A stretch of 64,000 nt of DNA from Salinivirga cyanobacteriivorans (GTDB lineage Bacteria; Bacteroidota; Bacteroidia; Bacteroidales; Salinivirgaceae). Numbering within the stretch: position 1 is the first letter of the stretch; each line of letters opens with the position of its first letter. A program made the translations under genes and the position numbers. The stretch spans positions 504,225 to 568,224 of the forward strand of contig NZ_CP013118.1 in assembly GCF_001443605.1 (NCBI RefSeq), read 5' to 3'. The notes below the pieces were generated by a model, which searched no databases, was not told the DNA's origin, and worked only from the letters and a program-made list of their open reading frames with translations. Positions 1 to 64,000 of the stretch are shown here, in pieces.

Positions 1-1
1 T

Positions 2-553
2 ATGAAAAAGAAGATGAAAAATGAAATCCAAGGACAGATTGATATGTCAGAAATGTCCTCTGGTGAGGATGTTACTGTTCATATTGATACCGACTTGAAA
101 GCAAGGATATATGCTAATATGAATATTGAGCCTCGCCGCTATTTTTCATTGGAAAATCGAAAAATACGCCCCTTTGTTGGAACAGGATTGTCGTATACTT
201 TCTTTTTGGATATGAAAGGCCGGCTTGATACAACCATTACTGTAAACTCTTCAAATATGCAAAGTGGTGGTGGATTATCAGGTGGCGGAAGTGGGTTTTC
301 AAATATGAAAAAACTTGATAATCAAGATATGGATGTAATGGCTTTTCAGAGCTTAGGTGCTTTGTTTTCAACCGGGTTTGAGTACCCTTTAAATAGTCGA
401 GTTCTGTTTAACTCAAAGCTCACATATCACTTGCCATTCAATACCTTCAATCAAAAAAAATCAACCATAAATAGCTTTGATATTCAATTCGGGTTGGTCT
501 TTAAGTTAAAGAGAAAAAAGATAAAGTTCGTTGAGTATATAAGAACTAAATAG
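2..553 (+). CDS. outer-membrane beta-barrel protein, probably 5'-partial
   Basis: The reading frame opens at base 2 and the protein probably continues upstream of the window. The visible 183 residues have alternating aromatic/polar strands typical of Bacteroidota outer-membrane barrels, including a 'PFVGTGLSYTFF' strand and a C-terminal strand 'SFDIQFGLVFKLK'. A Gly/Ser-rich, Met-containing loop lies around residues 85-105. No signal peptide is visible, which fits a missing N-terminus. It lies just upstream of an efflux adaptor gene and may belong to the same transport locus, but it is not recognisably a TolC-type channel. The function is unknown beyond the barrel prediction. Confidence 0.6.
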   Translation: MKKKMKNEIQGQIDMSEMSSGEDVTVHIDTDLKARIYANMNIEPRRYFSLENRKIRPFVGTGLSYTFFLDMKGRLDTTITVNSSNMQSGGGLSGGGSGFSNMKKLDNQDMDVMAFQSLGALFSTGFEYPLNSRVLFNSKLTYHLPFNTFNQKKSTINSFDIQFGLVFKLKRKKIKFVEYIRTK

Positions 554-677
554 ACCATGAAATTTTTCGAATTGCCCGCCTCAAAGTCCGGAGTGTCCGC
601 TTCATGATATTTAATTGCCCTTTTCTCTTCTAAGACGTACATAATGATAGAAATAAAACAACTTAAAATTTATAATA

Positions 678-1793
678 ATGAAGAATTTAGTTTTCAATAA
701 GGCTTTAGTTTTAGTGTTTTCTCTCTTAATCTTTTTTTTCATTTTCTCCGGATGCACAGACCAACGAGAAACTGAAGAGAAAACAGTTCAAAAAATCTAT
801 AGTAGTTTCCTAACGCAAGAAGTAAAGAATAAATCTGTACAAAAGCAGATCCATCTAAGGGGCAAAGCCAATCCCCGCAAAAAAAAAGTAACCATAGTTA
901 GCGAAGTGCAGGGTAAAGTTTTAACTCCCCAAAAACCGCTTAAAGAGGGAGTGTACTTCAATAGGGGCGAGCTTCTTTTACAGGTAGATAATACTGATAG
1001 TAAATTAAATCTTTATGCATCAAAGAGCAGATTTATTGCTGCTATAAATAAGGTTATGTCTACCATCAAACTTGATTATCCAACAGAATACGAGAAATGG
1101 GCAGAATATTTAGATAACTACAAAATAGAGGATGAATTAAAGAAGTTGCCAGAGGTTCAAATCACAGAGTTGCGTAACTATTTGACAGTTAATGGGATTT
1201 TTGATATGTACTATTCTGTTAAAGGCCTGGAAAACCAGTTGAGTAAGTATGATGTTATTGTCCCATTTAATGGAGTTATTACGAAAGCATACATTCAAGC
1301 TGGAGAAATGCTTTCCCCCAATAAACTAATCGCGGAATTAAATTCTACAGACGAGTTTGAGGTTGAAACTTCGGTTTCACTAAAAGACCTAAAGTACCTA
1401 AATGTTGGGAAGAAAATCAAACTGTATAATAGGGATTTGAATAAACATTATCAAGGGAAGATAAAACGTATCAACAGGAAATTGGATAATAATACCCAAA
1501 TGGCAACTGTATACCTCTCATTAAAAAATAGCTCATTAATGGAAGGGATGTTTTTGGAAGGCAATATTGAAACAGAAATAGAACAAAAAGGAGTGCCTAT
1601 TTCCAGAAAGCTCTTGAAACGTAACAATGAAGTATATGTGATCCGAGACTCCATTGTAAGTCTTGTGAAAGTTGACGTGCTCATAAATAGTGATAATGAA
1701 GTGTATGTGTCAGGACTTATGGACTATGATTTATTGATTAATGAAATAGTAAGTACCCCAATAAATGGAATTAAAGCTGTTTCAAAGAACTAA
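678..1793 (+). CDS. efflux RND transporter periplasmic adaptor (membrane fusion lipoprotein)
   Basis: This is a 371-aa lipoprotein: a hydrophobic signal followed by the lipobox 'FSGC' with Cys26. The body has the adaptor pattern: a biotinyl-lipoyl-like half ('VSEVQGKVL'), a helical hairpin around residues 110-190, the second lipoyl half ('VIVPFNGVITKAYIQAGEML'), then a beta-barrel ('VETSVSLKDLKYLNVGKKI') and a membrane-proximal domain. It should link an inner-membrane RND pump to an outer-membrane channel. The pump gene follows 17 bp downstream but is cut short, so this adaptor has probably lost its native partner. Confidence 0.85.
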   Translation: MKNLVFNKALVLVFSLLIFFFIFSGCTDQRETEEKTVQKIYSSFLTQEVKNKSVQKQIHLRGKANPRKKKVTIVSEVQGKVLTPQKPLKEGVYFNRGELLLQVDNTDSKLNLYASKSRFIAAINKVMSTIKLDYPTEYEKWAEYLDNYKIEDELKKLPEVQITELRNYLTVNGIFDMYYSVKGLENQLSKYDVIVPFNGVITKAYIQAGEMLSPNKLIAELNSTDEFEVETSVSLKDLKYLNVGKKIKLYNRDLNKHYQGKIKRINRKLDNNTQMATVYLSLKNSSLMEGMFLEGNIETEIEQKGVPISRKLLKRNNEVYVIRDSIVSLVKVDVLINSDNEVYVSGLMDYDLLINEIVSTPINGIKAVSKN

Positions 1794-1810
1794 TCTCAAA
1801 ATAAGTAACT

Positions 1811-2032
1811 ATGAAGAATGCAATACGATATTTTATAAAAAATCCGGTAGTTGTCAATCTGGTTCTTATACTGATTATTACTATTGGTTTAATGAGTGGT
1901 TCTACAATTAGGTCTACAACAAACCCTGTAACTAAGGATCGCAACATTAGCATAACATCTATTTATTTAGGCGCTTCGCCTCAGGAGGTTGAGAATGGAA
2001 TTGTTGATAAAATAAAGAAAAAAAAAGATTAA
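1811..2032 (+). pseudogene. RND efflux pump (AcrB/MMPL-type) N-terminal fragment
   Basis: Only 73 codons of what should be about 1,000 remain. The first 60 or so residues show the usual start of an inner-membrane RND pump: 'IRYFIKNPVVVNLVLIL' as the first transmembrane helix and 'YLGASPQEVENGIVDKI' as the conserved periplasmic stretch. The protein family's sequence then gives way to a lysine run and a stop, a few bases before the left end of the IS1595-family element. The sequence beyond the IS is not RND, so the rest of the gene was deleted rather than just interrupted. Confidence 0.85.
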
Positions 2033-2069
2033 ATAAATAGAGGTCAGTAGATAAATTCATATATTATAT

Positions 2070-2077
2070 TATCTTTG
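2070..2077 (+). promoter_or_regulatory. candidate -7 box of the IS1595 transposase gene
   Basis: The sequence 'tatctttg' fits the Bacteroidota -7 consensus TAnnTTTG and lies 23 bp before the transposase ATG. No convincing -33 TTG is found at the right spacing, so this is weak. Confidence 0.3.
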
Positions 2078-2100
2078 ATGTCAATAAAATCAATGTTTTC

Positions 2101-2994
2101 ATGGAACTATTCAAAGGACAAAACCTCATAGAGTTTGCTACACGTTTCAATTCTGATGAAAAGTGTATTGAATATTTGGCTCATATAAAATGGCAAGAAG
2201 GCTTTAAATGTGTAAAATGTGGCCACACAGGAAGCCAAATCCGAAAAAATCATTCAAGAACATGTAATAAGTGTAGTCATACAGAATCAGCTACTGCTAA
2301 CACATTATTCCACAAAGTTAAATTTGGTGTCCAAAAAGCCTTTTTTATTTGCTTTGAAATGGCAACTACAACCAAAAGTTTATCGGCAAGCTATGTGTCA
2401 GAGCGCTTTGGAGTAACAGAAAAGACAGCTCGACTTTTTATGCATAAAGTACGAGAAGCGATGAAGTCAAGTGGTAACAATCCAATGAATGGAAATGTGC
2501 ATATTGATGAGTTTGTGATTGGTGGCAAGGAGGAAGGAAAGGTTGGGCGTAGTTATAATGTTAAGAAAAAGAAAGTTATATGTGCAGTAGAGCTCACTGA
2601 TGATGGTAAAGTTAAACGCATGTACTCTATGAAAATAGACAATTATTCATCGAAAGAGCTAAGGAAAATGTTCGATGCGCATATTTCTAAAGAAGCAAAG
2701 ATCACAACAGATCAATGGAAGGGTTATCATCCCCTGATGTCAAAATATGACATAACGCAAATTGAGAGTAATGGTGGCTTAAACTTTAAGGCTTTGCACA
2801 CGATGATCCATCAAGTTAAATCCTGTATAAGAACGACTTATTCATGGGTTAGCGTTCATAACATTAACAGATACCTTGACGAGTTTTGCTACCGAATCAA
2901 TCGTTCTCAAATGAAAAAGAACATTTTCAATAATTTGGTACATCGAATGGTTGAGGCTGATAAAGTAACTCAAGCTGATTTAATATGTAGTTAA
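2101..2994 (+). CDS. IS1595-family transposase
   Basis: The 297-aa protein starts with a zinc ribbon (CxxC pairs in 'CVKCGH' and 'CNKCSH', about residues 38-60) and has the ISXO2-like DDE catalytic domain, with 'HIDEFVIGGKEEGK' and 'TTDQWKGYHPL' holding the first two acidic residues. The length is normal for the family and the frame is intact, so the element may still be active. It fills nearly the whole insertion sequence. Confidence 0.92.
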   Translation: MELFKGQNLIEFATRFNSDEKCIEYLAHIKWQEGFKCVKCGHTGSQIRKNHSRTCNKCSHTESATANTLFHKVKFGVQKAFFICFEMATTTKSLSASYVSERFGVTEKTARLFMHKVREAMKSSGNNPMNGNVHIDEFVIGGKEEGKVGRSYNVKKKKVICAVELTDDGKVKRMYSMKIDNYSSKELRKMFDAHISKEAKITTDQWKGYHPLMSKYDITQIESNGGLNFKALHTMIHQVKSCIRTTYSWVSVHNINRYLDEFCYRINRSQMKKNIFNNLVHRMVEADKVTQADLICS

Positions 2995-3025
2995 ATAACG
3001 ACCTCTATAAAATAAAATAAGCAAC

Positions 3026-3925
3026 ATGTCACAAAGAGAAGTACTAGCAAGATATAATCTGATTATCAAGAAGCTTCGTAAGAATCCTGCAAATTTTGCA
3101 GAGATCGCTGCGTATCTGGCTTTCGAATCAGAGTTGCAGGGATATAATTTTAATGTTTCAAAAAGGACATTTCAAAGAGACCTTGAAGATATTCGGTCAT
3201 TATACAATATTGATATCCAATATAATTTTTCTTCAAGATCATATTTCATTGATTATGAAGAGCAACCCGATGCTAATGAGCGAATTTTAGAAGCATTCGA
3301 CACGTTTAATGCATTGAATCTCACTGACAGATTATCGAATTATATTCATTTTGAAAAGCGGAGGCCGCAAGGGACTGAGAATCTTTATGGTCTATTACAT
3401 GCGATTAAAAACCAGATGCGGATTAATTTCACGTATCAGAAATACTGGGAAGGTAAAATGACTAATCGCCATGCAGAGCCTTATGCGTTAAAAGAATTCA
3501 GAAACAGATGGTATGTCTTGGCAAATGACTTAAAAGATAGGCAGATTAAGAGTTTTGCCCTTGACCGATTAACGGAATTAGAGATAACGAAGAAACAGTT
3601 TCAGTTACCGCATGATTTTGATGTAAATGACCATTATAAATACAGTTTTGGAATTATCAGCCCCAATGCCGATAAACCGCAGGAGGTCATTTTATCTTTC
3701 AATGCTTTTCAAGGAAAATACATCAAGTCTTTGCCATTCCATGAATCACAAGAAATTTTGATTGACAATGAAAAAGAATTACGAATTAAATTGACAATAT
3801 TCATAACACATGATTTTTTTATGGAATTATTATCGTACGGTGAAAATTTGAAAGTGATACAACCTGACAACTTGATAAATGACTTAAAATCGACCTTTCA
3901 AAATGTTCTAAAATTATATAAATGA
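3026..3925 (+). CDS. WYL-domain transcriptional regulator
   Basis: The 299-aa protein has an N-terminal winged helix-turn-helix region (about residues 1-70, 'VSKRTFQRDLEDIRSLYNI') followed by a WYL ligand-sensing domain ('MRINFTYQKYWEGK ... AEPYALKEFRNRWYVLA ... IKSFALDRLTELEIT', about residues 125-195) and a C-terminal WCX-like part. WYL proteins often control defence islands or DNA-damage genes by sensing nucleic acids or nucleotides. Here it is the first gene of the cassette array, and its promoter region abuts the IS1595 right end 16 bp away, so its native upstream region is gone. Whether it controls neighbouring cassettes is unknown. Confidence 0.85.
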   Translation: MSQREVLARYNLIIKKLRKNPANFAEIAAYLAFESELQGYNFNVSKRTFQRDLEDIRSLYNIDIQYNFSSRSYFIDYEEQPDANERILEAFDTFNALNLTDRLSNYIHFEKRRPQGTENLYGLLHAIKNQMRINFTYQKYWEGKMTNRHAEPYALKEFRNRWYVLANDLKDRQIKSFALDRLTELEITKKQFQLPHDFDVNDHYKYSFGIISPNADKPQEVILSFNAFQGKYIKSLPFHESQEILIDNEKELRIKLTIFITHDFFMELLSYGENLKVIQPDNLINDLKSTFQNVLKLYK

Positions 3926-3943
3926 TAGCCAGCCCTTGACAGC

Positions 3944-4005
3944 CACACACATTGCCAAGTCGCTCAAAAAGCCAACAGCACGACCAAAACTTGTCAAAGA
4001 GTGTG
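3944..4005 (+). repeat. structured repeat D, copy 1 (hairpin)
   Basis: A 17-nt left arm (3944-3960) pairs with a right arm (3989-4005) at 14 of 17 positions around a 28-nt loop. Homologous copies lie at 7234-7294 and 12866-12923. The inner stem and loop are similar in sequence in all three copies, while the outer base pairs differ and compensate (here cacac/gtgtg). It lies between the WYL stop codon and the attC-like site of cassette 0. Confidence 0.65.
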
Positions 4006-4072
4006 CCTGTCCGTACGCACGAGATACTACAAAATTGAGTATTAGTTGGCTATTAAAAGATAAAGGCCAGTT

Positions 4073-4254
4073 GGTAACACGGGCGAGTGGGAAAAAGGCG
4101 CATATGGCGGTTTTTCTGTCGGTGCAGATTTATTTCCATCGCCAAATTTGATTTTTTCGTTCAAATTTTAGTAACATTGTAAAAGTAATTTGGCTCAGTG
4201 GAGCTTGATCGGTTTGTACAAGCAACCCTTTCTCCCACTAGCCCAAACGTTAGC
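4073..4254 (+). repeat. attC-like site of cassette 0 (182 bp)
   Basis: Left core 'ggtaac' (4073-4078) and right core 'gttagc' (4249-4254) bound an imperfect palindrome. The left arm 'aacacgggcgagtggg' pairs with the reverse complement of the right arm around 4232-4251. The predicted crossover is between g4249 and t4250. It is longer than most described attC sites. Confidence 0.65.
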
Positions 4255-4312
4255 GTTCATTGTAAAAAAGACCGACAACACAGACTGATTACTAACATTA
4301 AAAATAAAAATC

Positions 4313-4552
4313 ATGCAGACATTAACATTAAGAAAAGAATTATCAGAAGGATTAAAAATAAGATTCATTGATGAATCAGTAGTTCTTTATAATTTGAAAA
4401 ACATTTCAACATCTGACAAGCCAATTGATAATAAAATTAATATCGAAACAAGTAGTCCTGAAATGTTAAACTTGATATTATCAAGAATATACACAACTGG
4501 ATTAAATATTAAAGTTAATAATCCGACTGATACTGTTATTATCTTGGATTAA
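4313..4552 (+). CDS. hypothetical cassette protein (79 aa)
   Basis: I do not recognise this protein. It has no signal peptide or membrane helix; it mixes a charged N-terminal half with a C-terminal beta/alpha stretch ('SPEMLNLILSRIYTTGLNIKV'). It starts 63 bp after the cassette crossover point, a usual position for a cassette gene. Its 3' end overlaps the 3' end of a short convergent frame on the other strand by 14 bp. The predicted start is the only early Met. Confidence 0.5.
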   Translation: MQTLTLRKELSEGLKIRFIDESVVLYNLKNISTSDKPIDNKINIETSSPEMLNLILSRIYTTGLNIKVNNPTDTVIILD

Positions 4553-4700
4553 CCGTAATTTCATTTTTTTCATTGATAGTAATGGTATATTTAATACCAG
4601 ACCTATCAAAAAAATCTTTAACGAATAAAATCATTTCATTTACATTTTCCATAATTTTAAGACGGTTGACCGATATACCGAAAGATTTTAAATTAAACAT
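4539..4700 (-). CDS. small hypothetical protein, convergent (53 aa)
   Basis: This is a possible gene on the opposite strand. The frame extends further upstream, but the Met at 4700 gives a compact protein with a plausible alpha/beta pattern ('NEMILFVKDFFDRSGIKYTITINEK'). The upstream extension is low-complexity Phe/Tyr-rich and looks non-coding. It overlaps the end of the forward 79-aa frame by 14 bp, so the two genes would share 3' ends. Reverse-oriented genes occur in integron cassettes. Coding status is uncertain. Confidence 0.35.
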   Translation of the reverse strand: MFNLKSFGISVNRLKIMENVNEMILFVKDFFDRSGIKYTITINEKNEITVNPR

Positions 4701-4767
4701 TATTATAAAAGTTCTTTGAAAATATTGAAAATACTTGCGTTGGAAGACCACATCAAAATGACAACGT

Positions 4768-4821
4768 AGCAACTAATCACATTAAATATTTTATTGCGTA
4801 ATAATAAATATGTGGGTTAGC
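4768..4821 (+). repeat. possible additional short attC-like palindrome (54 bp)
   Basis: 'agcaac' at 4768-4773 and 'gttagc' at 4816-4821 flank partly complementary AT-rich arms (cacat near 4779 with atgtg near 4810). It would split cassette 1 in two. Its core sequences do not fit the neighbouring sites as well as the four long palindromes do, so it may be a degenerate site or chance. Confidence 0.3.
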
Positions 4822-4857
4822 TGGAAAATAAATGTGTTTTAATCGGAAGCCACAGGA

Positions 4858-5016
4858 ATGGTCGAACCACCGATAAAAAATAATCCAATATTTATGGAAA
4901 TTGTTTTTGTGACAACTGGTTTAATAATATCGGTTGTTCTGATACTCGTAGTATCTAAGTACAAAAAGTTTTCTATCGAAGTAGGCAAATGGTTCAAGCT
5001 AAATGCCGAAAAGTAA
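4858..5016 (+). CDS. small single-span membrane protein (52 aa)
   Basis: The frame starts at ATG 4858, with a second in-frame ATG at 4894 that would give 40 aa. It encodes a short N-terminus, one hydrophobic helix ('VTTGLIISVVLILVVS') and a basic, amphipathic tail ending 'GKWFKLNAEK'. The positive residues after the helix suggest the tail is cytoplasmic. Such tiny membrane proteins are common cassette cargo in integrons, but I know of no specific function. The clear hydrophobic/basic organisation and its place just before an attC-like site support it being real. Confidence 0.5.
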   Translation: MVEPPIKNNPIFMEIVFVTTGLIISVVLILVVSKYKKFSIEVGKWFKLNAEK

Positions 5017-5108
5017 AGACTTTTTGGAACTGGTACTACGGTATCAGTTTTTCAAGTATTGACAATATTTCAAAGAACTAAAAATTTACAAACAATAAAC
5101 AACGAAAC

Positions 5109-5236
5109 GCTAACACGCTATATAAAAAATTTGGGGTTCATTGGTAATTACAACAACATCACTCGCATCAACATCAGTGTATCTTGATAAGATACTGCTC
5201 CGTAATCCCAAACTTTTCATATAGCTATTCGTTGCC
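5109..5236 (+). repeat. attC-like site of cassette 1 (128 bp)
   Basis: Cores 'gctaac' (5109-5114) and 'gttgcc' (5231-5236) end arms that pair imperfectly: 'gctatataaaaaatttggg' on the left with the reverse complement of the stretch 5207-5226 on the right. The size is like that of Vibrio cholerae repeats. The sequence before the left core (aac at 5106) extends complementarity to the cassette start at 4249-4257. Confidence 0.7.
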
Positions 5237-5330
5237 AACTATAATGGGGAACTTCAACCGAATTAATTTCTAATCTAATCTCTTGCTTTTGGTGTGAATT
5301 TGGTGCATATTTACATCAAAACTGTTAATT

Positions 5331-5570
5331 ATGTCTAGACAAAGTATTTCATTCACACAACCAAATGACGATTGGTTAAAAGCTCAAGTTGAAAGCCAAG
5401 AGTATTCAAGCAAGAGCGAATTGATAAATGATTTGATACGACAAGCCAGAAAGCAACAGCGACAAATAGACTGGATAAAGTCAAAATTAGAACGGGCGGA
5501 AAATAGTGGATTTACCAGTGACAGTAAAGAACAGATACTCGCACAATCTAAAAACCAACTTGATGACTAA
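5331..5570 (+). CDS. parD: ParD-family antitoxin (ribbon-helix-helix)
   Basis: The 79-aa protein has an N-terminal ribbon-helix-helix DNA-binding domain ('SISFTQPNDDWLKAQV ... YSSKSELINDLIR', residues 4-42) and a charged C-terminal tail that would wrap the toxin. It should neutralise ParE and repress its own operon. Its last codons overlap the toxin start by 8 bp, the usual translational coupling. It is cargo of cassette 2; toxin-antitoxin pairs are well-known stabilisers of cassette arrays. Confidence 0.85.
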   Translation: MSRQSISFTQPNDDWLKAQVESQEYSSKSELINDLIRQARKQQRQIDWIKSKLERAENSGFTSDSKEQILAQSKNQLDD

Positions 5571-5856
5571 TTACAAATTAAGTAATGTTGCCAAGGAGGA
5601 TTTGATTAGGATTCATCAATTCGGAATTAAACGATTCGGGTTGACTCAAGCTGATAAATATTTTGACACCTTTTTTGACTATTTTGAAATTATAGCGGAC
5701 CGACCATTTGCTTTTGAATCAGTTGACTATATTAAACATGGATACAGACGATGTGTTTGTGGTTCTGACACAATTTATTTCAAAGTAAATGACGACATAG
5801 TTGAAATTATGGCGATAGTAGGTCAACAAGATCTTGACAATGCATTAAATGTTTAA
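5563..5856 (+). CDS. parE: ParE-family toxin
   Basis: The frame is open from 5506, but the ATG at 5563 overlapping the antitoxin end gives the normal 97-aa ParE: 'YKLSNVAKEDLIRIHQFGIKRFG' (helical hairpin), 'RPFAFESVDYIKHGYRRCVCGSDTIYFKVNDDIVEIMAIVGQQD' (the RelE/ParE beta core). ParE toxins poison DNA gyrase. The next attC-like site begins 9 bp after its stop, which is the tight packing expected in a cassette. Confidence 0.85.
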   Translation: MTNYKLSNVAKEDLIRIHQFGIKRFGLTQADKYFDTFFDYFEIIADRPFAFESVDYIKHGYRRCVCGSDTIYFKVNDDIVEIMAIVGQQDLDNALNV

Positions 5857-5865
5857 ATTACAGTT

Positions 5866-6050
5866 GGCAACAGCGGTTCATAAAGCAAAGGCGGTACGTG
5901 CGTTTTTGTGGGTTCGAGATTTTATTTTAACACCACCAAAACTTCGTTTTGACGTTTAAAGATGTACATTTGTAAAACAAAGTTTTGGCTCTGTGGAGTT
6001 TGAACGGTCTTTTCAAGTAAAGCCTTCGCTTCATAACCGCGTACGTTATG
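5866..6050 (+). repeat. attC-like site of cassette 2 (185 bp)
   Basis: Left core 'ggcaac' (5866-5871), right core 'gttatg' (6045-6050). Outer arms 'agcggttcataaagcaaagg' and the reverse complement of 6020-6043 pair; an inner stem is formed by 'ccaaaactt' and 'aagttttgg'. The right part of this site closely resembles the site at 6890-7072. Confidence 0.7.
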
Positions 6051-6234
6051 GAGTATTCTCAAGCTCCCGAATAGATTTATGCAACAATACCTATTTGAAT
6101 TGTGCTCTTTATCTTATTGATGATTTTGAAAATCGATAATAAAAGGTTAAATTGAGAAAGAAAAGTGAAAATTTGGCAATTAGTTTTTGAGTTAATTAGA
6201 ATTTAAGTGAAATATAAACATAAAACAGCAGCAT

Positions 6235-6894
6235 ATGAAAACTTTAGTATTAAGTTCAGTATTGGGGTTGACTATATTTCTATCAACATCACTCCTAGCG
6301 CAACTTCCTTCGATAGATAGTTTGCATATTCTACCTAATAATCCAACAGCTGGAGAACAAACTAGCTTGATTTGTTATACAACTTTTCCCTCTGGTGATT
6401 GTGAATTAAATGATCATACAGTAAATATTTTGGACACAAATATTATTGTAAATTTAAATTTTACTGTAGGAGACTATACAGTAATTTGCAATAGTATAGA
6501 CACGTTGATTATTGGTAATCTAAATGCTAATAACTATATGCTAATTGCGGAATTATCTCAAAATTTAGAGACGACTATTTATGACATAGATACAATTAAC
6601 TTTTCTATTGAAACAGTTGGGATTCTAGAAAATAAAATCGATGAAAACCCCTTTTATATTTATCCCAACCCTTTCACAGATAGAATTTCTATCGAGAGTA
6701 ATAGCGCTTTGAAAAATGTAAGTAAAGTTGAATTGATTTCAGTATACGGGCAAAAAATATATACGAATGATAATATCAATAATATAAAAACAGAAATTGA
6801 TACTAAAAACTTAATAGATGGAATATATTTTTTGATTATCACAAATGAAGAACAAAAATACGGTATAGAAAAAATAGTAAAGAACACTCCATAA
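6235..6894 (+). CDS. T9SS-exported protein with C-terminal sorting domain
   Basis: A 219-aa protein with an N-terminal signal peptide ('LVLSSVLGLTIFLSTSLLA', cleavage near residue 22), a beta-rich middle of about 120 residues that I do not recognise, and a type A C-terminal sorting domain from about residue 140 ('FYIYPNPFTDRISIES ... VELISVYGQKIY ... NLIDGIYFLIITNEEQKYGIEKIVK'). It should cross the inner membrane by Sec and the outer membrane by the type IX system, with the C-terminal domain removed or modified. It is the only gene of cassette 3, and its stop lies inside the left core of the next attC-like site. Confidence 0.8.
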   Translation: MKTLVLSSVLGLTIFLSTSLLAQLPSIDSLHILPNNPTAGEQTSLICYTTFPSGDCELNDHTVNILDTNIIVNLNFTVGDYTVICNSIDTLIIGNLNANNYMLIAELSQNLETTIYDIDTINFSIETVGILENKIDENPFYIYPNPFTDRISIESNSALKNVSKVELISVYGQKIYTNDNINNIKTEIDTKNLIDGIYFLIITNEEQKYGIEKIVKNTP

Positions 6895-7072
6895 CAGCGG
6901 CGTATAAAGCAAAGGCGGCCATTGAGTTTCGTGGGTTTGGAGTTTTAATTTAGCACCGCCAAAACTTCGTTTTGACGGGTAAAGATGTATATTTGTAAAA
7001 CAAAGTTTTGGCTCCATGAAGATTGATTGGTTTTTGCAAGAAAGGCCTTCGCTTCATCGCCACAACGTTAGC
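6890..7072 (+). repeat. attC-like site of cassette 3 (183 bp)
   Basis: Left core 'cataac' (6890-6895), right core 'gttagc' (7067-7072). Outer arms pair as in the previous site ('agcggcgtataaagcaaagg' with the reverse complement of 7044-7066). The apical region again carries 'ccaaaactt' and 'aagttttgg'. Confidence 0.7.
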
Positions 7073-7170
7073 TGCAAGCAAAAAAGACCGAAATCAAACA
7101 TTTGAACCTGAATATAAAAATTGAAAAAACGGATAGAAAACATTAACACTTTGATTGAAGGTTGGTGCAA

Positions 7171-7187
7171 GAAAAAATTAGTTTTTG
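7171..7187 (+). repeat. left inverted repeat around the helicase module
   Basis: 'gaaaaaattagtttttg' here is nearly the reverse complement of 12952-12969. With structured repeat copies just inside each, these frame the two-gene helicase module. Confidence 0.45.
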
Positions 7188-7233
7188 CCCGCCCGCTTCT
7201 GCCCTTCGGGACAGTTGGGGAAGCCCACGCACA

Positions 7234-7294
7234 TTGCACACATTTGCAAATCGCACAGGCTGACCCACAATTCAAAATTTGCAAAAGAGTGCAA
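7234..7294 (+). repeat. structured repeat D, copy 2 (hairpin)
   Basis: Left arm 7234-7251 pairs with right arm 7277-7294 at 16 of 18 positions, with A.A mismatches at the two places also mismatched in copies 1 and 3. The outer pairs are ttgcac/gtgcaa. It ends 36 bp before the helicase start codon and so would be in its leader. Confidence 0.65.
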
Positions 7295-7330
7295 TTTTTG
7301 CTAACCTCGGTGTTACTCAACAAGATTTAG

Positions 7331-10300
7331 ATGAAAGAAATATTAAGAAAATATTGCACTGACGAAATAGGAGAAACTGGATTGTTCTTATTCAATCCAC
7401 CAACAGGAACTGGGAAAACATATAGAGTGCTAGAATTTATTTTCAACAACTATAAAACAATATGTAAAGACGGACGCAAAATATTCTTTATAACTAACTT
7501 AAAGAAGAACCTTCCATATGAAGAACTTAGAGATAATTTCTTTGCGCACAACAAAAAGCTAAATGATTTTGACAAGCATGTTTTATTTATAGATTCGAAT
7601 CAGGAATTTATTCTAAAAAACCTACTTAATGTTGAAAACGAAATAGAAGACTACTTTAAAACTGCGGATTATTATCAATTGATAAAAAACTGTAGACGCA
7701 TTAAAAAGCATGAATCGAATTTAGGCATGCTTGATGTCGTTGATGAATTCAAGAGACAGATTCGAGAAACCTATGAACCAAATTTCAGGAAAAGAATTAC
7801 TGAATACTTACAAAAACACTTTCCAAATAAAAAGGAGCGACTAAAAGCTATTCAACAAAATAAAAAGCTCAATTGGATTGGCAAGCTTTATCCGACTGTT
7901 TATACAGATAAAAAAAAGATTTATTTTCTAAGCATTGATAAATTTTTCGCAAAGAACTCAACATTAATTGAGCCTTCGTATTATTTTCATGATAATGCGA
8001 TATCTAAAAAGGGGCTATTATTCATTGATGAATTTGATTCAACAAAAGATAGCATCTTATCGAATATAATAGACAAAGGAATTAGCCAAAAGGTTGATTT
8101 TATACAAATGTTCAACGGAATACATTTATCTCTTCTCAATAATGTATTTCCTCAGCAAATTATTTCAGAGTCTCAAGAGTGGAAAAGAAAAAAAGAATTA
8201 TTCAAAAGAATTCTTTCCCCACAAGAACAATTAGATTCGTTCAAAAGCAAAGCTGATAAAATCTGTAAAGATTTTAAGCTGAAAACAAGTTACAAAACCG
8301 ACAATTCAGGAATTGAACAAGATTCAAGAAGTTTATTATTCCACGATTTCCGATATCATTCAGTTTTGCAAGGAGACAAGAAATATATTTGCATAGACCA
8401 TAAACCAGAATTGGGTTTAAATCAAATAAAATTTCAAGATTTTAAACCAGCAAATAAATATGGTTCTGTTATCGCTCTATTAAATAGTATAAAAGGTTAT
8501 ATCAATTATTTTCAAAAGGGAATAAAACACCTTGCAACTAATTACCACGATTTAAAGAAAGAAACAAGTATTGACATTGAATATTCTTATGAATCGGCAT
8601 TGCAAACGATTTTGGAAGAATTCTCACTAGAACCAAAACATAAGAGTTTCTTGATTGACAATATACTTTCAGAAAGAAGTTTGCAAAGCTATGATGAAAA
8701 CAAATTAAAATATGATTTAAGTGTTTACCAAAATGGATTTAGATATTATGACTTTGTCGATAGTGAAGAACATGATACTGTAACCAAAACCTTTATATAT
8801 TCATTTCAAAATTCACCTGAGAAATTTATTTTAAAACTGGCTGAAAAAGGGAAAGTGATTGGGATTTCTGCAACTTCAACTCTAGAATCCGTTACTGGAA
8901 ATTTCGACATCAATTACCTTACAAGTCAACTTGGTGAGAAGTTTTATCAAATGACTAATGAAGAAGTTACTCATTTGCGCAAAGAGTTTGACCAACAATT
9001 TCCTAAATATACAGATAAGGTTAAAATAAAATCGGAATGGCTAGAACAGAATAATGAGTCAAATATACAAGATTGGATAAATTTGTTTGGTGATGAAGAC
9101 TTAGCAAATGAAATTTTTAATAAGCTCCATCCAAATCCGTTTTATCGAAATCGGTATTTTAAAGTTGCATATGTATTTAAGCAATTTTTATTAAAAGATG
9201 ATATTCAATCCTTTTTATGTATGTTAAATGCCTTTCCAAAAGCTTACTCACCAGCTTTTGATGAAAATCATTTAATTCAAATATTTGAATATTTAGCAGA
9301 AGTCACGAAAACAAAACATTTGTTCGAAATTGATGGAGTATTTAACATTAGTCGGAGCTATATCATTATTAAGAGCAAAGACTTTGATACGCAAAAAGAA
9401 GGGCTTCTTGAACGACTAGAAAATGGTGAAAAGCTTTTTATTATTTCCACTTATCAGACTTTGGGTGCTGGTCAGAACTTGCAATATAAAGCACCAAAAC
9501 CAGAAAACATGGTTAAATTTTTAAAGAAAGGAGCTTCTGATTGGAATACAAATAATAAAACAGATATTAACGCAATTTATCTTGATGAACCAACCCACTT
9601 ATTAATCAATGCCAATAATAAAGAATTAAAAGAAAATGATTTTGCCAAATACCTCTTTCAACTTGAATTTCTTCAAGAGCATGGAGATATTTCAATGTAT
9701 CATTTAAACCAAGAAGTTAAATTTGCATTTAAGAACTTAATCAGTTCTTTACATACCAAAGGCATTATTCAACGTTCTTTTAAACTAGAAAGTCTTTATA
9801 AAAAGTATAATTACAGCCAGCATGTTTCAAAAATAATCATTCAGGCAATAGGGCGACTTTGTAGGACAAACTTTAAAAGCAAAAACATTTATATCTATGC
9901 TGACAGTAAAGTTTATCCACATCTGCAAACTGTAAATACCGATAGACAGATTTGTTTATGGGAATTTTTGAACCTTAAGAACACCAAGCTTAGTTCTAAT
10001 ATTGAATTAGATAAGGTTGATTCACTTGAAGTTTATCAAAACTCAGCAAATACAATAAGCAGAAAAACAAATACTTTAATAAAAAGATTCCTTGAAACAG
10101 AATGGTCTGTAAAAAGTATGGATGAATGGAAAATGCTTAGGGAAATGACATTATATTTTCCTGTGATGACAGATGATGAAGCAATAAAACATTCTCGATT
10201 TAGGCAATTATATGTACAGCTTCCTCAGACTCATAATTCATATTCTTATGACCAAAAAGGTGATTACGATGAAATTGATATCAACTTTTCAGTAGAACAG

Positions 10301-10831
10301 CCATTTTCAGTATCGGAAGAATCATCAAGATTGGGTAAGTTTATGCAAATACCAGGTGTTAAAGACTTTTTTATTGAGAAAAAATGGGCAACAGAATTTA
10401 AAATTGGACGATATATGTTAACGCCTTCACTTTTTAACAATATCTATAAAGGAGCGTTAGGTGAAGTTGTAGGTAAATACGTTTTTGAAAAACACCTTGA
10501 TATAGAATTGAAAGAAATAGATAGTGAAGGTTGCTTCGAATTTTTTGATTATAAAATCAATGATGATGTTTATGTGGATTTTAAGCATTGGAAAGAATCA
10601 TCCTTTTTCTCAGCAGAAGAAGAGAAGGAAAACATTTATAATAAGTTGAATACATTAGAAGCAGAAAAGGTGTTTATTATTAATATACTATCTGAAACAG
10701 ATTATAAAGTAATTCCATCTAATGACAAGCGAATTATAGAGATACCATTTTTATATAATCTTAATTCTAATGAATTTAATAAGGAAGCGTTTTTAACTAT
10801 TGTGAGTGAACTTGAATATGCAGACAATTAA
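7331..10831 (+). CDS. SF2-type helicase fused to a PD-(D/E)XK-like nuclease (1166 aa)
   Basis: Helicase motif I is 'PPTGTGKT' (residues 23-30), motif II 'DEFD' (233-236), a motif III-like 'ISATST' lies near residue 515, a motif V-like 'TLGAGQNLQ' near 712, and motif VI 'QAIGRLCR' (838-845). The C-terminus looks like a restriction-type nuclease: 'GALGEVVGKYVFEK' (Glu1045), a second acidic strand, and 'VDFKHW' with Asp1083 and Lys1085. It would couple NTP-driven nucleic-acid remodelling with cleavage. The closest architecture I know is the helicase/REase partner in pPIWI-RE operons, but I cannot assign it there. It overlaps the next gene by 14 bp and is carried in a very large gene cassette. 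A defence function is inference. Confidence 0.75.
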   Translation: MKEILRKYCTDEIGETGLFLFNPPTGTGKTYRVLEFIFNNYKTICKDGRKIFFITNLKKNLPYEELRDNFFAHNKKLNDFDKHVLFIDSNQEFILKNLLNVENEIEDYFKTADYYQLIKNCRRIKKHESNLGMLDVVDEFKRQIRETYEPNFRKRITEYLQKHFPNKKERLKAIQQNKKLNWIGKLYPTVYTDKKKIYFLSIDKFFAKNSTLIEPSYYFHDNAISKKGLLFIDEFDSTKDSILSNIIDKGISQKVDFIQMFNGIHLSLLNNVFPQQIISESQEWKRKKELFKRILSPQEQLDSFKSKADKICKDFKLKTSYKTDNSGIEQDSRSLLFHDFRYHSVLQGDKKYICIDHKPELGLNQIKFQDFKPANKYGSVIALLNSIKGYINYFQKGIKHLATNYHDLKKETSIDIEYSYESALQTILEEFSLEPKHKSFLIDNILSERSLQSYDENKLKYDLSVYQNGFRYYDFVDSEEHDTVTKTFIYSFQNSPEKFILKLAEKGKVIGISATSTLESVTGNFDINYLTSQLGEKFYQMTNEEVTHLRKEFDQQFPKYTDKVKIKSEWLEQNNESNIQDWINLFGDEDLANEIFNKLHPNPFYRNRYFKVAYVFKQFLLKDDIQSFLCMLNAFPKAYSPAFDENHLIQIFEYLAEVTKTKHLFEIDGVFNISRSYIIIKSKDFDTQKEGLLERLENGEKLFIISTYQTLGAGQNLQYKAPKPENMVKFLKKGASDWNTNNKTDINAIYLDEPTHLLINANNKELKENDFAKYLFQLEFLQEHGDISMYHLNQEVKFAFKNLISSLHTKGIIQRSFKLESLYKKYNYSQHVSKIIIQAIGRLCRTNFKSKNIYIYADSKVYPHLQTVNTDRQICLWEFLNLKNTKLSSNIELDKVDSLEVYQNSANTISRKTNTLIKRFLETEWSVKSMDEWKMLREMTLYFPVMTDDEAIKHSRFRQLYVQLPQTHNSYSYDQKGDYDEIDINFSVEQPFSVSEESSRLGKFMQIPGVKDFFIEKKWATEFKIGRYMLTPSLFNNIYKGALGEVVGKYVFEKHLDIELKEIDSEGCFEFFDYKINDDVYVDFKHWKESSFFSAEEEKENIYNKLNTLEAEKVFIINILSETDYKVIPSNDKRIIEIPFLYNLNSNEFNKEAFLTIVSELEYADN

Positions 10832-12869
10832 AACTAATAAGATAAAAATTGAATTTTTTATAGATAAAATCCTAACTGATTTTTCAATTTTTCAAATTAC
10901 AACAAGTGATTTCTATATCCCGTTTGGGAGTCTAATCCTCGATGAAACAATAAGTGGTTTAAAAGCATTATCTGTTGTTTTCGAAAAAGGAAATAGCTTC
11001 TTCTGTTTATTTAAAGGTAATAGTATAAAAACTAATCTTATATCTAGTACTATAAAACAATTTGACGGTGGAGATAAATTATCTGTAGAAAAAATTGATA
11101 GTAAAGAAAAGCTTGAAGCTGTTCCAATTCATTTAGTTGCTCAATTGCTAATAAACTCCTTATCATCGCCTAGTAATGATTTGTTGGCTTTTAATAATAT
11201 AGCTGGTTCTTTATTATGTTTAAATAGAAGTTTATTTGTAACTAATCGTTCTGGTGAGAATGAAAAGATAATTAAGATACCTGCCTTAAAATTAAGAATT
11301 GACAAAGAACTATGTTTAAATATTGATGTTAAGACTTTTTCAAGTTTGCTTATTAAGAAAAAGTTAGACATAAAAAAGCCATTGAAAGACTATCCGAAAT
11401 ATATTATTTCTCATTCAACTCAAAAACTTAGAAGGTTATTGCCTGACGAGAAGATTGATGCAGCTAGTATTTTTATTGAAAAACAAGAACCTAAAAAGAA
11501 AACAACTATTGATTTTATAGATTTTTCGGGTAAGGAAAAGTTTGAGGCTTCTAAAATGGGTTTTTTATATTCATTTTTTCAGGATATTCAGAAAAAGCTA
11601 AGTAACTATTTAGATTTGAGTTTTATTGAGGTAAAGCCAAAAGAAAGTATCCGCTATGAGAAAAGGTTGAATATAGATAAAAACACAAAAGTAAATGAAG
11701 CAATAAAAAATACCTCTTTTCACATTGTGGATATGGTCGGTGAAGAAGATTCAGAAGAATTTATTTTAGAAATAAAAAAATCATTAACAACTTTTACTGA
11801 GGCAAGTCGGATATCAATTGGCAAACGTTTAAAAGATGAATGCTTTAATCTTATAGTTATTCATAATTCAGTCTATTATGAGAAATATAACCTAGAAGAC
11901 CCATATAGAAAAGATAAACCTGAAGGTATTGCTTATCAACATATAACTATTGAAGATTTTAAGTATTCTTCTAGAAGTATTATAAACAATATTATTAAAG
12001 AACTTATAATTAAGTCTGATTTAAAAGAAAGAAAGATTCAGATAGTCGATTGGGAAGCCTACCAATTCAATGGTAATTGGAAATTTGGAATCAAAAAGGA
12101 TGATTTGTTTTATTTCTTAGAAGTAAATCCCAACGGTGAAATGAAATTCTCTACTTTAGAAAATAACTTATTTAGTTCCTCCAGTTATACAGAGTATTGC
12201 GACTTATTTGATAACCTCCAAAATGAAAGAAAGGAATTGCAGATTGATGGCATTGTAGTATCTGACAAGGAAGAAATAAATGTCATTCAACAAACTGATT
12301 ATTACACAATACCAGATTTTTTAAGTGTTGGAAATACATTCAAGGAAGCCACACAGCAATTCACTATAAACAAAAAGGAGTTTTTAGATTTATTCGATGA
12401 GTTTTCAAATCAATATGAACACAAAGAATTAGAAACTATTAATAATGAAATAAAAGACGTTGCTTTTTCAACCTTAGATAGAAAACAGATTTTGCAGCTA
12501 ATAACACATCGTACTGTTCGGAAGGAGTTTAACCAATTCTTTTATGAACGAACAGGTAATTTACTGCATTATTACTTTAAAGATGCTTTGACACGATACA
12601 AACTTTTAGATTCAAATCTTGATATAAAATACTTTCAAGAAGGTGAATTTGGATATTATTTTGTTGGTACAAAAGGAGAAGGAATTCAATCCAATTTTCC
12701 AAGAGCTTCAAAGATTAGGAAAGTTATACCATATAATTCAGCTCCTATTCTGTTTGATAAGTTATTACCTACTTTGAATGTTGATTTTGTAAAGCATGAG
12801 AACATAACAGTGATTCCTTTTCCATTTAAATATTTAAGAGAGTATGTTAATCAAACCCACACAGCCTAG
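10818..12869 (+). CDS. uncharacterised partner protein of the helicase-nuclease (683 aa)
   Basis: I do not recognise this protein. ATG 10818 is chosen over an upstream GTG at 10806; either way it overlaps the helicase stop and is translationally coupled. It has no signal peptide or membrane segment. Residues 340-405 ('FNLIVIHNSVYYEKYN', then 'YQHITIEDF' and 'IIKELIIKSD') recall the MID/PIWI junction of Argonaute-like proteins, where a Q-containing strand is followed by a helix with a conserved Lys. The C-terminus ('NSAPILFDKL ... VIPFPFKYLREY') could also fit a PIWI end. No DED(X) set is obvious, so any PIWI-like fold would be very divergent. The last base of the stop lies inside structured repeat copy 3. 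Confidence 0.55.
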   Translation: MQTIKTNKIKIEFFIDKILTDFSIFQITTSDFYIPFGSLILDETISGLKALSVVFEKGNSFFCLFKGNSIKTNLISSTIKQFDGGDKLSVEKIDSKEKLEAVPIHLVAQLLINSLSSPSNDLLAFNNIAGSLLCLNRSLFVTNRSGENEKIIKIPALKLRIDKELCLNIDVKTFSSLLIKKKLDIKKPLKDYPKYIISHSTQKLRRLLPDEKIDAASIFIEKQEPKKKTTIDFIDFSGKEKFEASKMGFLYSFFQDIQKKLSNYLDLSFIEVKPKESIRYEKRLNIDKNTKVNEAIKNTSFHIVDMVGEEDSEEFILEIKKSLTTFTEASRISIGKRLKDECFNLIVIHNSVYYEKYNLEDPYRKDKPEGIAYQHITIEDFKYSSRSIINNIIKELIIKSDLKERKIQIVDWEAYQFNGNWKFGIKKDDLFYFLEVNPNGEMKFSTLENNLFSSSSYTEYCDLFDNLQNERKELQIDGIVVSDKEEINVIQQTDYYTIPDFLSVGNTFKEATQQFTINKKEFLDLFDEFSNQYEHKELETINNEIKDVAFSTLDRKQILQLITHRTVRKEFNQFFYERTGNLLHYYFKDALTRYKLLDSNLDIKYFQEGEFGYYFVGTKGEGIQSNFPRASKIRKVIPYNSAPILFDKLLPTLNVDFVKHENITVIPFPFKYLREYVNQTHTA

Positions 12870-12923
12870 CACATTTGCAATTCGCACGAGCCAACCCACG
12901 ACCAAAAATAGCAAAAGAGCTAG
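12866..12923 (+). repeat. structured repeat D, copy 3 (hairpin)
   Basis: Left arm 12866-12882 pairs with right arm 12907-12923 at 14 of 17 positions; outer pairs are ctagc/gctag. The loop motif 'gccaacccacgaccaaaa' resembles copies 1 and 2. It begins at the stop codon of the helicase partner gene. Confidence 0.65.
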
Positions 12924-12951
12924 TCTGCCTGCCACCGCTTTTTTGCCAACC

Positions 12952-12969
12952 CAAAAAACTAATTTTTTC
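12952..12969 (+). repeat. right inverted repeat around the helicase module
   Basis: 'caaaaaactaattttttc' is almost the reverse complement of 7171-7187, so the helicase module (about 5.8 kb) is enclosed by a short inverted repeat. Confidence 0.45.
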
Positions 12970-13051
12970 GGGAACAGCAGTGCTTCGATTGAGCGGAATT
13001 ATGATTGCAAAAGATTGATAATTAGTTGATAGAGAATCAATGCCAGCAGCT

Positions 13052-13102
13052 AATCGAGTAGATGGCCGGTGAGCTAAAACAGCCCACCGGAGCACCTCTC
13101 AC
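13052..13102 (-). ncRNA. group II intron domain VI
   Basis: The minus strand contains a hairpin with arms 'ccggtgggct' and 'agctcaccgg' around 'gtttt', followed by the conserved-looking tail 'ccatctactcgatt' up to the 3' splice region. The position just after domain V and just before the 3' exon supports the call. Confidence 0.65.
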
Positions 13103-13125
13103 AGTTCTGCTGAGCCTGTCGAAGT

Positions 13126-13158
13126 ACCACCGTACGTACGGATCACGTATACGGCGGT
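13126..13158 (-). ncRNA. group II intron domain V (catalytic hairpin)
   Basis: On the minus strand 33 nt fold as a long hairpin, with 'accgccgta' pairing with 'tacggtggt' and an upper stem of 'tacg' and 'cgta' around 'gatc'. The RT stop codon (13143-13145) lies within it, as in introns whose maturase runs into domain V. Confidence 0.7.
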
Positions 13159-14331
13159 TCTCTAAACCATGGGAACCGAGGACGAAGGACGAGTTCAGCG
13201 AAGCTAAACAGCGTGTAGATACCCGAAGTTTTGGAGATCGTTTTAAACATTTCTGTTAAAGAGACATAACCGCGTTTCTTTAAACGGGTTTTAGTGATGG
13301 TGGTGCCCAATATTGGGCTTTGAGCGACTGCCCAACCTCCCATCCTGGTGCGGCTCCATGCATAAGCATGGTCTGGATCGACGCCCAATCGGAGAAGGCT
13401 CCGCCTTTTCTTTTCGGGCTTTTTCCAGTGATGCCAGATGCAGTAACGTAAGCGGTTACGGAGCCATCCGTCTAATTCCTCCAAATTCACTTTGATATTG
13501 GCATATTTAAAAGCGTTGAGCCATCCACGTTGGATTTCTTTCAGCTTTGCAATACGCTCATCAAAGCTCATTGGTTTGGTCTTTCGGGTTACATCTTTCA
13601 ACTTGGCTTTGAACGTTTTCCATCTCTTCCGGGTCACTACTAATTGGTATTTGCCCTTTACTCCTTTTTGATATACCGGAGCAAATCCAAATCCCAATAT
13701 CTGGAATTGTGTAGGCCGTCGGATGCCGCTTTTCTCCCGGTTAATCGGAAGTTTTAACTTATCCCTCAGGTAAAGGTAAACCTGATTGCCTGCTCTCCTT
13801 GCTTCTGATTTTGTTTTGCAGTAAATGCTAAAATCATCGGCATAGCGGACAAATCTTAGCCCTAGACGCTCCATTTCTGTATCTAACTCATGTAAGATGA
13901 TGTTGGACAGTAACGGGCTAATCGGACTGCCTTGCGGTACTCCTTTCCTGCGTTTTATGAGTTTACCATCTTTTTCGAGTGGTGCTCTCAACCAACGCCT
14001 GATAAGACTCATGGTGGCTTTACACTTAACCTTCCGGTAGAGCAATTGTAAAAGCAGCACATGATCGACATTGTCGAAAAACTGTTTGAGATCGATTTCA
14101 ACAATGTGTTGGTAGCCTGAATTGATGTAGTGCAATGATTTTCCTACGGCCTGATGCGTGTTCCGTTCCGGACGAAACCCATAACTATAGTTTGAAAATT
14201 CCTGTTCGTAGCGCAACATTACCACACGTAGAACTGCCTGTTGTAGCGTCCGGTCTACTGCGGTAGGGATACCCAGAAGGCGCATTTTACCTCCTCCCTT
14301 GGGTATCTCTTTGCCCCTAATCGGTTGAGCG
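13143..14331 (-). pseudogene. ltrA: group II intron reverse transcriptase/maturase, N-terminally truncated
   Basis: The largest Met-started frame (380 aa) begins at 14285, but in-frame coding continues upstream to 14331 ('QPIRGKEIPKGGGK'), so the Met is internal. RT blocks are intact: 'VEIDLKQFFDNVDH', 'GVPQGSPISPLLSNI', 'RYADDFSIYC' (catalytic YADD) and the maturase X-domain ('RGWLNAFKYAN'). RT blocks 0 and 1 are missing, cut exactly where the IS21 inverted end starts. The element cannot move on its own but the remaining RT could be expressed. Confidence 0.88.
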
Positions 14332-14401
14332 TGAAAATAGCAAATTTAAAACCAACAAATTTTCGTAAAAATAAACCATCATTTTACGGTAAAAAATATA
14401 T

Positions 14402-14460
14402 TAATCAACGCTCTGATTGTTGAGGGCGCGTAGCGACCGAAGCAATCAGAGCGTTGATTA
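14402..14460. terminator. perfect 18-bp hairpin at the istB end of IS21-A
   Basis: 14402-14419 and 14443-14460 are perfect inverted repeats around a 23-nt loop containing 'gcgtagcgac'. It overlaps the istB stop codon. It may be a bidirectional terminator or protect against read-through; it lacks a clear T-tract. A similar hairpin sits at the same place in the second IS21. Confidence 0.45.
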
Positions 14461-15207
14461 CTGCTCGAAGATAGTTTTTCTGTTTTCCATTCTGTAACTT
14501 TTCCCAGTCAGCTTTACTACTTCACATTTAAATAATAGTCTGTCCAGCAAAGCTGTTGCCAGTACTTCATCATCGAGCATTTCTGCCCATTGCTGAGGGG
14601 ATTTATTTGTTGTGATAATTACAGATGTTTGTTCATGCAAATGATTTATGAGATTGAAAAAAGCGACAGCTTCATGTTTCTTGATAGGAAACAGCATTAT
14701 GTCGTCTATTGCCACTAAATGAGCCTTTAAAAGACGGTTGTAGGTATTTAGTGCGGTAGAAGTCATTTCTTTCATTTTTAGTACGGTTACTAGTTCCTCC
14801 ATGGTGATGAAGTATGCTTTATGTCCAGATTTTACGGCATCGTTAACCAGACCTGCGGCAACATATGTTTTTCCTGTTCCTGAAGGTCCCATGAGTATCA
14901 AATTGTAATTTTGTTCCAGCCATAATAATTCCCGTAATTGTTTTAATTGGGGGACAGACATACCGTTTGCCATATTAAAATCATACTTGTCAAGATTGTG
15001 ATCTTTAGGTAGCCGGGCTAATTTCAATCTCCTTTCAAGATCTGTTTTCCTTCTGTGTTGCACTTCTCTTTGTAAGAGCAGTAATGCAAATTCCTGGTAA
15101 GAAGGTTTGTCTATCTGTGCCTGGTGAAGCACTACTTCCGGTTCGTTCTTTAACTTTGTTAGCCGTAAAATATCGGCATAGTTTTTAATTTGATCTAATA
15201 CTTTCAT
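14458..15207 (-). CDS. istB: IS21 helper ATPase IstB
   Basis: The 249-aa AAA+ protein has Walker A 'GPSGTGKT' (about residues 105-112), Walker B 'LVAIDDIM' and the sensor region 'VIITTNKSPQQW'. IstB organises the target complex and stimulates the IstA transposase. It lies 3 bp downstream of istA in the same direction. Length and motifs are complete, so the element looks functional. Confidence 0.93.
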   Translation of the reverse strand: MKVLDQIKNYADILRLTKLKNEPEVVLHQAQIDKPSYQEFALLLLQREVQHRRKTDLERRLKLARLPKDHNLDKYDFNMANGMSVPQLKQLRELLWLEQNYNLILMGPSGTGKTYVAAGLVNDAVKSGHKAYFITMEELVTVLKMKEMTSTALNTYNRLLKAHLVAIDDIMLFPIKKHEAVAFFNLINHLHEQTSVIITTNKSPQQWAEMLDDEVLATALLDRLLFKCEVVKLTGKSYRMENRKTIFEQ

Positions 15208-15210
15208 TTT

Positions 15211-16770
15211 CTAATTCATTATTGATTCATATTCATTGATGTCGCTTTTTTGAGGCTGCATATCATCATTTTGTTGCTTATTCAGCCCACCGGTTTCTAT
15301 ACATATGCTGTGTTTCACATTCTCTAAACCTTGTTCTTTCTCAAAATAATTTAGTACTTCGGCAAAACGGTTGGCATTTAGTATCTTGTTTTCATAACAA
15401 TAAACCAAAGCAAAATTGATTGCTTCTGCAGATGACCTTTCGATGTTCTTTTGCATAACCCTGAGGCTATCATGAAAATTACGGGGTCTATTATTCTCTA
15501 TTTCTGCCAGGTATTGCTCAGCCTGGGGGATGTGTCTTAAACTCTCCAAAACCAACTCATACGTTTTTTGCAGTGTCTTTGATTTTTCCCTTGCGTGGTC
15601 ATTATTTTTAATAATCCGACCGATGTCTAAACAGAGGTCATGTGTAGCCAGTAATTGATTATCACCAGTATAGAAGAAAAGTTTTCCATCTTTTTCTTCG
15701 AGTAAAATCTTTGTGTCCCTATCTTGATAAGTCCCCAAAGGCACACTGTAATAATTGCTTCGATAAAGCACCGTATTATCTTTTCGGACAGGGTGTGTCG
15801 GTAATTTTAAAAATGGTTTTTCTGGTTTCCCATTATAGGGCAGCAGGTGTTGCTTTTCTTTTTCCCATTCTTCTTTTGGAATGCGTTTGGTTGTGCCATG
15901 CACCTTGGCATTTCCGGTGCGTTCAAGCCACAGCAAGGCTTCTTTTTGTAAAGTGTCAATATCTTGAAAAACTCTCCCTTTTAGATAATTATGCTTTACG
16001 TATTTTACAACGTTTTCTACTTTTCCTTTACTCTCGGGATCTGCTTTTTTGCAAAACACCACATCAAATGGATGGGCATTTGTAAACTGCATAAATTTCT
16101 CCGTAAGAAGGACATCCCCAAGATTTTCATCTGTTATAAAAACACGATCCTGATCATAGAGTATTCGACGGGGTATGCCCTCAAAATATTCGAATGCAAG
16201 CTCATGTGCATAATTTGCTGACTCGGTAGTAAATGGCATTCGTTGGCAGTAAATAAACTTATGTCGTGACCGTGAGAGAACTATTGTGAAAAAGTAAATC
16301 TTAACCCTGCCACTTCCGCGACTAAGCATACGGTATGAGCCAAAATCTACTTGTGCTTCTTCTCCATATTCTGTCTCTGCAAGCTTCTCATATTGCCGTG
16401 GAAGTTTTTCTTTATACTTGGGTATATTTTGCTCTTTTCTTACTGTTTGAACAAAATTATAGACAGTTTTGCTGCTTACATCAGGTAGATTCGTATAACG
16501 TTCTTTTAATCTATCCTCAACCTGGGCTGCTGACAAATAAGGTGCGTTACCCAATAATTCTTTGACAAAATTATAATACCCATTTAGCTTTTTAGGCATT
16601 CTACGAGGAGTACTGATCCACTCTAAAAACTGAGCTTCGTTCATTAAAAGGTACTTGCGTACAGTTCCTCTGTCAATACCTAATTCTAATTTAATTTGAC
16701 TTTGATTTAGTCCTTGTGCCGATAATTCTTTAATTTTGTACCACATAAAAACTTTTTTGTTTTTATTCAT
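15211..16770 (-). CDS. istA: IS21-family transposase IstA
   Basis: The frame opens at 16794, but the Met at 16770 matches the start of the related IstA in this window ('KVFMWYKIKELSAQGLNQSQIK' lines up with 'KFCMWYKVKELSENGFNKSQIS'), giving 519 aa. It has an N-terminal helix-turn-helix, an rve/DDE catalytic core ('EAQVDFGSYRM', 'RILYDQDRVF', 'DPESKGKVENVV' with the final Glu), and a C-terminal Mu-type beta-barrel region. It cuts and joins the IS ends. Confidence 0.92.
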   Translation of the reverse strand: MNKNKKVFMWYKIKELSAQGLNQSQIKLELGIDRGTVRKYLLMNEAQFLEWISTPRRMPKKLNGYYNFVKELLGNAPYLSAAQVEDRLKERYTNLPDVSSKTVYNFVQTVRKEQNIPKYKEKLPRQYEKLAETEYGEEAQVDFGSYRMLSRGSGRVKIYFFTIVLSRSRHKFIYCQRMPFTTESANYAHELAFEYFEGIPRRILYDQDRVFITDENLGDVLLTEKFMQFTNAHPFDVVFCKKADPESKGKVENVVKYVKHNYLKGRVFQDIDTLQKEALLWLERTGNAKVHGTTKRIPKEEWEKEKQHLLPYNGKPEKPFLKLPTHPVRKDNTVLYRSNYYSVPLGTYQDRDTKILLEEKDGKLFFYTGDNQLLATHDLCLDIGRIIKNNDHAREKSKTLQKTYELVLESLRHIPQAEQYLAEIENNRPRNFHDSLRVMQKNIERSSAEAINFALVYCYENKILNANRFAEVLNYFEKEQGLENVKHSICIETGGLNKQQNDDMQPQKSDINEYESIMN

Positions 16771-16892
16771 AGCCTTCTTTTTTGTGTTTTGCAACTTAAA
16801 GATGAAGGCTATTTTTATTTTCGCAAGTGATGATTTTCAATTGCGAAAATTTGTTGGTGCAAATTTTCTAATTACAGAACCCTGTCAATTGT

Positions 16893-16996
16893 CGGTAAAC
16901 CCTCAAGCGGTCGCAGACCCTTGAAGCGGTGGGTTGTACCGACGCGTACTAACCGTTCGAAGGGTTTCCGCTGCGCTCCAACCGCTTCGAGGGTTA
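16893..16996. repeat. GC-rich intergenic repeat, copy 1
   Basis: Short interleaved direct and inverted motifs ('acccttgaagcggt', 'accgcttcgagggtt', 'tttccgctgcgctcc') form hairpins. The same module occurs at about 17746-17882 and 18069-18165. Base composition is much richer in GC than the surrounding genes. No gene is visible. Confidence 0.6.
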
Positions 16997-17060
16997 GGAT
17001 ATTCCGCCGATGGTATGGTTTTTATCATTTATCAACGTTGATGGCCAGCACAGCTGTGTC

Positions 17061-17351
17061 TTAGATATTCATCTGTTCCGGATTCTGATAATTATTCCAA
17101 AAGCGCAGAAGTTCAACTGAATGGTCTTCTGTTTTATAGAATAATGTTATTTGTCGGGTAAGTACTACACGTCTGATGTTTGTAATATTTGTATTTTGAA
17201 AATCAAATTGACCTTTTTTGAGTACTTCAATTATTTTGTTTACAGCATCAACGAAGTTTTGAGTTACTGTCTCATCCCAATTCTCTAATAAGTAATCAAT
17301 ATTTTTATAATAATCTAAACGCGCATATTTATTCCATACGATTTTTCTCAT
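17061..17351 (-). CDS. RelE/ParE-family toxin
   Basis: This 96-aa basic protein has the RelE/ParE pattern: 'IVWNKYARLDYYKNIDYLLENWDE' (first strand and helical hairpin), 'NIRRVVLTRQITLFYKTEDHSVELLRFWNNYQNPEQ' (beta core and C-terminal catalytic stretch). Its start overlaps the antitoxin stop by 4 bp. It is passenger DNA between two IS21 elements. Whether it cleaves mRNA like RelE or targets gyrase like ParE cannot be told from sequence. Confidence 0.78.
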   Translation of the reverse strand: MRKIVWNKYARLDYYKNIDYLLENWDETVTQNFVDAVNKIIEVLKKGQFDFQNTNITNIRRVVLTRQITLFYKTEDHSVELLRFWNNYQNPEQMNI

Positions 17352-17587
17352 TTAATGTTGAGATTGGGATATTTTGCTTTGGCTTCGGCAACAATATCTT
17401 CATGCGTATATTTGTGTTCTGTTGTTTCTTCGGCTTCTTTTATTGCCTTTTCTTCTTCAGGCGATAACGTGTAACCTTTTGAAGTGTCCAATATATCTTT
17501 GATTTGAGCATACAACTGAAAAAGTTCTTTTTCAGATAAGCTGTCAATTCTTCGAAATAATTCCAATTTTAATTCGGCGATTTGCAT
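17348..17587 (-). CDS. antitoxin of the RelE/ParE-type pair
   Basis: A 79-aa, acidic, largely helical protein, first in the operon and overlapping the toxin start by 4 bp (ATGA). The N-terminal half ('LKLELFRRIDSLSEKELFQLYAQIKDIL') is a dimerising helix pair, and the C-terminal half ('SPEEEKAIKEAEETTEHKYTHEDIVAEAKAKYP') is the toxin-wrapping tail commonly seen in Bacteroidota antitoxins. No ribbon-helix-helix is evident. Confidence 0.72.
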   Translation of the reverse strand: MQIAELKLELFRRIDSLSEKELFQLYAQIKDILDTSKGYTLSPEEEKAIKEAEETTEHKYTHEDIVAEAKAKYPNLNIK

Positions 17588-17689
17588 TTTTAAAGTTTTA
17601 AGGTTTATTCAAATATAACGAATTTGTTCGGCTTAACGTTCCGTTTTTTGTTGTTTCGTTTTTACGAGCATTCAAAATATGCATGAGTT

Positions 17690-18325
17690 TCCAACCGCTT
17701 TGGGGGCTTTAAAACCGTCAACGGTCGCGAACCCTACCAACGGTCGGTAAACCCTTCAAGCGGTCGCAGACCCTTGAAGCGGTGGGGTTCTACGTTATAA
17801 CCGGTGGGGCTCAATCCGTATCCGTTTTAATTTCCAACCGCTCGAAGGGTTTCCGCTGCGCTTCAACCGCTTCGAGGGTTGGTTGCGGTGAATTGGAACA
17901 GTTCCCTTCGGCTGCGCTCAGCAACAGCGTCGCTGATTGTGCTGTAGAAACCCAAAATTGAAAACGCGTCATGGCGAGGCACTAAGCCATCTGTTTCAAG
18001 CTTCCATTGCGGTAATACTAACCGCTCCAACTGCTTCGAGGGTTTCGGTCGCGAATCCTACCAACGGTCGGGAAACCCTTCAAGCGGTCGCAGACCCTTG
18101 AAGCGGTGGGGTTCTACTAATCGCTCGAAGGGTTTCCGCTGCGCTTCAACTGCTTCGAGGGTTGGTTGCGGTGAATTGGAACAGTTCCCTTCGGCTCCGC
18201 TCAGGGAACGGCTACGCTGACTGGGCTAAATTCCGCACGAACTGTGGGTTAGGCAGCACCCCCTTTAGGTCGGGGGGTGTGGGATTGCAAGTGAAGCTAT
18301 TTGTTTCAAGCTTACGCTGCGGTTA
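17690..18325. repeat. two direct copies of a ~324-bp GC-rich repeat unit
   Basis: The sequence from about 17690 to 18000 recurs from about 18010 to 18325 with an offset of 324 bp ('ccaacggtcggtaaaccc' at 17737, 'ccaacggtcgggaaaccc' at 18061; 'ggttgcggtgaattgg' in both; 'tgtttcaagctt' in both). Each unit contains several hairpin-forming submodules. The short frames here have no protein-like features. I see no gene between 17588 and 18574. Confidence 0.65.
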
Positions 18326-18519
18326 TTCATCTCACCCCGACCCTCTTCCGCTGGTTATCGGACACGGCCTCAAGGAGAAGGAAAGCTCCGGTTAGCCTGT
18401 ATAACAGAATATTATGTAAATTGCAAATTAAAAATGTACAAATTTTCGCAAAAGTAAATGTACAGTTTTTGATTTATCTTTTTCATTGATTATTTGTGTT
18501 TGTTTTATGTAACAACGGA

Positions 18520-18569
18520 GGGTAATACCTTCGTCCCTGAAGCGTAGCGAAAGGGCGAAGGTATTACCC
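18520..18569. terminator. hairpin at the istB end of IS21-B
   Basis: 18520-18533 and 18556-18569 are perfect 14-bp inverted repeats; the stem continues inward with 'ccct' and 'aggg' after a bulge. The loop contains 'gaagcgtagcgaa', resembling the loop of the hairpin in IS21-A. It lies 6 bp beyond the istB stop and is probably a transcription terminator or read-through barrier. Confidence 0.45.
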
Positions 18570-18574
18570 GGGCG

Positions 18575-19333
18575 TTATGATTTTTCCTCTTTAAATATGG
18601 TTTGCCTGTTCTCCATGCGATAACTACTACCTGATAGCTTGATTACTTCACAGCGGTAAAGTATCCTGTCTAACAAGGCAGATGTTAATACCTCATCATC
18701 GAGGGTTTCCGCCCATTGTTTAGGCGATTTATTGGTGGTAATAATTATGGAGCACTGTTCATGTAGTTGATTGATCAGGTTAAAGAAAGCGACGGCTTCA
18801 TGCTTTTTAATGGGCATAAGCATAATATCGTCAATAGCTATCAAATGAGCTTTTAAAAGACGATTGTAAGTGGCCAGTGCAGATGATACCATTTCCTTCA
18901 TTTTTATGGTGTTGATAATGTCTTCCATGGTCATAAAATATGCTTTATATCCCGATGTGATTGCTTGATATATAAGTCCAGCGGCCAAAAAAGTTTTGCC
19001 TGTACCTGAGGGACCCATCAAGATGACATTGTAATTTTGCTCCATCCACAATAATTCCCTGAGCTCTTTTAATTGTGGCCTGGTAATGCCATTGGCAAAG
19101 TTAAAGTCATATTGATCAAGGTCGTGAGATTTAGGAAGGCGCGCCATTTTCAACCTTCTTTCGTAATCGTTTTTTCGGCGTTGTAAGATTTCCTGATAAA
19201 GGAGTTCATGGGTATATTCCAGATAAGAAGGGCTGTCGATCTGTGCCTGGTGCACCATTTTATCAGCGTTGTTTCTTAGTTTGGTCAGCCTGAGTTTGTC
19301 GGCGTATTGCTTGATTTGTTTGATTTGTTCCAT
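18575..19333 (-). CDS. istB: IS21 helper ATPase IstB (second element)
   Basis: The 252-aa AAA+ ATPase has Walker A 'GPSGTGKT', Walker B 'LIAIDDIM' and 'IIITTNKSPKQW'. It is collinear with the IstB at 14458-15207 and clearly homologous but divergent throughout, so the two IS21 copies are not recent duplicates. It lies 2 bp downstream of istA. Confidence 0.93.
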   Translation of the reverse strand: MEQIKQIKQYADKLRLTKLRNNADKMVHQAQIDSPSYLEYTHELLYQEILQRRKNDYERRLKMARLPKSHDLDQYDFNFANGITRPQLKELRELLWMEQNYNVILMGPSGTGKTFLAAGLIYQAITSGYKAYFMTMEDIINTIKMKEMVSSALATYNRLLKAHLIAIDDIMLMPIKKHEAVAFFNLINQLHEQCSIIITTNKSPKQWAETLDDEVLTSALLDRILYRCEVIKLSGSSYRMENRQTIFKEEKS

Positions 19334-19335
19334 GG

Positions 19336-20901
19336 CTAAAATAGTTTTTCGTAAGTATTAATGTTGCTTGTGTCGGCCTTAATAGTAGCTTTTTCCATAA
19401 ATTTAGTGGTTTGAGGGCGCTCTATGTTTACCTTCGTTTTACTGTTCTTTTCTGCTTGGTTTGCAATATGGATTATGGCCTGATAGAGACTGTTCGCATT
19501 GTAATATTGACATTCCATGCAATAATCAAGGCCTTTATCGATATGCTGTTGCGTAAAGCCTGTGATTTTTTTGGCTATTGCCCGCAGGTTGTCGTGGTAG
19601 TATCTTGACTTATCGCTTTTGATCAGTTCAAGGTAAAATTTGGCTTTGTCTGTATTGCCCAACCTTTCCAGTGCTTCGGCATAAGTCTGTGGAAGTGTTT
19701 TTGATTTATCGCGCCTAAAGTCCGTGTTGCGCAGGTATTCCCCTTCACCTATGCACAGGTCATAACTTGTGATCAACCCGTTATTCCCGGAGGATCGGTA
19801 AAAGAATACTTTCCCTTCTTTTATGGAATAAAGTACCTTTGAACCAGGCCCTTTGTATGTGCCAAGGGGAAGCTGGTAGCTGTTTTTGTGCAATAAAACC
19901 GTATTGTTTTTTCTTACGGTATGCGACCGTAATGTTTGTTCATGTGACAATTGCTGTTTTTTGTAAGGTAAAAGATATTGTTTTTCGATTTTCCATTCTT
20001 TATAAGGCACTTTGTGGGTAGTGGTATGTTTTTTTGCATTTGCTGTTCGTGCAAGCCATGCCAGCCCTTCCTCATTGAGTAAACTGATGCCCCTGAAGGG
20101 CCTTCCCCTTAAAAAATTGTTCTTTATATAACCGACCACATTCTCGATCTTTCCCTTGCTTTGAGGGTCAGCTTTCCGACAAAAAACAGCTTTAAATGGC
20201 TGGTTTTGTACAAAACTGTTGAACTCATGGGTCAGCTTATAATCGCCAAGGTTTTCATCTTTTATGAAAACACAGTCCTGGTCATAAATTATTTTTCGGG
20301 GGATGCCTCCAAAAAACTCAAATGCAAGAAAATGAGCATAAACCGCATCAGTAGCAGTGAAGGGCCTTTCTTGAAAATAAACAAATTTATGCCGTGAACG
20401 GGAAAGTAATATTGCAAAGAAATAAACCTTTCGTCGATTGCCTTCGACAGTGCGCATGTAAGTCTCGCCAAAATCGACCTGAGCCTCTTGTCCGTAAGGC
20501 GTCTGTGGTAATTGGCCGAAGTCCCGTTGACTCTCCGATCTTGGTTTGGGAATATTGTACTTTTCACGGATCATTTGCACAAAATTATACACTGTTTTAC
20601 TGTGTACTTCAGGCAGGTCATCTGCGTATTTTTCTTTCAAGTGATCTTCAATTTGCGCTGCCGACAAATCTGCATGCTCATTTAGTTCATCTTTAACGAA
20701 ATCTGCATAAGCTGCAAGTTTTCGGGGCAGGTTTTTTCCCTGGCGTATCCAATCATGGAAATCTTCTTCACCCATGCTTAAATAGCGTTTTACGGTTCGG
20801 CGGTCAATGCCAATTTCTCTTGAAATCTGGCTTTTATTGAAACCATTTTCTGATAATTCTTTAACTTTGTACCACATACAAAATTTTTCTTTTTTTTTCA
20901 T
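19336..20901 (-). CDS. istA: IS21-family transposase IstA (second element)
   Basis: The 521-aa protein starts at an ATG with a conserved N-terminus ('FCMWYKVKELSENG'). It has the helix-turn-helix 'NKSQISREIGIDRRTVKRYL', and catalytic blocks 'EAQVDFGETYM', 'KIIYDQDCVF' and 'DPQSKGKIENVV'. It is full length with no frameshift. The promoter region lies between the ATG and the right inverted end at 20985. Confidence 0.92.
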   Translation of the reverse strand: MKKKEKFCMWYKVKELSENGFNKSQISREIGIDRRTVKRYLSMGEEDFHDWIRQGKNLPRKLAAYADFVKDELNEHADLSAAQIEDHLKEKYADDLPEVHSKTVYNFVQMIREKYNIPKPRSESQRDFGQLPQTPYGQEAQVDFGETYMRTVEGNRRKVYFFAILLSRSRHKFVYFQERPFTATDAVYAHFLAFEFFGGIPRKIIYDQDCVFIKDENLGDYKLTHEFNSFVQNQPFKAVFCRKADPQSKGKIENVVGYIKNNFLRGRPFRGISLLNEEGLAWLARTANAKKHTTTHKVPYKEWKIEKQYLLPYKKQQLSHEQTLRSHTVRKNNTVLLHKNSYQLPLGTYKGPGSKVLYSIKEGKVFFYRSSGNNGLITSYDLCIGEGEYLRNTDFRRDKSKTLPQTYAEALERLGNTDKAKFYLELIKSDKSRYYHDNLRAIAKKITGFTQQHIDKGLDYCMECQYYNANSLYQAIIHIANQAEKNSKTKVNIERPQTTKFMEKATIKADTSNINTYEKLF

Positions 20902-21004
20902 AAGTCCTCATATTATCAAAATGATAAGATGGGGACTTTTTTTATTAACCTAAAATGTACATTTTAGATTGCGAAAATTTGTACATGTAAAGTTGCGTAT
21001 TACA

Positions 21005-21559
21005 ACTCTCGCTTTCGCTGAAGCTCCTGCGAGCAAAGACGTTCGCAATGACGCGTCTTCGATTAATCTGAATGCCTTACAAACCGTGCGTTGGCGGTTC
21101 TCTCCCTTGGGAGAGTCAGTGAGGTGCGCGGTGGCGATGCAACCATCTATTAAAAACTACCTGTACATGTTATTTCAACAGTTTGCTTCACTCTCGCTTT
21201 CGCTGAAGCTCCTGCGAGCAAAGACGTTCGCAATGACGCGTCTTCGATTAATCTGAATGCCTTACAAACCGTGCGTTGGCGGTTCTCTCCCTTGGGAGAG
21301 TCAGTGAGGTGCGCGGTGGCGATGCAACCATCTATTAAAAACTACCTGCACAGGTTATTTCAACAGTTTGCTTCACTCTCGCTTTCGCTGAAGCTCCTGC
21401 GAGCAAAGACGTTCGCAATGACGCGTCTTCGATTAGGCTGAATGCCTTACAAACCGTGCGTTGGCGGTTCTCTCTCTTGGGAGAGTCAGTGAGGTGCGCG
21501 GTGGCGATGCAACCATCTATTAAAAACTACCTGTACAGGTTATTTCTACAGATCGCTTT
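21005..21559. repeat. three tandem 185-bp repeats
   Basis: Nearly identical units start at 21005, 21190 and 21375 (for example 'ctctcgctttcgctgaag' recurs every 185 bp). Each contains 'ctctcccttgggagag'-type palindromes. A degenerate fourth unit follows to about 21630. The first unit begins exactly at the IS21-B end. No coding sense is apparent. Confidence 0.85.
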
Positions 21560-21651
21560 TTCGCTCTCACTTACGTTACACTTCAGCGAGCAGAGACGCT
21601 CCGCGCGATGACGTCTTTGATTTTAAGTTTTAACTCATTGAAATCGTAATC

Positions 21652-22404
21652 CTATAACTTTTCATTTAAAACTTTCAGCATTGCTCTGACCTGCTCCTGA
21701 TCAACCGAAATGTGCCTGAATTCTTCCGGATTAGTACTACCGTTCATGCTTACAGCTTGGTCTTGAAAGTTCGTTTTACCCTGAATAAATGTTTTAGCGC
21801 TACTGTGGAAATCTGTAGCATTGGTTTGTGCAATTAAAGCGTCAAGGTTTTGTGCATTAACGCCACTGCCTGGCATAATGCTGATGTTATTCTGTGCTTT
21901 TTTGATCAACCGGCCAATTAAATCGGCTCCCTCTAAAGCGCTATTCATTTGTCCGGAGGTTAGTATGCGAGTTACGTCTAATTCAATAAGCTGATCTAAT
22001 GCCCTGTACGGATCTTTACACATATCAAAAGCCCGGTGAAAAGTCACTTCCATGTTGCCCACCATTTCAATAATAGTTTTTGTGCGGCTCAGGTCTATTT
22101 CACCATTAGCAGAAAGAAAACCAACCACTACCCCATTGGCTCCCAAATCCTTTATCATGCGTACATCTTCTTTGATAACTGCATACTCGATTTCTGAATA
22201 TACAAAATCTCCACCACGCGGGCGCACAATCACGTTTACCGGGATATCAAGATTATCAACTACTTTTTGAATCGTGGCAAAAGAGGGCGTAGTACCTCCT
22301 TCTGCATAATTATCGCACAACTCAATGCGATGGGCGCCGGCTGCTTCAGCTAAAATGGCCGATTCAGCAGTATAGCAGCATATTTCTAATTTCCGATTAA
22401 TCAT
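21652..22404 (-). CDS. cutC: CutC-family protein
   Basis: The 250-aa TIM-barrel protein matches CutC: 'LEICCYTAESAILAEAAGAHRIELCDNYAEGGTTPS', 'VNVIVRPRGGDFVYS', 'TFHRAFDMCKDPYRALDQLI' and 'ILTSGQMNSALEG', 'IMPGSGVNAQN'. CutC was named for copper homeostasis, but the enzymatic role is unsettled. It lies 2 bp from the GH20 gene upstream and is probably co-transcribed with it. Confidence 0.9.
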   Translation of the reverse strand: MINRKLEICCYTAESAILAEAAGAHRIELCDNYAEGGTTPSFATIQKVVDNLDIPVNVIVRPRGGDFVYSEIEYAVIKEDVRMIKDLGANGVVVGFLSANGEIDLSRTKTIIEMVGNMEVTFHRAFDMCKDPYRALDQLIELDVTRILTSGQMNSALEGADLIGRLIKKAQNNISIMPGSGVNAQNLDALIAQTNATDFHSSAKTFIQGKTNFQDQAVSMNGSTNPEEFRHISVDQEQVRAMLKVLNEKL

Positions 22405-22406
22405 TG

Positions 22407-24017
22407 CTAATTGTCTTCGAAAATATATTTGGCATAATTAATATTATTTGCCTCCAACCATTTAGCAAAAAATTTAAACCGGCGCTTAAAATTCTGAAAA
22501 TTCTGATGCTGTTTATCTGTCCATAAAACTTCAGACAAAGCAGCCATGCGTGGCATCACCATGTGTTCCACATGATCCGGTGTTTTCATGTACTCAGTCC
22601 ATACATTGCCCTGAGCACCCCAAACCATATTTTTAAGTTCAGCAGGTAAGTTATTCTTTACAGGATTTTTAATGTACAAAGAATCAACCGGCGTACATCC
22701 ACCAATGGCCATCGGTTCAATGGAGTCCTTCAAAGTAGTTTGATAATGATCGAAATAACATAAAGATGCCGGAGTATAAATTATTTTATGTCCGTGCTTT
22801 GCTGCTTCCAATGCGGGGCTGGGTTTTACCCAACTGCGCCAGAATGTAACTACAGCATCTTCAGGAGCACCTCCTTCAAGAATTTCGTCCCATCCGACAA
22901 TGGTTTTACCTTTGGTACGTAAATAATCGGCTATGCGCTTAATAAAATAGCTTTGCAAAGCTGCCTCATCTTTTACGCCAAGATCTTTCATCCGTTGCTG
23001 AATTCTGGGTGAAGCTTTCCACTGGTCTTTTACGGCTTCATCTCCACCAATGTGAATATATTTTCCTGGAAATAATTGAGCCACCTCATCCACTACGTCT
23101 TCCAAAAATTCAAAAGTTGACTCATCAACGTTGTAAATATAGGGTGAAACGCCCCACCGTTTCCAAACCTCAATTTTTTCGCCCGTTACACCTAATTCGG
23201 GATATGCAGCAATGGCTGCGCGTGCATGACCGGGCATTTCTATTTCGGGAATGATTGTTATTCCGCGTTGAGTGGCATAAGCTACAATTTCCTTAATTTC
23301 TTCCTGTGTGTAAAATCCTTCATGCGGAATCCCATCGTATTCGAAAGGTTTTACACCTCCATGTCCGGTGAGGGTTTCTTTCCGTTTTGATCCTACTTCA
23401 GTTAATTTCGGATATTTCTTAATTTCAATGCGCCACCCCTGGTCGTCGACCAAATGCCAATGAAAATAGTTCATTTTCAGCATCGCCATCATATCGATAT
23501 ATTTTTTAATAAAATCCACAGGCATAAAATGACGTGCCACATCCAGATGCATACCACGGTAAGTATAATTTGGAGCATCGGATATGTGTTGATTTTGAAT
23601 GGTTTTATTGCCCTCTGCCGCAAAAAATAAAAGCTGTCTTAATGTTTGAATACCATACTTCAATCCGGAATTATCACCAAATTTCAGTACAACAACTTGT
23701 TGATTGATTTCTAAATCATAGGAATTTGGTTTCATAGCCTTATCGATTTGCAGAACAATGTCATTTTCTGCAGTTTTGGCAATTAAAAACCCGGAATTTT
23801 TTATATAACCGGATAACAGCTGCGATTCACTGGTGAATGCCTGATCAGATGATATTTTCACCCCCTGATTTAATTGAATAGCGCCTTCATAGAAAACCGT
23901 TTTATCAGGTTTGGGAATTAACATTGTTTGTCCATCTATTTGTTTTTTATCACATGCCGGGAGCATCAGTACTAATGAGCATGCAAGCAACGAATACCTT
24001 ATAAATTTTGTAAGCAT
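22407..24017 (-). CDS. GH20 beta-N-acetylhexosaminidase lipoprotein
   Basis: The 536-aa protein has a signal with lipobox Cys22 ('LPAC'), an N-terminal GH20b domain, and a GH20 TIM barrel. Key segments are 'GMHLDVARHFMPVDFIKKYID', 'HLVDDQGWRIEIKKYPKL', 'IPEIEMPGHARAAIAAYPEL' and the catalytic Asp326-Glu327 pair in 'IHIGGDEA'. It should remove terminal GlcNAc or GalNAc from glycans at the cell surface or in the periplasm by substrate-assisted catalysis. It probably forms an operon with cutC and, upstream, the pyridoxal kinase gene. Confidence 0.93.
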   Translation of the reverse strand: MLTKFIRYSLLACSLVLMLPACDKKQIDGQTMLIPKPDKTVFYEGAIQLNQGVKISSDQAFTSESQLLSGYIKNSGFLIAKTAENDIVLQIDKAMKPNSYDLEINQQVVVLKFGDNSGLKYGIQTLRQLLFFAAEGNKTIQNQHISDAPNYTYRGMHLDVARHFMPVDFIKKYIDMMAMLKMNYFHWHLVDDQGWRIEIKKYPKLTEVGSKRKETLTGHGGVKPFEYDGIPHEGFYTQEEIKEIVAYATQRGITIIPEIEMPGHARAAIAAYPELGVTGEKIEVWKRWGVSPYIYNVDESTFEFLEDVVDEVAQLFPGKYIHIGGDEAVKDQWKASPRIQQRMKDLGVKDEAALQSYFIKRIADYLRTKGKTIVGWDEILEGGAPEDAVVTFWRSWVKPSPALEAAKHGHKIIYTPASLCYFDHYQTTLKDSIEPMAIGGCTPVDSLYIKNPVKNNLPAELKNMVWGAQGNVWTEYMKTPDHVEHMVMPRMAALSEVLWTDKQHQNFQNFKRRFKFFAKWLEANNINYAKYIFEDN

Positions 24018-24074
24018 ATGTATAATAATTTATTTCTCACACAATTTTGTAAAGCAAAGCAATTGGTAACTGGG

Positions 24075-24953
24075 TTAATGTTTTTTTAGCACTTCGTAAC
24101 TACTAATTTGGGCTGGTGCTTTTAGTGCAGGCAAAACCTTTTCGAGCAATATACCCTCTTTTTCGTCGTAATGAAAACCAAATGTAGACCTGACACCGTG
24201 CGAAATAAAATGTACGGCCCGGTCGAGTGACATGGGTAAATTATCGCCCTGTAGCAAGCATCCCAGCAAGACACTTGCAAAGGTATCTCCTGTGCCGGGA
24301 TAAGCCGCTGGTAAATAATCGACCGGGACTTTCCAGTATCGCCCGTCCTGACGGTTGTATGCCACTACGGCAGTTTTACCATCGTCGCCATCGGGCACAC
24401 TTGTGACAACAATAATTTCAGGCCCAAGTGCCGTGAGTTCATCAATAGCTTGCAAGGTATCTTTTGTATTTTTAATCATTTCAGGGTCGTTATTGAGCAA
24501 GAGTCCCACTTCAGTGGTATTTGGTGTAATAATATCAGCTTTGCACACCAGTTTGCGCATTTCATCTACCATTTCTTGGTTAAACGGCCCATAAAGTTTA
24601 CCATTATCACCCAACACAGGATCAATCATTACTATTGTTTCTGGTCGTTTAAACTGATCAATGAAGTCAATCATCATGTCGATTTGCTGCGCAGAGCCAA
24701 GGAAACCACTGTAAATGGCATCAAATTCAAGATTTAACTCTTTCCAATGCTCCATAATACCGGGTATATGTTCAGTTAAATCAACGAAACGGTAATTTTT
24801 ATACTGGCTGTGTGTGGAAAGCACAGCTGTAGGAATTGGACAAACCTGGAAGCCCATGGAGCTAAGCACAGGAATAACAACGGTAAGCGAGGCTCTTCCA
24901 TATCCGCTTAAATCATGAATAGCAGCTACCTTTTGCACAGGATTCTTTAACAT
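24075..24953 (-). CDS. pdxY: pyridoxal/pyridoxamine kinase, PfkB-like
   Basis: This 292-aa ribokinase-fold protein begins 'VAAIHDLSGYGRASLTVVIPVLSSMGFQVCPIPTAVLSTHS', the hallmark of PdxY/PdxK, and ends with the 'YPGTGDTFASVLLG' catalytic Asp motif. It phosphorylates B6 vitamers in the salvage of pyridoxal phosphate. It is the first gene of a minus-strand run with the hexosaminidase (57 bp gap). The assignment between pyridoxal and pyridoxamine preference is not possible here. Confidence 0.88.
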   Translation of the reverse strand: MLKNPVQKVAAIHDLSGYGRASLTVVIPVLSSMGFQVCPIPTAVLSTHSQYKNYRFVDLTEHIPGIMEHWKELNLEFDAIYSGFLGSAQQIDMMIDFIDQFKRPETIVMIDPVLGDNGKLYGPFNQEMVDEMRKLVCKADIITPNTTEVGLLLNNDPEMIKNTKDTLQAIDELTALGPEIIVVTSVPDGDDGKTAVVAYNRQDGRYWKVPVDYLPAAYPGTGDTFASVLLGCLLQGDNLPMSLDRAVHFISHGVRSTFGFHYDEKEGILLEKVLPALKAPAQISSYEVLKKH

Positions 24954-25085
24954 AGCAATATATTTTTTAATAAATGAGACAGATCAATACACAAATTTGC
25001 CAATTATTTCAGAATAAAGTGGCACCAAACCTGTGAAATTTGTATATTTATCCACTTGATCAGTTATACAAACAATTGAATCGTT

Positions 25086-26945
25086 ATGGCAAATTTGTGG
25101 TTTAAAAACATACTTGGACAAATTCCGGCTACAGAAAAACTGGAATCATCAAGAAATCAATTGATTGAAGAACAAAAAAGACATCAGGAAATTGCTCAGT
25201 CTGACCTACTCAAGGAATATGAAGAGCTGAAAGCTTATATTGAATCTGATGAATTTCAACAAAAGAAAAAAGAGATAGAGGCGATAAAATTTGCAGGCAG
25301 TGAAGAGGAAAAGCTTATAAATGAATTCACCAGCTTAAAGAAAGATAAAAGCATTCAGCTTTATTTCAAAACCCTTGAATCAAATGAGCTCAAACGTTTT
25401 GAAGAAATACAAAAAAGCGAAAAGCTGGAGCGATATAATGAAATCAAGGAAACAGTAGAAAGTGGACAGATTGAGGAGCTGAAAAAACAAATGGATGCTG
25501 ACCACAAAGCAGAAAAGGAAAAAGCCAAACGTTTTAAAACATTAAAAAAACATCCCGACCTGAAAAAGTATTTTAAACTGATCAATAGCCCGGGATTCAA
25601 GACCTATCAAGATTTAAAAGAGAGCGAAAAACTCAATAACTTCTATTCGCTTAAAGAAGCCGTAGAGGGTTTTGACTATAACAAAATCAATAAAGAAAAC
25701 GAATCAGAATACAGTGAGCAGTTTGATCAGCGCAAACGCTACCAGGGCCTCCAAAAAGACGGTGAGCTTAAAGTTTATTTTAAATTTGTCAATGCCGGGC
25801 ATCCGGAATTTATTGATCAGACCTCCAGTGGAGAGTTAATGAACGAATACGAGGCATTAGAAATTTATCTACAATCGGATGAATACCAGGACAAGCTAAA
25901 AGAAACAGATTTTAAAACATCTGACTTGTATAAATTGCAGCAGGAGTATAAGCAGCTACAGAAAGATCCGGATATTAAATTCTATCACAAGTTTGAGCAA
26001 TCAAAAGCTTATAAAAACTACATCGCAGTAAAAGAAAGTGACAAGCTCAAGCGTTATTACGAACTCAAAGAACAAACCGAAGATCCGGCCTTCAGAGATA
26101 AGGTTGAATACCTGAAAGACGACAAAAAATTTGAGAAAACAGAAGAATACAAAAGCCTTGCAAAGTTTAAAGAACTCGAACAAAATGATGACCTGAAATG
26201 GTACTTTAAGGTAACACAGGAAGACCGGTTTAAAGATTTACGGAAATGGGAAACCATTTTTAGTGAAGATTTCAACGATACGCAGCTGAATAAAGAGGTA
26301 TGGAGCCCGATTGTTTTTGCCGGGATGATGACCTTCAATGACAACTATGTAACAAAAGGAGAAAAACAATTCTTCACAAAAGGAGAAAACCTGCACATAG
26401 ATCATTCAGCTCTGAACATTGAGACCAAAAAAGAACATACTAAAGGTAAAAGCTGGAGTAAAAAACACGGATTCATGGAAGAAGAATTTGATTTTACTTC
26501 TGGCACACTGAACACAGCACAAGCCTTTCGTTTTAACCAGGGCAAAATAGAAGCTAAAGTAAGCTTGCAGCAACCAGGCAATATCGTTCATGGATTGAGC
26601 CTTAAAGGAGAAAAAATCACACCGCATATTGACCTCCTTAAAACGGGTAAAGGCAGCGGATACGAAGTACGCTACATACCCAAAGAAGACCAAACGCATA
26701 TTATAAGTCATAAGATTAAAGGTATCAACCTAAACGATAAATACTTTATTCATAGTCTTGAATGGAACGATAGCGAACTTATCTGGTCGCTGAACAATAT
26801 AGAAGTTGCAAGGGCAACGCATCAACTCAATGGAGAAGAACTTTATATTAGTTTAGCTTCAATTGTGGAAAAACAACCGGAAAACCTGCCGGCAAACTTT
26901 TCCATTGACTGGATTAAAGTTTACAAAAAGCAAGAAGCAGAATAG
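25086..26945 (+). CDS. helical-repeat protein with C-terminal non-catalytic GH16/laminarinase-like domain
   Basis: The 619-aa protein has no clear signal peptide. Residues 30-385 are Lys/Glu-rich repeats of about 50-70 aa built around 'LKKYFKLINS...YQDLKESEKLNNFYSLKEAVE'-type segments, repeated at least five times. Residues 395-615 resemble a GH16 jelly roll ('FSEDFNDTQLNKEVW', 'FRFNQGKIEAKVSLQQPGN', 'FSIDWIKVYKK'). Where active GH16 enzymes have ExDxxE, this one has 'HIDLLK' (about 514-519), so both catalytic glutamates are missing and it is probably a binding module. The function is unknown. Confidence 0.7.
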   Translation: MANLWFKNILGQIPATEKLESSRNQLIEEQKRHQEIAQSDLLKEYEELKAYIESDEFQQKKKEIEAIKFAGSEEEKLINEFTSLKKDKSIQLYFKTLESNELKRFEEIQKSEKLERYNEIKETVESGQIEELKKQMDADHKAEKEKAKRFKTLKKHPDLKKYFKLINSPGFKTYQDLKESEKLNNFYSLKEAVEGFDYNKINKENESEYSEQFDQRKRYQGLQKDGELKVYFKFVNAGHPEFIDQTSSGELMNEYEALEIYLQSDEYQDKLKETDFKTSDLYKLQQEYKQLQKDPDIKFYHKFEQSKAYKNYIAVKESDKLKRYYELKEQTEDPAFRDKVEYLKDDKKFEKTEEYKSLAKFKELEQNDDLKWYFKVTQEDRFKDLRKWETIFSEDFNDTQLNKEVWSPIVFAGMMTFNDNYVTKGEKQFFTKGENLHIDHSALNIETKKEHTKGKSWSKKHGFMEEEFDFTSGTLNTAQAFRFNQGKIEAKVSLQQPGNIVHGLSLKGEKITPHIDLLKTGKGSGYEVRYIPKEDQTHIISHKIKGINLNDKYFIHSLEWNDSELIWSLNNIEVARATHQLNGEELYISLASIVEKQPENLPANFSIDWIKVYKKQEAE

Positions 26946-26987
26946 CTACTGTAGAAACACTTTATAAACACCCCGAAAAACAATTAT

Positions 26988-27923
26988 ATGCGCATTATTT
27001 TCATGGGCACTCCCGATTTTGCCGTAAAATCACTTGAAACACTTAATATTAACTATAATGTGGTGGCAGTAGTAACTGCACCCGACAAAAAACGTGGGAG
27101 AGGCCAAAAGGTAATACCAACACCAGTAAAAGAATTTGCCACGAATGCTGGTTTGCCAGTACTACAGCCCACGAACCTAAAAGACCCGGAATTCATTGAA
27201 ATATTAAAATCTTATAATCCCGACCTAAACGTGGTAGTTGCATTTCGAATGCTGCCAGAGGTTGTGTTTAACCTGCCCACCCACGGATCCATTAATTTAC
27301 ATGCAAGCTTGCTACCCGATTACCGTGGAGCCGCTCCAATTAACCATGCTATAATTAACGGTGAAAAGCAAACCGGGGTAACTACCTTTTTCCTCGATAA
27401 AAAAATTGACACCGGCCGTATCATCATGCAGCATAATGTGAATATTTACCCCAACGATACAGCCGGGACACTGCATGATAAGCTGATGGTTACAGGTGCT
27501 TCAATACTGAGTGCAACCGTAAAAGAAATTGAAGAAGGTACAGCAGAAGCAGCCCCCCAAATAAGGAAATCAGATAAATCAGCACCCAAAATTTACAAGG
27601 AAGATTGTGAGATAGACTGGTCTGCGAACGGAAGTGTAATACACAATTTTATTCGGGGCTTATCGCCTTACCCGGCAGCCTGGACAAGCTTCACCAGAAA
27701 CGGCAAACCATTCACAGCCAAAATATATGCCGGTCATTTCAAGAGAACAAATCATGAAATGGCTCCCGGCACGGTTAAAGTTAACGAGAATAATCTGGAA
27801 GTTGCAGTTAATAAAGGTTGGTACGAAATCAAAGAACTTCAACCACAATCGAAAAAACGCGTTACAGCTGAAGAATTTGTAAGAGGCTTGCAAAAAAACG
27901 ATGAGTTGAAACTTGCAAACTAA
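26988..27923 (+). CDS. fmt: methionyl-tRNA formyltransferase
   Basis: The 311-aa protein has the family start 'RIIFMGTPDFAVKSLETL', the formyl-donor motif region 'NLHASLLPDYRGAAPINHAIINGEKQTGVT' and 'DTGRIIMQ', and the C-terminal tRNA-binding domain. It formylates Met-tRNAfMet for translation initiation. The stop lies just before the probable start of the acyltransferase gene. Confidence 0.95.
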   Translation: MRIIFMGTPDFAVKSLETLNINYNVVAVVTAPDKKRGRGQKVIPTPVKEFATNAGLPVLQPTNLKDPEFIEILKSYNPDLNVVVAFRMLPEVVFNLPTHGSINLHASLLPDYRGAAPINHAIINGEKQTGVTTFFLDKKIDTGRIIMQHNVNIYPNDTAGTLHDKLMVTGASILSATVKEIEEGTAEAAPQIRKSDKSAPKIYKEDCEIDWSANGSVIHNFIRGLSPYPAAWTSFTRNGKPFTAKIYAGHFKRTNHEMAPGTVKVNENNLEVAVNKGWYEIKELQPQSKKRVTAEEFVRGLQKNDELKLAN

Positions 27924-27933
27924 TACTACAATT

Positions 27934-28929
27934 TTGAATGAAAAAAGAATTGCCGGCCTGGATACTTTGCGAATCTTAGCTTTTCTTGCGATATTCTTTT
28001 TTCATAGTGCCCCGGGTTTAATTTATGGTTATGGAAGAGTAGATTTTTTCTTTGTATTATCTGCATTCCTACTTACATTGCTCACGCTTAATGAGCTTCA
28101 CAATACCGATTCCTTTTCAAAAATTAATTTCTTTTGGCGACGGGCACTACGAATTTTCCCATTATATTTCCTTGTATTATTAGCCCTGCTGGTTATTTTG
28201 CCTTCTGTAGCATCGTACCTGAACATATCAATTTCACTGCCTGAAAATAAATGGATGTATTGGTTATTTTTGGCTAATTACGAGCATTCAGACACACTTT
28301 TTGCACTTAAGTTACTATGGTCTGTCAGTGTTCAGGAGCAGTTTTATCTCCTTTTTCTTTTTATCGCATTCGCTTTCAAACGGCACCTTTGGACTTTTGT
28401 TGGTCTTATTACAACAATTTATATCGTATTTATGCTTTGGGCAGAGTCACAAAACATGTCAACATATGGACATACTATAACGCATTTTGCAAATTACGCG
28501 GCAGGCATTGCAGGTGCTTACCTCTATTATCATAAGCAATACTCGTTACGATTAACAGGTTTAATATTCATCACCAGTGGAATATCTTTATTTTTTGAAA
28601 CCCCGGTAATCATATACCATGTGCAGCTTTCGGTTTGCTTCATTACACTAATATTGCTTTTCACAAAATGGGCACCTCGGGTTGAGCACAACCCGATTTT
28701 TAAAATCAGCGAAAATCTGGGCAAATATACTTATGGCCTTTATATATTTAGCGGCATTACCATAACAATAGGACAAAAGTTTCTTTCTGAGTGGAACCAA
28801 ATAATTGTTGTATTAGCAGAACTAGCACTAACATTTATACTTGCATACCTGTCTTATCATTTGTATGAAAAACAATTCCTAAAACTTAAGCAATATTTCA
28901 GAAAACAACGCAACCTGACTTCGCAGTAA
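27934..28929 (+). CDS. acyltransferase family 3 membrane protein
   Basis: No ATG fits the N-terminus. TTG 27934 gives a start 'MNEKRIAGLDTLRILAFLAIFFFH', typical of the family; an earlier TTG at 27913 would overlap fmt. About ten transmembrane helices follow, with the conserved His24-like residue in the first helix and the 'FFVLSAFLLTLL' and 'FFWRRALRIFPLYF' motifs. Such enzymes O-acylate surface polysaccharides or lipids. It is downstream of fmt and convergent with the next gene (10 bp between stops). Confidence 0.85.
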   Translation: MNEKRIAGLDTLRILAFLAIFFFHSAPGLIYGYGRVDFFFVLSAFLLTLLTLNELHNTDSFSKINFFWRRALRIFPLYFLVLLALLVILPSVASYLNISISLPENKWMYWLFLANYEHSDTLFALKLLWSVSVQEQFYLLFLFIAFAFKRHLWTFVGLITTIYIVFMLWAESQNMSTYGHTITHFANYAAGIAGAYLYYHKQYSLRLTGLIFITSGISLFFETPVIIYHVQLSVCFITLILLFTKWAPRVEHNPIFKISENLGKYTYGLYIFSGITITIGQKFLSEWNQIIVVLAELALTFILAYLSYHLYEKQFLKLKQYFRKQRNLTSQ

Positions 28930-28939
28930 TTCCAGCAAA

Positions 28940-29926
28940 TTAATTTGCATATAATCTCTTTCTGTTTACAATAGGTAGTACGGCAAATGCAATGGCTCCC
29001 AGAGGTAAGTGCACCAAATTGGTTACAGCGTGGGCCATTAGGGCAAAAACAGCAGCGGTATCGTGTCCAATGCCGAAAAGCATCAGACTTTGTATGGCTA
29101 AAAAGTGCCAGGCACCCATACCCGACTGAATTGGCAATAAAAACGCTGAAGTAGCTACTCCAAATGTAAAGGCAGCTGCAGTAAAACTCACATCTTTCAT
29201 GGGCGGGTAGGCGAATATGAGGACGTAAAACATCAGCAACCAAAGCACATAAATCAATACAGATTGTGCCAGGTACCATATTTTACCCTTAATTTTGTAT
29301 AGCGAAGTAAAGCCCTCTTTTATATCGCGCCCGACCTTTTGCAACTTATCTCTGAAACGCTCAAATACATTGAAACGCCTAAGCAAAAACCAGGCAACAA
29401 GTAAAAAGGCAACTGAACTACCAATAATAATCATTACAGTAGAAAAACTCAAATTTTGCATACTGACCTCAGGTAGCTCTATGATCTTAATAATCAATGG
29501 CATTTGCCAGGCCAACAAGGCTGTAAATATCAGGAAGAGAATAAACAAATCTGTAAGCCTCTCGACCAATGCAGTACCGAACAATTTGGCCAGCGGTATT
29601 TTTTCGTACCGATTAATAATACCTAATCGTGCAATTTCGCCACCTCGAGGAATCACCTGGTTGGTAAAAGCCAAAACTATTACCGATAAAAAAATATTTG
29701 TCGTTCGTGGGTTGTATTTCATCGGCTTGAAAAGCATTTTCCAGCGTACTCCACGAACAAACTGACTTAAAATATTAATCAGAATCGATACCCCTATCCA
29801 GAATGGATTAATTTTATTCAACTCATTGTATAACTGATCGAGTTTAGTATCGCGAAAAACCAACCACAAGAGACCTACGCCTACAACAAGAAAAACTACA
29901 GACCTGACAATACGCTTTCTATCCAT
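28940..29926 (-). CDS. flippase-like / LPG synthase transmembrane-region protein
   Basis: The 328-aa integral membrane protein has about eight helices and the family landmarks 'VSILINILSQFVRGVRWKMLFKPM', 'LAFTNQVIPRGGEIARLGIINRYEKIPLAKLFGTALVERLTDL' and 'LPIQSGMGAWHFLAIQSLMLFGI'. Members without the synthase domain are thought to flip or handle lipids or polyprenyl intermediates. It overlaps the upstream GT2 gene by 8 bp, so the pair probably works on one lipid-linked glycan. Confidence 0.83.
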   Translation of the reverse strand: MDRKRIVRSVVFLVVGVGLLWLVFRDTKLDQLYNELNKINPFWIGVSILINILSQFVRGVRWKMLFKPMKYNPRTTNIFLSVIVLAFTNQVIPRGGEIARLGIINRYEKIPLAKLFGTALVERLTDLFILFLIFTALLAWQMPLIIKIIELPEVSMQNLSFSTVMIIIGSSVAFLLVAWFLLRRFNVFERFRDKLQKVGRDIKEGFTSLYKIKGKIWYLAQSVLIYVLWLLMFYVLIFAYPPMKDVSFTAAAFTFGVATSAFLLPIQSGMGAWHFLAIQSLMLFGIGHDTAAVFALMAHAVTNLVHLPLGAIAFAVLPIVNRKRLYAN

Positions 29927-30686
29927 TATTTCTTAATAAAACCTGAATTTTTTCATTTAAATCTTTCTGCAGTTTTTTTAGCGAATCTTTAATACTATCG
30001 CCCTGCTCTCCAAATGAATTTGAAATACGTTGGGTAATCAGGTCATAGTTTTTGAGTAAAGTTACAGCAATCTCTTTTCCTTCATTTATAAATTCCCTGG
30101 TAGCTTTATCAGCCGATGTTTTATCATATTTTGTGGGATGAGTAAGGCCATCAAGCAAAGTGTACTTGATCTTTTTTCCATGTGCCTGGAAATAGAGATT
30201 TATGTAGGTCTCTACCCCAAATCGAATATCCTGAATGTTTACCAGGATGGGTTCCAGATCTTTTTTATACATTGCACGTTCACCTGTAAGGCTTTTAAAC
30301 GGATTTACACGATAATCGATCAAAGTTTCAGAGGGTGATCCAAGCACCATATCGGCTTCATCGCCCAATGGACTGAGCAACTGATCGAAGTGTTCCTTTT
30401 TAATACCAGAAACATCGGCATCAAAGAAAAGGATTATATCGCGTTCAGCTTTCTGTACTCCCAGTACCATGGCATTGCTCTTCCCCTGGTTTTCATCGAG
30501 CCTTATATAGCGAAAATCCATTTTTTTATTCAGTGACCTTAATATTTCTTCGGTTTTATCCTGAGACCCGTCATCCACAACAATAAGCTCGCTCTCAGGG
30601 TTATATTCTCTGCATTTAGATACCACATCTTCGATTGTGGGTTCTTCGTTATAGGCACAAATTACAATACTTGTTTTTTCCTTCAT
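29919..30686 (-). CDS. glycosyltransferase family 2
   Basis: The 255-aa cytosolic enzyme has the GT-A fold: 'TSIVICAYNEEPTIEDVV', 'SELIVVDDGSQDKTEEIL', and 'IILFFDADVSG' (DxD metal site). It resembles dolichyl-phosphate-glucose/mannose type transferases but has no membrane anchor; the downstream flippase-like protein could supply that. It is translationally coupled to that gene. Confidence 0.88.
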   Translation of the reverse strand: MKEKTSIVICAYNEEPTIEDVVSKCREYNPESELIVVDDGSQDKTEEILRSLNKKMDFRYIRLDENQGKSNAMVLGVQKAERDIILFFDADVSGIKKEHFDQLLSPLGDEADMVLGSPSETLIDYRVNPFKSLTGERAMYKKDLEPILVNIQDIRFGVETYINLYFQAHGKKIKYTLLDGLTHPTKYDKTSADKATREFINEGKEIAVTLLKNYDLITQRISNSFGEQGDSIKDSLKKLQKDLNEKIQVLLRNNG

Positions 30687-30692
30687 ATCTGA

Positions 30693-32669
30693 TTATTTAT
30701 GGTTAGCTTTTGAAAATGTAACCCGGCGAAATATAGTATTCCCCATAGGAACTAGCAAATATCTTTCGCGATTTCCTTTTTTATCTACTAAGGTCGATTC
30801 AATTTTTACAGCCGGATCATCCCATGGTGTCAAAAGATTATCTTCCTTCGCAGGGATAAAATTCATTGGTGCACTGGCATCAATTTTTAGTTTCCAATTG
30901 CTTTTATCTTTCGCTTTTATCTTATAGCGGTAAAAACCACTGTTATAATACTCTTTAACTTTTTTCAGTTTATGTTCAAAAGGTAAGGCATATACCAACG
31001 GTCCACGTTGAACATAAACACCTTTACCCTTTACAGTTTTTGATTGCGGCTGATCGTGCTGCTGAATTTTAAAGTTAAACTTTACAGTAACACGTTCACC
31101 TGGTTTCCATTCATTATGAATAATAATGCGGTCGGTTAATTCTTCGACCTGTGCTCCATCTGGCTTATCTAATTCAAAATCCTGACAATTAAACGGCTTT
31201 CTCAACACAAGATCAAAGCTCACAGGTTGGTCGGGCTTGATTTTAAAAACAATCTGGTCAGAAAAAGGATAATCAGTATCCTCGGTAATTTTTACTGGTG
31301 TACCGTTCATATTTGTCTCAAGTACATTGGGTCCGTAGAGCAATGCGGCAAGTTGTTTATTGTCGTTACCTTTCATCCACATTCCTTCAGCATAATAAGG
31401 CATTAATCTGCCAGCGTTTAACGCACAACATGCAGCTGCAAAGTGGGCAGCATCGTATGATTCACGTTTGGCTATTTCACTGTGGTTAATTTTTATGCGA
31501 TTATCGGTCGTAAGATACGAAACAGCCTTTAAAACAGGCATACGTGCGCCCTGACCTGCATTAAAAGTCATTTTTTCAATGCGGTCGGCTAAACTAAAAT
31601 CACCTGTAAATGAAATCATTTTATTCATTGGGCTGATCATTTCGGCAATACCGCAATATTCATAATGCTCATCAGCTGTTCCCTTGCGACCCTTAATCCA
31701 CTCATCGCAGCGCATTGCGCCTCCCGGCGTGAGGTGCTGTTCCAGTTTCTCCATTACATTTGAAGCGGCGCTGTCTAAAGCATGTCCGCTTTGTATGGCT
31801 GAAATAAACTCCGGAACAAATAGACCTTCGGCAATATGTGCACCATGTTTTTCAAACAATTCCGACTCATTAAGGAGCAGTTCAGTTTTCAAATCATCAT
31901 CGCGTATATGCCCTTCATTAAAATCTTCGTATAATTTACCGGCAAATTCCAAATATTGCGCATCACCCGTGAGCCTGTAAAGCCATTCCAGATTCTCAAA
32001 AAAACCAACGCCATGACTTACGCCCCCACCTTTTGAGGTATGCAGGAAATAATTCCTGTCCTGGTATTGGTGCATTACAAGTTTTGTAGCTTTCTCGGCA
32101 GCATTTAAAATTTCCTCATCGCCGGTAAATTCGTAATAGGCCAGCATGGCCATTAAAACTCTGCTTGTAGCCCAAAGTTCACCATTACCCCGTTCGTGGT
32201 TGAACCGGCATCCTGGTGCTTCACAATCGCGGTAAATACCAATATATCCTTTCTCATTTGTGTGTTGAAGCAACTCATGCATCCATGAATTCATATGGTT
32301 GATATAGGTACTGTCGCCTGTTAAAAACGCCATACGTACCATAGCATCTTTCCAGTAACCTTCATGTTCCCCACTCCACCATTCTTTTCTTAAGGAAAAT
32401 CTTCTTTTACTAATTCGGTTTTGATTAAAAAACACATCATGCGTTACGGTTTTGTTTACATCATCGTAATGCCCGATATACCCATCGTTTAAATCACGTT
32501 TTAATTGTTTATTGATCCAGCCGGTAGGATTAATTTCGCCGGCCTTTAAAATGTTATACTGATAAATATCTGTCACAATATTCCTTTCTTTTGTTTGTTG
32601 AAAACTTCCATTCATAGCGATACTAAGGCTTAAAACTATAGCAAAGTATGTAAACATTTGGTACTCCAA
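30693..32669 (-). CDS. GH127 family glycosidase (beta-L-arabinofuranosidase-like)
   Basis: The 658-aa protein has an N-terminal signal and an (alpha/alpha)6 barrel of the GH127/DUF1680 type. The family's metal/catalytic site is visible as 'HYEYCGIAEM' (Glu and Cys) and 'FAAACCALNAGRLMPYYAEGMW' (tandem Cys). Enzymes of this family release beta-L-arabinofuranose; relatives act on other pentose-linked glycans, so the exact substrate is open. It stands alone upstream of the GT2 gene, 6 bp away, possibly co-transcribed. Confidence 0.88.
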   Translation of the reverse strand: MEYQMFTYFAIVLSLSIAMNGSFQQTKERNIVTDIYQYNILKAGEINPTGWINKQLKRDLNDGYIGHYDDVNKTVTHDVFFNQNRISKRRFSLRKEWWSGEHEGYWKDAMVRMAFLTGDSTYINHMNSWMHELLQHTNEKGYIGIYRDCEAPGCRFNHERGNGELWATSRVLMAMLAYYEFTGDEEILNAAEKATKLVMHQYQDRNYFLHTSKGGGVSHGVGFFENLEWLYRLTGDAQYLEFAGKLYEDFNEGHIRDDDLKTELLLNESELFEKHGAHIAEGLFVPEFISAIQSGHALDSAASNVMEKLEQHLTPGGAMRCDEWIKGRKGTADEHYEYCGIAEMISPMNKMISFTGDFSLADRIEKMTFNAGQGARMPVLKAVSYLTTDNRIKINHSEIAKRESYDAAHFAAACCALNAGRLMPYYAEGMWMKGNDNKQLAALLYGPNVLETNMNGTPVKITEDTDYPFSDQIVFKIKPDQPVSFDLVLRKPFNCQDFELDKPDGAQVEELTDRIIIHNEWKPGERVTVKFNFKIQQHDQPQSKTVKGKGVYVQRGPLVYALPFEHKLKKVKEYYNSGFYRYKIKAKDKSNWKLKIDASAPMNFIPAKEDNLLTPWDDPAVKIESTLVDKKGNRERYLLVPMGNTIFRRVTFSKANHK

Positions 32670-32881
32670 TCTTTTTTTAAATGTTCACCTGTCTATATTT
32701 ACAACTCATAGGCCCCTCATGATGTTGAAAAAAATATAGTATCTCAGGTTTCTCACATATTTAAAACTAAGAATACTTATTACTTGCTGAGCTGCTTTTT
32801 GCTCAGAATCTTTTTATCTTAGCTAAACATTTTTTCAGGTAGAATGTAAATATTGAATGTTTAATCCATAAAAATTATAAC

Positions 32882-33334
32882 ATGGCAGGTACTATTACTT
32901 TCACTATCATTAAACCCGGTGCTGTAAAAAATGAGCATATCGGTCCTATCTTAGACAAAATTTCAGATGCAGGATTTCACATTGCAGCGATGAAAATGGT
33001 TCAGCTAAGCCGCAGTGAAGCACGTAGCTTTTACTGCATTCATAAAGACAAGCCATTCTTTGAAGATTTGGTGGAATTTATGGTATCGGGACCAATTGTT
33101 GCTGCCATATTACAAAAAGAGAATGCTGTTGATGATTTCCGCAAACTCATCGGTAATACAGATCCAACAAAAGCAGAACCGGGAACAATCCGTCATATGT
33201 TTGCAAAATCAGTACAGGCTAATGCTGTACATGGATCAGATAGTGATGAGAATGCGCAAAAAGAGAGTGAGTACTTTTTTGCCGGTTACGAGAAGTTTTT
33301 TGAAGTAAAAAAAACGAGTTGCAGCGAAAAGTAA
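32882..33334 (+). CDS. ndk: nucleoside-diphosphate kinase
   Basis: The 150-aa enzyme has 'TFTIIKPGAVKNEHIGPILDKI', the nucleotide site 'RKLIGNTDPTKAEPGTIRHMFA' and the phosphorylated His in 'NAVHGSDSDENAQKESEYFF'. It transfers gamma-phosphates between nucleotides. It is a single-gene unit, convergent with the DUF721 gene. Confidence 0.95.
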   Translation: MAGTITFTIIKPGAVKNEHIGPILDKISDAGFHIAAMKMVQLSRSEARSFYCIHKDKPFFEDLVEFMVSGPIVAAILQKENAVDDFRKLIGNTDPTKAEPGTIRHMFAKSVQANAVHGSDSDENAQKESEYFFAGYEKFFEVKKTSCSEK

Positions 33335-33368
33335 GTAAATCTCAAAAGCATTAAATGCCCTCAAAGCA

Positions 33369-33668
33369 TCAGGAGCTAAACTCAATATCAGCTACAACCT
33401 CACTCCCCGCCTCCTGGTTGATTTTTTCAATCAGAGGCGTTTTTATCATTTCCAGTTCACGGCGTGCCACGGCTGATTTCATTTTTACAATGAGTTTATC
33501 TCCGTCGAACTTCACATAATCAGTATAACGGGCAGCCATTTTCCCCACAAAATCTTCCCAGCGGTTTACCACATGGGCTTTAACTATGGGTGAACGTTTA
33601 TCATGATTTTTCAACCAGTTATCAATCAAATCGCCCAAACTACTTTCATTGCTTCTTCTCATAATCAA
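33369..33668 (-). CDS. DUF721 (DciA-like) protein
   Basis: The 99-aa protein carries the DUF721 pattern 'LGDLIDNWLKNHDKRSPIVKAHVVNRWEDFVGKMAARYTDYVKFDGDKLIVKMKSAVARRELEMIKTPLIEKINQEAG' in outline. In other bacteria DUF721/DciA helps load the replicative helicase DnaB. It directly follows recF (2 bp), the normal Bacteroidota arrangement, linking it to DNA replication and repair. Confidence 0.87.
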   Translation of the reverse strand: MIMRRSNESSLGDLIDNWLKNHDKRSPIVKAHVVNRWEDFVGKMAARYTDYVKFDGDKLIVKMKSAVARRELEMIKTPLIEKINQEAGSEVVADIEFSS

Positions 33669-33670
33669 AA

Positions 33671-34777
33671 CTATTCTACAGGTGAAATCTGCCCGTTTGC
33701 AACACTAAATATACGAAAATCTAATGTAACTTTTTCAAGTACTTTGTCAATTCTCACCTTGTTGGCATCAGTAATAAATATTTGCCCAAAGCTATCTCCT
33801 GCCACAAGCGAGATAATTCGCTCAACTCTCGATGCATCAAGTTTATCGAACACATCATCGAGCAAAAGCAATGGTTTTTTGTTCATTGTTTTTTTAATAA
33901 GATCGAATTGTGCAAATTTTAACGATACAAGGTAGGTTTTTTGCTGTCCCTGCGATGCTGTTTTTTTTACGTTACGGTTACCTATCATGAATACCAGATC
34001 ATCGCGATGTATACCTTTTGTGGTATAGCGAGCAAGTTGATCGGGCTTTCTATTCTGTTTTAACAGGTCAGCCAAATTGCCGTCAAAAAGATCAGATTTG
34101 TACTGAAGCGAAACTTCCTCCTGGTTACCGGAAATATAGTTGTAGTATTCCTGAAAATCGGGAATAAGCTTTTCAAGCAAATTTTTACGAGCTTCAAAAA
34201 TGGGCATGGCATTTTTATATAATGCTTCGTCCCACATTTCAAGTGAAGGCTCATCCCAGTAATTTTGTTCTGCAAATGTTTTGAGTAATCGGTTACGCTG
34301 CTCCAGAGCCTTGTTGTAATCGATTAATTTTTGTAAATAACTGCGATCGTGCGTAGAGATTAAGGTATTAACCAGCCTTCTGCGCTCTTCGCTGCCATCG
34401 TGAATGAGCTGCGTATCACTTGGTGTGCTGAGCACAACGGGAATCAATCCAATATGGTCAGACAGTCGTTGATACTCTTTTTTATTCCGGCTAAATTTCT
34501 TTTTACGGCCTTCCTGTACACCACAAACTATTTTCTCTTCTTCGTCACGAATATTAAATACACCATCAATCATAAAAAAATGGTCGTCCTGTCTAATATT
34601 TTGCTGATCAGGAATATTAAAACAACTTTTACAATAGGATAAATAATAAACCGCTTCGAGCAAATTCGTTTTACCTGCGCCGTTATCACCTACAAAACAA
34701 TTGATTGCGGGAGATAAATCCAGCTCAGCAGACGCATAATTTTTAAAATTCAACAATGTCAATTTGTTCAAATACAT
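33671..34777 (-). CDS. recF: DNA replication/repair protein RecF
   Basis: Chosen start is the Met at 34777 ('MYLNKLTLLNFKNYASAELDLS'), six codons inside the open frame, matching RecF N-termini; length 368 aa. It has Walker A 'GDNGAGKTNLLEAVYYL', the ABC signature region 'ASQGQQKTYLVSLKFAQFDLI' and Walker B 'PLLLLDDVFDKLD'. RecF loads RecA at single-strand gaps with RecO and RecR. It is divergent from the TPR gene and coupled to the DciA-like gene. Confidence 0.94.
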   Translation of the reverse strand: MYLNKLTLLNFKNYASAELDLSPAINCFVGDNGAGKTNLLEAVYYLSYCKSCFNIPDQQNIRQDDHFFMIDGVFNIRDEEEKIVCGVQEGRKKKFSRNKKEYQRLSDHIGLIPVVLSTPSDTQLIHDGSEERRRLVNTLISTHDRSYLQKLIDYNKALEQRNRLLKTFAEQNYWDEPSLEMWDEALYKNAMPIFEARKNLLEKLIPDFQEYYNYISGNQEEVSLQYKSDLFDGNLADLLKQNRKPDQLARYTTKGIHRDDLVFMIGNRNVKKTASQGQQKTYLVSLKFAQFDLIKKTMNKKPLLLLDDVFDKLDASRVERIISLVAGDSFGQIFITDANKVRIDKVLEKVTLDFRIFSVANGQISPVE

Positions 34778-34861
34778 GGATACAAAATTAATCATTGCCT
34801 CTTAGATTTAGTATAAAAAACAGAAAACTTACCCACAATCGTTTAACAGCTCGAAAATTTA

Positions 34862-34892
34862 TTTGCCGATGAAATAATTTCGCTTAATTTTG
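34862..34892 (+). promoter_or_regulatory. Bacteroidota-type promoter for the TPR gene
   Basis: 'tttg' at 34862-34865 and 'taattttg' at 34885-34892 match the TTTG / TAnnTTTG boxes with the expected 19-bp spacer. The start codon lies 31 bp downstream, preceded by 'aaggaag', a likely ribosome binding site. Confidence 0.6.
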
Positions 34893-34923
34893 CGCTGAAT
34901 TAATAGAAAAATCTGTAAGGAAG

Positions 34924-35622
34924 ATGTCAAAAAAGAAGGAACAAAATCAGGCACAGGAAACAACATTTGAGAATGTTGAACAGGCGCTGAGTCGCACAGA
35001 GCATTTCATTGAGAAAAATCAAAAAACAATTACCACTGTAGCTGTAGTGGTCGCCCTCCTGGTACTGGGATACTGGGGATATCAGAAATATATAATGCAA
35101 CCAAAAACAATGGAAGCACAGGAAATGATTTTTCCGGCGGAACAATATTTCCAGCGCGATTCATTTAACCTTGCACTGAATGGTGATGGAAACAACTATG
35201 GTTTCCTAGATATTATTGACGAATATGGATCAACACCTTCGGGAAATCTGGCTGAATATTATGCAGGTATTTGTTACCTTCATATGGGCAACTTTGCAGA
35301 AGCTGTTGATTACTTAAAATCGTATTCTGCTGATGATATAATGACCAGGGTAACCTCAAAGGGCGCCATTGGTGATGCTATGGTAGAAATGGGCGAAAAC
35401 CTCGAAGGTGCAAAATACTACGAAGAAGCAGCTTCGGTATTCAAAAATAAGTTTACATCGCCAATTTACCTAATGAAGGCAGCGCAAGTGTATTACACTG
35501 AAGGGCAATACGAAAAAGCACTTGAATTATACGAACGCATTGAAAAAAACTTCCCAGAAAGTCGCGAATACAGAAGTATTGAAAAATATATAAGCCGCAC
35601 AAAAGCTATGATGAATTCATAG
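34924..35622 (+). CDS. YfgM-like tetratricopeptide membrane protein
   Basis: The 232-aa protein has a charged N-terminus, one membrane helix at about residues 36-53 ('TITTVAVVVALLVLGYWGY') and TPR-like helical pairs in the remainder ('GNLAEYYAGICYLHMGNFAEAVDYLKSY', 'AAQVYYTEGQYEKALELYERIEKNFPES'). Such proteins are periplasmic-facing and may help secretion or envelope complex assembly. It follows the divergent recF in an arrangement common in Bacteroidales and is separated from ribH by a terminator. Confidence 0.85.
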   Translation: MSKKKEQNQAQETTFENVEQALSRTEHFIEKNQKTITTVAVVVALLVLGYWGYQKYIMQPKTMEAQEMIFPAEQYFQRDSFNLALNGDGNNYGFLDIIDEYGSTPSGNLAEYYAGICYLHMGNFAEAVDYLKSYSADDIMTRVTSKGAIGDAMVEMGENLEGAKYYEEAASVFKNKFTSPIYLMKAAQVYYTEGQYEKALELYERIEKNFPESREYRSIEKYISRTKAMMNS

Positions 35623-35640
35623 TCAAGGGCTAAAAGAAGC

Positions 35641-35674
35641 AAAAGGAGGTGTTGATCAATACCTCCTTTTTTAT
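35641..35674 (+). terminator. rho-independent terminator
   Basis: Perfect arms 'aaaaggaggt' and 'acctcctttt' around a 10-nt loop, followed by 'ttatt'. It lies 18 bp after the TPR gene stop. Confidence 0.8.
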
Positions 35675-35699
35675 TCGGAACACTTATAAAACTTCGCAT

Positions 35700-36203
35700 A
35701 TGGCTACATCATTAAAAAACCTCTCCGATACGGCAATACAGCCCATTCCAAATGCTACAGGTTACAAATTCGGAATACTCGTTGCCGAGTGGAACCCCGA
35801 AGTAACAGAATCAATGGGTAAAGCAGCCAAAGAAACCTTACTGGTCCATGGTGTTAAACCTGAAGATATTTTATACAAGTATGTCCCGGGTAGTTATGAA
35901 CTATCTCTGGGAGCACAGTACATGGCAGAATATACAGATGTGGATGCTATCATCGTATTGGGTTGTGTAATTCAGGGAGAAACCCGCCATTTCGATTATG
36001 TTTGTAAGGCTGTTACAGAAGGAACCAATGAAGTGAGCCTCAAATATAATATCCCGGTTGGATTTGGTGTATTGACGACCGAAAACCAACAGCAAGCCCT
36101 TGACCGGGCAGGTGGTAAACATGGTAATAAAGGTGACGAGGCAGCCGGAGCAGCCATCAAGATGGTAGCCCTGAAACATGAAATCAACCAAAAGAATGAT
36201 TAA
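35700..36203 (+). CDS. ribH: 6,7-dimethyl-8-ribityllumazine synthase
   Basis: The frame opens at 35649 within the terminator, but ATG 35700 gives the proper start ('MATSLKNLSDTAIQPIP'). The 167-aa enzyme shows 'FGILVAEWNPEVTESM', 'YVPGSYELSLGAQYM' and 'IVLGCVIQGETRHFDYVCKAV', with the catalytic His in the last. It condenses the ribityl-uracil amine with dihydroxybutanone phosphate in riboflavin synthesis. Its end overlaps the next start by 8 bp. Confidence 0.94.
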   Translation: MATSLKNLSDTAIQPIPNATGYKFGILVAEWNPEVTESMGKAAKETLLVHGVKPEDILYKYVPGSYELSLGAQYMAEYTDVDAIIVLGCVIQGETRHFDYVCKAVTEGTNEVSLKYNIPVGFGVLTTENQQQALDRAGGKHGNKGDEAAGAAIKMVALKHEINQKND

Positions 36204-36498
36204 ACATGTGGTCATGTGGCGGCTTCATGAGCAGGCCGATGGTCGTTCGAAAAAAGAAAATATTAAAATTTTTCTCGAGCAATTAGCCGAACTTCCTGAT
36301 CAGATCCCGCAGATAATTTCTTTTAATTACGGAGCTAATAGCATTGAGCAAAAAGAACAGGCCGATGTTGTGCTTATAGCAGAGTTTAAAGACAAACAGG
36401 CGCTGGAGGCGTATCGCTCTCATCCAGCACATATGGAATTTATAGAAAGCATTAAAAGTTTTCGATTCGAAAGGCGAGTGGTTGACATTGAATACTAA
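36196..36498 (+). CDS. Dabb-family (stress-responsive A/B barrel) protein
   Basis: ATG 36196 gives 'MIKHVVMWRLHEQADGRS', the standard Dabb start; an upstream Met at 36178 is less likely. The 100-aa protein is a small ferredoxin-like alpha/beta barrel ('IISFNYGANSIEQKEQADVVLIAEFKDKQALEAYRSHPAHMEFIESI'). These form dimers and some act on small cyclic or polyketide substrates, but most are uncharacterised. It is coupled to ribH and ends at a terminator. Confidence 0.88.
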   Translation: MIKHVVMWRLHEQADGRSKKENIKIFLEQLAELPDQIPQIISFNYGANSIEQKEQADVVLIAEFKDKQALEAYRSHPAHMEFIESIKSFRFERRVVDIEY

Positions 36499-36513
36499 TC
36501 GCTATAACTTCTC

Positions 36514-36579
36514 AAAGGTAACCCCCGGGATTTTTTTCGGGGGTTTTTCTTTGGGAAATTTTATTGATATACCAGCCCT
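36514..36579 (+). terminator. terminator within a duplicated 66-bp segment (copy 1)
   Basis: Arms 'aacccccg' (36520-36527) and 'cgggggtt' (36538-36545) with a T-rich loop and tail. The whole segment through 'taccagccct' is repeated at 37358-37422. It terminates the ribH-Dabb operon. Confidence 0.75.
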
Positions 36580-37357
36580 CCCGTTTTGTGCAATGCATGA
36601 CCCACTTTATCTCATCATAGAAAAAGTTAACTTTTTACAACCAACTTTTTTTCATGACAAAAAAAGTTGCAAAAAAGTCTAGATCAAATTACGCTTCCAC
36701 CCGCTCTGTTCAATAAACTAAATGACATATAAAAGCTGGACAAGCCTCTTTTATGTCATTTATGTTTATTGATCATTCACGCTAACGCTAGCCCGCCAAT
36801 TTGATCGGGCCAACCCGCTTTGGGGAGGTGCTAATCATTTTCTGAAACGGGCAATTATAGTCGGCCTAAGTATTTTGAGCGGGCACCTTCTTACTTGAAG
36901 ATTTCGGCCGAAGGCAAATTAAAAACTGTTTAAGATGATGCGAAGTAAGTTTAATTGGAAATGAAATGGAAGTAGCATCATCGAGTTTTTTTAATTTAGA
37001 AATCGAAAGTAAAGAAGGTCGCTCAAAATGCTAAGCCTTGAATTTCCGCCAGTGGTCGGACTAAAGTTTTGCTTCGTTTTTGTTTCAACCGAATCACCGT
37101 TAGGTGATGAGCTCACGACCAAAGGGAGTAACCTAAAATGAAGAGCCAAGCCGGCTTGAGGTGATGGTAATTAATGTTATGTCATTTTAATCTTTAATAT
37201 ATCATTTCAAGAAAACCACTTGATAAAAAATCCGTTTTTTAAATTCGATTACCTTAAAAATTTGTTCCGCATGACCCAAAATGTAAATTTTTTTACTCGT
37301 AACCAACTGATATTCAGACATGACCTTTTAGGGCGTCGTCATGGTGCACAAAACAGG
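36580..37357. other. gene-free segment rich in hairpins
   Basis: No convincing gene is found on either strand. It holds a T/A-rich hairpin ('caacttttttt' 36642-36652 with 36659-36669), a hairpin around 36719-36760 ('aaatgacat' with 'atgtcattt'), and a large imperfect palindrome of about 185 bp (36861-37045), in which 'aagtattttgagcg', 'ccttcttac', 'gatttc', 'aaattaaaaa' and 'gatgatgc' on the left pair in order with the right side. It may be a miniature mobile element or a structured RNA. Confidence 0.6.
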
Positions 37358-37422
37358 AAAGGTAACCCCCGGATTTTTTCCGGGGGTTTTTCTTTGGGAA
37401 ATTTTATTTATATACCAGCCCT
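37358..37422 (+). terminator. terminator within the duplicated segment (copy 2)
   Basis: Arms 'aacccccgg' (37364-37372) and 'ccgggggtt' (37380-37388), T-rich tail. Flanking sequence is the same as in copy 1, so it arose by duplication or insertion. Confidence 0.7.
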
Positions 37423-37501
37423 AATGGGCCTATTTCATTTAAAACAACAGGTCAGCTAATTATTGAAATGCAAGAAAAAATAATATGCCGAAAGCTGACA
37501 T

Positions 37502-37540
37502 AATGATGGCGCATACCCGTTAAGCATATGCGCCATCATT
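37502..37540. terminator. bidirectional terminator-like hairpin
   Basis: Arms 'aatgatggcgcata' and 'tatgcgccatcatt' are perfect 14-bp complements, with T-rich DNA on one side. It lies 16 bp beyond the stop of the minus-strand transglutaminase gene. Confidence 0.7.
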
Positions 37541-37556
37541 TTTGCTTAATTTAAAT

Positions 37557-40175
37557 TTATCTTAAAATATCTTTTTCAATTCCCATGCGAATACGTGTAT
37601 GATCCACATCATAGTCCATAATCATATCGCCGGTTTTATAAAGTTTAACAGCATTAAGGTCGTACCAAATAATACTTTTTCCTATGCTTACACCGCCCAA
37701 TACATCTATCTGGCTGTTGCCTGAGTTATAAGCCGATACTTTAAAGCGGGCATTATTGTTTACTTTAAGGGTTTTGAATGATACTTCGCCCTGGTTATCG
37801 GTTTTGATCGTAACAATTCCCTCAGAGTTTTTAATAAACTGTATACGGCCAATGCTTTTATAAATATGAGGGGAGCGCTTTTTAAACTCCGGATTATATT
37901 TATCGAGCGTACGCTGAGCCTCCTCTCCTGGTAGTGCAATACTGCTATTATTCAACAATTTAATTACAGCAAACAAACCAGCAATGGCCGGGTTATAATC
38001 TTTTTCAAGTAATTTACTGTTTTCTTCTATTAACACTTCAGGTGCAGAGAATGAAGCACCGGCATCGTAGGATGCAGTTTGCACACCCAACCCAGCCATT
38101 TCATAGGGAGCACCGGTGACATAAATATTACCTTCTTCGTTTATAGCCAGTCCAAAATCCTGGAATTGCTCGGCCTCTTTAAAAATCTGGTTACCAACAG
38201 GATCGCCATCATACTCAAATTCACTCGTAAACATGAACCCTCGTTGTAGTCCAATTTCTTCCAGTCCAACCTGTTGCGCCCAAACCAGGTCGCCATTTGG
38301 GTTAATGCGTGCAACCAGCACATCTGGCATTTCTTTGGCTTTTAAATACTTGTAACCAAAATTAAAACTTTCATCAAATGAACCAGTAACAACAACATCA
38401 CCATTAGGTGCCTGTGCTATTCCATATCCTGTTTCGGTTCCTTCACCTCCAAAACTTTGAGCCCAGTGTATATTCAGGTCCTTATCGACCTTTAGTACAA
38501 ACATATCTCTACTGCCATCTTCAGAGTTTAACTCATAACGACCAAATTTAAGTGTTCCTGAAAAATACCCGGTAAGATAAATATTTCCCTGTTCATCTGT
38601 GATGATATCTCCGGTATTGTTGCCACGGTAGCCGCCCATATCCATCACTATACCCCATATTTCACGTTCGGCATAGGCTTCGTTCAATTTGTTACGCAAC
38701 TGGAATATTTCAGCTGGTGTGCCGGCATACTGAGGCATGGTCATACCAATAGGTGCATTGATGTATGTGGGGTCGCAAATGGTATATTTTTCATCTTTGT
38801 AATTGATGTATTGCCCTTCAATATCTTCATTAAATTTTACGGCTGTTGCCATGTGGCCTGAATATCCTACACCTACTACATCAAGTTGCATCAACTCTTT
38901 TACCAGGTAAGCAAACAGTACCGAACGGTCTTCGCAGTCGGAATATGGATAATTGAAAAGCTCATCGGCAAAAAAGAATTTTTCTTTACCAAATTGCTCC
39001 TGGTCGGTTTTATAATCGAAAGCTGTTTGTACGAAACGCAGTAAAATTGAAGCAGCTTCTTTCTCAGACTTATCTGCAATAATGGGTTGTAAACCTTCTT
39101 TAAGCGATTGCTTTGTATTGCCGGCTACTGTTGCATCAAAATAGACAGTAGCATCTGAAAGCGGGAAATCGTTGTAGTAATCAATTACATTTTTGTTATA
39201 CTGCACATCAAACTCAAAGGGTTCTCCAATGTATGTAAAAGTCACTTTTTTAGTCTTTTCTTTTACATCAGTATTCAAAGGCCGATCGATGTTCAGATCA
39301 AAAATCTTTGTAGCTTCGGGAAAATCTTTGTCGTAGGTAAGCACATTGGCGTGGTCGCCATTGATCAAATAGTATTTAATACCATTGAACGTAAAGAAAG
39401 GTACATCGTAAATGTTATTTGCTGCCGGAATCAACAGATATAGGTTATCGCCTTTGTATGCAACTCTGGCACGATAGTTAGATTTAATCAGAAGGAACCA
39501 CTGTAAAAATACAGCTCCTGCATCATCACCGGCAATTTGCTCACTGGCGTTTTTCACCAACAGGTAATAGCCCCAATCATTCAGGTTCATTTCGTTTCTG
39601 GTAGTCATCAATTGCTCGAGCAGATGATTGTAGTTGGTCTTTGACATCTCTCCATATTTCTCAGAAATAACCTGCTCTGAAATATTATCGGGAAAATCGT
39701 TCAAAAAACCACGATCGTAGTCAATTGAAATATCGGTTCCATAAAAATCAAAATACTGACTGGATGTCGCAAAATCTTTAGGCGCTGTTTTTTGCAAAAT
39801 TGGTTTTTCCACCTCAGCGGGCTTCTTCTTAAGAGGTTCCGCCTCTTTAAATTCTAGAGCCTCTTCCTCTGCTGTGGCGTTTTCATCAGCCTTAGGCATT
39901 TCTTCGGGTTTGGGACCAATATCTGGCTGAGATTCCTTGTATAATTCAAATTCTTTAAACTTTTTCTCAAGAAAATCCTGCCATTCTTTGTCAAGTTTCT
40001 CGATATATTTGTCCATCTCTTCAGCATACTTTGCAAGCAATTCGTCTTGCTGCTTAAAATATTGCTGTTCGCGTTTCTCCTGCTGCTCCTTATACGCTTC
40101 CCAATCCTCATCTACCTGGGCAACAGCTACAGATGCGATTAATAACATAATTATGATCCCTGCAATACTTTTCAT
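37557..40175 (-). CDS. secreted transglutaminase-like / SBBP beta-propeller protein (872 aa)
   Basis: A signal peptide (residues 1-19) is followed by a coiled coil of about 75 residues ('EKREQQYFKQQDELLAKYAEEMDKY' region), a Pro/Glu linker, and a beta-rich domain. A transglutaminase-like core follows with the triad Cys in 'YSDCEDRSVLF', His in 'GYSGHMATAV' and Asp in 'YTICDPTY'. The C-terminal third has SBBP-type repeats ('DEQGNIYLTGYFSGTLKFG', 'NGDVVVTGSFDESFNFG', 'EEGNIYVTGAPYEM'). It is probably an extracytoplasmic protease-like or cross-linking protein; the specific role is unknown. Confidence 0.8.
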   Translation of the reverse strand: MKSIAGIIIMLLIASVAVAQVDEDWEAYKEQQEKREQQYFKQQDELLAKYAEEMDKYIEKLDKEWQDFLEKKFKEFELYKESQPDIGPKPEEMPKADENATAEEEALEFKEAEPLKKKPAEVEKPILQKTAPKDFATSSQYFDFYGTDISIDYDRGFLNDFPDNISEQVISEKYGEMSKTNYNHLLEQLMTTRNEMNLNDWGYYLLVKNASEQIAGDDAGAVFLQWFLLIKSNYRARVAYKGDNLYLLIPAANNIYDVPFFTFNGIKYYLINGDHANVLTYDKDFPEATKIFDLNIDRPLNTDVKEKTKKVTFTYIGEPFEFDVQYNKNVIDYYNDFPLSDATVYFDATVAGNTKQSLKEGLQPIIADKSEKEAASILLRFVQTAFDYKTDQEQFGKEKFFFADELFNYPYSDCEDRSVLFAYLVKELMQLDVVGVGYSGHMATAVKFNEDIEGQYINYKDEKYTICDPTYINAPIGMTMPQYAGTPAEIFQLRNKLNEAYAEREIWGIVMDMGGYRGNNTGDIITDEQGNIYLTGYFSGTLKFGRYELNSEDGSRDMFVLKVDKDLNIHWAQSFGGEGTETGYGIAQAPNGDVVVTGSFDESFNFGYKYLKAKEMPDVLVARINPNGDLVWAQQVGLEEIGLQRGFMFTSEFEYDGDPVGNQIFKEAEQFQDFGLAINEEGNIYVTGAPYEMAGLGVQTASYDAGASFSAPEVLIEENSKLLEKDYNPAIAGLFAVIKLLNNSSIALPGEEAQRTLDKYNPEFKKRSPHIYKSIGRIQFIKNSEGIVTIKTDNQGEVSFKTLKVNNNARFKVSAYNSGNSQIDVLGGVSIGKSIIWYDLNAVKLYKTGDMIMDYDVDHTRIRMGIEKDILR

Positions 40176-40388
40176 GATTCTATGATTTTTATTCTACAAA
40201 AAGCTAAAATGCTCAACGCAATTTAATACTTATTGCATAAGTAAACGGAATAAAAAGCGGTTTTTTAATTTCGTTAACAGAAAAATAAACGCACTTTAAG
40301 TTATAATTGAAACAGAACCCGGTTCGTATTTACTTTAAGAATCCTATAATATCATGGTAAGCATTTGAAACCTTATCCATTTGTTAGC

Positions 40389-40500
40389 CTCTGCCCTGCA
40401 TTGCCCACTGGCGCGAGAACCATTTTGTGGTGGTTTATAAAATTGTCAAAGGTCTCTACTCCAACCTGCCCAGAATTTCACACAAATACATAAAAAAAAA
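40389..40500 (+). pseudogene. C39 peptidase 3' remnant (unit 0)
   Basis: The sequence from 'ctctgccctgcattgccc' onward matches the end of the truncated C39 gene at 44295-44435 almost base for base, including the same abnormal junction after 'KIVKG' ('LYSNLPRIS'). Everything upstream of it is missing. It marks a former extra copy of the peptide unit, now deleted. Confidence 0.8.
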
Positions 40501-40635
40501 ATCAAAACAATAAAAGCAGGCATAATTGACGAAAACCCCACTGTAGCAAAATAACAATATAACAATACAGCACCACACCCCAATCACCACTTATCACCAA
40601 ACAACAACCGAACACACCCCCAAACCGACCGTTTA

Positions 40636-40643
40636 TACATTTG
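40636..40643 (+). promoter_or_regulatory. candidate -7 box, conserved in both peptide units
   Basis: 'tacatttg' fits TAnnTTTG, lies 69 bp before the helix-turn-helix gene and is conserved at 46054-46061 in front of the second copy, although the sequence just downstream differs. No clear -33 TTG is seen. Confidence 0.4.
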
Positions 40644-40712
40644 GCTTGTTCATTTGCAAATATTTTCTCATTTTTATAACTCGATTACAGCACCAAAAAC
40701 AAAACAGCAGAA

Positions 40713-40970
40713 ATGGAAAACATTACCCAATTGCAAAAGCTTGCCCAGCTAATAGCTATGGAGCACACCGGGCTGCGTTACCAGGTGGCAAAAATATTTC
40801 AGGTTAGCGAACGCACTATCACTAATTGGATTGCCTACCTGGAAAAAATGTATTTTGTAAAAATATGCTATTCTCACTCAACAGAAACTTACAAAGTGGT
40901 AGAAGGCGAATTACCCCCCCCCTTATCTGAAATGAATATAAATTACCACGTTAACAAAAGGGAAATGTAG
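40713..40970 (+). CDS. small helix-turn-helix protein (unit 1)
   Basis: The 85-aa protein carries a helix-turn-helix at residues 18-45 ('GLRYQVAKIFQVSERTITNWIAYLEKM') resembling MarR/MerR-like or winged-helix DNA readers. It is the first gene of the peptide unit, just upstream of the precursor, so it may regulate the locus. The first 14 codons occur again, cut by an IS, at 46132. A run of eight C residues near codon 69 could be prone to slippage. Confidence 0.65.
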   Translation: MENITQLQKLAQLIAMEHTGLRYQVAKIFQVSERTITNWIAYLEKMYFVKICYSHSTETYKVVEGELPPPLSEMNINYHVNKREM

Positions 40971-40986
40971 TTTCCCCGATCGCGAT

Positions 40987-40994
40987 TATATTTG
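40987..40994 (+). promoter_or_regulatory. candidate -7 box for the precursor peptide gene
   Basis: 'tatatttg' matches TAnnTTTG, 86 bp upstream of the precursor ATG in a gap between the regulator and the precursor. The -33 region is weak. Confidence 0.4.
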
Positions 40995-41080
40995 CTAATG
41001 CAATTTGAATGTTACGGCCGTAAATAGCAATTGCAGGTAAACCTACACCTAATAGTAAAGATTGGCAAAATCATATTATT

Positions 41081-41311
41081 ATGAAAAAAGAATCTTTAAA
41101 GGAGTTTGAACTCCTTAATGATGAGGAGGCAATTAATACCAAAGGTGGTGAGGAATGGTGTTTTGTGGATACATTGCTAGGTGGTTGTACTGTTGAAATG
41201 GAACTATGCCGCACCATAGAAGTTGGCTGCTCAGGTGGATTTACATGGGACGGCGATTGTTATGAAAGCACATGTCCAAGCAGTTTTACAACTTGTACTC
41301 AACCTGATTAA
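41081..41311 (+). CDS. cysteine-rich GG-leader precursor peptide (candidate RiPP)
   Basis: The 76-aa protein has a Bacteroidales-type GG leader (residues 1-23: 'SLKEFELLNDEEAINTKGG'), and a 53-residue core with seven cysteines and many Thr, Gly and acidic residues. C39 peptidases cut after such GG motifs during export. The gene directly precedes a SPASM radical SAM enzyme, and the locus continues with a metallopeptidase and C39/ABC/HlyD export genes. Thioether cross-links of the sactipeptide/ranthipeptide type would fit the cysteines, but this is inference; disulfides are also possible. Confidence 0.75.
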   Translation: MKKESLKEFELLNDEEAINTKGGEEWCFVDTLLGGCTVEMELCRTIEVGCSGGFTWDGDCYESTCPSSFTTCTQPD

Positions 41312-41405
41312 GTGAACTAAGACTGTTGGATAATTACTTATTTTCTTATTATGACAATGAGGAATTAAAAGTTAATTTGAAAACAGTCTTTTTAAAAATG
41401 ATATT

Positions 41406-42779
41406 ATGAAAGGTCAAGAAATTTTTTTATTAGAAGAGGGCAATTCAAAAGTAATATTTCATCCAGAAACGTTAAAAATCTTTAACGTAAATGAAGACGA
41501 AACATGGGGGAAAGTTAGAGCATTGCAAAAAAAAGATTATTCAAAATATTCAGAAAGTGACATCAGTATACTTAATTCAAAAATAGAAGAAGTAGTTAAA
41601 GAATCTCCTTTAAGCATAAAAAATAAGAGTACAAATAGAGATCTATTTCATGTTTCCAGTGTTATTTTACCGATTAGTGGAAATTGTAACTTGAAATGTA
41701 CATATTGCTTTGCACACGATGAAGGTAAAATCCCCTTTAAAAGTTTTTCAAAAAATGAAGCTAAATCTGCGATTGACAAATTAATGCAAGATCGGTCATA
41801 TGATGATTCTTTAAATATTACTTTTTTCGGTGGAGAACCATTTTTAAATTTTGAGGTTTTAAAATTTGTAGTTAATTATGCTAATTCCCAATATCCTAAA
41901 TATAAAATCAACTTCTCAGCCACTACTAATGGTACAATTCTAACAGAGGAAATTATTACATTCTTAGAACAGAATAAAATCACATTATTAGTAAGTTTAG
42001 ATGGCCCCCAAGAGATCAATCGGCATAGGAAATATAAAAATGGTGGCGATTCTTATTCTACAGTGGCCAGCAATATAGAAAAACTAAAGAACAGGGTGAA
42101 ATTTAGTCTTCGAATAACAATTTCAAATGATAATATTAAAAATACTTTAAGAATATACAAATACTTTGAAGAAGCGAAAGTATTATTTAATGTTGTATTT
42201 GCATACAAATCTGGAAATACTTCTCATCAATTAGCAGACTACACAAATGAAGATATTAATATTATTGAAAGTCAGCTAAATAAGGTGAGGGAATATTATT
42301 TAGATAAGATAATAAATGAACAAGTTGATAAAATTTATTGCTTGTCAATCCTATCAGACATTAAAACCTTAAGATATAGGATTTTAAGTGAAAATCACTG
42401 CGGAGCAGGCTTTGGGTTGTTTTCAATTACCAATGATGGATCAGTTTTTACTTGTGAACACCTTGTAAGTTATACTAAGTATTCAATTGGTAATATTTAT
42501 GGTAAAATTAATTCTAAATTGAAGAATGATTTCAGAGCTGAAAACATTGAAAACATTGACACTTGTTCTGATTGCTGGGCTAGAAATTTATGTTTAGGAG
42601 GATGTTTTGCAGAAAAAGTACTTTCGGGAATTAAGCCTAATAAAAAACCTTCTCAAGATTCATGCTCTTTAAAACTTATTTATTTTAAAAATGTATTATT
42701 GTTGTTTTCGAAGATTATAATTGGAAGACCCGACTTTTTTAAGAAAAACACAAAAAAGAATGATGAAAGAAATTGTTAA
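41406..42779 (+). CDS. SPASM-domain radical SAM peptide maturase
   Basis: The 457-aa enzyme has the radical SAM motif CxxxCxxC at Cys94, Cys98 and Cys101 ('NCNLKCTYC'), 'ITFFGGEPFLNFEVL' (the GGE motif) and 'LLVSLDGPQEINRHRK'. A C-terminal SPASM domain binds auxiliary Fe-S clusters through Cys residues in 'HCGAGFG', 'VFTCEHL' and 'CSDCWARNLCLGGC'. The N-terminal 90 residues may be a leader-binding domain. It should modify the adjacent Cys-rich precursor. Its end overlaps the next gene by 20 bp. Confidence 0.88.
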   Translation: MKGQEIFLLEEGNSKVIFHPETLKIFNVNEDETWGKVRALQKKDYSKYSESDISILNSKIEEVVKESPLSIKNKSTNRDLFHVSSVILPISGNCNLKCTYCFAHDEGKIPFKSFSKNEAKSAIDKLMQDRSYDDSLNITFFGGEPFLNFEVLKFVVNYANSQYPKYKINFSATTNGTILTEEIITFLEQNKITLLVSLDGPQEINRHRKYKNGGDSYSTVASNIEKLKNRVKFSLRITISNDNIKNTLRIYKYFEEAKVLFNVVFAYKSGNTSHQLADYTNEDINIIESQLNKVREYYLDKIINEQVDKIYCLSILSDIKTLRYRILSENHCGAGFGLFSITNDGSVFTCEHLVSYTKYSIGNIYGKINSKLKNDFRAENIENIDTCSDCWARNLCLGGCFAEKVLSGIKPNKKPSQDSCSLKLIYFKNVLLLFSKIIIGRPDFFKKNTKKNDERNC

Positions 42780-44058
42780 ATTTAGTTTTATCTCAATTCT
42801 ATTTATATTAGGAATTAATATTGTAAGTTTTTCCCAATCTCCCAATGAATCTTCATTGGGTATACAAATTGAAAAAAATCCTGAATTTAGAGATGTTGAA
42901 TTATATGAATTAAAGATAACTCAAGTTTTTAAAATTGGGAATCAAGGTAAGGACAGTATAGTGTTGAAGGCTCCAACTACCATGCAAATTCAGTCGCCTC
43001 AATTAGGACTAAAAATTGATACAATTATTGGAGTTAGTCGTTATAAAGTTGCTCAAAATCAATTAATCATATATTTCAGTAAAGATAAAATATATGATTT
43101 TGAGATATTTTATAGCTATTTTGGGAATGTAGCGAATTTGAATTTAATTGGTGGTAATTTAGGTAGTTTTTATTATTGGGATGCCAATGAAGAGTTTTGG
43201 TATTTCAGAAGTACAAATACTAAAATTAATGAAATATCAATTAGTTATCCAAATAACTTTTATTTACTGGAAAGCTTTTCAAACTCCAAAGACATAATAA
43301 GCGAGGGTACTAACAAAGAGACATTTATATCGAGAAGCATACAAAATATACCATTGCAATTTATATTATTAAATAAACTAAAATATGAAAGGAAAAGGGT
43401 AGTTAAATCTAATCAATACCTGTATATATATCTTCCTATAGATTCAACAAGAAACCTATACTTAAATAAAAATAATATAGTCAAAAAAATTGAATCCCAA
43501 TTTGATAAAGTGATTTGTTTTTTTGATGAAGTGACTTCAAGAAATATTGATGTTATACAAATCGACTATAATAAAAAGGGTCGTGCACTTGGTAATCAAA
43601 TAATTTGTGATTCAAGCTTTTTTTATACACATCATTTATTACATGAATTTATACATGTTTATTCAGAAATTCGGACAGTAAAAAATGATAGTGGATATTT
43701 CTTTTTGGAGGAATCTTTGACAGAGTTCTTAGCTATTTGCCTTAATTATAACTCAAAGAATCGAGATATTTATTTTGATAGAAAAATAGCATATTATTCC
43801 AATAAATCACATGCGAATAAATCTATTTTTGAGGTAGATAAAAATAGTAATGAAAACTGGGACTTAATTTATGGAAAAACACCATTTATAATTCATTTGT
43901 TATCTCTCAGATTAAACGAAAATGAAATTTATAGAATCCTCAAGGATTTTTATATTCACTACTCTAAAAAGGAGGTTACTTTTGATGATTTCTCATTATT
44001 TCTAAGAAATCAAAGTGTAGATAAAGAGGTTTTTAGTGAATTTATTCGTTTGCTCTAA
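42760..44058 (+). CDS. secreted M1-like gluzincin metallopeptidase
   Basis: ATG 42760 gives a 432-aa protein with a proper signal peptide ('MMKEIVKFSFISILFILGINIVSF'); the longer frame from 42721 would hide it. The zinc site is 'HEFIH' at 295-299 and, exactly 18 residues later, Glu318, the HExxH-X18-E spacing of M1 aminopeptidases. An N-terminal beta-rich region precedes it. It is coupled to the radical SAM gene and could trim the mature peptide outside the inner membrane, or help its producer deal with it. The order 'precursor, maturase, secreted peptidase, exporter' is unusual. Confidence 0.72.
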   Translation: MMKEIVKFSFISILFILGINIVSFSQSPNESSLGIQIEKNPEFRDVELYELKITQVFKIGNQGKDSIVLKAPTTMQIQSPQLGLKIDTIIGVSRYKVAQNQLIIYFSKDKIYDFEIFYSYFGNVANLNLIGGNLGSFYYWDANEEFWYFRSTNTKINEISISYPNNFYLLESFSNSKDIISEGTNKETFISRSIQNIPLQFILLNKLKYERKRVVKSNQYLYIYLPIDSTRNLYLNKNNIVKKIESQFDKVICFFDEVTSRNIDVIQIDYNKKGRALGNQIICDSSFFYTHHLLHEFIHVYSEIRTVKNDSGYFFLEESLTEFLAICLNYNSKNRDIYFDRKIAYYSNKSHANKSIFEVDKNSNENWDLIYGKTPFIIHLLSLRLNENEIYRILKDFYIHYSKKEVTFDDFSLFLRNQSVDKEVFSEFIRLL

Positions 44059-44063
44059 TATAA

Positions 44064-44435
44064 ATGCGGAGAATAACTAGTTTTAAGCAACCCGATGCCA
44101 TGGACTGTGGCCCCACCTGCCTGCGCATGGTGGCGGCACACCACGGCAAACACTATAGCCTGCCTTCGCTGCGCGAGAAAAGCCACATAACTCGTGCAGG
44201 TGTGAGCCTGCTGCGCATTAGCGATGCTGCGGAAGCCATCGGGTTTCGGACCATGGGCGTGAAACTCTCTTTTGACAAACTCAAAAAAGAGAAACCCCTG
44301 CCCTGCATTGCCCACTGGCGCGAGAACCATTTTGTGGTTGTGTATAAAATTGCCAAAGGTCTCTACTCCAACCTGCCCAGAATTTCACACAAATACATAA
44401 AAATAAATCAAAACAATAAAAACAGGCACAATTGA
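44064..44435 (+). pseudogene. truncated C39 peptidase (unit 1)
   Basis: The first 100 residues match the C39 peptidase at 51661 ('FKQPDAMDCGPTCLRMVAAHHGKHY', with Gln, catalytic Cys and, further on, His in 'HWRENHFVVVYKIAKG'). The sequence then switches to 'LYSNLPRISHKYIKI' and ends at residue 123, losing the catalytic Asp of 'VADPA' and the whole ABC transporter. The same switch point is seen in the remnant at 40389, so the truncation predates the duplication of the unit. Confidence 0.8.
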
Positions 44436-44511
44436 AGAAAACACCACTATAGCAAAACAACAATAACCATATAACAATACAGCACCACACCCCAATCACC
44501 ACTTATCACCT

Positions 44512-46009
44512 GGTAGTGTCCAGATTAGTGTGTCTGGGTTGACCTATTATTAGTAATGCATTCTTTCAATACAAACTTATATTTTTTTCGTTGATTTATT
44601 TGTTCTAAATGCTTTTAAAATTTGACGAAGGATGTTGTCAATAGTGGCTTAGGTGTTGTGTAGTGGCATGTGGGGCCACTTGTCTTGCTCTTGACAACTT
44701 TCCTAGTCAAATTAATTTTGCATTTGAGATAATAAATCAAATCCAGGTTAATATTTGTTTGCTAATAGTTTTTCTTCATATCTAAAATTATAAATAGGAT
44801 ATGAGTAATGACCCTCTGTTTGTTCTTTTGCCACACTTGTTATCAGTGATAGAACTGCCTCTTCAGATGGTAATGCACCTCTTATTTTCAATGTTCTTCT
44901 GGCGCTTTTATTAAATCGCTCTATCCAGTTGGTCGTATAAAGCATACGACGTATTCTGACATCGTAATCTAAAAAGGTTAAATATGGGTAAATATCCAGG
45001 TTATCAAGATATTGCCCAAAAGACCTGTATTTCTTTCGCCATTTTTCTTTAAATTCTTTAAATTTTGACACAGCTATAGCTTTGTTATGGTGCGGATCAG
45101 CAGCACTGAGAACTTCTCTAAAGTCATTAGCAACCTCTTTTTTATCACTCATGCGGACATAACTTAATAGGTTACGTTGCAAGTGTAAAATGCATTTCTG
45201 ATGCGGGCAACTAAATTTTTTTGCTATGCTCTTATCAATACCGCTTAGAGCGTCTGATATTATAATACCAACAGTCTCTATTCCTCTTGCTTTGATTTGA
45301 TCAAATATTATTTCCCATGAATTAGCTGATTCTACGGGAAAATTAACGATAGATATGACTTCTCGCTTAAAATCTTCACGCAAGCCAAGAATGATATAAA
45401 AACATTCTGTTTCATATTTATTTCCTCTTTTTAATTTTACATGAAGGCCGTCAATATAAAGTGCAAGATAATGGGAGTCCAGTTCTCTGTTTCTCCATGC
45501 TTGCATTTGATCATAAAAACTGGTACTAATATCACTAATCTTACTTTTACTATAATGTCCGCCATAAATGGTATCCATGACTGAGGATATATCACGCGTG
45601 GTTAAACCTTTTGAATATAGCTTAAAGGAGACTTCTTTTAAGTAAGATTCTTGTTCTCGAAATATAGCTAATATTTTTGGAGTAAATTGACTTAAGCGAT
45701 CTCTAGGGACTTGCAGCTCAAGTTGGTGTCCATGACCTAAGGCACTTAGGGGTCTGTAACCATTTCCCTTGTTGCTTTTTGCTCCTGACAGAAAGGCTTC
45801 CCTTTCTGAATACATCATTGCATTTAAGACCATCTCCATTACATCATGAAGACCATTTTCTCGTGAAATAAACTTGCTTAATACTTCTTCTGTTTGTTTC
45901 TTTGTAAACATCATGGTTTCTGACTTTTATTGTTTTACTTTTTAATTCATTGCAAAACTAATAATAGTTGGGAACCATGTGTTTTAGACACACTTTTTTG
46001 GACGGTATG
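44512..46009 (-). mobile_element. IS256-family insertion sequence with 8-bp target duplication
   Basis: Inverted ends share 'gtcca' and 'agtgtgtct' on both sides (left 'ggtagtgtccag', right reversed 'cataccgtccaa'). The target 'tatcacct' is duplicated at 44504-44511 and 46010-46017. Removing the element restores a spacer that matches the spacer at 40585-40650 upstream of the first regulator gene. Length is 1,498 bp. Confidence 0.92.
44748..45914 (-). CDS. IS256-family (mutator-type) transposase
   Basis: The 388-aa protein shows the mutator DDE domain: 'LALYIDGLHVKLKRG' (first Asp), 'VGIIISDALSGID' (second Asp), 'CPHQKCILHLQRNLL' and 'TNWIERFNKSARRTLKIRGALPSEEAVL' (the C-terminal Glu region). 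It is full length. The element sits in the spacer of a tandemly duplicated peptide unit. Confidence 0.93.
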   Translation of the reverse strand: MMFTKKQTEEVLSKFISRENGLHDVMEMVLNAMMYSEREAFLSGAKSNKGNGYRPLSALGHGHQLELQVPRDRLSQFTPKILAIFREQESYLKEVSFKLYSKGLTTRDISSVMDTIYGGHYSKSKISDISTSFYDQMQAWRNRELDSHYLALYIDGLHVKLKRGNKYETECFYIILGLREDFKREVISIVNFPVESANSWEIIFDQIKARGIETVGIIISDALSGIDKSIAKKFSCPHQKCILHLQRNLLSYVRMSDKKEVANDFREVLSAADPHHNKAIAVSKFKEFKEKWRKKYRSFGQYLDNLDIYPYLTFLDYDVRIRRMLYTTNWIERFNKSARRTLKIRGALPSEEAVLSLITSVAKEQTEGHYSYPIYNFRYEEKLLANKY

Positions 46010-46053
46010 TATCACCTAACAACAACCGAACACACCCCCAAACCAACCGTTTA

Positions 46054-46061
46054 TACATTTG
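46054..46061 (+). promoter_or_regulatory. candidate -7 box in front of the second regulator copy
   Basis: 'tacatttg', the same position and context as 40636-40643. Confidence 0.35.
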
Positions 46062-46131
46062 CCTTGGTTAATTGTAAAAGTTTTGTGATTTTTACACGCA
46101 GATTTACAGCAACAAAAACAAAACAGCGAAC

Positions 46132-46171
46132 ATGGAAAACATTACCCAATTGCAAAAGCTTGCCCAGCTAA
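46132..46171 (+). pseudogene. helix-turn-helix regulator, 5' fragment (unit 2)
   Basis: The first 13-14 codons ('MENITQLQKLAQL') are identical to the regulator at 40713, then the reading frame runs into the left end of the IS701-family element. The rest of the gene is absent. Confidence 0.85.
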
Positions 46172-47681
46172 TTCTACTTTAACACATTTATTGTTTTGAA
46201 TAACAGTAATCTATATCCCGTTGCCTTTTTTTGTGTCGATGTTCCAATTTTTCCAACATACGCTCATCTGTCATTTCACGGTAAAACTTATATACCAAAA
46301 AATCCATGATGTCCCTTGCAGAAAGCAATGGAATCTGGTCCTGATTTAAAATTTTCTCCTTTAACATAAAACTGCCTACAATCATATTTAATGCAACTTG
46401 ATGATACCATGATTTCCATTTACGAGTCTGAAAATGGTCCATCCCCAATATTTGCTTTTGTTCTTTGAAACTGTGCTCTATAAAAAAACGCTGTGCCTGC
46501 ATATATGCCAGTGCTTGTTCGGTGTACTGGACAAGTTCGGCATTTGTGAATGAATATTTAGTCTCTACGCAATCATTTGTTTTTCTTTTCGAAACAACCA
46601 ATAAACGTTTTTCAACGGCATTGGAGGCTTTGTCCCAAATGTAAACAGTCTTGAAATGAAAGAGCCCCTTGAGTTTGCCTTTTGCAGAATCGCGAATATT
46701 TAATTTCTTCCAATCCTTTGCGGACAGGGTTTTAATGTAGGTGTCGGCATTAACTGCTGATGTACTTGCTTTTAGCTTTTTTGGGGCGCGCCCCCGATTA
46801 CTCTTGCGTTCGGGCAAATAAAGTTCTGGCTCTTCTAAATATATCTTTTGATTACTATGAATATCAAGCATATAAATTAAGCCCAAATCAGCCACAGAAC
46901 GGGTAAATACAATGTCATTTCCATATAGGCCATCCGCTCCAACGTAATCAAATGATATACCCATTTCAAGTTGATGCTTTACTATTTCTGTTGCCAACTC
47001 TGGTTTTGTGCGGAAAATCCTATCTTCACGGGGTATACCTGCAGCTTCACATCTACCCTGATCATCGATCCATGATTTTGGTAAATAAAGCCTGGTATCG
47101 ACCAACGAGGCGTATTTGTCATTACAAAGGCAGCCAAAAACGGCTACCTGTGAGTTTGCTGTTTTTCCTACATTCCCACAATACTGATGATCAACACCAA
47201 CGCTTTTCTTTCCCTTTTTAACCCAACCACTTTCATCGATGAGTAGTCCTGTTAACTTCCGATTGGGCAATGCTTGGTCTACATTTTTTGCAGTTTGATC
47301 GATGACAGCCCGAGCATCCCAGTTAGATTCTGTTATGAAATGCTGCATCTGATGATAGTTGGCATTCAATGTTTCACTTATGCGTTCTATGTTTTTCAAA
47401 TCGCTTAATGCAAGTCCTTCGACATATTGAGAGGCTTTATCGAAGTTTGTCTTTGTTTTATTTTTGAAAAAATACTCATATTCAGACAAATACACTTCAA
47501 GACGGTCGTTAACCGCAAGCAGTGTTTTACCATTGTTATAATCTTTTTTTAAGTGATTCGCTCGTTACCCATTGCAAATAAAATTACATTTTTTTAACAT
47601 GCGCAATATACTAAATGTTAACGGATTATCACTATTAATCACTTAAAAAAACTTCGTTTTTTTAATCTGTTAAAGTAGAAA
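46172..47681 (-). mobile_element. IS701-family insertion sequence
   Basis: Perfect 13-bp inverted ends 'ttctactttaaca' (46172-46184) and 'tgttaaagtagaa' (47669-47681) enclose one transposase gene. No target duplication is seen, and the flanks belong to two different genes of the peptide unit (regulator on the left, radical SAM enzyme on the right), so the DNA between them was deleted. Confidence 0.88.
46188..47495 (-). CDS. IS701-family transposase
   Basis: The 435-aa DDE transposase has 'LTGLLIDESGWVKKGKKSVGVDHQYCG' (first Asp), 'FDYVGADGLYG' (second Asp) and 'ALAYMQAQRFFIEHSFKEQKQILGMDHFQ' (Glu region), which are typical of the IS4/IS701 group. The gene is complete. It starts 186 bp inside the right end; that leader contains a hairpin formed by 'aagtgatt' and 'aatcactt'. 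Confidence 0.92.
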   Translation of the reverse strand: MYLSEYEYFFKNKTKTNFDKASQYVEGLALSDLKNIERISETLNANYHQMQHFITESNWDARAVIDQTAKNVDQALPNRKLTGLLIDESGWVKKGKKSVGVDHQYCGNVGKTANSQVAVFGCLCNDKYASLVDTRLYLPKSWIDDQGRCEAAGIPREDRIFRTKPELATEIVKHQLEMGISFDYVGADGLYGNDIVFTRSVADLGLIYMLDIHSNQKIYLEEPELYLPERKSNRGRAPKKLKASTSAVNADTYIKTLSAKDWKKLNIRDSAKGKLKGLFHFKTVYIWDKASNAVEKRLLVVSKRKTNDCVETKYSFTNAELVQYTEQALAYMQAQRFFIEHSFKEQKQILGMDHFQTRKWKSWYHQVALNMIVGSFMLKEKILNQDQIPLLSARDIMDFLVYKFYREMTDERMLEKLEHRHKKRQRDIDYCYSKQ

Positions 47682-48298
47682 TAAAAGAAGGCCCCATAAA
47701 CACTTTAATGACAGTTTCGATAAAATCACCAATAATTTAAATTACACTTATAAAAACTTTAAAGGTAGAATTAAGATTAGGGTAAACATTGATGAAGAAA
47801 ATCAGAAGTACTATGTTAAATTTTTCAAGGAACTAAAGAAACACTACAAAAACGCTTTTATTTACCCAGGATTTGTAACAAAAGATTTATCCGCTTGTGG
47901 TTCAGTGTCAAATTGTTCATTTTCTCATGAGGATAAAGCCAGATTTAAAATAGATAACTATAAAAACCATGGAGTCCTAGATAGCTCATTATTCCCGAGT
48001 TTGATCAACAATGAATGCATGGCACGTAGAATAAATTCATACCTTATTGACCCGAAAGGAAATTTATATAAGTGTTGGGAACATATTGGCAATAAAGACC
48101 TAGTAATTAAAAACTTGGTAAATGAGAAATTAGGTAGTAATGTCATACATACTCGTTATCTTACAGGTGCTGATCCCTTTGAAAATGAATATTGTAAAAC
48201 ATGTAATTTACTTCCAATATGTAGCGGAGGATGTCCAAATCACATTGTTAAAAACCATTTCGAAAACACAAACTACGACGAATGTTCTTATTATAAAG

Positions 48299-49695
48299 CA
48301 TTACTGTCCGATAAAAGCACGGAATTGATCAATTGATTTTTCAAAACTATGATTTTCTGAGAATTAAGGTTTGCATTTAATGAATTTTTTAAAGTAAGCC
48401 TCAGAATAGAGAGGGCTGCATCAATTCGTCATAAGTTTTCTGCCAATCTTTGTCCGGATGCTCAAGAAACCTGAATAAATGAATGTAGTTAAACAAATGA
48501 ATTTTACAGAAGCTAACTAAATTGGAAAACGCCCATTTCCTCTTGAGCGTTTTTTGGATAACAGTCATCAATAGGTTTGCGATTAAGGCACAGTATATCT
48601 GTATTTTAATCGCATTTTCATTGTCCCCGAGAAAATATTTTAGCGGGAAATTTTGTTTTAATTGTTTGAACAGAAGTTCAATTTGCCATCGTAGTTTGTA
48701 AATAGCAGCTATTAAATCAGCCCTCATTTCAAACAAGTTAGTTAAAAACTCAAACCGTCTTTTAAGGTTTCTGTCGTAGAACTGGACTTTACGCAGCTTT
48801 AAAGGGCGTGTGTTATTCTCATATTTTACCTGAACTTCTATGATTTCATCTTTTTCAACCCCACTATGAATATGTTCTTCTATCTTACAATCATTTAGCG
48901 TTTTATATGCTGCATTGTCTTTTATTCGGGTGACAAAACCTGTATCTGTTTGCGAAAATTTATCAAAGGCTTTGTAGTCATTATAGCCTTTGTCAAATAC
49001 GTATATTGTGTTTGCATTATGCTTAAGACTATTTAACAATACATGGTCATGAGTGGCAGCACTGGTGAGCCAAACCATCTTGGGTGCAGTTTCGTCTACA
49101 TTTATCGTTGCATGAAGTTTTATACCGCCTTTCTTTTTACCGGTTTTAGGATGCCGTCCAACACACTTCAATATATCCTTAAACAAACTGATGGTTGAGC
49201 TGTCAATAATCTCTACTTGTTTGTTTATTACATCTTTAATTCTGCTGTCCGAAATATAATGACCATATTGTTTGAGTAGCTTATTGTAGATTTCTCCGAA
49301 CACATCACAATCTCTACGTTTATTTGAATCTGACAAGGTACTTTTCTTTGGAATATGATTTAACTGAAAATGTTTGGTTTTACCTGATAAACCAAGCATT
49401 GCGCCACTTACTTCGCGTAAAGATGTGCATTTAGCAAAAGAACAAAACAGCATGCTAATTAAGTGATCTTTAGTTTTAAACTTCTTTACATAGTGATCCG
49501 AACCGTGCTTTTTTGCACTTGCAGTAATGATTTTTGAATCAATTAAGGAAATCAGCTGTCCGAAAACCGATGTTCCAAAAAAATGTGTAGTTTTATCCAT
49601 AAGTAGAGTGTTTGTGGTAAAACAAATCTACTAAAAAAGAGAGAAGGAAGGCTACTGCAGTCTTCCTCCTCTCAAATTTTTATCGGACAACAGTG
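48299..49695 (-). mobile_element. IS4-family insertion sequence with 9-bp target duplication
   Basis: Ends 'cattactgtccgataaaa' (left) and, reversed on the right, 'cactgttgtccgataaaa' form an 18-bp imperfect inverted repeat. The target 'attataaag' is duplicated at 48290-48298 and 49696-49704. Length is 1,397 bp. It interrupts the last codons of the unit 2 radical SAM gene. Confidence 0.93.
48401..49600 (-). CDS. IS4-family transposase
   Basis: The 399-aa protein has an N-terminal DUF4372-type domain ('HYVKKFKTKDHLISMLFCSFAKCTSLREVSGAM') and the IS4 DDE core: 'VEIIDSSTISLF', 'TIYVFDKGYNDYKAFDKF' and the YREK-like 'IAAIYKLRWQIELLFKQLKQN'. It is intact, and the target duplication is exact, so insertion may be recent. 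Confidence 0.93.
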   Translation of the reverse strand: MDKTTHFFGTSVFGQLISLIDSKIITASAKKHGSDHYVKKFKTKDHLISMLFCSFAKCTSLREVSGAMLGLSGKTKHFQLNHIPKKSTLSDSNKRRDCDVFGEIYNKLLKQYGHYISDSRIKDVINKQVEIIDSSTISLFKDILKCVGRHPKTGKKKGGIKLHATINVDETAPKMVWLTSAATHDHVLLNSLKHNANTIYVFDKGYNDYKAFDKFSQTDTGFVTRIKDNAAYKTLNDCKIEEHIHSGVEKDEIIEVQVKYENNTRPLKLRKVQFYDRNLKRRFEFLTNLFEMRADLIAAIYKLRWQIELLFKQLKQNFPLKYFLGDNENAIKIQIYCALIANLLMTVIQKTLKRKWAFSNLVSFCKIHLFNYIHLFRFLEHPDKDWQKTYDELMQPSLF

Positions 49696-49734
49696 ATTAT
49701 AAAGGAAACATAAACAAATTTTTAGAATTGTATT

Positions 49735-51657
49735 ATGATTACAAACAGCTTAACGGTTAATTTTAGGTGTTGCCTATTTCTTCCTTTCATTTTTTTCAGC
49801 TTTAACTTACTTGGACAGATAGAGTTAAACAACAGATATCTTGACAACTACAATGATTTTTTTCCACATAGTATATTTTCTCATTTTACGCATAACGACA
49901 CTATTGTTTTTATTTATCCAGATTCAATAAGTAATACTGGTCTTGCAAATGAGTTAGATGAATTTGTGAATCAATTCTCAAATCACAATATTGTTTTAAT
50001 AGGTGAAGAAGCCATAGGAAATGAATTTGTTAAATCCAATGAATTAATAGTATTTGGAAATGCAACGATCAATAAATGGTGCAACCATTTCATCAATGAC
50101 CTTCCAATAAATGATGATATTCTTAGAGGCAATTCTGCAATTAGCAGCTGGTTTAACCCCAAAAATCCGCAAAGAGGATGTTTAATATTCTCTTTTCCCA
50201 AAGGAAACACCCTTCCGTCATTAAAAGGAATTGGTTTCGGGAATCAATTAGCTGTAAAAAATGATACATCAGTAATATTTCAAGGTTTCTACAATTTAAG
50301 AAATAACAGCCTGATTTTGTCTAAAAAGACAGATGATAAAATTAAAAAAAATAAGAAATTTAAGAAAGTAAAAGATGCCAATTTGTTTTTATTGCCGTCA
50401 TGCGATGATATTAAAGCCAAAAAATTAGAAAAAAATGAAGTAGAAAGATTAATTGATAATGATATTAATAGAAACTTCGACAATATAAAAGATTTAGAAT
50501 GGTTGGGATCCATTGCTAGAGAAAATGAAGTAATATGTATTGGAGAAAACCATTATTTTAAATCGAACATTAATCTGAGAAACAGGATCTTTTTCTACTT
50601 AAACAGCATTGATTCTTTTCCGTATATTTTACTCGAAAAGCCATATTCAAAAACTCCTATAATTGAACACTTTTTAACTTTGTCCGGAAATGATTCAGTT
50701 TCATTTTATGAGAAGTATATTAGTCATGTCGTTCATTCCCAGGAAGAATTTGAACTGATAAAACATATAAAAAGATGGAATAAGACACATAAATCGAAAC
50801 CTTTGACCCTTGGGTGCATCGATATTGAGCATCAGTACAAAAATTTAGTTAACCATGTTCTTTTGCCATTGTTATTAGAATGCACGAAAGATTCAATTTT
50901 TTTCCCAGATTTTCAAATAAGCAACTTACAACAGCTTGATTCGTTCATTATTAATGCAGAGAAAGTTATAAATAGCACTCAAATTGATCATATTGGATTT
51001 TTAAAGAGAAATGATTTTGAAAATATTCTAAGCAACCTGGAGGCAACATTATTATCCTATAAAGCTCATAACAATTCAGGTTTTAAGGGTTTTAGTAAGA
51101 TTAGGAATAAAAAATATATAGAAAATATATTATTATTCAGACGAAATAATAAAAACAAAAAAATAAACAAGTTATGTATATTTGGAGGCTCAAATCACTA
51201 CAAAAAAAATACACAAGATTCCTTAAATATATATTATTATTTGGATAAAATTAATCTTGATACAAAAAATGAGGTGTATTCGGTAAGACTCTTAAGTCTA
51301 GGCTATAGTTTCGAGAATTTGAACCTAAATTCAAGACATCATAAAAGTATGGGTCGAGGATATAGAAGACTTATAAAAAAAGCAAAAGATTATTATGAGT
51401 TAAATAATTCAAAACTTAACAAGTTTAGCATCTTTCCGGGTATCACATCAATACTAAAAGACATGATGCTTTTGGGCTGTCAGCTTAATGGAAACCCTTT
51501 TAAATTTGATTGCATTTACTGGAAAAAGTTGGTAAATAAGTACAATTATAACAGCCGATCGGACAGATTATCATCCCTTGGTATCTATTTTGATCTTTGC
51601 TCATTCGATAAAAGCATAATTATTCCTTATAGTCAAATAATAAATGCGATAGAATAA
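49735..51657 (+). CDS. secreted Ere/ChaN-like protein (unit 2 accessory)
   Basis: The 640-aa protein starts with a signal peptide ('RCCLFLPFIFFSFNLLGQ') and overlaps the end of the disrupted radical SAM gene by 26 bp. The middle part carries 'NEVICIGENHYFKSNINLRNRIFFYL', 'YILLEKPYS', 'LTLGCIDIEHQYKN' and 'KLCIFGGSNHYKK', the spaced Glu/His motifs seen in erythromycin-esterase/ChaN/TIKI-type hydrolases. It sits where unit 1 has the metallopeptidase and may act on the peptide or give self-protection. I am sure it is secreted, less sure of the family. Confidence 0.6.
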   Translation: MITNSLTVNFRCCLFLPFIFFSFNLLGQIELNNRYLDNYNDFFPHSIFSHFTHNDTIVFIYPDSISNTGLANELDEFVNQFSNHNIVLIGEEAIGNEFVKSNELIVFGNATINKWCNHFINDLPINDDILRGNSAISSWFNPKNPQRGCLIFSFPKGNTLPSLKGIGFGNQLAVKNDTSVIFQGFYNLRNNSLILSKKTDDKIKKNKKFKKVKDANLFLLPSCDDIKAKKLEKNEVERLIDNDINRNFDNIKDLEWLGSIARENEVICIGENHYFKSNINLRNRIFFYLNSIDSFPYILLEKPYSKTPIIEHFLTLSGNDSVSFYEKYISHVVHSQEEFELIKHIKRWNKTHKSKPLTLGCIDIEHQYKNLVNHVLLPLLLECTKDSIFFPDFQISNLQQLDSFIINAEKVINSTQIDHIGFLKRNDFENILSNLEATLLSYKAHNNSGFKGFSKIRNKKYIENILLFRRNNKNKKINKLCIFGGSNHYKKNTQDSLNIYYYLDKINLDTKNEVYSVRLLSLGYSFENLNLNSRHHKSMGRGYRRLIKKAKDYYELNNSKLNKFSIFPGITSILKDMMLLGCQLNGNPFKFDCIYWKKLVNKYNYNSRSDRLSSLGIYFDLCSFDKSIIIPYSQIINAIE

Positions 51658-51660
51658 TCT

Positions 51661-52113
51661 ATGCTGAAATCTCAAATTTACACCCAACCCGACGCCATGG
51701 ACTGCGGCCCCACCTGTTTGCGAATGGTGGCAGCATACCATGGCAAACACTACGGCCTGCCTTCGCTGCGCGAAAAAAGTCATATTACGCGAGAGGGTGT
51801 AAGCCTGCTCGGCATTAGCGATGCGGCTGAGGCCATCGGGTTTCGCACCATGGGCGTGAAAATTTCTTTTGAAAAACTCAAAAAAGAGCAGCCGCTGCCC
51901 TGCATTGCCCACTGGCGCGAGAACCATTTTGTGGTAGTGTATAAAATTGCCAAAGGCAAAGTCTATGTAGCCGACCCGGCCAGCGGCAAAATTACCTATA
52001 CGGAAGAGGAGTTTAAAGCGCATTGGGCGCGTACTATGGCCGACGGGGAGCTTAATGGGATTTGCCTGCTGCTCGAACCAACACCGACGTTTTACGAAGC
52101 CGAAGACGATTAA
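51661..52113 (+). CDS. C39 peptidase domain, separated from its ABC transporter by a stop
   Basis: The 150-aa segment contains the full C39 active site: Gln9 and Cys15 ('QPDAMDCGPTCL'), His in 'HWRENHFVVVYK' and Asp in 'YVADPASGKI'. It cleaves GG leaders during export. The frame continues into the ABC transporter after TAA 52111, so it was probably one 730-codon gene. A terminator-like hairpin directly follows the stop. If expressed alone it could still be a soluble leader peptidase. Confidence 0.8.
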   Translation: MLKSQIYTQPDAMDCGPTCLRMVAAYHGKHYGLPSLREKSHITREGVSLLGISDAAEAIGFRTMGVKISFEKLKKEQPLPCIAHWRENHFVVVYKIAKGKVYVADPASGKITYTEEEFKAHWARTMADGELNGICLLLEPTPTFYEAEDD

Positions 52114-52115
52114 AC

Positions 52116-52137
52116 AAACCGGACTAAGTTCCGGTTT
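52116..52137 (+). terminator. terminator-like hairpin inside the exporter reading frame
   Basis: 'aaaccgga' (52116-52123) and 'tccggttt' (52130-52137) pair around 'ctaagt', and the next bases are T-rich. It starts 3 bp after the premature stop of the C39 segment. Confidence 0.4.
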
Positions 52138-53439
52138 TTGTTTCAATATTTGCGCCCGCACAAAAAATTTCTATACCAGGTTGTGCTGGCAATGATTGTA
52201 GGTAGTTTGCTGCAATTAATTTTGCCTTTTCTCACCCAAAGCGTGGTCGATGTGGGTATTGCCAATCAGGATATCGACTTCATTTACCTGGTGCTTATTG
52301 CGCAAATGGTGCTGTTCATCAGTCAGATGTCGGTCAATTTTATCCGCTCGTGGATTTTGCTGCACGTAAGCACACGTATCAACATTTCCCTCATTTCCGA
52401 TTTTTTGATAAAATTAATGAAGCTACCCATCGGCTTTTTCGATACCAAGATGATCGGGGATATCATGCAACGCATTGGCGATCACAGGCGAATTGAACAG
52501 TTTTTAACATCTCAAACATTAAGCACGCTGTTCTCGTTTATCAATATCATTATTTTCGGAGCAGTGCTTGCTTATTATAATTTTACAATTTTTTGGGTGT
52601 TCATAGCCGGAACCATACTATATATCGGGTGGATACTAATATTCATGAAGCGCCGGCGCGAACTGGACTTTAAACGTTTCCAACAGGCTTCCGATAACCA
52701 GAGTACGCTTTACCAGCTCATTACCGGCATGCAGGAGATCAAACTCAACAACTGCGAAAAACAAAAGCGCTGGGATTGGGAGCGCATTCAGGCCAAATTA
52801 TTCAAGGTAAGCATCAAAGGATTGGCGCTGAGCCAGTACCAGCAGGTTGGGAGTATTTTCTTTAGCGAAGGAAAAAACATTCTCATCACCATACTCGCAG
52901 CCACAGCCGTAATTAAAGGCGAAATGACGCTGGGTATGATGCTGGCCGTGCAATACATTTTAGGCCAACTCAACAGTCCGGTAAGTCAGCTCATTCAATT
53001 TGTGCAAAGCCTGCAGGATGCCAAAATCAGCCTGGAGCGCCTGGGCGAAATTCACGAAAAAAACGACGAAGAGCATCCCGATGATCCAAAAATCAGCCTA
53101 TTGCCTGTACAACGCGATTTAGTCCTCGAAAAACTCGTATTCCAGTACGAAGGCCCACACTCGCCCAAGGTGCTCGAAGATATCAATCTCACCGTACCGG
53201 AGAAAAATGTAACCGCCATTGTGGGTGCCTCTGGCAGCGGCAAAACCACCCTGATCAAGCTAATGCTGGGATTTTATGAGCCAATTGAGGGAAAAATAAA
53301 AGTGGGCGAATCGCAACTGAACAACATCAGCAGCCGGCTGTGGCGCGAAAAATGCGGCGTGGTAATGCAGGATGGCTACATCTTCTCCGACACCATTGCC
53401 AACAATATCGGGGTAAGCGATGAGCATGTAGATAAGTAG
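52138..53439 (+). pseudogene. peptidase-containing ABC exporter: membrane domain and first half of NBD
   Basis: The segment is in frame with the C39 part (no ATG; the apparent start is TTG). It has the six-helix type I exporter membrane domain (residues 1-290) and the start of the ATPase: Walker A 'GASGSGKTT' and Q-loop 'VMQDGYIFSDTI'. It stops at TAG 53437 where relatives read 'DKEKLLHAV', so a GAG-to-TAG change is likely. Without the second half of the ATPase it cannot hydrolyse ATP normally. Confidence 0.82.
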
Positions 53440-53460
53440 AAGTTACTGCACGCTGTAAAA

Positions 53461-53850
53461 GTGGCCAACATTCAGGAATTTATAGAACGATTACCATTGG
53501 GTTACAACACAAAAATCGGTCAGGAAGGCATGGGCGTGAGCCAGGGACAGCGTCAAAGAATATTGATTGCCCGCGCGGTGTATAAAAATCCGGAGTTTAT
53601 CTTTTTCGATGAAGCGACCAATGCACTGGATGCCAATAACGAAAAAGTAATTATGGAAAACCTGGAGGCTTTCTTTGAAGGACGCACAGTTGTAATCGTG
53701 GCCCATCGCCTCAGCACCGTAAAAAATGCCGACCAGATCATGGTACTCGACAAAGGCGAAATGGTAGAACTCGGCACACATAAAGACTTGGTTGCCAAAA
53801 GAGGATATTATTACGAGTTGGTGAAGAATCAGCTTGAATTGGGAAATTGA
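53461..53850 (+). pseudogene. ABC exporter: second half of NBD
   Basis: In frame with the two preceding segments. It contains the ABC signature region ('GVSQGQRQRILIARA'), Walker B 'FIFFDEATNALD' and the H-loop 'VIVAHRLSTV'. The first Met-like start is a GTG/Met inside the domain, so independent expression is unlikely to be useful. Together the three segments make a gene of normal length with two nonsense codons and no frameshift. Confidence 0.82.
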
Positions 53851-54028
53851 TGGAGGAGAATAGATAGTAGATGATAGATTTTAAAGCACGCCAATTGCCT
53901 CAAAATACTATCCATTAATAAGTTAAGAAAAGAAATACACCAACCAAAAAATCAAAGAATAATATAAACCATAACACAAAACCAACTATATAGCAATATA
54001 ACCATTTAACAATTTATCAATATAAAAC

Positions 54029-55336
54029 ATGCCCGAAAAAACAGAAAACAAACCCAAAATAGAATTGCGTTCTGAAGAAGTCCAGGAAATTCTTGGACAC
54101 ATTCCTTCATGGATCGTACGTTGGGGAATTACCATGTTCTTTTTTATTCTTGCTGCACTCCTTATTGGCAGCCATTTTTTTGCCTATCCTGATGTCGTCA
54201 ATGGCGAGGTTGAAATATTATCCGTAAATCCACCTGTGGAAATCCGTTCAAAAGTGAATGGACACATTGATACCCTTTATTTCAAAGACAACCAGCACGT
54301 AGATAAATCGCAAATAATTGGAACCATAAAAAACCCAGCTAAATATGAAGACGTAGTAAGGGCCGAACAATACCTCGATAGCCTTAAACAACACATTCAG
54401 AATAATTCATTTAATAAAATAACCATCCCCGCAAAAATTCCCAGTTTAGGCAATATGCAATCTTTCTGGGCATCGCTGGTTAGCAGCCTAAATGCATACC
54501 AGGAGTTTTATACTGACAAATATTACGATAAAAAAATAGCAAACCTTAAAGCCAAGATCAAACAGCAAAAAGGATACCTTGAAACCTTATCGCGACAAAT
54601 TCAACTGGTCCGGCAAAGTTTATCGCTTACAAAATCACGTTATGGCAAAGATAGTATGCTGTATGCCCGTAAAGTTATAGCTGAAGCCGAATTCGACCAA
54701 TCGAAACAAAACCTGATTCAACACATGCAATCTTTAGAAAGTCAGGAAGCAGCTTTAACACAAGCTCAAATGCAACTGACCTCCCAGTTGGATCAACTCA
54801 CTGATTACGCCAATCAAAACAAGCGAGAAACCGACCAATTGTTGAGAGAAATAAGGCAAAACATGGAAAACCTTGCCAGCAGCATTTCCGTGTGGGAAGA
54901 TAATTACCTGATCAAGGCATCCAAATCCGGAAAAGTTAGTTTTACAGGTATCTGGTCATCAAAACAACCAGTACAGGCTGGTGACATCATTTGTACAATT
55001 GTACCCGAACAGCCCGGTGAAATTATGGGACGGGTTAAACTATCCACTCAGGGTGCTGGCAAAGTTGAAAAGAACCAAAAAGTGAACATCAAGCTTATGG
55101 ACTATCCTTACATGGAATTTGGAATGATACAGGGCAAGGTCGAAAATGTGGCGCTGGTGCCCAATGAAGAGTTCTATTGGGCGTATGTGGATATTCCAAA
55201 ACCCCTTAAAACAACCTATGGGAAACAAATATCATTCAGGCAAAAAATGCCCGGTACAGCAGAAATTGTTACTAAAGACCTGAGCGTGCTGGATCGTTTT
55301 CTACAGCCTATCATGCATGCGCTGCACAGCAGATAA
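54029..55336 (+). CDS. HlyD-family export adaptor
   Basis: The 435-aa protein has a cytoplasmic N-terminal 32 residues, one membrane helix ('WGITMFFFILAALLIGSHFFA'), a lipoyl half ('PPVEIRSKVNGHIDTLYFKDNQHVDKSQIIGTIKN'), a long coiled coil (about residues 105-290), and the second lipoyl and barrel parts ('ASKSGKVSFTGIWSSKQPVQAGDIICTI'). It should connect the C39-ABC exporter to an outer-membrane channel for peptide secretion. It is intact, although its exporter gene is broken. Confidence 0.88.
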   Translation: MPEKTENKPKIELRSEEVQEILGHIPSWIVRWGITMFFFILAALLIGSHFFAYPDVVNGEVEILSVNPPVEIRSKVNGHIDTLYFKDNQHVDKSQIIGTIKNPAKYEDVVRAEQYLDSLKQHIQNNSFNKITIPAKIPSLGNMQSFWASLVSSLNAYQEFYTDKYYDKKIANLKAKIKQQKGYLETLSRQIQLVRQSLSLTKSRYGKDSMLYARKVIAEAEFDQSKQNLIQHMQSLESQEAALTQAQMQLTSQLDQLTDYANQNKRETDQLLREIRQNMENLASSISVWEDNYLIKASKSGKVSFTGIWSSKQPVQAGDIICTIVPEQPGEIMGRVKLSTQGAGKVEKNQKVNIKLMDYPYMEFGMIQGKVENVALVPNEEFYWAYVDIPKPLKTTYGKQISFRQKMPGTAEIVTKDLSVLDRFLQPIMHALHSR

Positions 55337-55424
55337 ACATCACGTCAGGATATTGCTACCGATGCAATAACACATTGGGAAATCATTTGCCCTGAGTATA
55401 ATCCAATGCGATAAAAAGGCAATA

Positions 55425-58400
55425 CTATATCTGCACCCCGATCACAATGATATCATCGATTTGCTCGTGCTTATCGCCTTTCCATTCTTCAATTGATTGG
55501 TCGAGGGCTGCTTTTTGCTCGCTCATCGATAACGTACCAGTCTCAATAATTTTGCGTTTGAAGCGTTTGGACATGTATTTGCGGCCATCTTCTCCGCCAA
55601 ACTGGTCGGGGTAGCCGTCAGAAAACATGTATAAGCGGTCGCCTTTCTGCAGTTTCACTTCTTTGCGCGTAAACGGGGTATCAACTTTAATATGGTAACC
55701 AATGGGCATACGATCGGCCTTAATGGTCTCAATTTCGCCATCGCGCAACACGTAAAGGGGATTGTATGCTCCTGAGAATTCAGCCTCAAGTGTATCGTGA
55801 TTGATGATTGTAAGTGCGATATCCATACCGTCTTTGGAACCACCCTCCTCACCTGTTTGCTTAAGCGATTTTATTACATATTCACGCAGGCGATCAAGAA
55901 TTGCGTTGGTGGTTAATGTTTTATCACGTACCACAATCTCATTCAGAAACGCCACACCCAACATGCTCATAAATGCACCCGGCACACCATGACCCGTACA
56001 ATCTGCTGCCACCACAATGGTTTTATTGCCTATTTGTGTGAGCCAATAATAGTCGCCACTTACAATATCGCGTGGTTTGAACAAAATAAAATAACTGTTC
56101 AGTACCGATTTAGCAAACTCATCGCTGGGCAGCAGTGCCGATTGTATGCGGCTTGCATAATGAATGCTATCGGTAATATCCTTATTTTGAGCTGCAATTT
56201 TATCGCGTTGCCGGCTTATTTCTGCAGTTCTTTCACGTACCTTCTGTTCAAGTACTTTTTTCTCGTGCTTTAATTTACGCTCCCGGTAACGAATGTAAAA
56301 CACAATGGAAAGAATAATGAAAATCACATAACTTATGTATGCCACGGTTGTCCGGTACCATGGTGGATGAATAATCACGGTTATACTCAACGGACCACTC
56401 CAAACACCGTCGTTGTTGGTTCCCTGCGCAACGAACACGTAATCGCCCGGAGGCAAACCTGTGTATGGCGCTTTGCGGTTATTGGCATCGGTATAGATCC
56501 ACTGATCATTAAAGTTTTTCATTTTATACCGGAACATATTCTTCGATGGTTCGGTATAATCCAATGAAGCTAACTCAAAAGTGATAAAATTCTCATTATG
56601 CTGTAACTCAATATGCTCCTTTTGATGCGCCAGACTATCAAAACTCGCTTTTTTACCGAAAAGGTAAATATTGCTGATCGCTAAAGGAGGTTTAAACGGA
56701 TTAAGCGAATCAGGGTTAAATTGCATATAGCCTGATGTAGTGGGCAACAATAAATGATGATCAAAATCTGGATGACGGTAATGTTTTTTCAGAAAATATA
56801 GCTCATGAAAATCATCGCTGCGAAAATAGGTCTCTGTTTGCTCATCAACGACATTCATTTTTGTCAATCCTTTGAGACTGGTAATCCACAAATTTTGATA
56901 AATATCGGTGTATACCCCGTTTACATTATTGGCTGCAAGACCATCACTTGAATTGTAGCGCACAAAATCATTGGTTTGTGGATTAAACTTAATGAGTCCA
57001 TTGTTTGAGGCAACCCACACAAGTGTATCGGTAACTTTGGTATAATAATCGCCTAAATCCGCTTCTATTTCTACATTAAAAGTATCAACTTTATAGTCAC
57101 TAAGCGACATACGGTAAATATCGGGTATTACGGCAAACCACAAAGCACTTTTTGATGAGTCAATAAAGCAATCGCCATTGGCTTGTGAGGTTTGTCTTAT
57201 GGACTCCGGGAATGCAAAAAGTTTGGTCAGCGACTTTTCATCCGGGTTAAACAGAAGAATGTTTCGCGAAGTTCTCAATAGGAAGTGGTCCTGCCAGGGA
57301 TCGAGGTCTTTTACAAAACGGTTGTCGATATCAAAAACAGAAGAATAATTCACGCCAAACGTAAGGCTATCCTGAAGCCCCAGAAGTTCCTTATCATAAG
57401 CATAAATCGCATCCACAGCAATTACCCATACCCGGTCACCATGCATTACCAGGTAAAGCGCATGATTATCGATAGACTGGGCGCCCACTTTTAGTTCGGG
57501 CAGTTCCCTGTAACGAATTAATTCTAATGCAGGGTAAGAAAAAACCGCCACACGGTCAGAAAAAGTCATATACATACGGTTTCCTGCAAGCATCATGTCT
57601 GTGACATCATACTCAGGTTCACCGGTAAAATCATCTGCGGGAAAAATTTCCTGTGGTATTTCGATGGTTTTATTTTTATTTTCATTAGATGAAAAGTAAT
57701 GCAACATGCCTGTTTTACCGGCGGTTAAAAACTGATTATCTGAAATTTTAAGAATCGGGAATGGCGCATAATTGTTCATGCCCAAATCAGCATAATGAAA
57801 CCACGGTGGGCGTATCCTGTTAAGGCCTTCTTTAGTTGCTATCCAAAGATTGTGAGAACGGTCTTCGAGTATGTTACGCACATTATTACTGTAAAGTCTG
57901 TTTTTATTGTTTTGCCTGTAGCTCACCACATTTTTGGTTGCAGGGGAGTATGCATGCAAACCGTTTGAAGTGGCCAACCATATTCGACCTTTATGATCTG
58001 CCTGTATATTAAACAATCTAACCGGAGCATTGAAAAAAGCGTGTTCTTTTGACCTGCCATTTGCGAATACCTGTATTAAACCATTGTGTGTTCCAATCCA
58101 GTAATTTCCGCTGGTACTCTGAATAAGCGGCATGTTGTAACCATCTTCAATAATGTCAGGATGCACTTTTTTCCTGAAATCGACGTCGATACTCTCCCAG
58201 CGCTCACCACTAAACACATGAATACCATTTTCAGTAAGCAGGGTAAAAAAGCCCTCATTATTGACATACAAATCTTTAATGGCTGCAGCATGGATAGCCT
58301 TTTCCGGATAATATGCTACCTGTGACAATTTAGCTATCTCACTTTCGTAATTAACCGGAAAAATGGCAACACCATAGCCGGAAAGTGGATTTTCAGTATC

Positions 58401-59192
58401 CTCGAAAGAGTTGGAACCATCTGATTCGAAATGAATGGTATAAACCCCGGCTTCAAGCTCTACAAGCCTTGTGGAAAGTCTGAAAAGACTGCCTTTCTGA
58501 ATCGGATGAAAGCTGTTTTTTGCATTATAAATGGTATCGTTACCTCGCAGAATTGTGCCATAATCATAAAAATTACCATCGGAGCCCTCTCCACAAGAGA
58601 CAATTAAAAATTGCTGTTTTTCAACAACTTCTATTTTCTGTTGATTGGTAATTATGCTTTCCGGTTCATTTTGTTTCAACCACTTTATTACGCCCGGATG
58701 AATAAGCTGTTGCGCCAATGTAAAGGTATCTACCTCCTGCTCACTGCGGTAACGTATAAGCTGATCTTTTACCGGCCCGATCCAATAATTTTTAAATTTA
58801 TCCTGCAAAATTCGGGTATTAATGTCAAAAGTATTTTCCGTCACGTACGGAAACTTGCCGGATAATTGTTCATTTTGAAAAACGAAAAGGCGGTTATAAT
58901 GGCGCAACCAGATATGCTCATCCTGATCCAGATACAAATAAGTTAAATCGTTGTATGGAATAGATGTGGAGTCTTTTCTGTCGTGCCTGAATAGTCTGTA
59001 GGAGTAGCCGTCGTAGCGGTAAAGGCCGTTGCGTGTAGCTAACCACATAAAACCGGTGCTATCCTGAACCATGCCCGACACAAAACCCAAAGACCTTCCA
59101 CTCTCATTTGTAATCTGCTCAAAACGAACATTTTGACCAAACAACGAAGTGGTAATAAACAGCAGTATTATTATTACGATTCCTGGCTTCAT
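55425..59192 (-). CDS. two-component-regulator-propeller sensor with SpoIIE phosphatase output (1255 aa)
   Basis: A signal peptide is followed by two seven-bladed-type Reg_prop repeat regions ('DSTGFMWLATRNGLYRYDG', 'DHKGRIWLATSNGLHAYS', 'DRSHNLWIATKEGLNRI', 'DIYQNLWITSLKGLTKM'), a Y_Y_Y domain ('YTGLPPGDYVFVAQGTNNDGVWSG'), a membrane helix near residue 970, a coiled coil, and a C-terminal PP2C/SpoIIE domain ('DIVSGDYYWL', 'VVAADCTGHGVPGAFMSMLG', 'DGMDIALTII', 'YMFSDGYPDQFGG'). It probably senses an extracytoplasmic ligand and dephosphorylates an anti-anti-sigma-type partner, which is not encoded nearby. Confidence 0.88.
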   Translation of the reverse strand: MKPGIVIIILLFITTSLFGQNVRFEQITNESGRSLGFVSGMVQDSTGFMWLATRNGLYRYDGYSYRLFRHDRKDSTSIPYNDLTYLYLDQDEHIWLRHYNRLFVFQNEQLSGKFPYVTENTFDINTRILQDKFKNYWIGPVKDQLIRYRSEQEVDTFTLAQQLIHPGVIKWLKQNEPESIITNQQKIEVVEKQQFLIVSCGEGSDGNFYDYGTILRGNDTIYNAKNSFHPIQKGSLFRLSTRLVELEAGVYTIHFESDGSNSFEDTENPLSGYGVAIFPVNYESEIAKLSQVAYYPEKAIHAAAIKDLYVNNEGFFTLLTENGIHVFSGERWESIDVDFRKKVHPDIIEDGYNMPLIQSTSGNYWIGTHNGLIQVFANGRSKEHAFFNAPVRLFNIQADHKGRIWLATSNGLHAYSPATKNVVSYRQNNKNRLYSNNVRNILEDRSHNLWIATKEGLNRIRPPWFHYADLGMNNYAPFPILKISDNQFLTAGKTGMLHYFSSNENKNKTIEIPQEIFPADDFTGEPEYDVTDMMLAGNRMYMTFSDRVAVFSYPALELIRYRELPELKVGAQSIDNHALYLVMHGDRVWVIAVDAIYAYDKELLGLQDSLTFGVNYSSVFDIDNRFVKDLDPWQDHFLLRTSRNILLFNPDEKSLTKLFAFPESIRQTSQANGDCFIDSSKSALWFAVIPDIYRMSLSDYKVDTFNVEIEADLGDYYTKVTDTLVWVASNNGLIKFNPQTNDFVRYNSSDGLAANNVNGVYTDIYQNLWITSLKGLTKMNVVDEQTETYFRSDDFHELYFLKKHYRHPDFDHHLLLPTTSGYMQFNPDSLNPFKPPLAISNIYLFGKKASFDSLAHQKEHIELQHNENFITFELASLDYTEPSKNMFRYKMKNFNDQWIYTDANNRKAPYTGLPPGDYVFVAQGTNNDGVWSGPLSITVIIHPPWYRTTVAYISYVIFIILSIVFYIRYRERKLKHEKKVLEQKVRERTAEISRQRDKIAAQNKDITDSIHYASRIQSALLPSDEFAKSVLNSYFILFKPRDIVSGDYYWLTQIGNKTIVVAADCTGHGVPGAFMSMLGVAFLNEIVVRDKTLTTNAILDRLREYVIKSLKQTGEEGGSKDGMDIALTIINHDTLEAEFSGAYNPLYVLRDGEIETIKADRMPIGYHIKVDTPFTRKEVKLQKGDRLYMFSDGYPDQFGGEDGRKYMSKRFKRKIIETGTLSMSEQKAALDQSIEEWKGDKHEQIDDIIVIGVQI

Positions 59193-59272
59193 TTTAACAA
59201 GTGAAAATTACACCAAGTAATGCAATAAAGCAACTTTTTTTATGATAGAAGGCATCTTGTTCGGCGATTATT

Positions 59273-60640
59273 TTAGGAAACAACAACTGTTTTAACATTC
59301 ATAAATTCCCGGATGCCATATAATGACAATTCGCGGCCGTATCCGCTCTCTTTAATACCTCCAAAGGGTAGCCGCGGATCGCTTTTTACAAAATCATTTA
59401 CAAAAACTGCCCCTGCTCTGATAGAATCACTGGCAATACGCTCACCACGCTTGAGGTCAGTTGTGAAAACAGCTGCACCCAATCCAAAATTGGTATCATT
59501 AGCTACCTCAATCGCTGCATCTTCATCATCGACCATAATTACCGATGCTACTGGCCCAAATAGCTCCTCATCATAGGCGGGCATTCCTTTGCTGACATTA
59601 CTCAGAACGGTTGGCGGATAAAAAGCACCTTTCCCTTCAGGAACTTCACCTCCCAGTTCAAGCACAGCTCCTTTTTCAATACTTTTTTCAACCTGAAAAT
59701 GCAACTCTTCGCGAAATTGCTTACTGGCTAATGGCCCAACATGGGTATCGTCTTCTGTGGGATCGCCAACTTTAGCCATTTTCATTTTGGCAATGAATTT
59801 CTTAATAAATTTGTCATATACCGATGCAACAACAATAAATCGCTTGGCCCCGATGCAACTCTGACCGGCATTCATCAGGCGACCTGCTACACATTTTTCT
59901 ACAGCAAGGTCGATGTCTGCATCTTCCAGAATAAGGTAAGGATCGCTACCACCCAGTTCCAACACAGATTTCTTAATACTTTTTCCGGCAGCTTCTGCAA
60001 CAGCTTTACCGGCAAGGGTACTACCAGTTAAGGTAACTCCGGCAATACGTGAATCACTGATAAGTTTAGAAGTTTCACTGCCCCTTAAGAATAAGCTTAA
60101 AAACGTACCTTCAGGAAAACCGGCATCGAGAAACAATTGCTGAATGGCCAGCGAGCAACCGGTAGCATTACTTGCATGTTTGAGTATGGCCACGTTTCCT
60201 GCCATTAAATTAGGTGCTGCAAACCTGAAAACCTGCCAAAAGGGGAAATTCCACGGCATTACAGCCAAAATCGGACCTAACGGTTGGTAATCAATTTGAG
60301 CTTTTGAATATTCTGTGGCAACTTCTTCTGATATTAAAAAGCGCTGAGCATTTTCTGCATAATACTCGCAGACCCAGGCACATTTTTCTATCTCGCCCCT
60401 TGATTCGTTAATGGCTTTGCCGATTTCACGGGTGATAAGTGAAGCATATTGTTCCTTTCGATCACGAAGTATTTTAGCGGTCTCTTCCAATAGCGACTTA
60501 CGCTTATTAAAGGGCGTTGCCCTCCACTCAACCCACTGAGATGCAGATTTATCAAGTAATTCTTCGAGTTTGTCTTCTGAAACCTGGTCATATGAAGCTA
60601 TAAGACTTCCATCGTATGGATTGATACTTTTTAATGTCAT
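59273..60640 (-). CDS. aldehyde dehydrogenase (succinate-semialdehyde dehydrogenase-like)
   Basis: The 455-aa enzyme has the ALDH catalytic sites: 'LELGGSDPYLIL' (general base Glu) and 'NAGQSCIGAKRF' (nucleophilic Cys). It also has 'PWNFPFWQVFRFAAPNLMAGN' and the NAD-binding 'LTGSTLAGKAVAEAAG'. It is shorter than many ALDHs and close to the YneI/GabD-type group that oxidises succinate semialdehyde. It is a single gene with no pathway neighbours, so the substrate is not certain. Confidence 0.9.
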   Translation of the reverse strand: MTLKSINPYDGSLIASYDQVSEDKLEELLDKSASQWVEWRATPFNKRKSLLEETAKILRDRKEQYASLITREIGKAINESRGEIEKCAWVCEYYAENAQRFLISEEVATEYSKAQIDYQPLGPILAVMPWNFPFWQVFRFAAPNLMAGNVAILKHASNATGCSLAIQQLFLDAGFPEGTFLSLFLRGSETSKLISDSRIAGVTLTGSTLAGKAVAEAAGKSIKKSVLELGGSDPYLILEDADIDLAVEKCVAGRLMNAGQSCIGAKRFIVVASVYDKFIKKFIAKMKMAKVGDPTEDDTHVGPLASKQFREELHFQVEKSIEKGAVLELGGEVPEGKGAFYPPTVLSNVSKGMPAYDEELFGPVASVIMVDDEDAAIEVANDTNFGLGAAVFTTDLKRGERIASDSIRAGAVFVNDFVKSDPRLPFGGIKESGYGRELSLYGIREFMNVKTVVVS

Positions 60641-60678
60641 AAGAAAAAATTTTAATGATAAAGATACAAGGTAATAAA

Positions 60679-60706
60679 TAAAAGAGGGGGAAACAAATCC
60701 CCCTCC
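60679..60706 (-). terminator. rho-independent terminator of the small charged-protein gene
   Basis: On the minus strand 'gaggggg' and 'ccccctc' pair around an 8-nt loop followed by 'ttttattt'. It lies just after the stop at 60712. Confidence 0.75.
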
Positions 60707-60711
60707 TAATT

Positions 60712-60918
60712 TTAATCTTCGCTTTCATCATCGAAATAATCTTCCAATGACTCTTTTTGTCGTAATCTTGCTAATTCTTCTTCATAATCATCCCACTCTT
60801 CAATTTCCTGATAAACTTTACGACTTGGTTTCTTTTTACTCTTTCGGGGATCTCTAATTTTTTTATCCCGATCAAACTCTGCCTCAGCTTTACGGCGAAG
60901 TGTCTCTTGTCGTTTCAT
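60712..60918 (-). CDS. small highly charged hypothetical protein (68 aa)
   Basis: The N-terminal half is basic ('RRKAEAEFDRDKKIRDPRKSKKKPSRK') and the C-terminal half acidic ('EEWDDYEEELARLRQKESLEDYFDDESED'). No known domain; it is probably disordered or helical and cytosolic. Its own terminator and clear ATG support it being real. Nothing in the context suggests a function. Confidence 0.65.
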   Translation of the reverse strand: MKRQETLRRKAEAEFDRDKKIRDPRKSKKKPSRKVYQEIEEWDDYEEELARLRQKESLEDYFDDESED

Positions 60919-61143
60919 TTTACATTTTGGTTTTATAAGATCTGATAGTGTGTCCTCTTTTAAAGAACGTTAAAAAAAAGGTTTTATTCAGTTTTAATTA
61001 GCTATTTGCTTACACGAGTGTGTTTATTCTATCACGGGTTTTATTGGTACTACTTTAACAGGCTTTAAAATAATAATTACCAACGCAAGTTAAAAATATT
61101 TCAAATATAAAAACAAATGGTAATATGTTTTTGTGCAAAAAAA

Positions 61144-61683
61144 TTAAAACAAATAAGTTGCTCCAAGCTTAAGCCCCATTACATTACCAATGCCCAACTC
61201 AGCATTGGCAGCCCAATGGTCGTTGAAAAAGTAGCTACCACCGGTTTGTATTCCAAAATAGAGGCCCGAGCCCCTTGCTCCATCGTAGTTTATGCCATCG
61301 TTATCTGATTTCAAAACTGTATTGACAGAGATAAACCCCAATGATGCTCCAGCATAGAACAGAAAAGGAGCTCTGATTTTCAACAAGTTATTAAAGTGAT
61401 AGTTTCCCCTTGCAGCAATTGTAAAAGCCCTGTGTTGCCAGGTATCTCCGCCAAAGGTTTCCGATTGACTGCGGTAACTGAAGGCACCACCTACTGAAAC
61501 CTCGTCATGGACCATAACCTCAGCGCCTGCATAAAAAGGTACTCCCCAGGAGGAAACACCAAAACCAAAATTCATATAAATATTCCCTTCCCGGGGTACT
61601 TTTGATCCCCGCGGCAATGATGACTGTGCATTAGCAGAAATTGCGAAAGCCGACACTATCATCAATATAATAAGTTTTCTCAT
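61144..61683 (-). CDS. outer-membrane beta-barrel protein
   Basis: Met 61683 starts a standard signal peptide ('MRKLIILMIVSAFAISANAQ'); the longer frame to 61704 is rejected. The mature 159 residues are an eight-stranded-type barrel with alternating aromatic strands ('IYMNFGFGVSSWGVPFYAGAEVMV', 'FLFYAGASLGFISV', 'LYFGIQTGGSYFF') and a terminal strand 'GLKLGATYLF' ending in Phe. It is divergent from the DUF6485-like gene. Its role is unknown. Confidence 0.8.
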   Translation of the reverse strand: MRKLIILMIVSAFAISANAQSSLPRGSKVPREGNIYMNFGFGVSSWGVPFYAGAEVMVHDEVSVGGAFSYRSQSETFGGDTWQHRAFTIAARGNYHFNNLLKIRAPFLFYAGASLGFISVNTVLKSDNDGINYDGARGSGLYFGIQTGGSYFFNDHWAANAELGIGNVMGLKLGATYLF

Positions 61684-61756
61684 ATGGTATTTTTTTTCGG
61701 GCAAAGGTAAATTATTTTACATATTTGTAACTTGTAAGTAACGTAAATAATTGTGT

Positions 61757-61948
61757 ATGGATTGTAAGAAAAACGAAAACCTGGGTATGTGTAATTGCAC
61801 TTACCCCTGCAGTCGAAAAGGACTTTGTTGCGAATGCATAGCCCATCACAGAAAAAAAGGTGAACTGCCGGCATGTTATTTTCCAGCTGATGCAGAAAAA
61901 ACCTATAACCGCAGCATTGAATATTACCTGGAAATATCGAAAAATTAA
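61757..61948 (+). CDS. DUF6485-like cysteine-rich protein
   Basis: The ATG at 61757 gives a 63-aa protein with a dense Cys cluster ('[21 protein letters not shown]' and '[12 protein letters not shown]'), likely a zinc- or Fe-S-binding fold. The C-terminus reads '[22 protein letters not shown]'. Its stop codon overlaps the start of the U32 peptidase by one base (TAATG), which suggests coupled translation and a shared role in, for example, RNA or cofactor modification. Confidence 0.75.
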
Positions 61949-63963
61949 TGCAAGACAAATCAAAAAATAACCCGGTAAAACCGGAGCTCTTGCTGCCGGC
62001 AGGAAACATGGAAAACTTTAAAGCTGCTATTGTTGGCGGCGCCGATGCCGTATACCTTGGCATTAAACAATTTAATGCCCGTGGGCGCGCTCAAAACTTT
62101 TCGTGGCAGGAACTTGCTACTGCCCTCGAAATAGGCCGACAATACAAAGTAAAGGTTTATGTCACACTCAATACAGTTATAAAAAACACTGAAATTGAGG
62201 ATCTTATAGAAACACTTCATCATTTAAATCAACTACGACCCGATGCCCTCATTATACAGGACTGGGGTGTATATTACATTGTAAAAAAATATTTTCCTAA
62301 ACTAAAAGTACATGCCAGCACACAAATGGGAAATCATAACCATTTGGGTACAAGTCATGCAAAAAAACTAGACTTTCAGCGGGTAATTTTGGCAAGAGAA
62401 CTTACCATGCCCGAATTGGAACGTATTACACAAAACACCGAAGTTCAGACAGAAGTATTCATTCATGGAGCCCTCTGTTACTCTTTTTCGGGTATGTGTT
62501 TGTTCAGTAGTTTTACAGGAGGACAGGGTGCTAATCGTGGGCTATGCAAGCAACCATGTCGCAGAATTTTCCATACGCCTCAAAAATCGACCCCGTTTAG
62601 TTTAAAGGATCTTCAGTCGGAAAATAACATAGAACAACTCAAACAATTAAACATTCATTCGTTAAAAATAGAAGGTCGCTTAAAATCAGCAAATTATGTG
62701 TTTAATGTAGCAAAAGCATACAAAATATTGCTAAATGACCCTTCAAAACGGAACGAAGCCCTTAAACTACTTGAAATGGATATGGGCAGAGATAAAACAG
62801 GCTACTTTGCGGGCGGTGATGTATCCGGTGCTATTACCAGCCGCACTGCCACAGGCTATAATTTGGGACACATTATTAAAAATGATACTGAGTACCTGAC
62901 GATACATACAAGCACAAAACTGGAGAAAGGAGACCGCTTAAGAATTGTGCACCAAGATGGAACACAAACAGCTTTTAAAATAAATAAACATAAGGCCATT
63001 GACAATGGCTACAGCATTTTAAAAACAGCACGCGGAAAATTTGCAAAGGGGGACAAAGTATTTTTGGCATCGCAAAAAGAGAAAAAAATAAAATCTATCG
63101 ATGTACCTGCTGCTGAATTCAGCTCAAAACCCATTAGTAAAAAAAATAAAGCTCAGGTAGCTGATGAAATAAAGGATAAAAAAAGAAAGAAGACCACGAA
63201 TAACAGAGATAATATTTATGTGAGAATCAATGATCTTGATTGGATTAAAAAAGTACAATTTAACGACATTGAAGGATTACTGTTAAAATTACCATTGAAG
63301 CAATATGGACAGCTGCGCACAGAGGTTCCATTTATAAAAAAGAACCTGCATAAAATTATTATTGAACTACCAGCTTTTATTCCCGAAGATGGAATAAGCA
63401 AATGGAAGGAGCTTATTAATAACCTGAAAAATAAAGGCATTAAAAAATTTGCCCTCAGTCATCTTTCCCAACAATTGTTTTTCAATCCAAAAGATTTCCT
63501 CATGACCAACGAGCAGGTTTATGCATTTAATGATGCTGCTATACACGTGTTTAAAACTGAAAAAATAAACAAGTATACCCTGCCTTTTGAAAATGATATG
63601 GACAACATTAAAAGCTACTCATTCTCTGATGGAATAATACCGGTATACTTCAGGCCACCCCTATTTTTCTCGCGTATGCCGGTTAAAATTGATTCCCGGA
63701 AGCCCGTTTTTGACGACTACAACCCAAATATGCAACTCAATTATATAAAACGCGATAACCTTAATTATATTTATCCGGAACAACCGGTATCATTTACACA
63801 CCAGGTCAATGAATTCAGAAAACAGGGGTTTAATAATTTCCTGGTTGATTTTAGCTTCGAAAAACCATCGCAGAACCGCTGGAAAACAGTTTTAAAACGG
63901 GTTAAATTTTCAGAACAAATACAACCTGCTTACAGTTTCAACCTTAAAAACGGGCTGGTATAA
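61948..63963 (+). CDS. U32-family peptidase with long C-terminal extension
   Basis: The 671-aa protein opens with the U32 barrel ('ELLLPAGNMENFKAAIVGGADAVYLGIKQFNARGRAQNF'), 'VKVYVTLNTVIKNTEIEDL' and the Cys-containing 'GALCYSFSGMCLFSSFTGGQGANRGLCKQPCR', probably an Fe-S site. This is as in RlhA/TrhP/UbiU-like members that hydroxylate RNA or ubiquinone precursors. Residues 340-671 form an extra domain with a Lys-rich linker, as in Bacteroidota members. 'Peptidase' is the family name and not proven here. It ends 37 bp before the window end. Confidence 0.88.
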   Translation: MQDKSKNNPVKPELLLPAGNMENFKAAIVGGADAVYLGIKQFNARGRAQNFSWQELATALEIGRQYKVKVYVTLNTVIKNTEIEDLIETLHHLNQLRPDALIIQDWGVYYIVKKYFPKLKVHASTQMGNHNHLGTSHAKKLDFQRVILARELTMPELERITQNTEVQTEVFIHGALCYSFSGMCLFSSFTGGQGANRGLCKQPCRRIFHTPQKSTPFSLKDLQSENNIEQLKQLNIHSLKIEGRLKSANYVFNVAKAYKILLNDPSKRNEALKLLEMDMGRDKTGYFAGGDVSGAITSRTATGYNLGHIIKNDTEYLTIHTSTKLEKGDRLRIVHQDGTQTAFKINKHKAIDNGYSILKTARGKFAKGDKVFLASQKEKKIKSIDVPAAEFSSKPISKKNKAQVADEIKDKKRKKTTNNRDNIYVRINDLDWIKKVQFNDIEGLLLKLPLKQYGQLRTEVPFIKKNLHKIIIELPAFIPEDGISKWKELINNLKNKGIKKFALSHLSQQLFFNPKDFLMTNEQVYAFNDAAIHVFKTEKINKYTLPFENDMDNIKSYSFSDGIIPVYFRPPLFFSRMPVKIDSRKPVFDDYNPNMQLNYIKRDNLNYIYPEQPVSFTHQVNEFRKQGFNNFLVDFSFEKPSQNRWKTVLKRVKFSEQIQPAYSFNLKNGLV

Positions 63964-64000
63964 AAACATTTATAATAAAAGAATCAAATAAAGAGGGGAA

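Follow-up and report, generated by a model that had tools for sequence, protein, structure and literature searches.

The window analysed here, a 64,000-nucleotide stretch of the Salinivirga cyanobacteriivorans genome (G000; one contig of 4.81 Mb, NZ_CP013118.1, of which the window covers positions 504225–568224), contains a series of cassettes delimited by attC sites on the forward strand. The first site, AAC...GTT, of 176 nt, lies at 4076–4251 (hairpin score 39); its R'' sequence, gttggtaac, pairs with a cassette start at genome position 492606, and the cassette that follows begins GTTAGCGTT. A 122-nt site of a shorter family comes next at 5112–5233, with an R'' (aacgctaac) that is the reverse complement of GTTAGCGTT, and is followed by two sites of a longer family, one of 179 nt at 5869–6047 (R'' gttggcaac, the reverse complement of GTTGCCAAC) and one of 177 nt at 6893–7069 (R'' ctccataac, the reverse complement of GTTATGGAG; arms GGCGTATAAAGCAAAGGC and GCCTTCGCTTCATCGCC), the latter being the uninterrupted sister of a site that is split by an intron. 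Between these two sister sites, a cassette starting with GTTAGCTGC at 7067–7075 carries genes for a DdmD-like helicase-nuclease (7331–10831, forward strand; PADLOC DdmD, E = 1.5e-39; PDB DdmD 9ix4, E = 4.9e-59) and a DdmE-like prokaryotic Argonaute (10806–12869, forward strand; PDB DdmE 9iw3, E = 7e-12), so that what had been described as a helicase cassette (genes at 7331–12869) is a DdmDE-like anti-plasmid system borne by a single attC cassette of ~6 kb. Its own R'' core survives only as GCAGCTA (13046–13052), which on the minus strand forms the 3' exon (T AGCTGC) of a group IIC intron.

Repeats were called as attC sites where a hairpin score of at least 30 was accompanied by matching R' and R'' sequences; at a score of 19, most matches were background. 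By stem scan they form families of 121–125 nt and 174–181 nt that have structure, not sequence, in common, and RNAalifold on the MAFFT-aligned sites recovered a conserved inner hairpin and lost the greater part of the outer arms, since these come in two types that sequence alignment does not bring together. Of 20 consecutive pairs, 17 have an R'' that is reverse-complementary to the first 9–10 nt of its own cassette, as in an integron array, and this complementarity is chained through three arrays, giving the attC interpretation of the original prediction a support that is independent of the intron. Immediately beyond the matching core, attC sites across the genome show a nearly fixed difference, with A in the cassette start and G in the R'' complement, after which complementarity resumes in several cases. 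The difference amounts to a T.G wobble on the bottom strand and an A.C mismatch on the top strand, the arms are equally asymmetric, and it may help choose the strand. The bottom strand is the better folder in 19 of 23 attC sites (mean –1.9 kcal/mol, p = 0.0017); the better-folding strand is thus the one that integrases and IIC introns are known to use.

Two further features of the array can be recorded. A 15.9 kb stretch separates the attC sites at genome position 492606 and window position 4248, whose R' and R'' sequences still match over 9 nt; it contains transposases, a sensor kinase and regulator, a TonB-type receptor and a WYL regulator, and may be read either as a giant cassette or as a cassette with later insertions. 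In addition, TAnnTTTG occurs in the apical hairpin region of 11 of the 13 long-family attC sites (for example at window positions 5965 and 6988), several of them with TTTTG upstream. This motif resembles the Bacteroidota –7 promoter motif, and the cassettes may bring their own outward promoter.

The intron itself is 5'-truncated and occupies 13053–14333 on the minus strand, opposite to the cassette genes as had been predicted, with 97.6–98.2% identity to copies at 4.40–4.44 Mb. Its final base is 13053, where the minus strand reads ...CTACTCGAT/T AGCTGC (the slash marking the boundary), also written as ..CCATCTACTCGAT/T AGCTGC... Domain VI (13053–13102) folds with a candidate branch-point A at 13059, its ACTCGAT fitting AXX(X)XRAY, and domain V (GAACCGCCGTATACG..CGTACGTACGGTGGT; 13126–13160) folds into an element that is also present in IIC relatives; the two domains together (13053–13160) gave z = –4.7 against shuffled sequences, none of which was equally stable. 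In this genome's copies they are separated by ~23 additional bases (13103–13125, ACTTCGACAGGCTCAGCAGAACT) that most relatives do not have, and this insertion may be the reason why Rfam group II families, at either gathering or relaxed thresholds, matched nothing in the window as a whole or in the surroundings of the intron. The frame at 13143–14285 (minus strand) encodes a truncated reverse transcriptase (RT)/maturase of 380 aa, by profile match a group II protein with RVT_1 and GIIM and no endonuclease domain, in which YADD is kept and the N-terminus is lost (its full-length sister has 463 aa). Because this frame extends well beyond 13158, the interval 13046–13158 originally assigned to the intron covers its 3' end, and the element continues to 14333, where it is cut at its 5' side by an IS21-family element (14331–16876, minus strand; IstB, PF01695). 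Domain I is absent, and only the 3' end of the intron is left, the 5' half having been removed or displaced by the IS21 element. A 99.96% identical IS21 copy lies in the opposite orientation at genome positions 4451106–4453651, and both copies adjoin attC arrays. The missing half of the intron, which could have been moved by recombination between them, was found neither in the window nor beside the second IS21 copy.

Besides the window copy, about nine other copies or fragments occur in the genome, namely three full-length copies of ~2.05 kb with an intact 463-aa RT frame at 4.41–4.44 Mb, four ORF-less copies of ~740 nt at 4.40, 4.41, 4.607 and 4.610 Mb, and two fragments in the same region as the sister copies. 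The full-length copies have a 5' exon ending in ..TGT, an intron that opens with GTGTGCCC and finishes with ..CTCGAT, and a 3' exon consisting of T and the cassette core; their ends (GTGTG...ACTCGAT) and domain V hairpin conform to the GUGYG and AXX(X)XRAY boundaries of group II introns. Together with the empty sister sites they define the junction layout 5' exon ...TGT/GTG(T/C)G ... CTCGAT/T. Since uninterrupted sister sites read through on the bottom strand as ..CGCCGCTGTTAGC.., comparison with the ends of the full-length copies places the insertion point at TGT/T. The original prediction was thus right that the intron follows the IIC-attC rule on the bottom strand, published as TTGT/T (PMC7923331), and one base late in placing it after TGTT; the retained part of the core is GCAGCTA rather than gcagc. 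With these refinements and the longer extent of the intron, the observation of an attC R'' core split by the 3' end of a group IIC intron was as described.

In eight of the nine copies in the genome, the 3' exon repeats the first 7–8 nt of its own cassette and lies at the core of the preceding attC site, while four wrong placements gave no match of at least 7 nt in 36 comparisons. The partner of the window copy is GTTAGCTGC, which lies where it had been predicted (7067–7075), at the other end of the two-gene cassette and at a distance of 6 kb. The four ORF-less copies share one deletion junction, differ from one another by only 2–5 bases and occupy four different attC sites, a pattern from which we infer that an ORF-deleted form of the intron has likely been spreading with RT supplied in trans. 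Separately, a second RT intron, 44–46% identical and interrupted by stop codons, is present at genome positions 1070992–1072302 (minus strand; L019), apparently in the top strand of an attC site at the R' core (ACGT/T) and in the same orientation as the cassettes.

Copies that are 98–99% identical and spread over three arrays might also have travelled without any retrohoming at this site, the intron having arrived inside a cassette/attC hybrid through homologous recombination between copies in different arrays; cassette building by IIC-attC introns through such recombination has been proposed (PMC7923331). We regard this as unlikely, since the 3' exon of the window copy (TAGCTGC) still matches the start of its own cassette at 7067, and the same holds for most other copies, although this is only a partial test, as recombination between copies would mix the 5' flank and not the 3' flank.

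The closest solved relatives of the RT are GsI-IIC and the Eubacterium rectale maturase, far ahead of LtrA. With RVT_1 and GIIM only, no endonuclease domain and a length of 457–463 aa, the protein falls in the class C radiation, as predicted, in agreement with trees that leave out classes A, B, D, E and F. IIC introns are known to target terminators or attC sites (PMC4424553), and the canonical IIC-attC references used here were three RTs from class 1 integron introns that follow dfrA14, blaIMP-4 and arr-2 and run against the direction of the genes. Contrast was provided by IIC introns of Proteobacteria and Firmicutes, several with 5' exons ending in terminators; among them are the Citrobacter and Pseudomonas RTs initially taken as integron-borne references, which were rejected in that role as they are not integron-borne.

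With the IIC-attC introns of class 1 integrons and CALINs (S.ma.I2 type), the introns described here share the attC bottom strand, the R'' core, TGT/T, the gene-opposed orientation, an RT that has no endonuclease domain, domain V and the 3' end ..CTAC(C/T)CGAT/T. These likenesses would suit an ordinary member of the known IIC-attC lineage, imported with integron cassettes by horizontal transfer, but the RT phylogeny makes such an origin quite improbable. The RTs of the Bacteroidota attC type fall into a single clade (100/99), which lies elsewhere (99/97 and 100/99) than the class 1 integron RTs, and the latter cluster with GsI-IIC and terminator-type introns (100/99). Constraining both attC groups to a single clade cost 40 log-likelihood units and was rejected with three canonical rows in the alignment (AU p = 0.006; p = 0.026 once the divergent 1.07 Mb copy was added). 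The Bacteroidota introns also differ from the S.ma.I2 type in their hosts, almost all Bacteroidota, in their different, longer attC families, and in having ORF-less derivatives in several attC sites. The original prediction of a known kind of IIC-attC intron therefore stands for the target rule and not for the lineage, and the separate clades point to a second attC-targeting IIC lineage, distinct from that of class 1 integrons. At this sampling, attC targeting may have had two origins or a single one older than the split between the clades.

A scan of species genomes found 80 intron loci, nearly all in Bacteroidota, with relatives ranging from Marinilabilia (85%) to Flavobacteriaceae and gut Bacteroides, Phocaeicola, Prevotella and Paraprevotella. 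Among readable ends, 40 of 41 5' exons finish in TGT and 63 of 68 3' exons open with T. At the rebuilt junction, an AAC hairpin scoring at least 25 was found in 24 of 41 relatives and at 1 of 41 random AAC positions, and an R'/R'' match of at least 7 in 34 of 65 relatives and 1 of 65 shifted controls. Roughly one third of the testable relatives satisfied neither measure; short contigs, which limit this test, and a scanner adapted to this genome could account for some of that fraction. A few loci, such as L114, L133 and L175, have the 3' exon TGAACTAAA, which is unlike an attC core and may point to a different kind of target. Among gut bacteria, introns in five species of Phocaeicola, Prevotella, Bacteroides and Paraprevotella (L147, L148, L149, L151 and L152) have identical flanks, CCATATGT/TATGCGGTCGGT, and a strong attC-like stem, which suggests one attC-bearing element moving among gut Bacteroidota.

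Pairing between intron and exon, the other check that had been proposed, gave a partial answer. A strongly conserved ACTGACGAACAGGAAC block in the aligned 5' regions (ACTGACGCACAGGAAG in this genome) contains ACA(G), ACAG in most relatives, which could pair with (C)TGT, and in one covarying case, G075, an ACAT in the block goes with a 5' exon of ATGT. Several relatives (G119, G039 and G082) do not keep up the pairing past the TGT core, and EBS3 was not located. These patterns are suggestive of the block being EBS1, and go no further than that.

The array in the window was traced upstream to 480.6 kb. It is headed by a gene for a 503-aa tyrosine recombinase at genome positions 477481–478992 (L032 7481–8992), ~25 kb upstream of the window, and the first cassette (GTTGGCAAC) begins ~100 nt past the recombinase stop codon in the same orientation. 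A classical IntI was rejected for this array: no gene of the genome exceeds the cut-off of the TIGR02249 integron-integrase model (265 bits), against which the array-head recombinase scores 188.8 bits (slightly better with NF040815) and its relatives 189–217 bits. Relative to Vibrio cholerae IntI4, ~42 residues are absent where the IntI-specific additional domain sits, and the spacing from box I to HxLRH is 91 aa in this protein and 91–92 aa in 18 of 18 relatives. Among 149 genomes of the order, two have a protein over the TIGR02249 cut-off, this genome not being one of them, and 38 have a relative of the array-head recombinase at E < 1e-60.

At least six other genomes (L065, L069, L070, L071, L075 and L078) have attC sites downstream of such a relative and on its strand, with 15 sites within 16 kb in L078. 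The array starts 100–230 nt after the recombinase in several genomes, and in several others the contig ends 100–500 nt past the gene, as expected at the start of a repeat array. The same layout is found on the Chryseobacterium plasmid NZ_CP041688, where the array bears an intron of the Bacteroidota clade and the recombinase (WP_143853951.1) is annotated as 'site-specific tyrosine recombinase/integron integrase'. In that array (L111/L210), near-empty cassettes (GTTGGGAAAAATCG..CGATTTTTCCCAAC plus attC) are repeated between gene cassettes. The Salinivirga recombinase has an N-terminal extension of ~220 aa, seemingly with two similar stretches (..NDWIRF.. and ..SDWLRF..), and one or more such stretches (ARWSxTxxxWHIP) occur in its relatives; they are possibly an extra DNA-binding module.

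Array-head recombinases and IntI group together in our tree (92/92); a comparable known group is the integron-like subgroup of simple tyrosine recombinases, within which the insertion is reported to be incompletely conserved (PMC8138268). Integron surveys define IntI by the additional domain (PMC9668308, PMC2426708), and IntegronFinder 2.0 reported Salinibacter ruber M1 as the complete integron found in Bacteroidetes (PMC9024848). The arrays share with IntI integrons the attC R''/R' cores, the circular-cassette signature, an attI-like first junction and the bottom-strand folding bias; they differ in a recombinase without the ~42-residue insert, often with an N-terminal extension, whose gene points in the direction of the cassettes. 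From its position, we infer that the array-head recombinase is the integrase that moves the cassettes. In the literature searched, we found no insert-less integron-like recombinases linked to attC arrays.

The lack of any TIGR02249-passing gene in the genome would fit repeats of some other family favoured by the intron rather than integron attC sites. This is very improbable given cassette-specific R'/R'' complementarity chained through three arrays, two size families alike in structure and not in sequence, and arrays that begin just behind a dedicated recombinase in several genomes; moreover, no attC-strength hairpin occurred around seven other tyrosine-recombinase loci (55 kb of strand), and the remainder of the window had almost none. 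Least credible of all is a terminator-type IIC intron downstream of a gene, its attC match a by-product of the attC inverted repeat, for although IIC introns generally insert after hairpins, and terminator-type members (GsI-IIC and those of Pseudomonas, Citrobacter and Anoxybacillus) share the RT class, domain V and a hairpin upstream of the insertion, their target is a transcription terminator and not an attC core, whereas the present intron lies within the R'' core, splitting AAC rather than following a terminator T-run, with eight of nine copies at cassette-specific cores and relatives likewise. Terminator-type insertions were seen only among more distant RTs, such as G137 (41%), behind terminator-like hairpins ending in TTGT; within the clade itself, the conditions set to refute the original prediction, relatives inserted in terminators or genes or an RT outside class C, did not overturn it.

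We therefore conclude with high confidence that the window contains a group IIC intron copy, dead and 5'-truncated, of a multicopy element in an integron-type attC array, belonging to a Bacteroidota-wide, attC-specialised clade whose arrays are served by putative integrases without the IntI domain. Its insertion site, orientation, multiplicity, clade, arrays and array-head recombinase can be read from the sequence, and its position in the R'' core on the bottom strand, at (T)TGT/T and opposite to the cassette genes, is that of the IIC-attC target class. Splicing and retrohoming would have proceeded by reverse splicing, in which the excised RNA together with its RT entered the attC bottom strand, folded or single-stranded, in the R'' core between TGT (IBS1) and T (IBS3); the RNA would then have been copied into DNA via an endonuclease-less pathway, and an IS21 copy would later have destroyed the 5' half of the intron. 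More broadly, it is probable that Bacteroidota carry a distinct and widespread integron type, in which a XerA/IntI-like tyrosine recombinase that lacks the IntI-specific domain inserts and shuffles attC cassette arrays, and these are parasitised by their own IIC clade, its attC targeting acquired independently of the known IIC-attC introns.

In conclusion, the window holds an attC-specialised IIC intron whose Bacteroidota clade differs from the known one; we found no paper treating group II introns, Bacteroidetes and attC together in the open-licence literature, which is weak as evidence of absence. Many Bacteroidota carry both attC-specialised introns and integron-like arrays headed by an unusual putative integrase that standard searches would miss, and the larger interest lies in the arrays that the intron marks. 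If two IIC clades strike one and the same base of this single-strand hairpin, attC targeting can arise more than once, and the intron would then serve as a built-in marker of attC sites missed by sequence-based tools. Should the array-head recombinase be the integrase, such arrays would be classed as integrase-less by any survey that demands the IntI domain, and the need for that domain in attC recombination would be called into question. Integron gene capture would also gain a large phylum, represented here by a cassette with a DdmDE-like anti-plasmid system.
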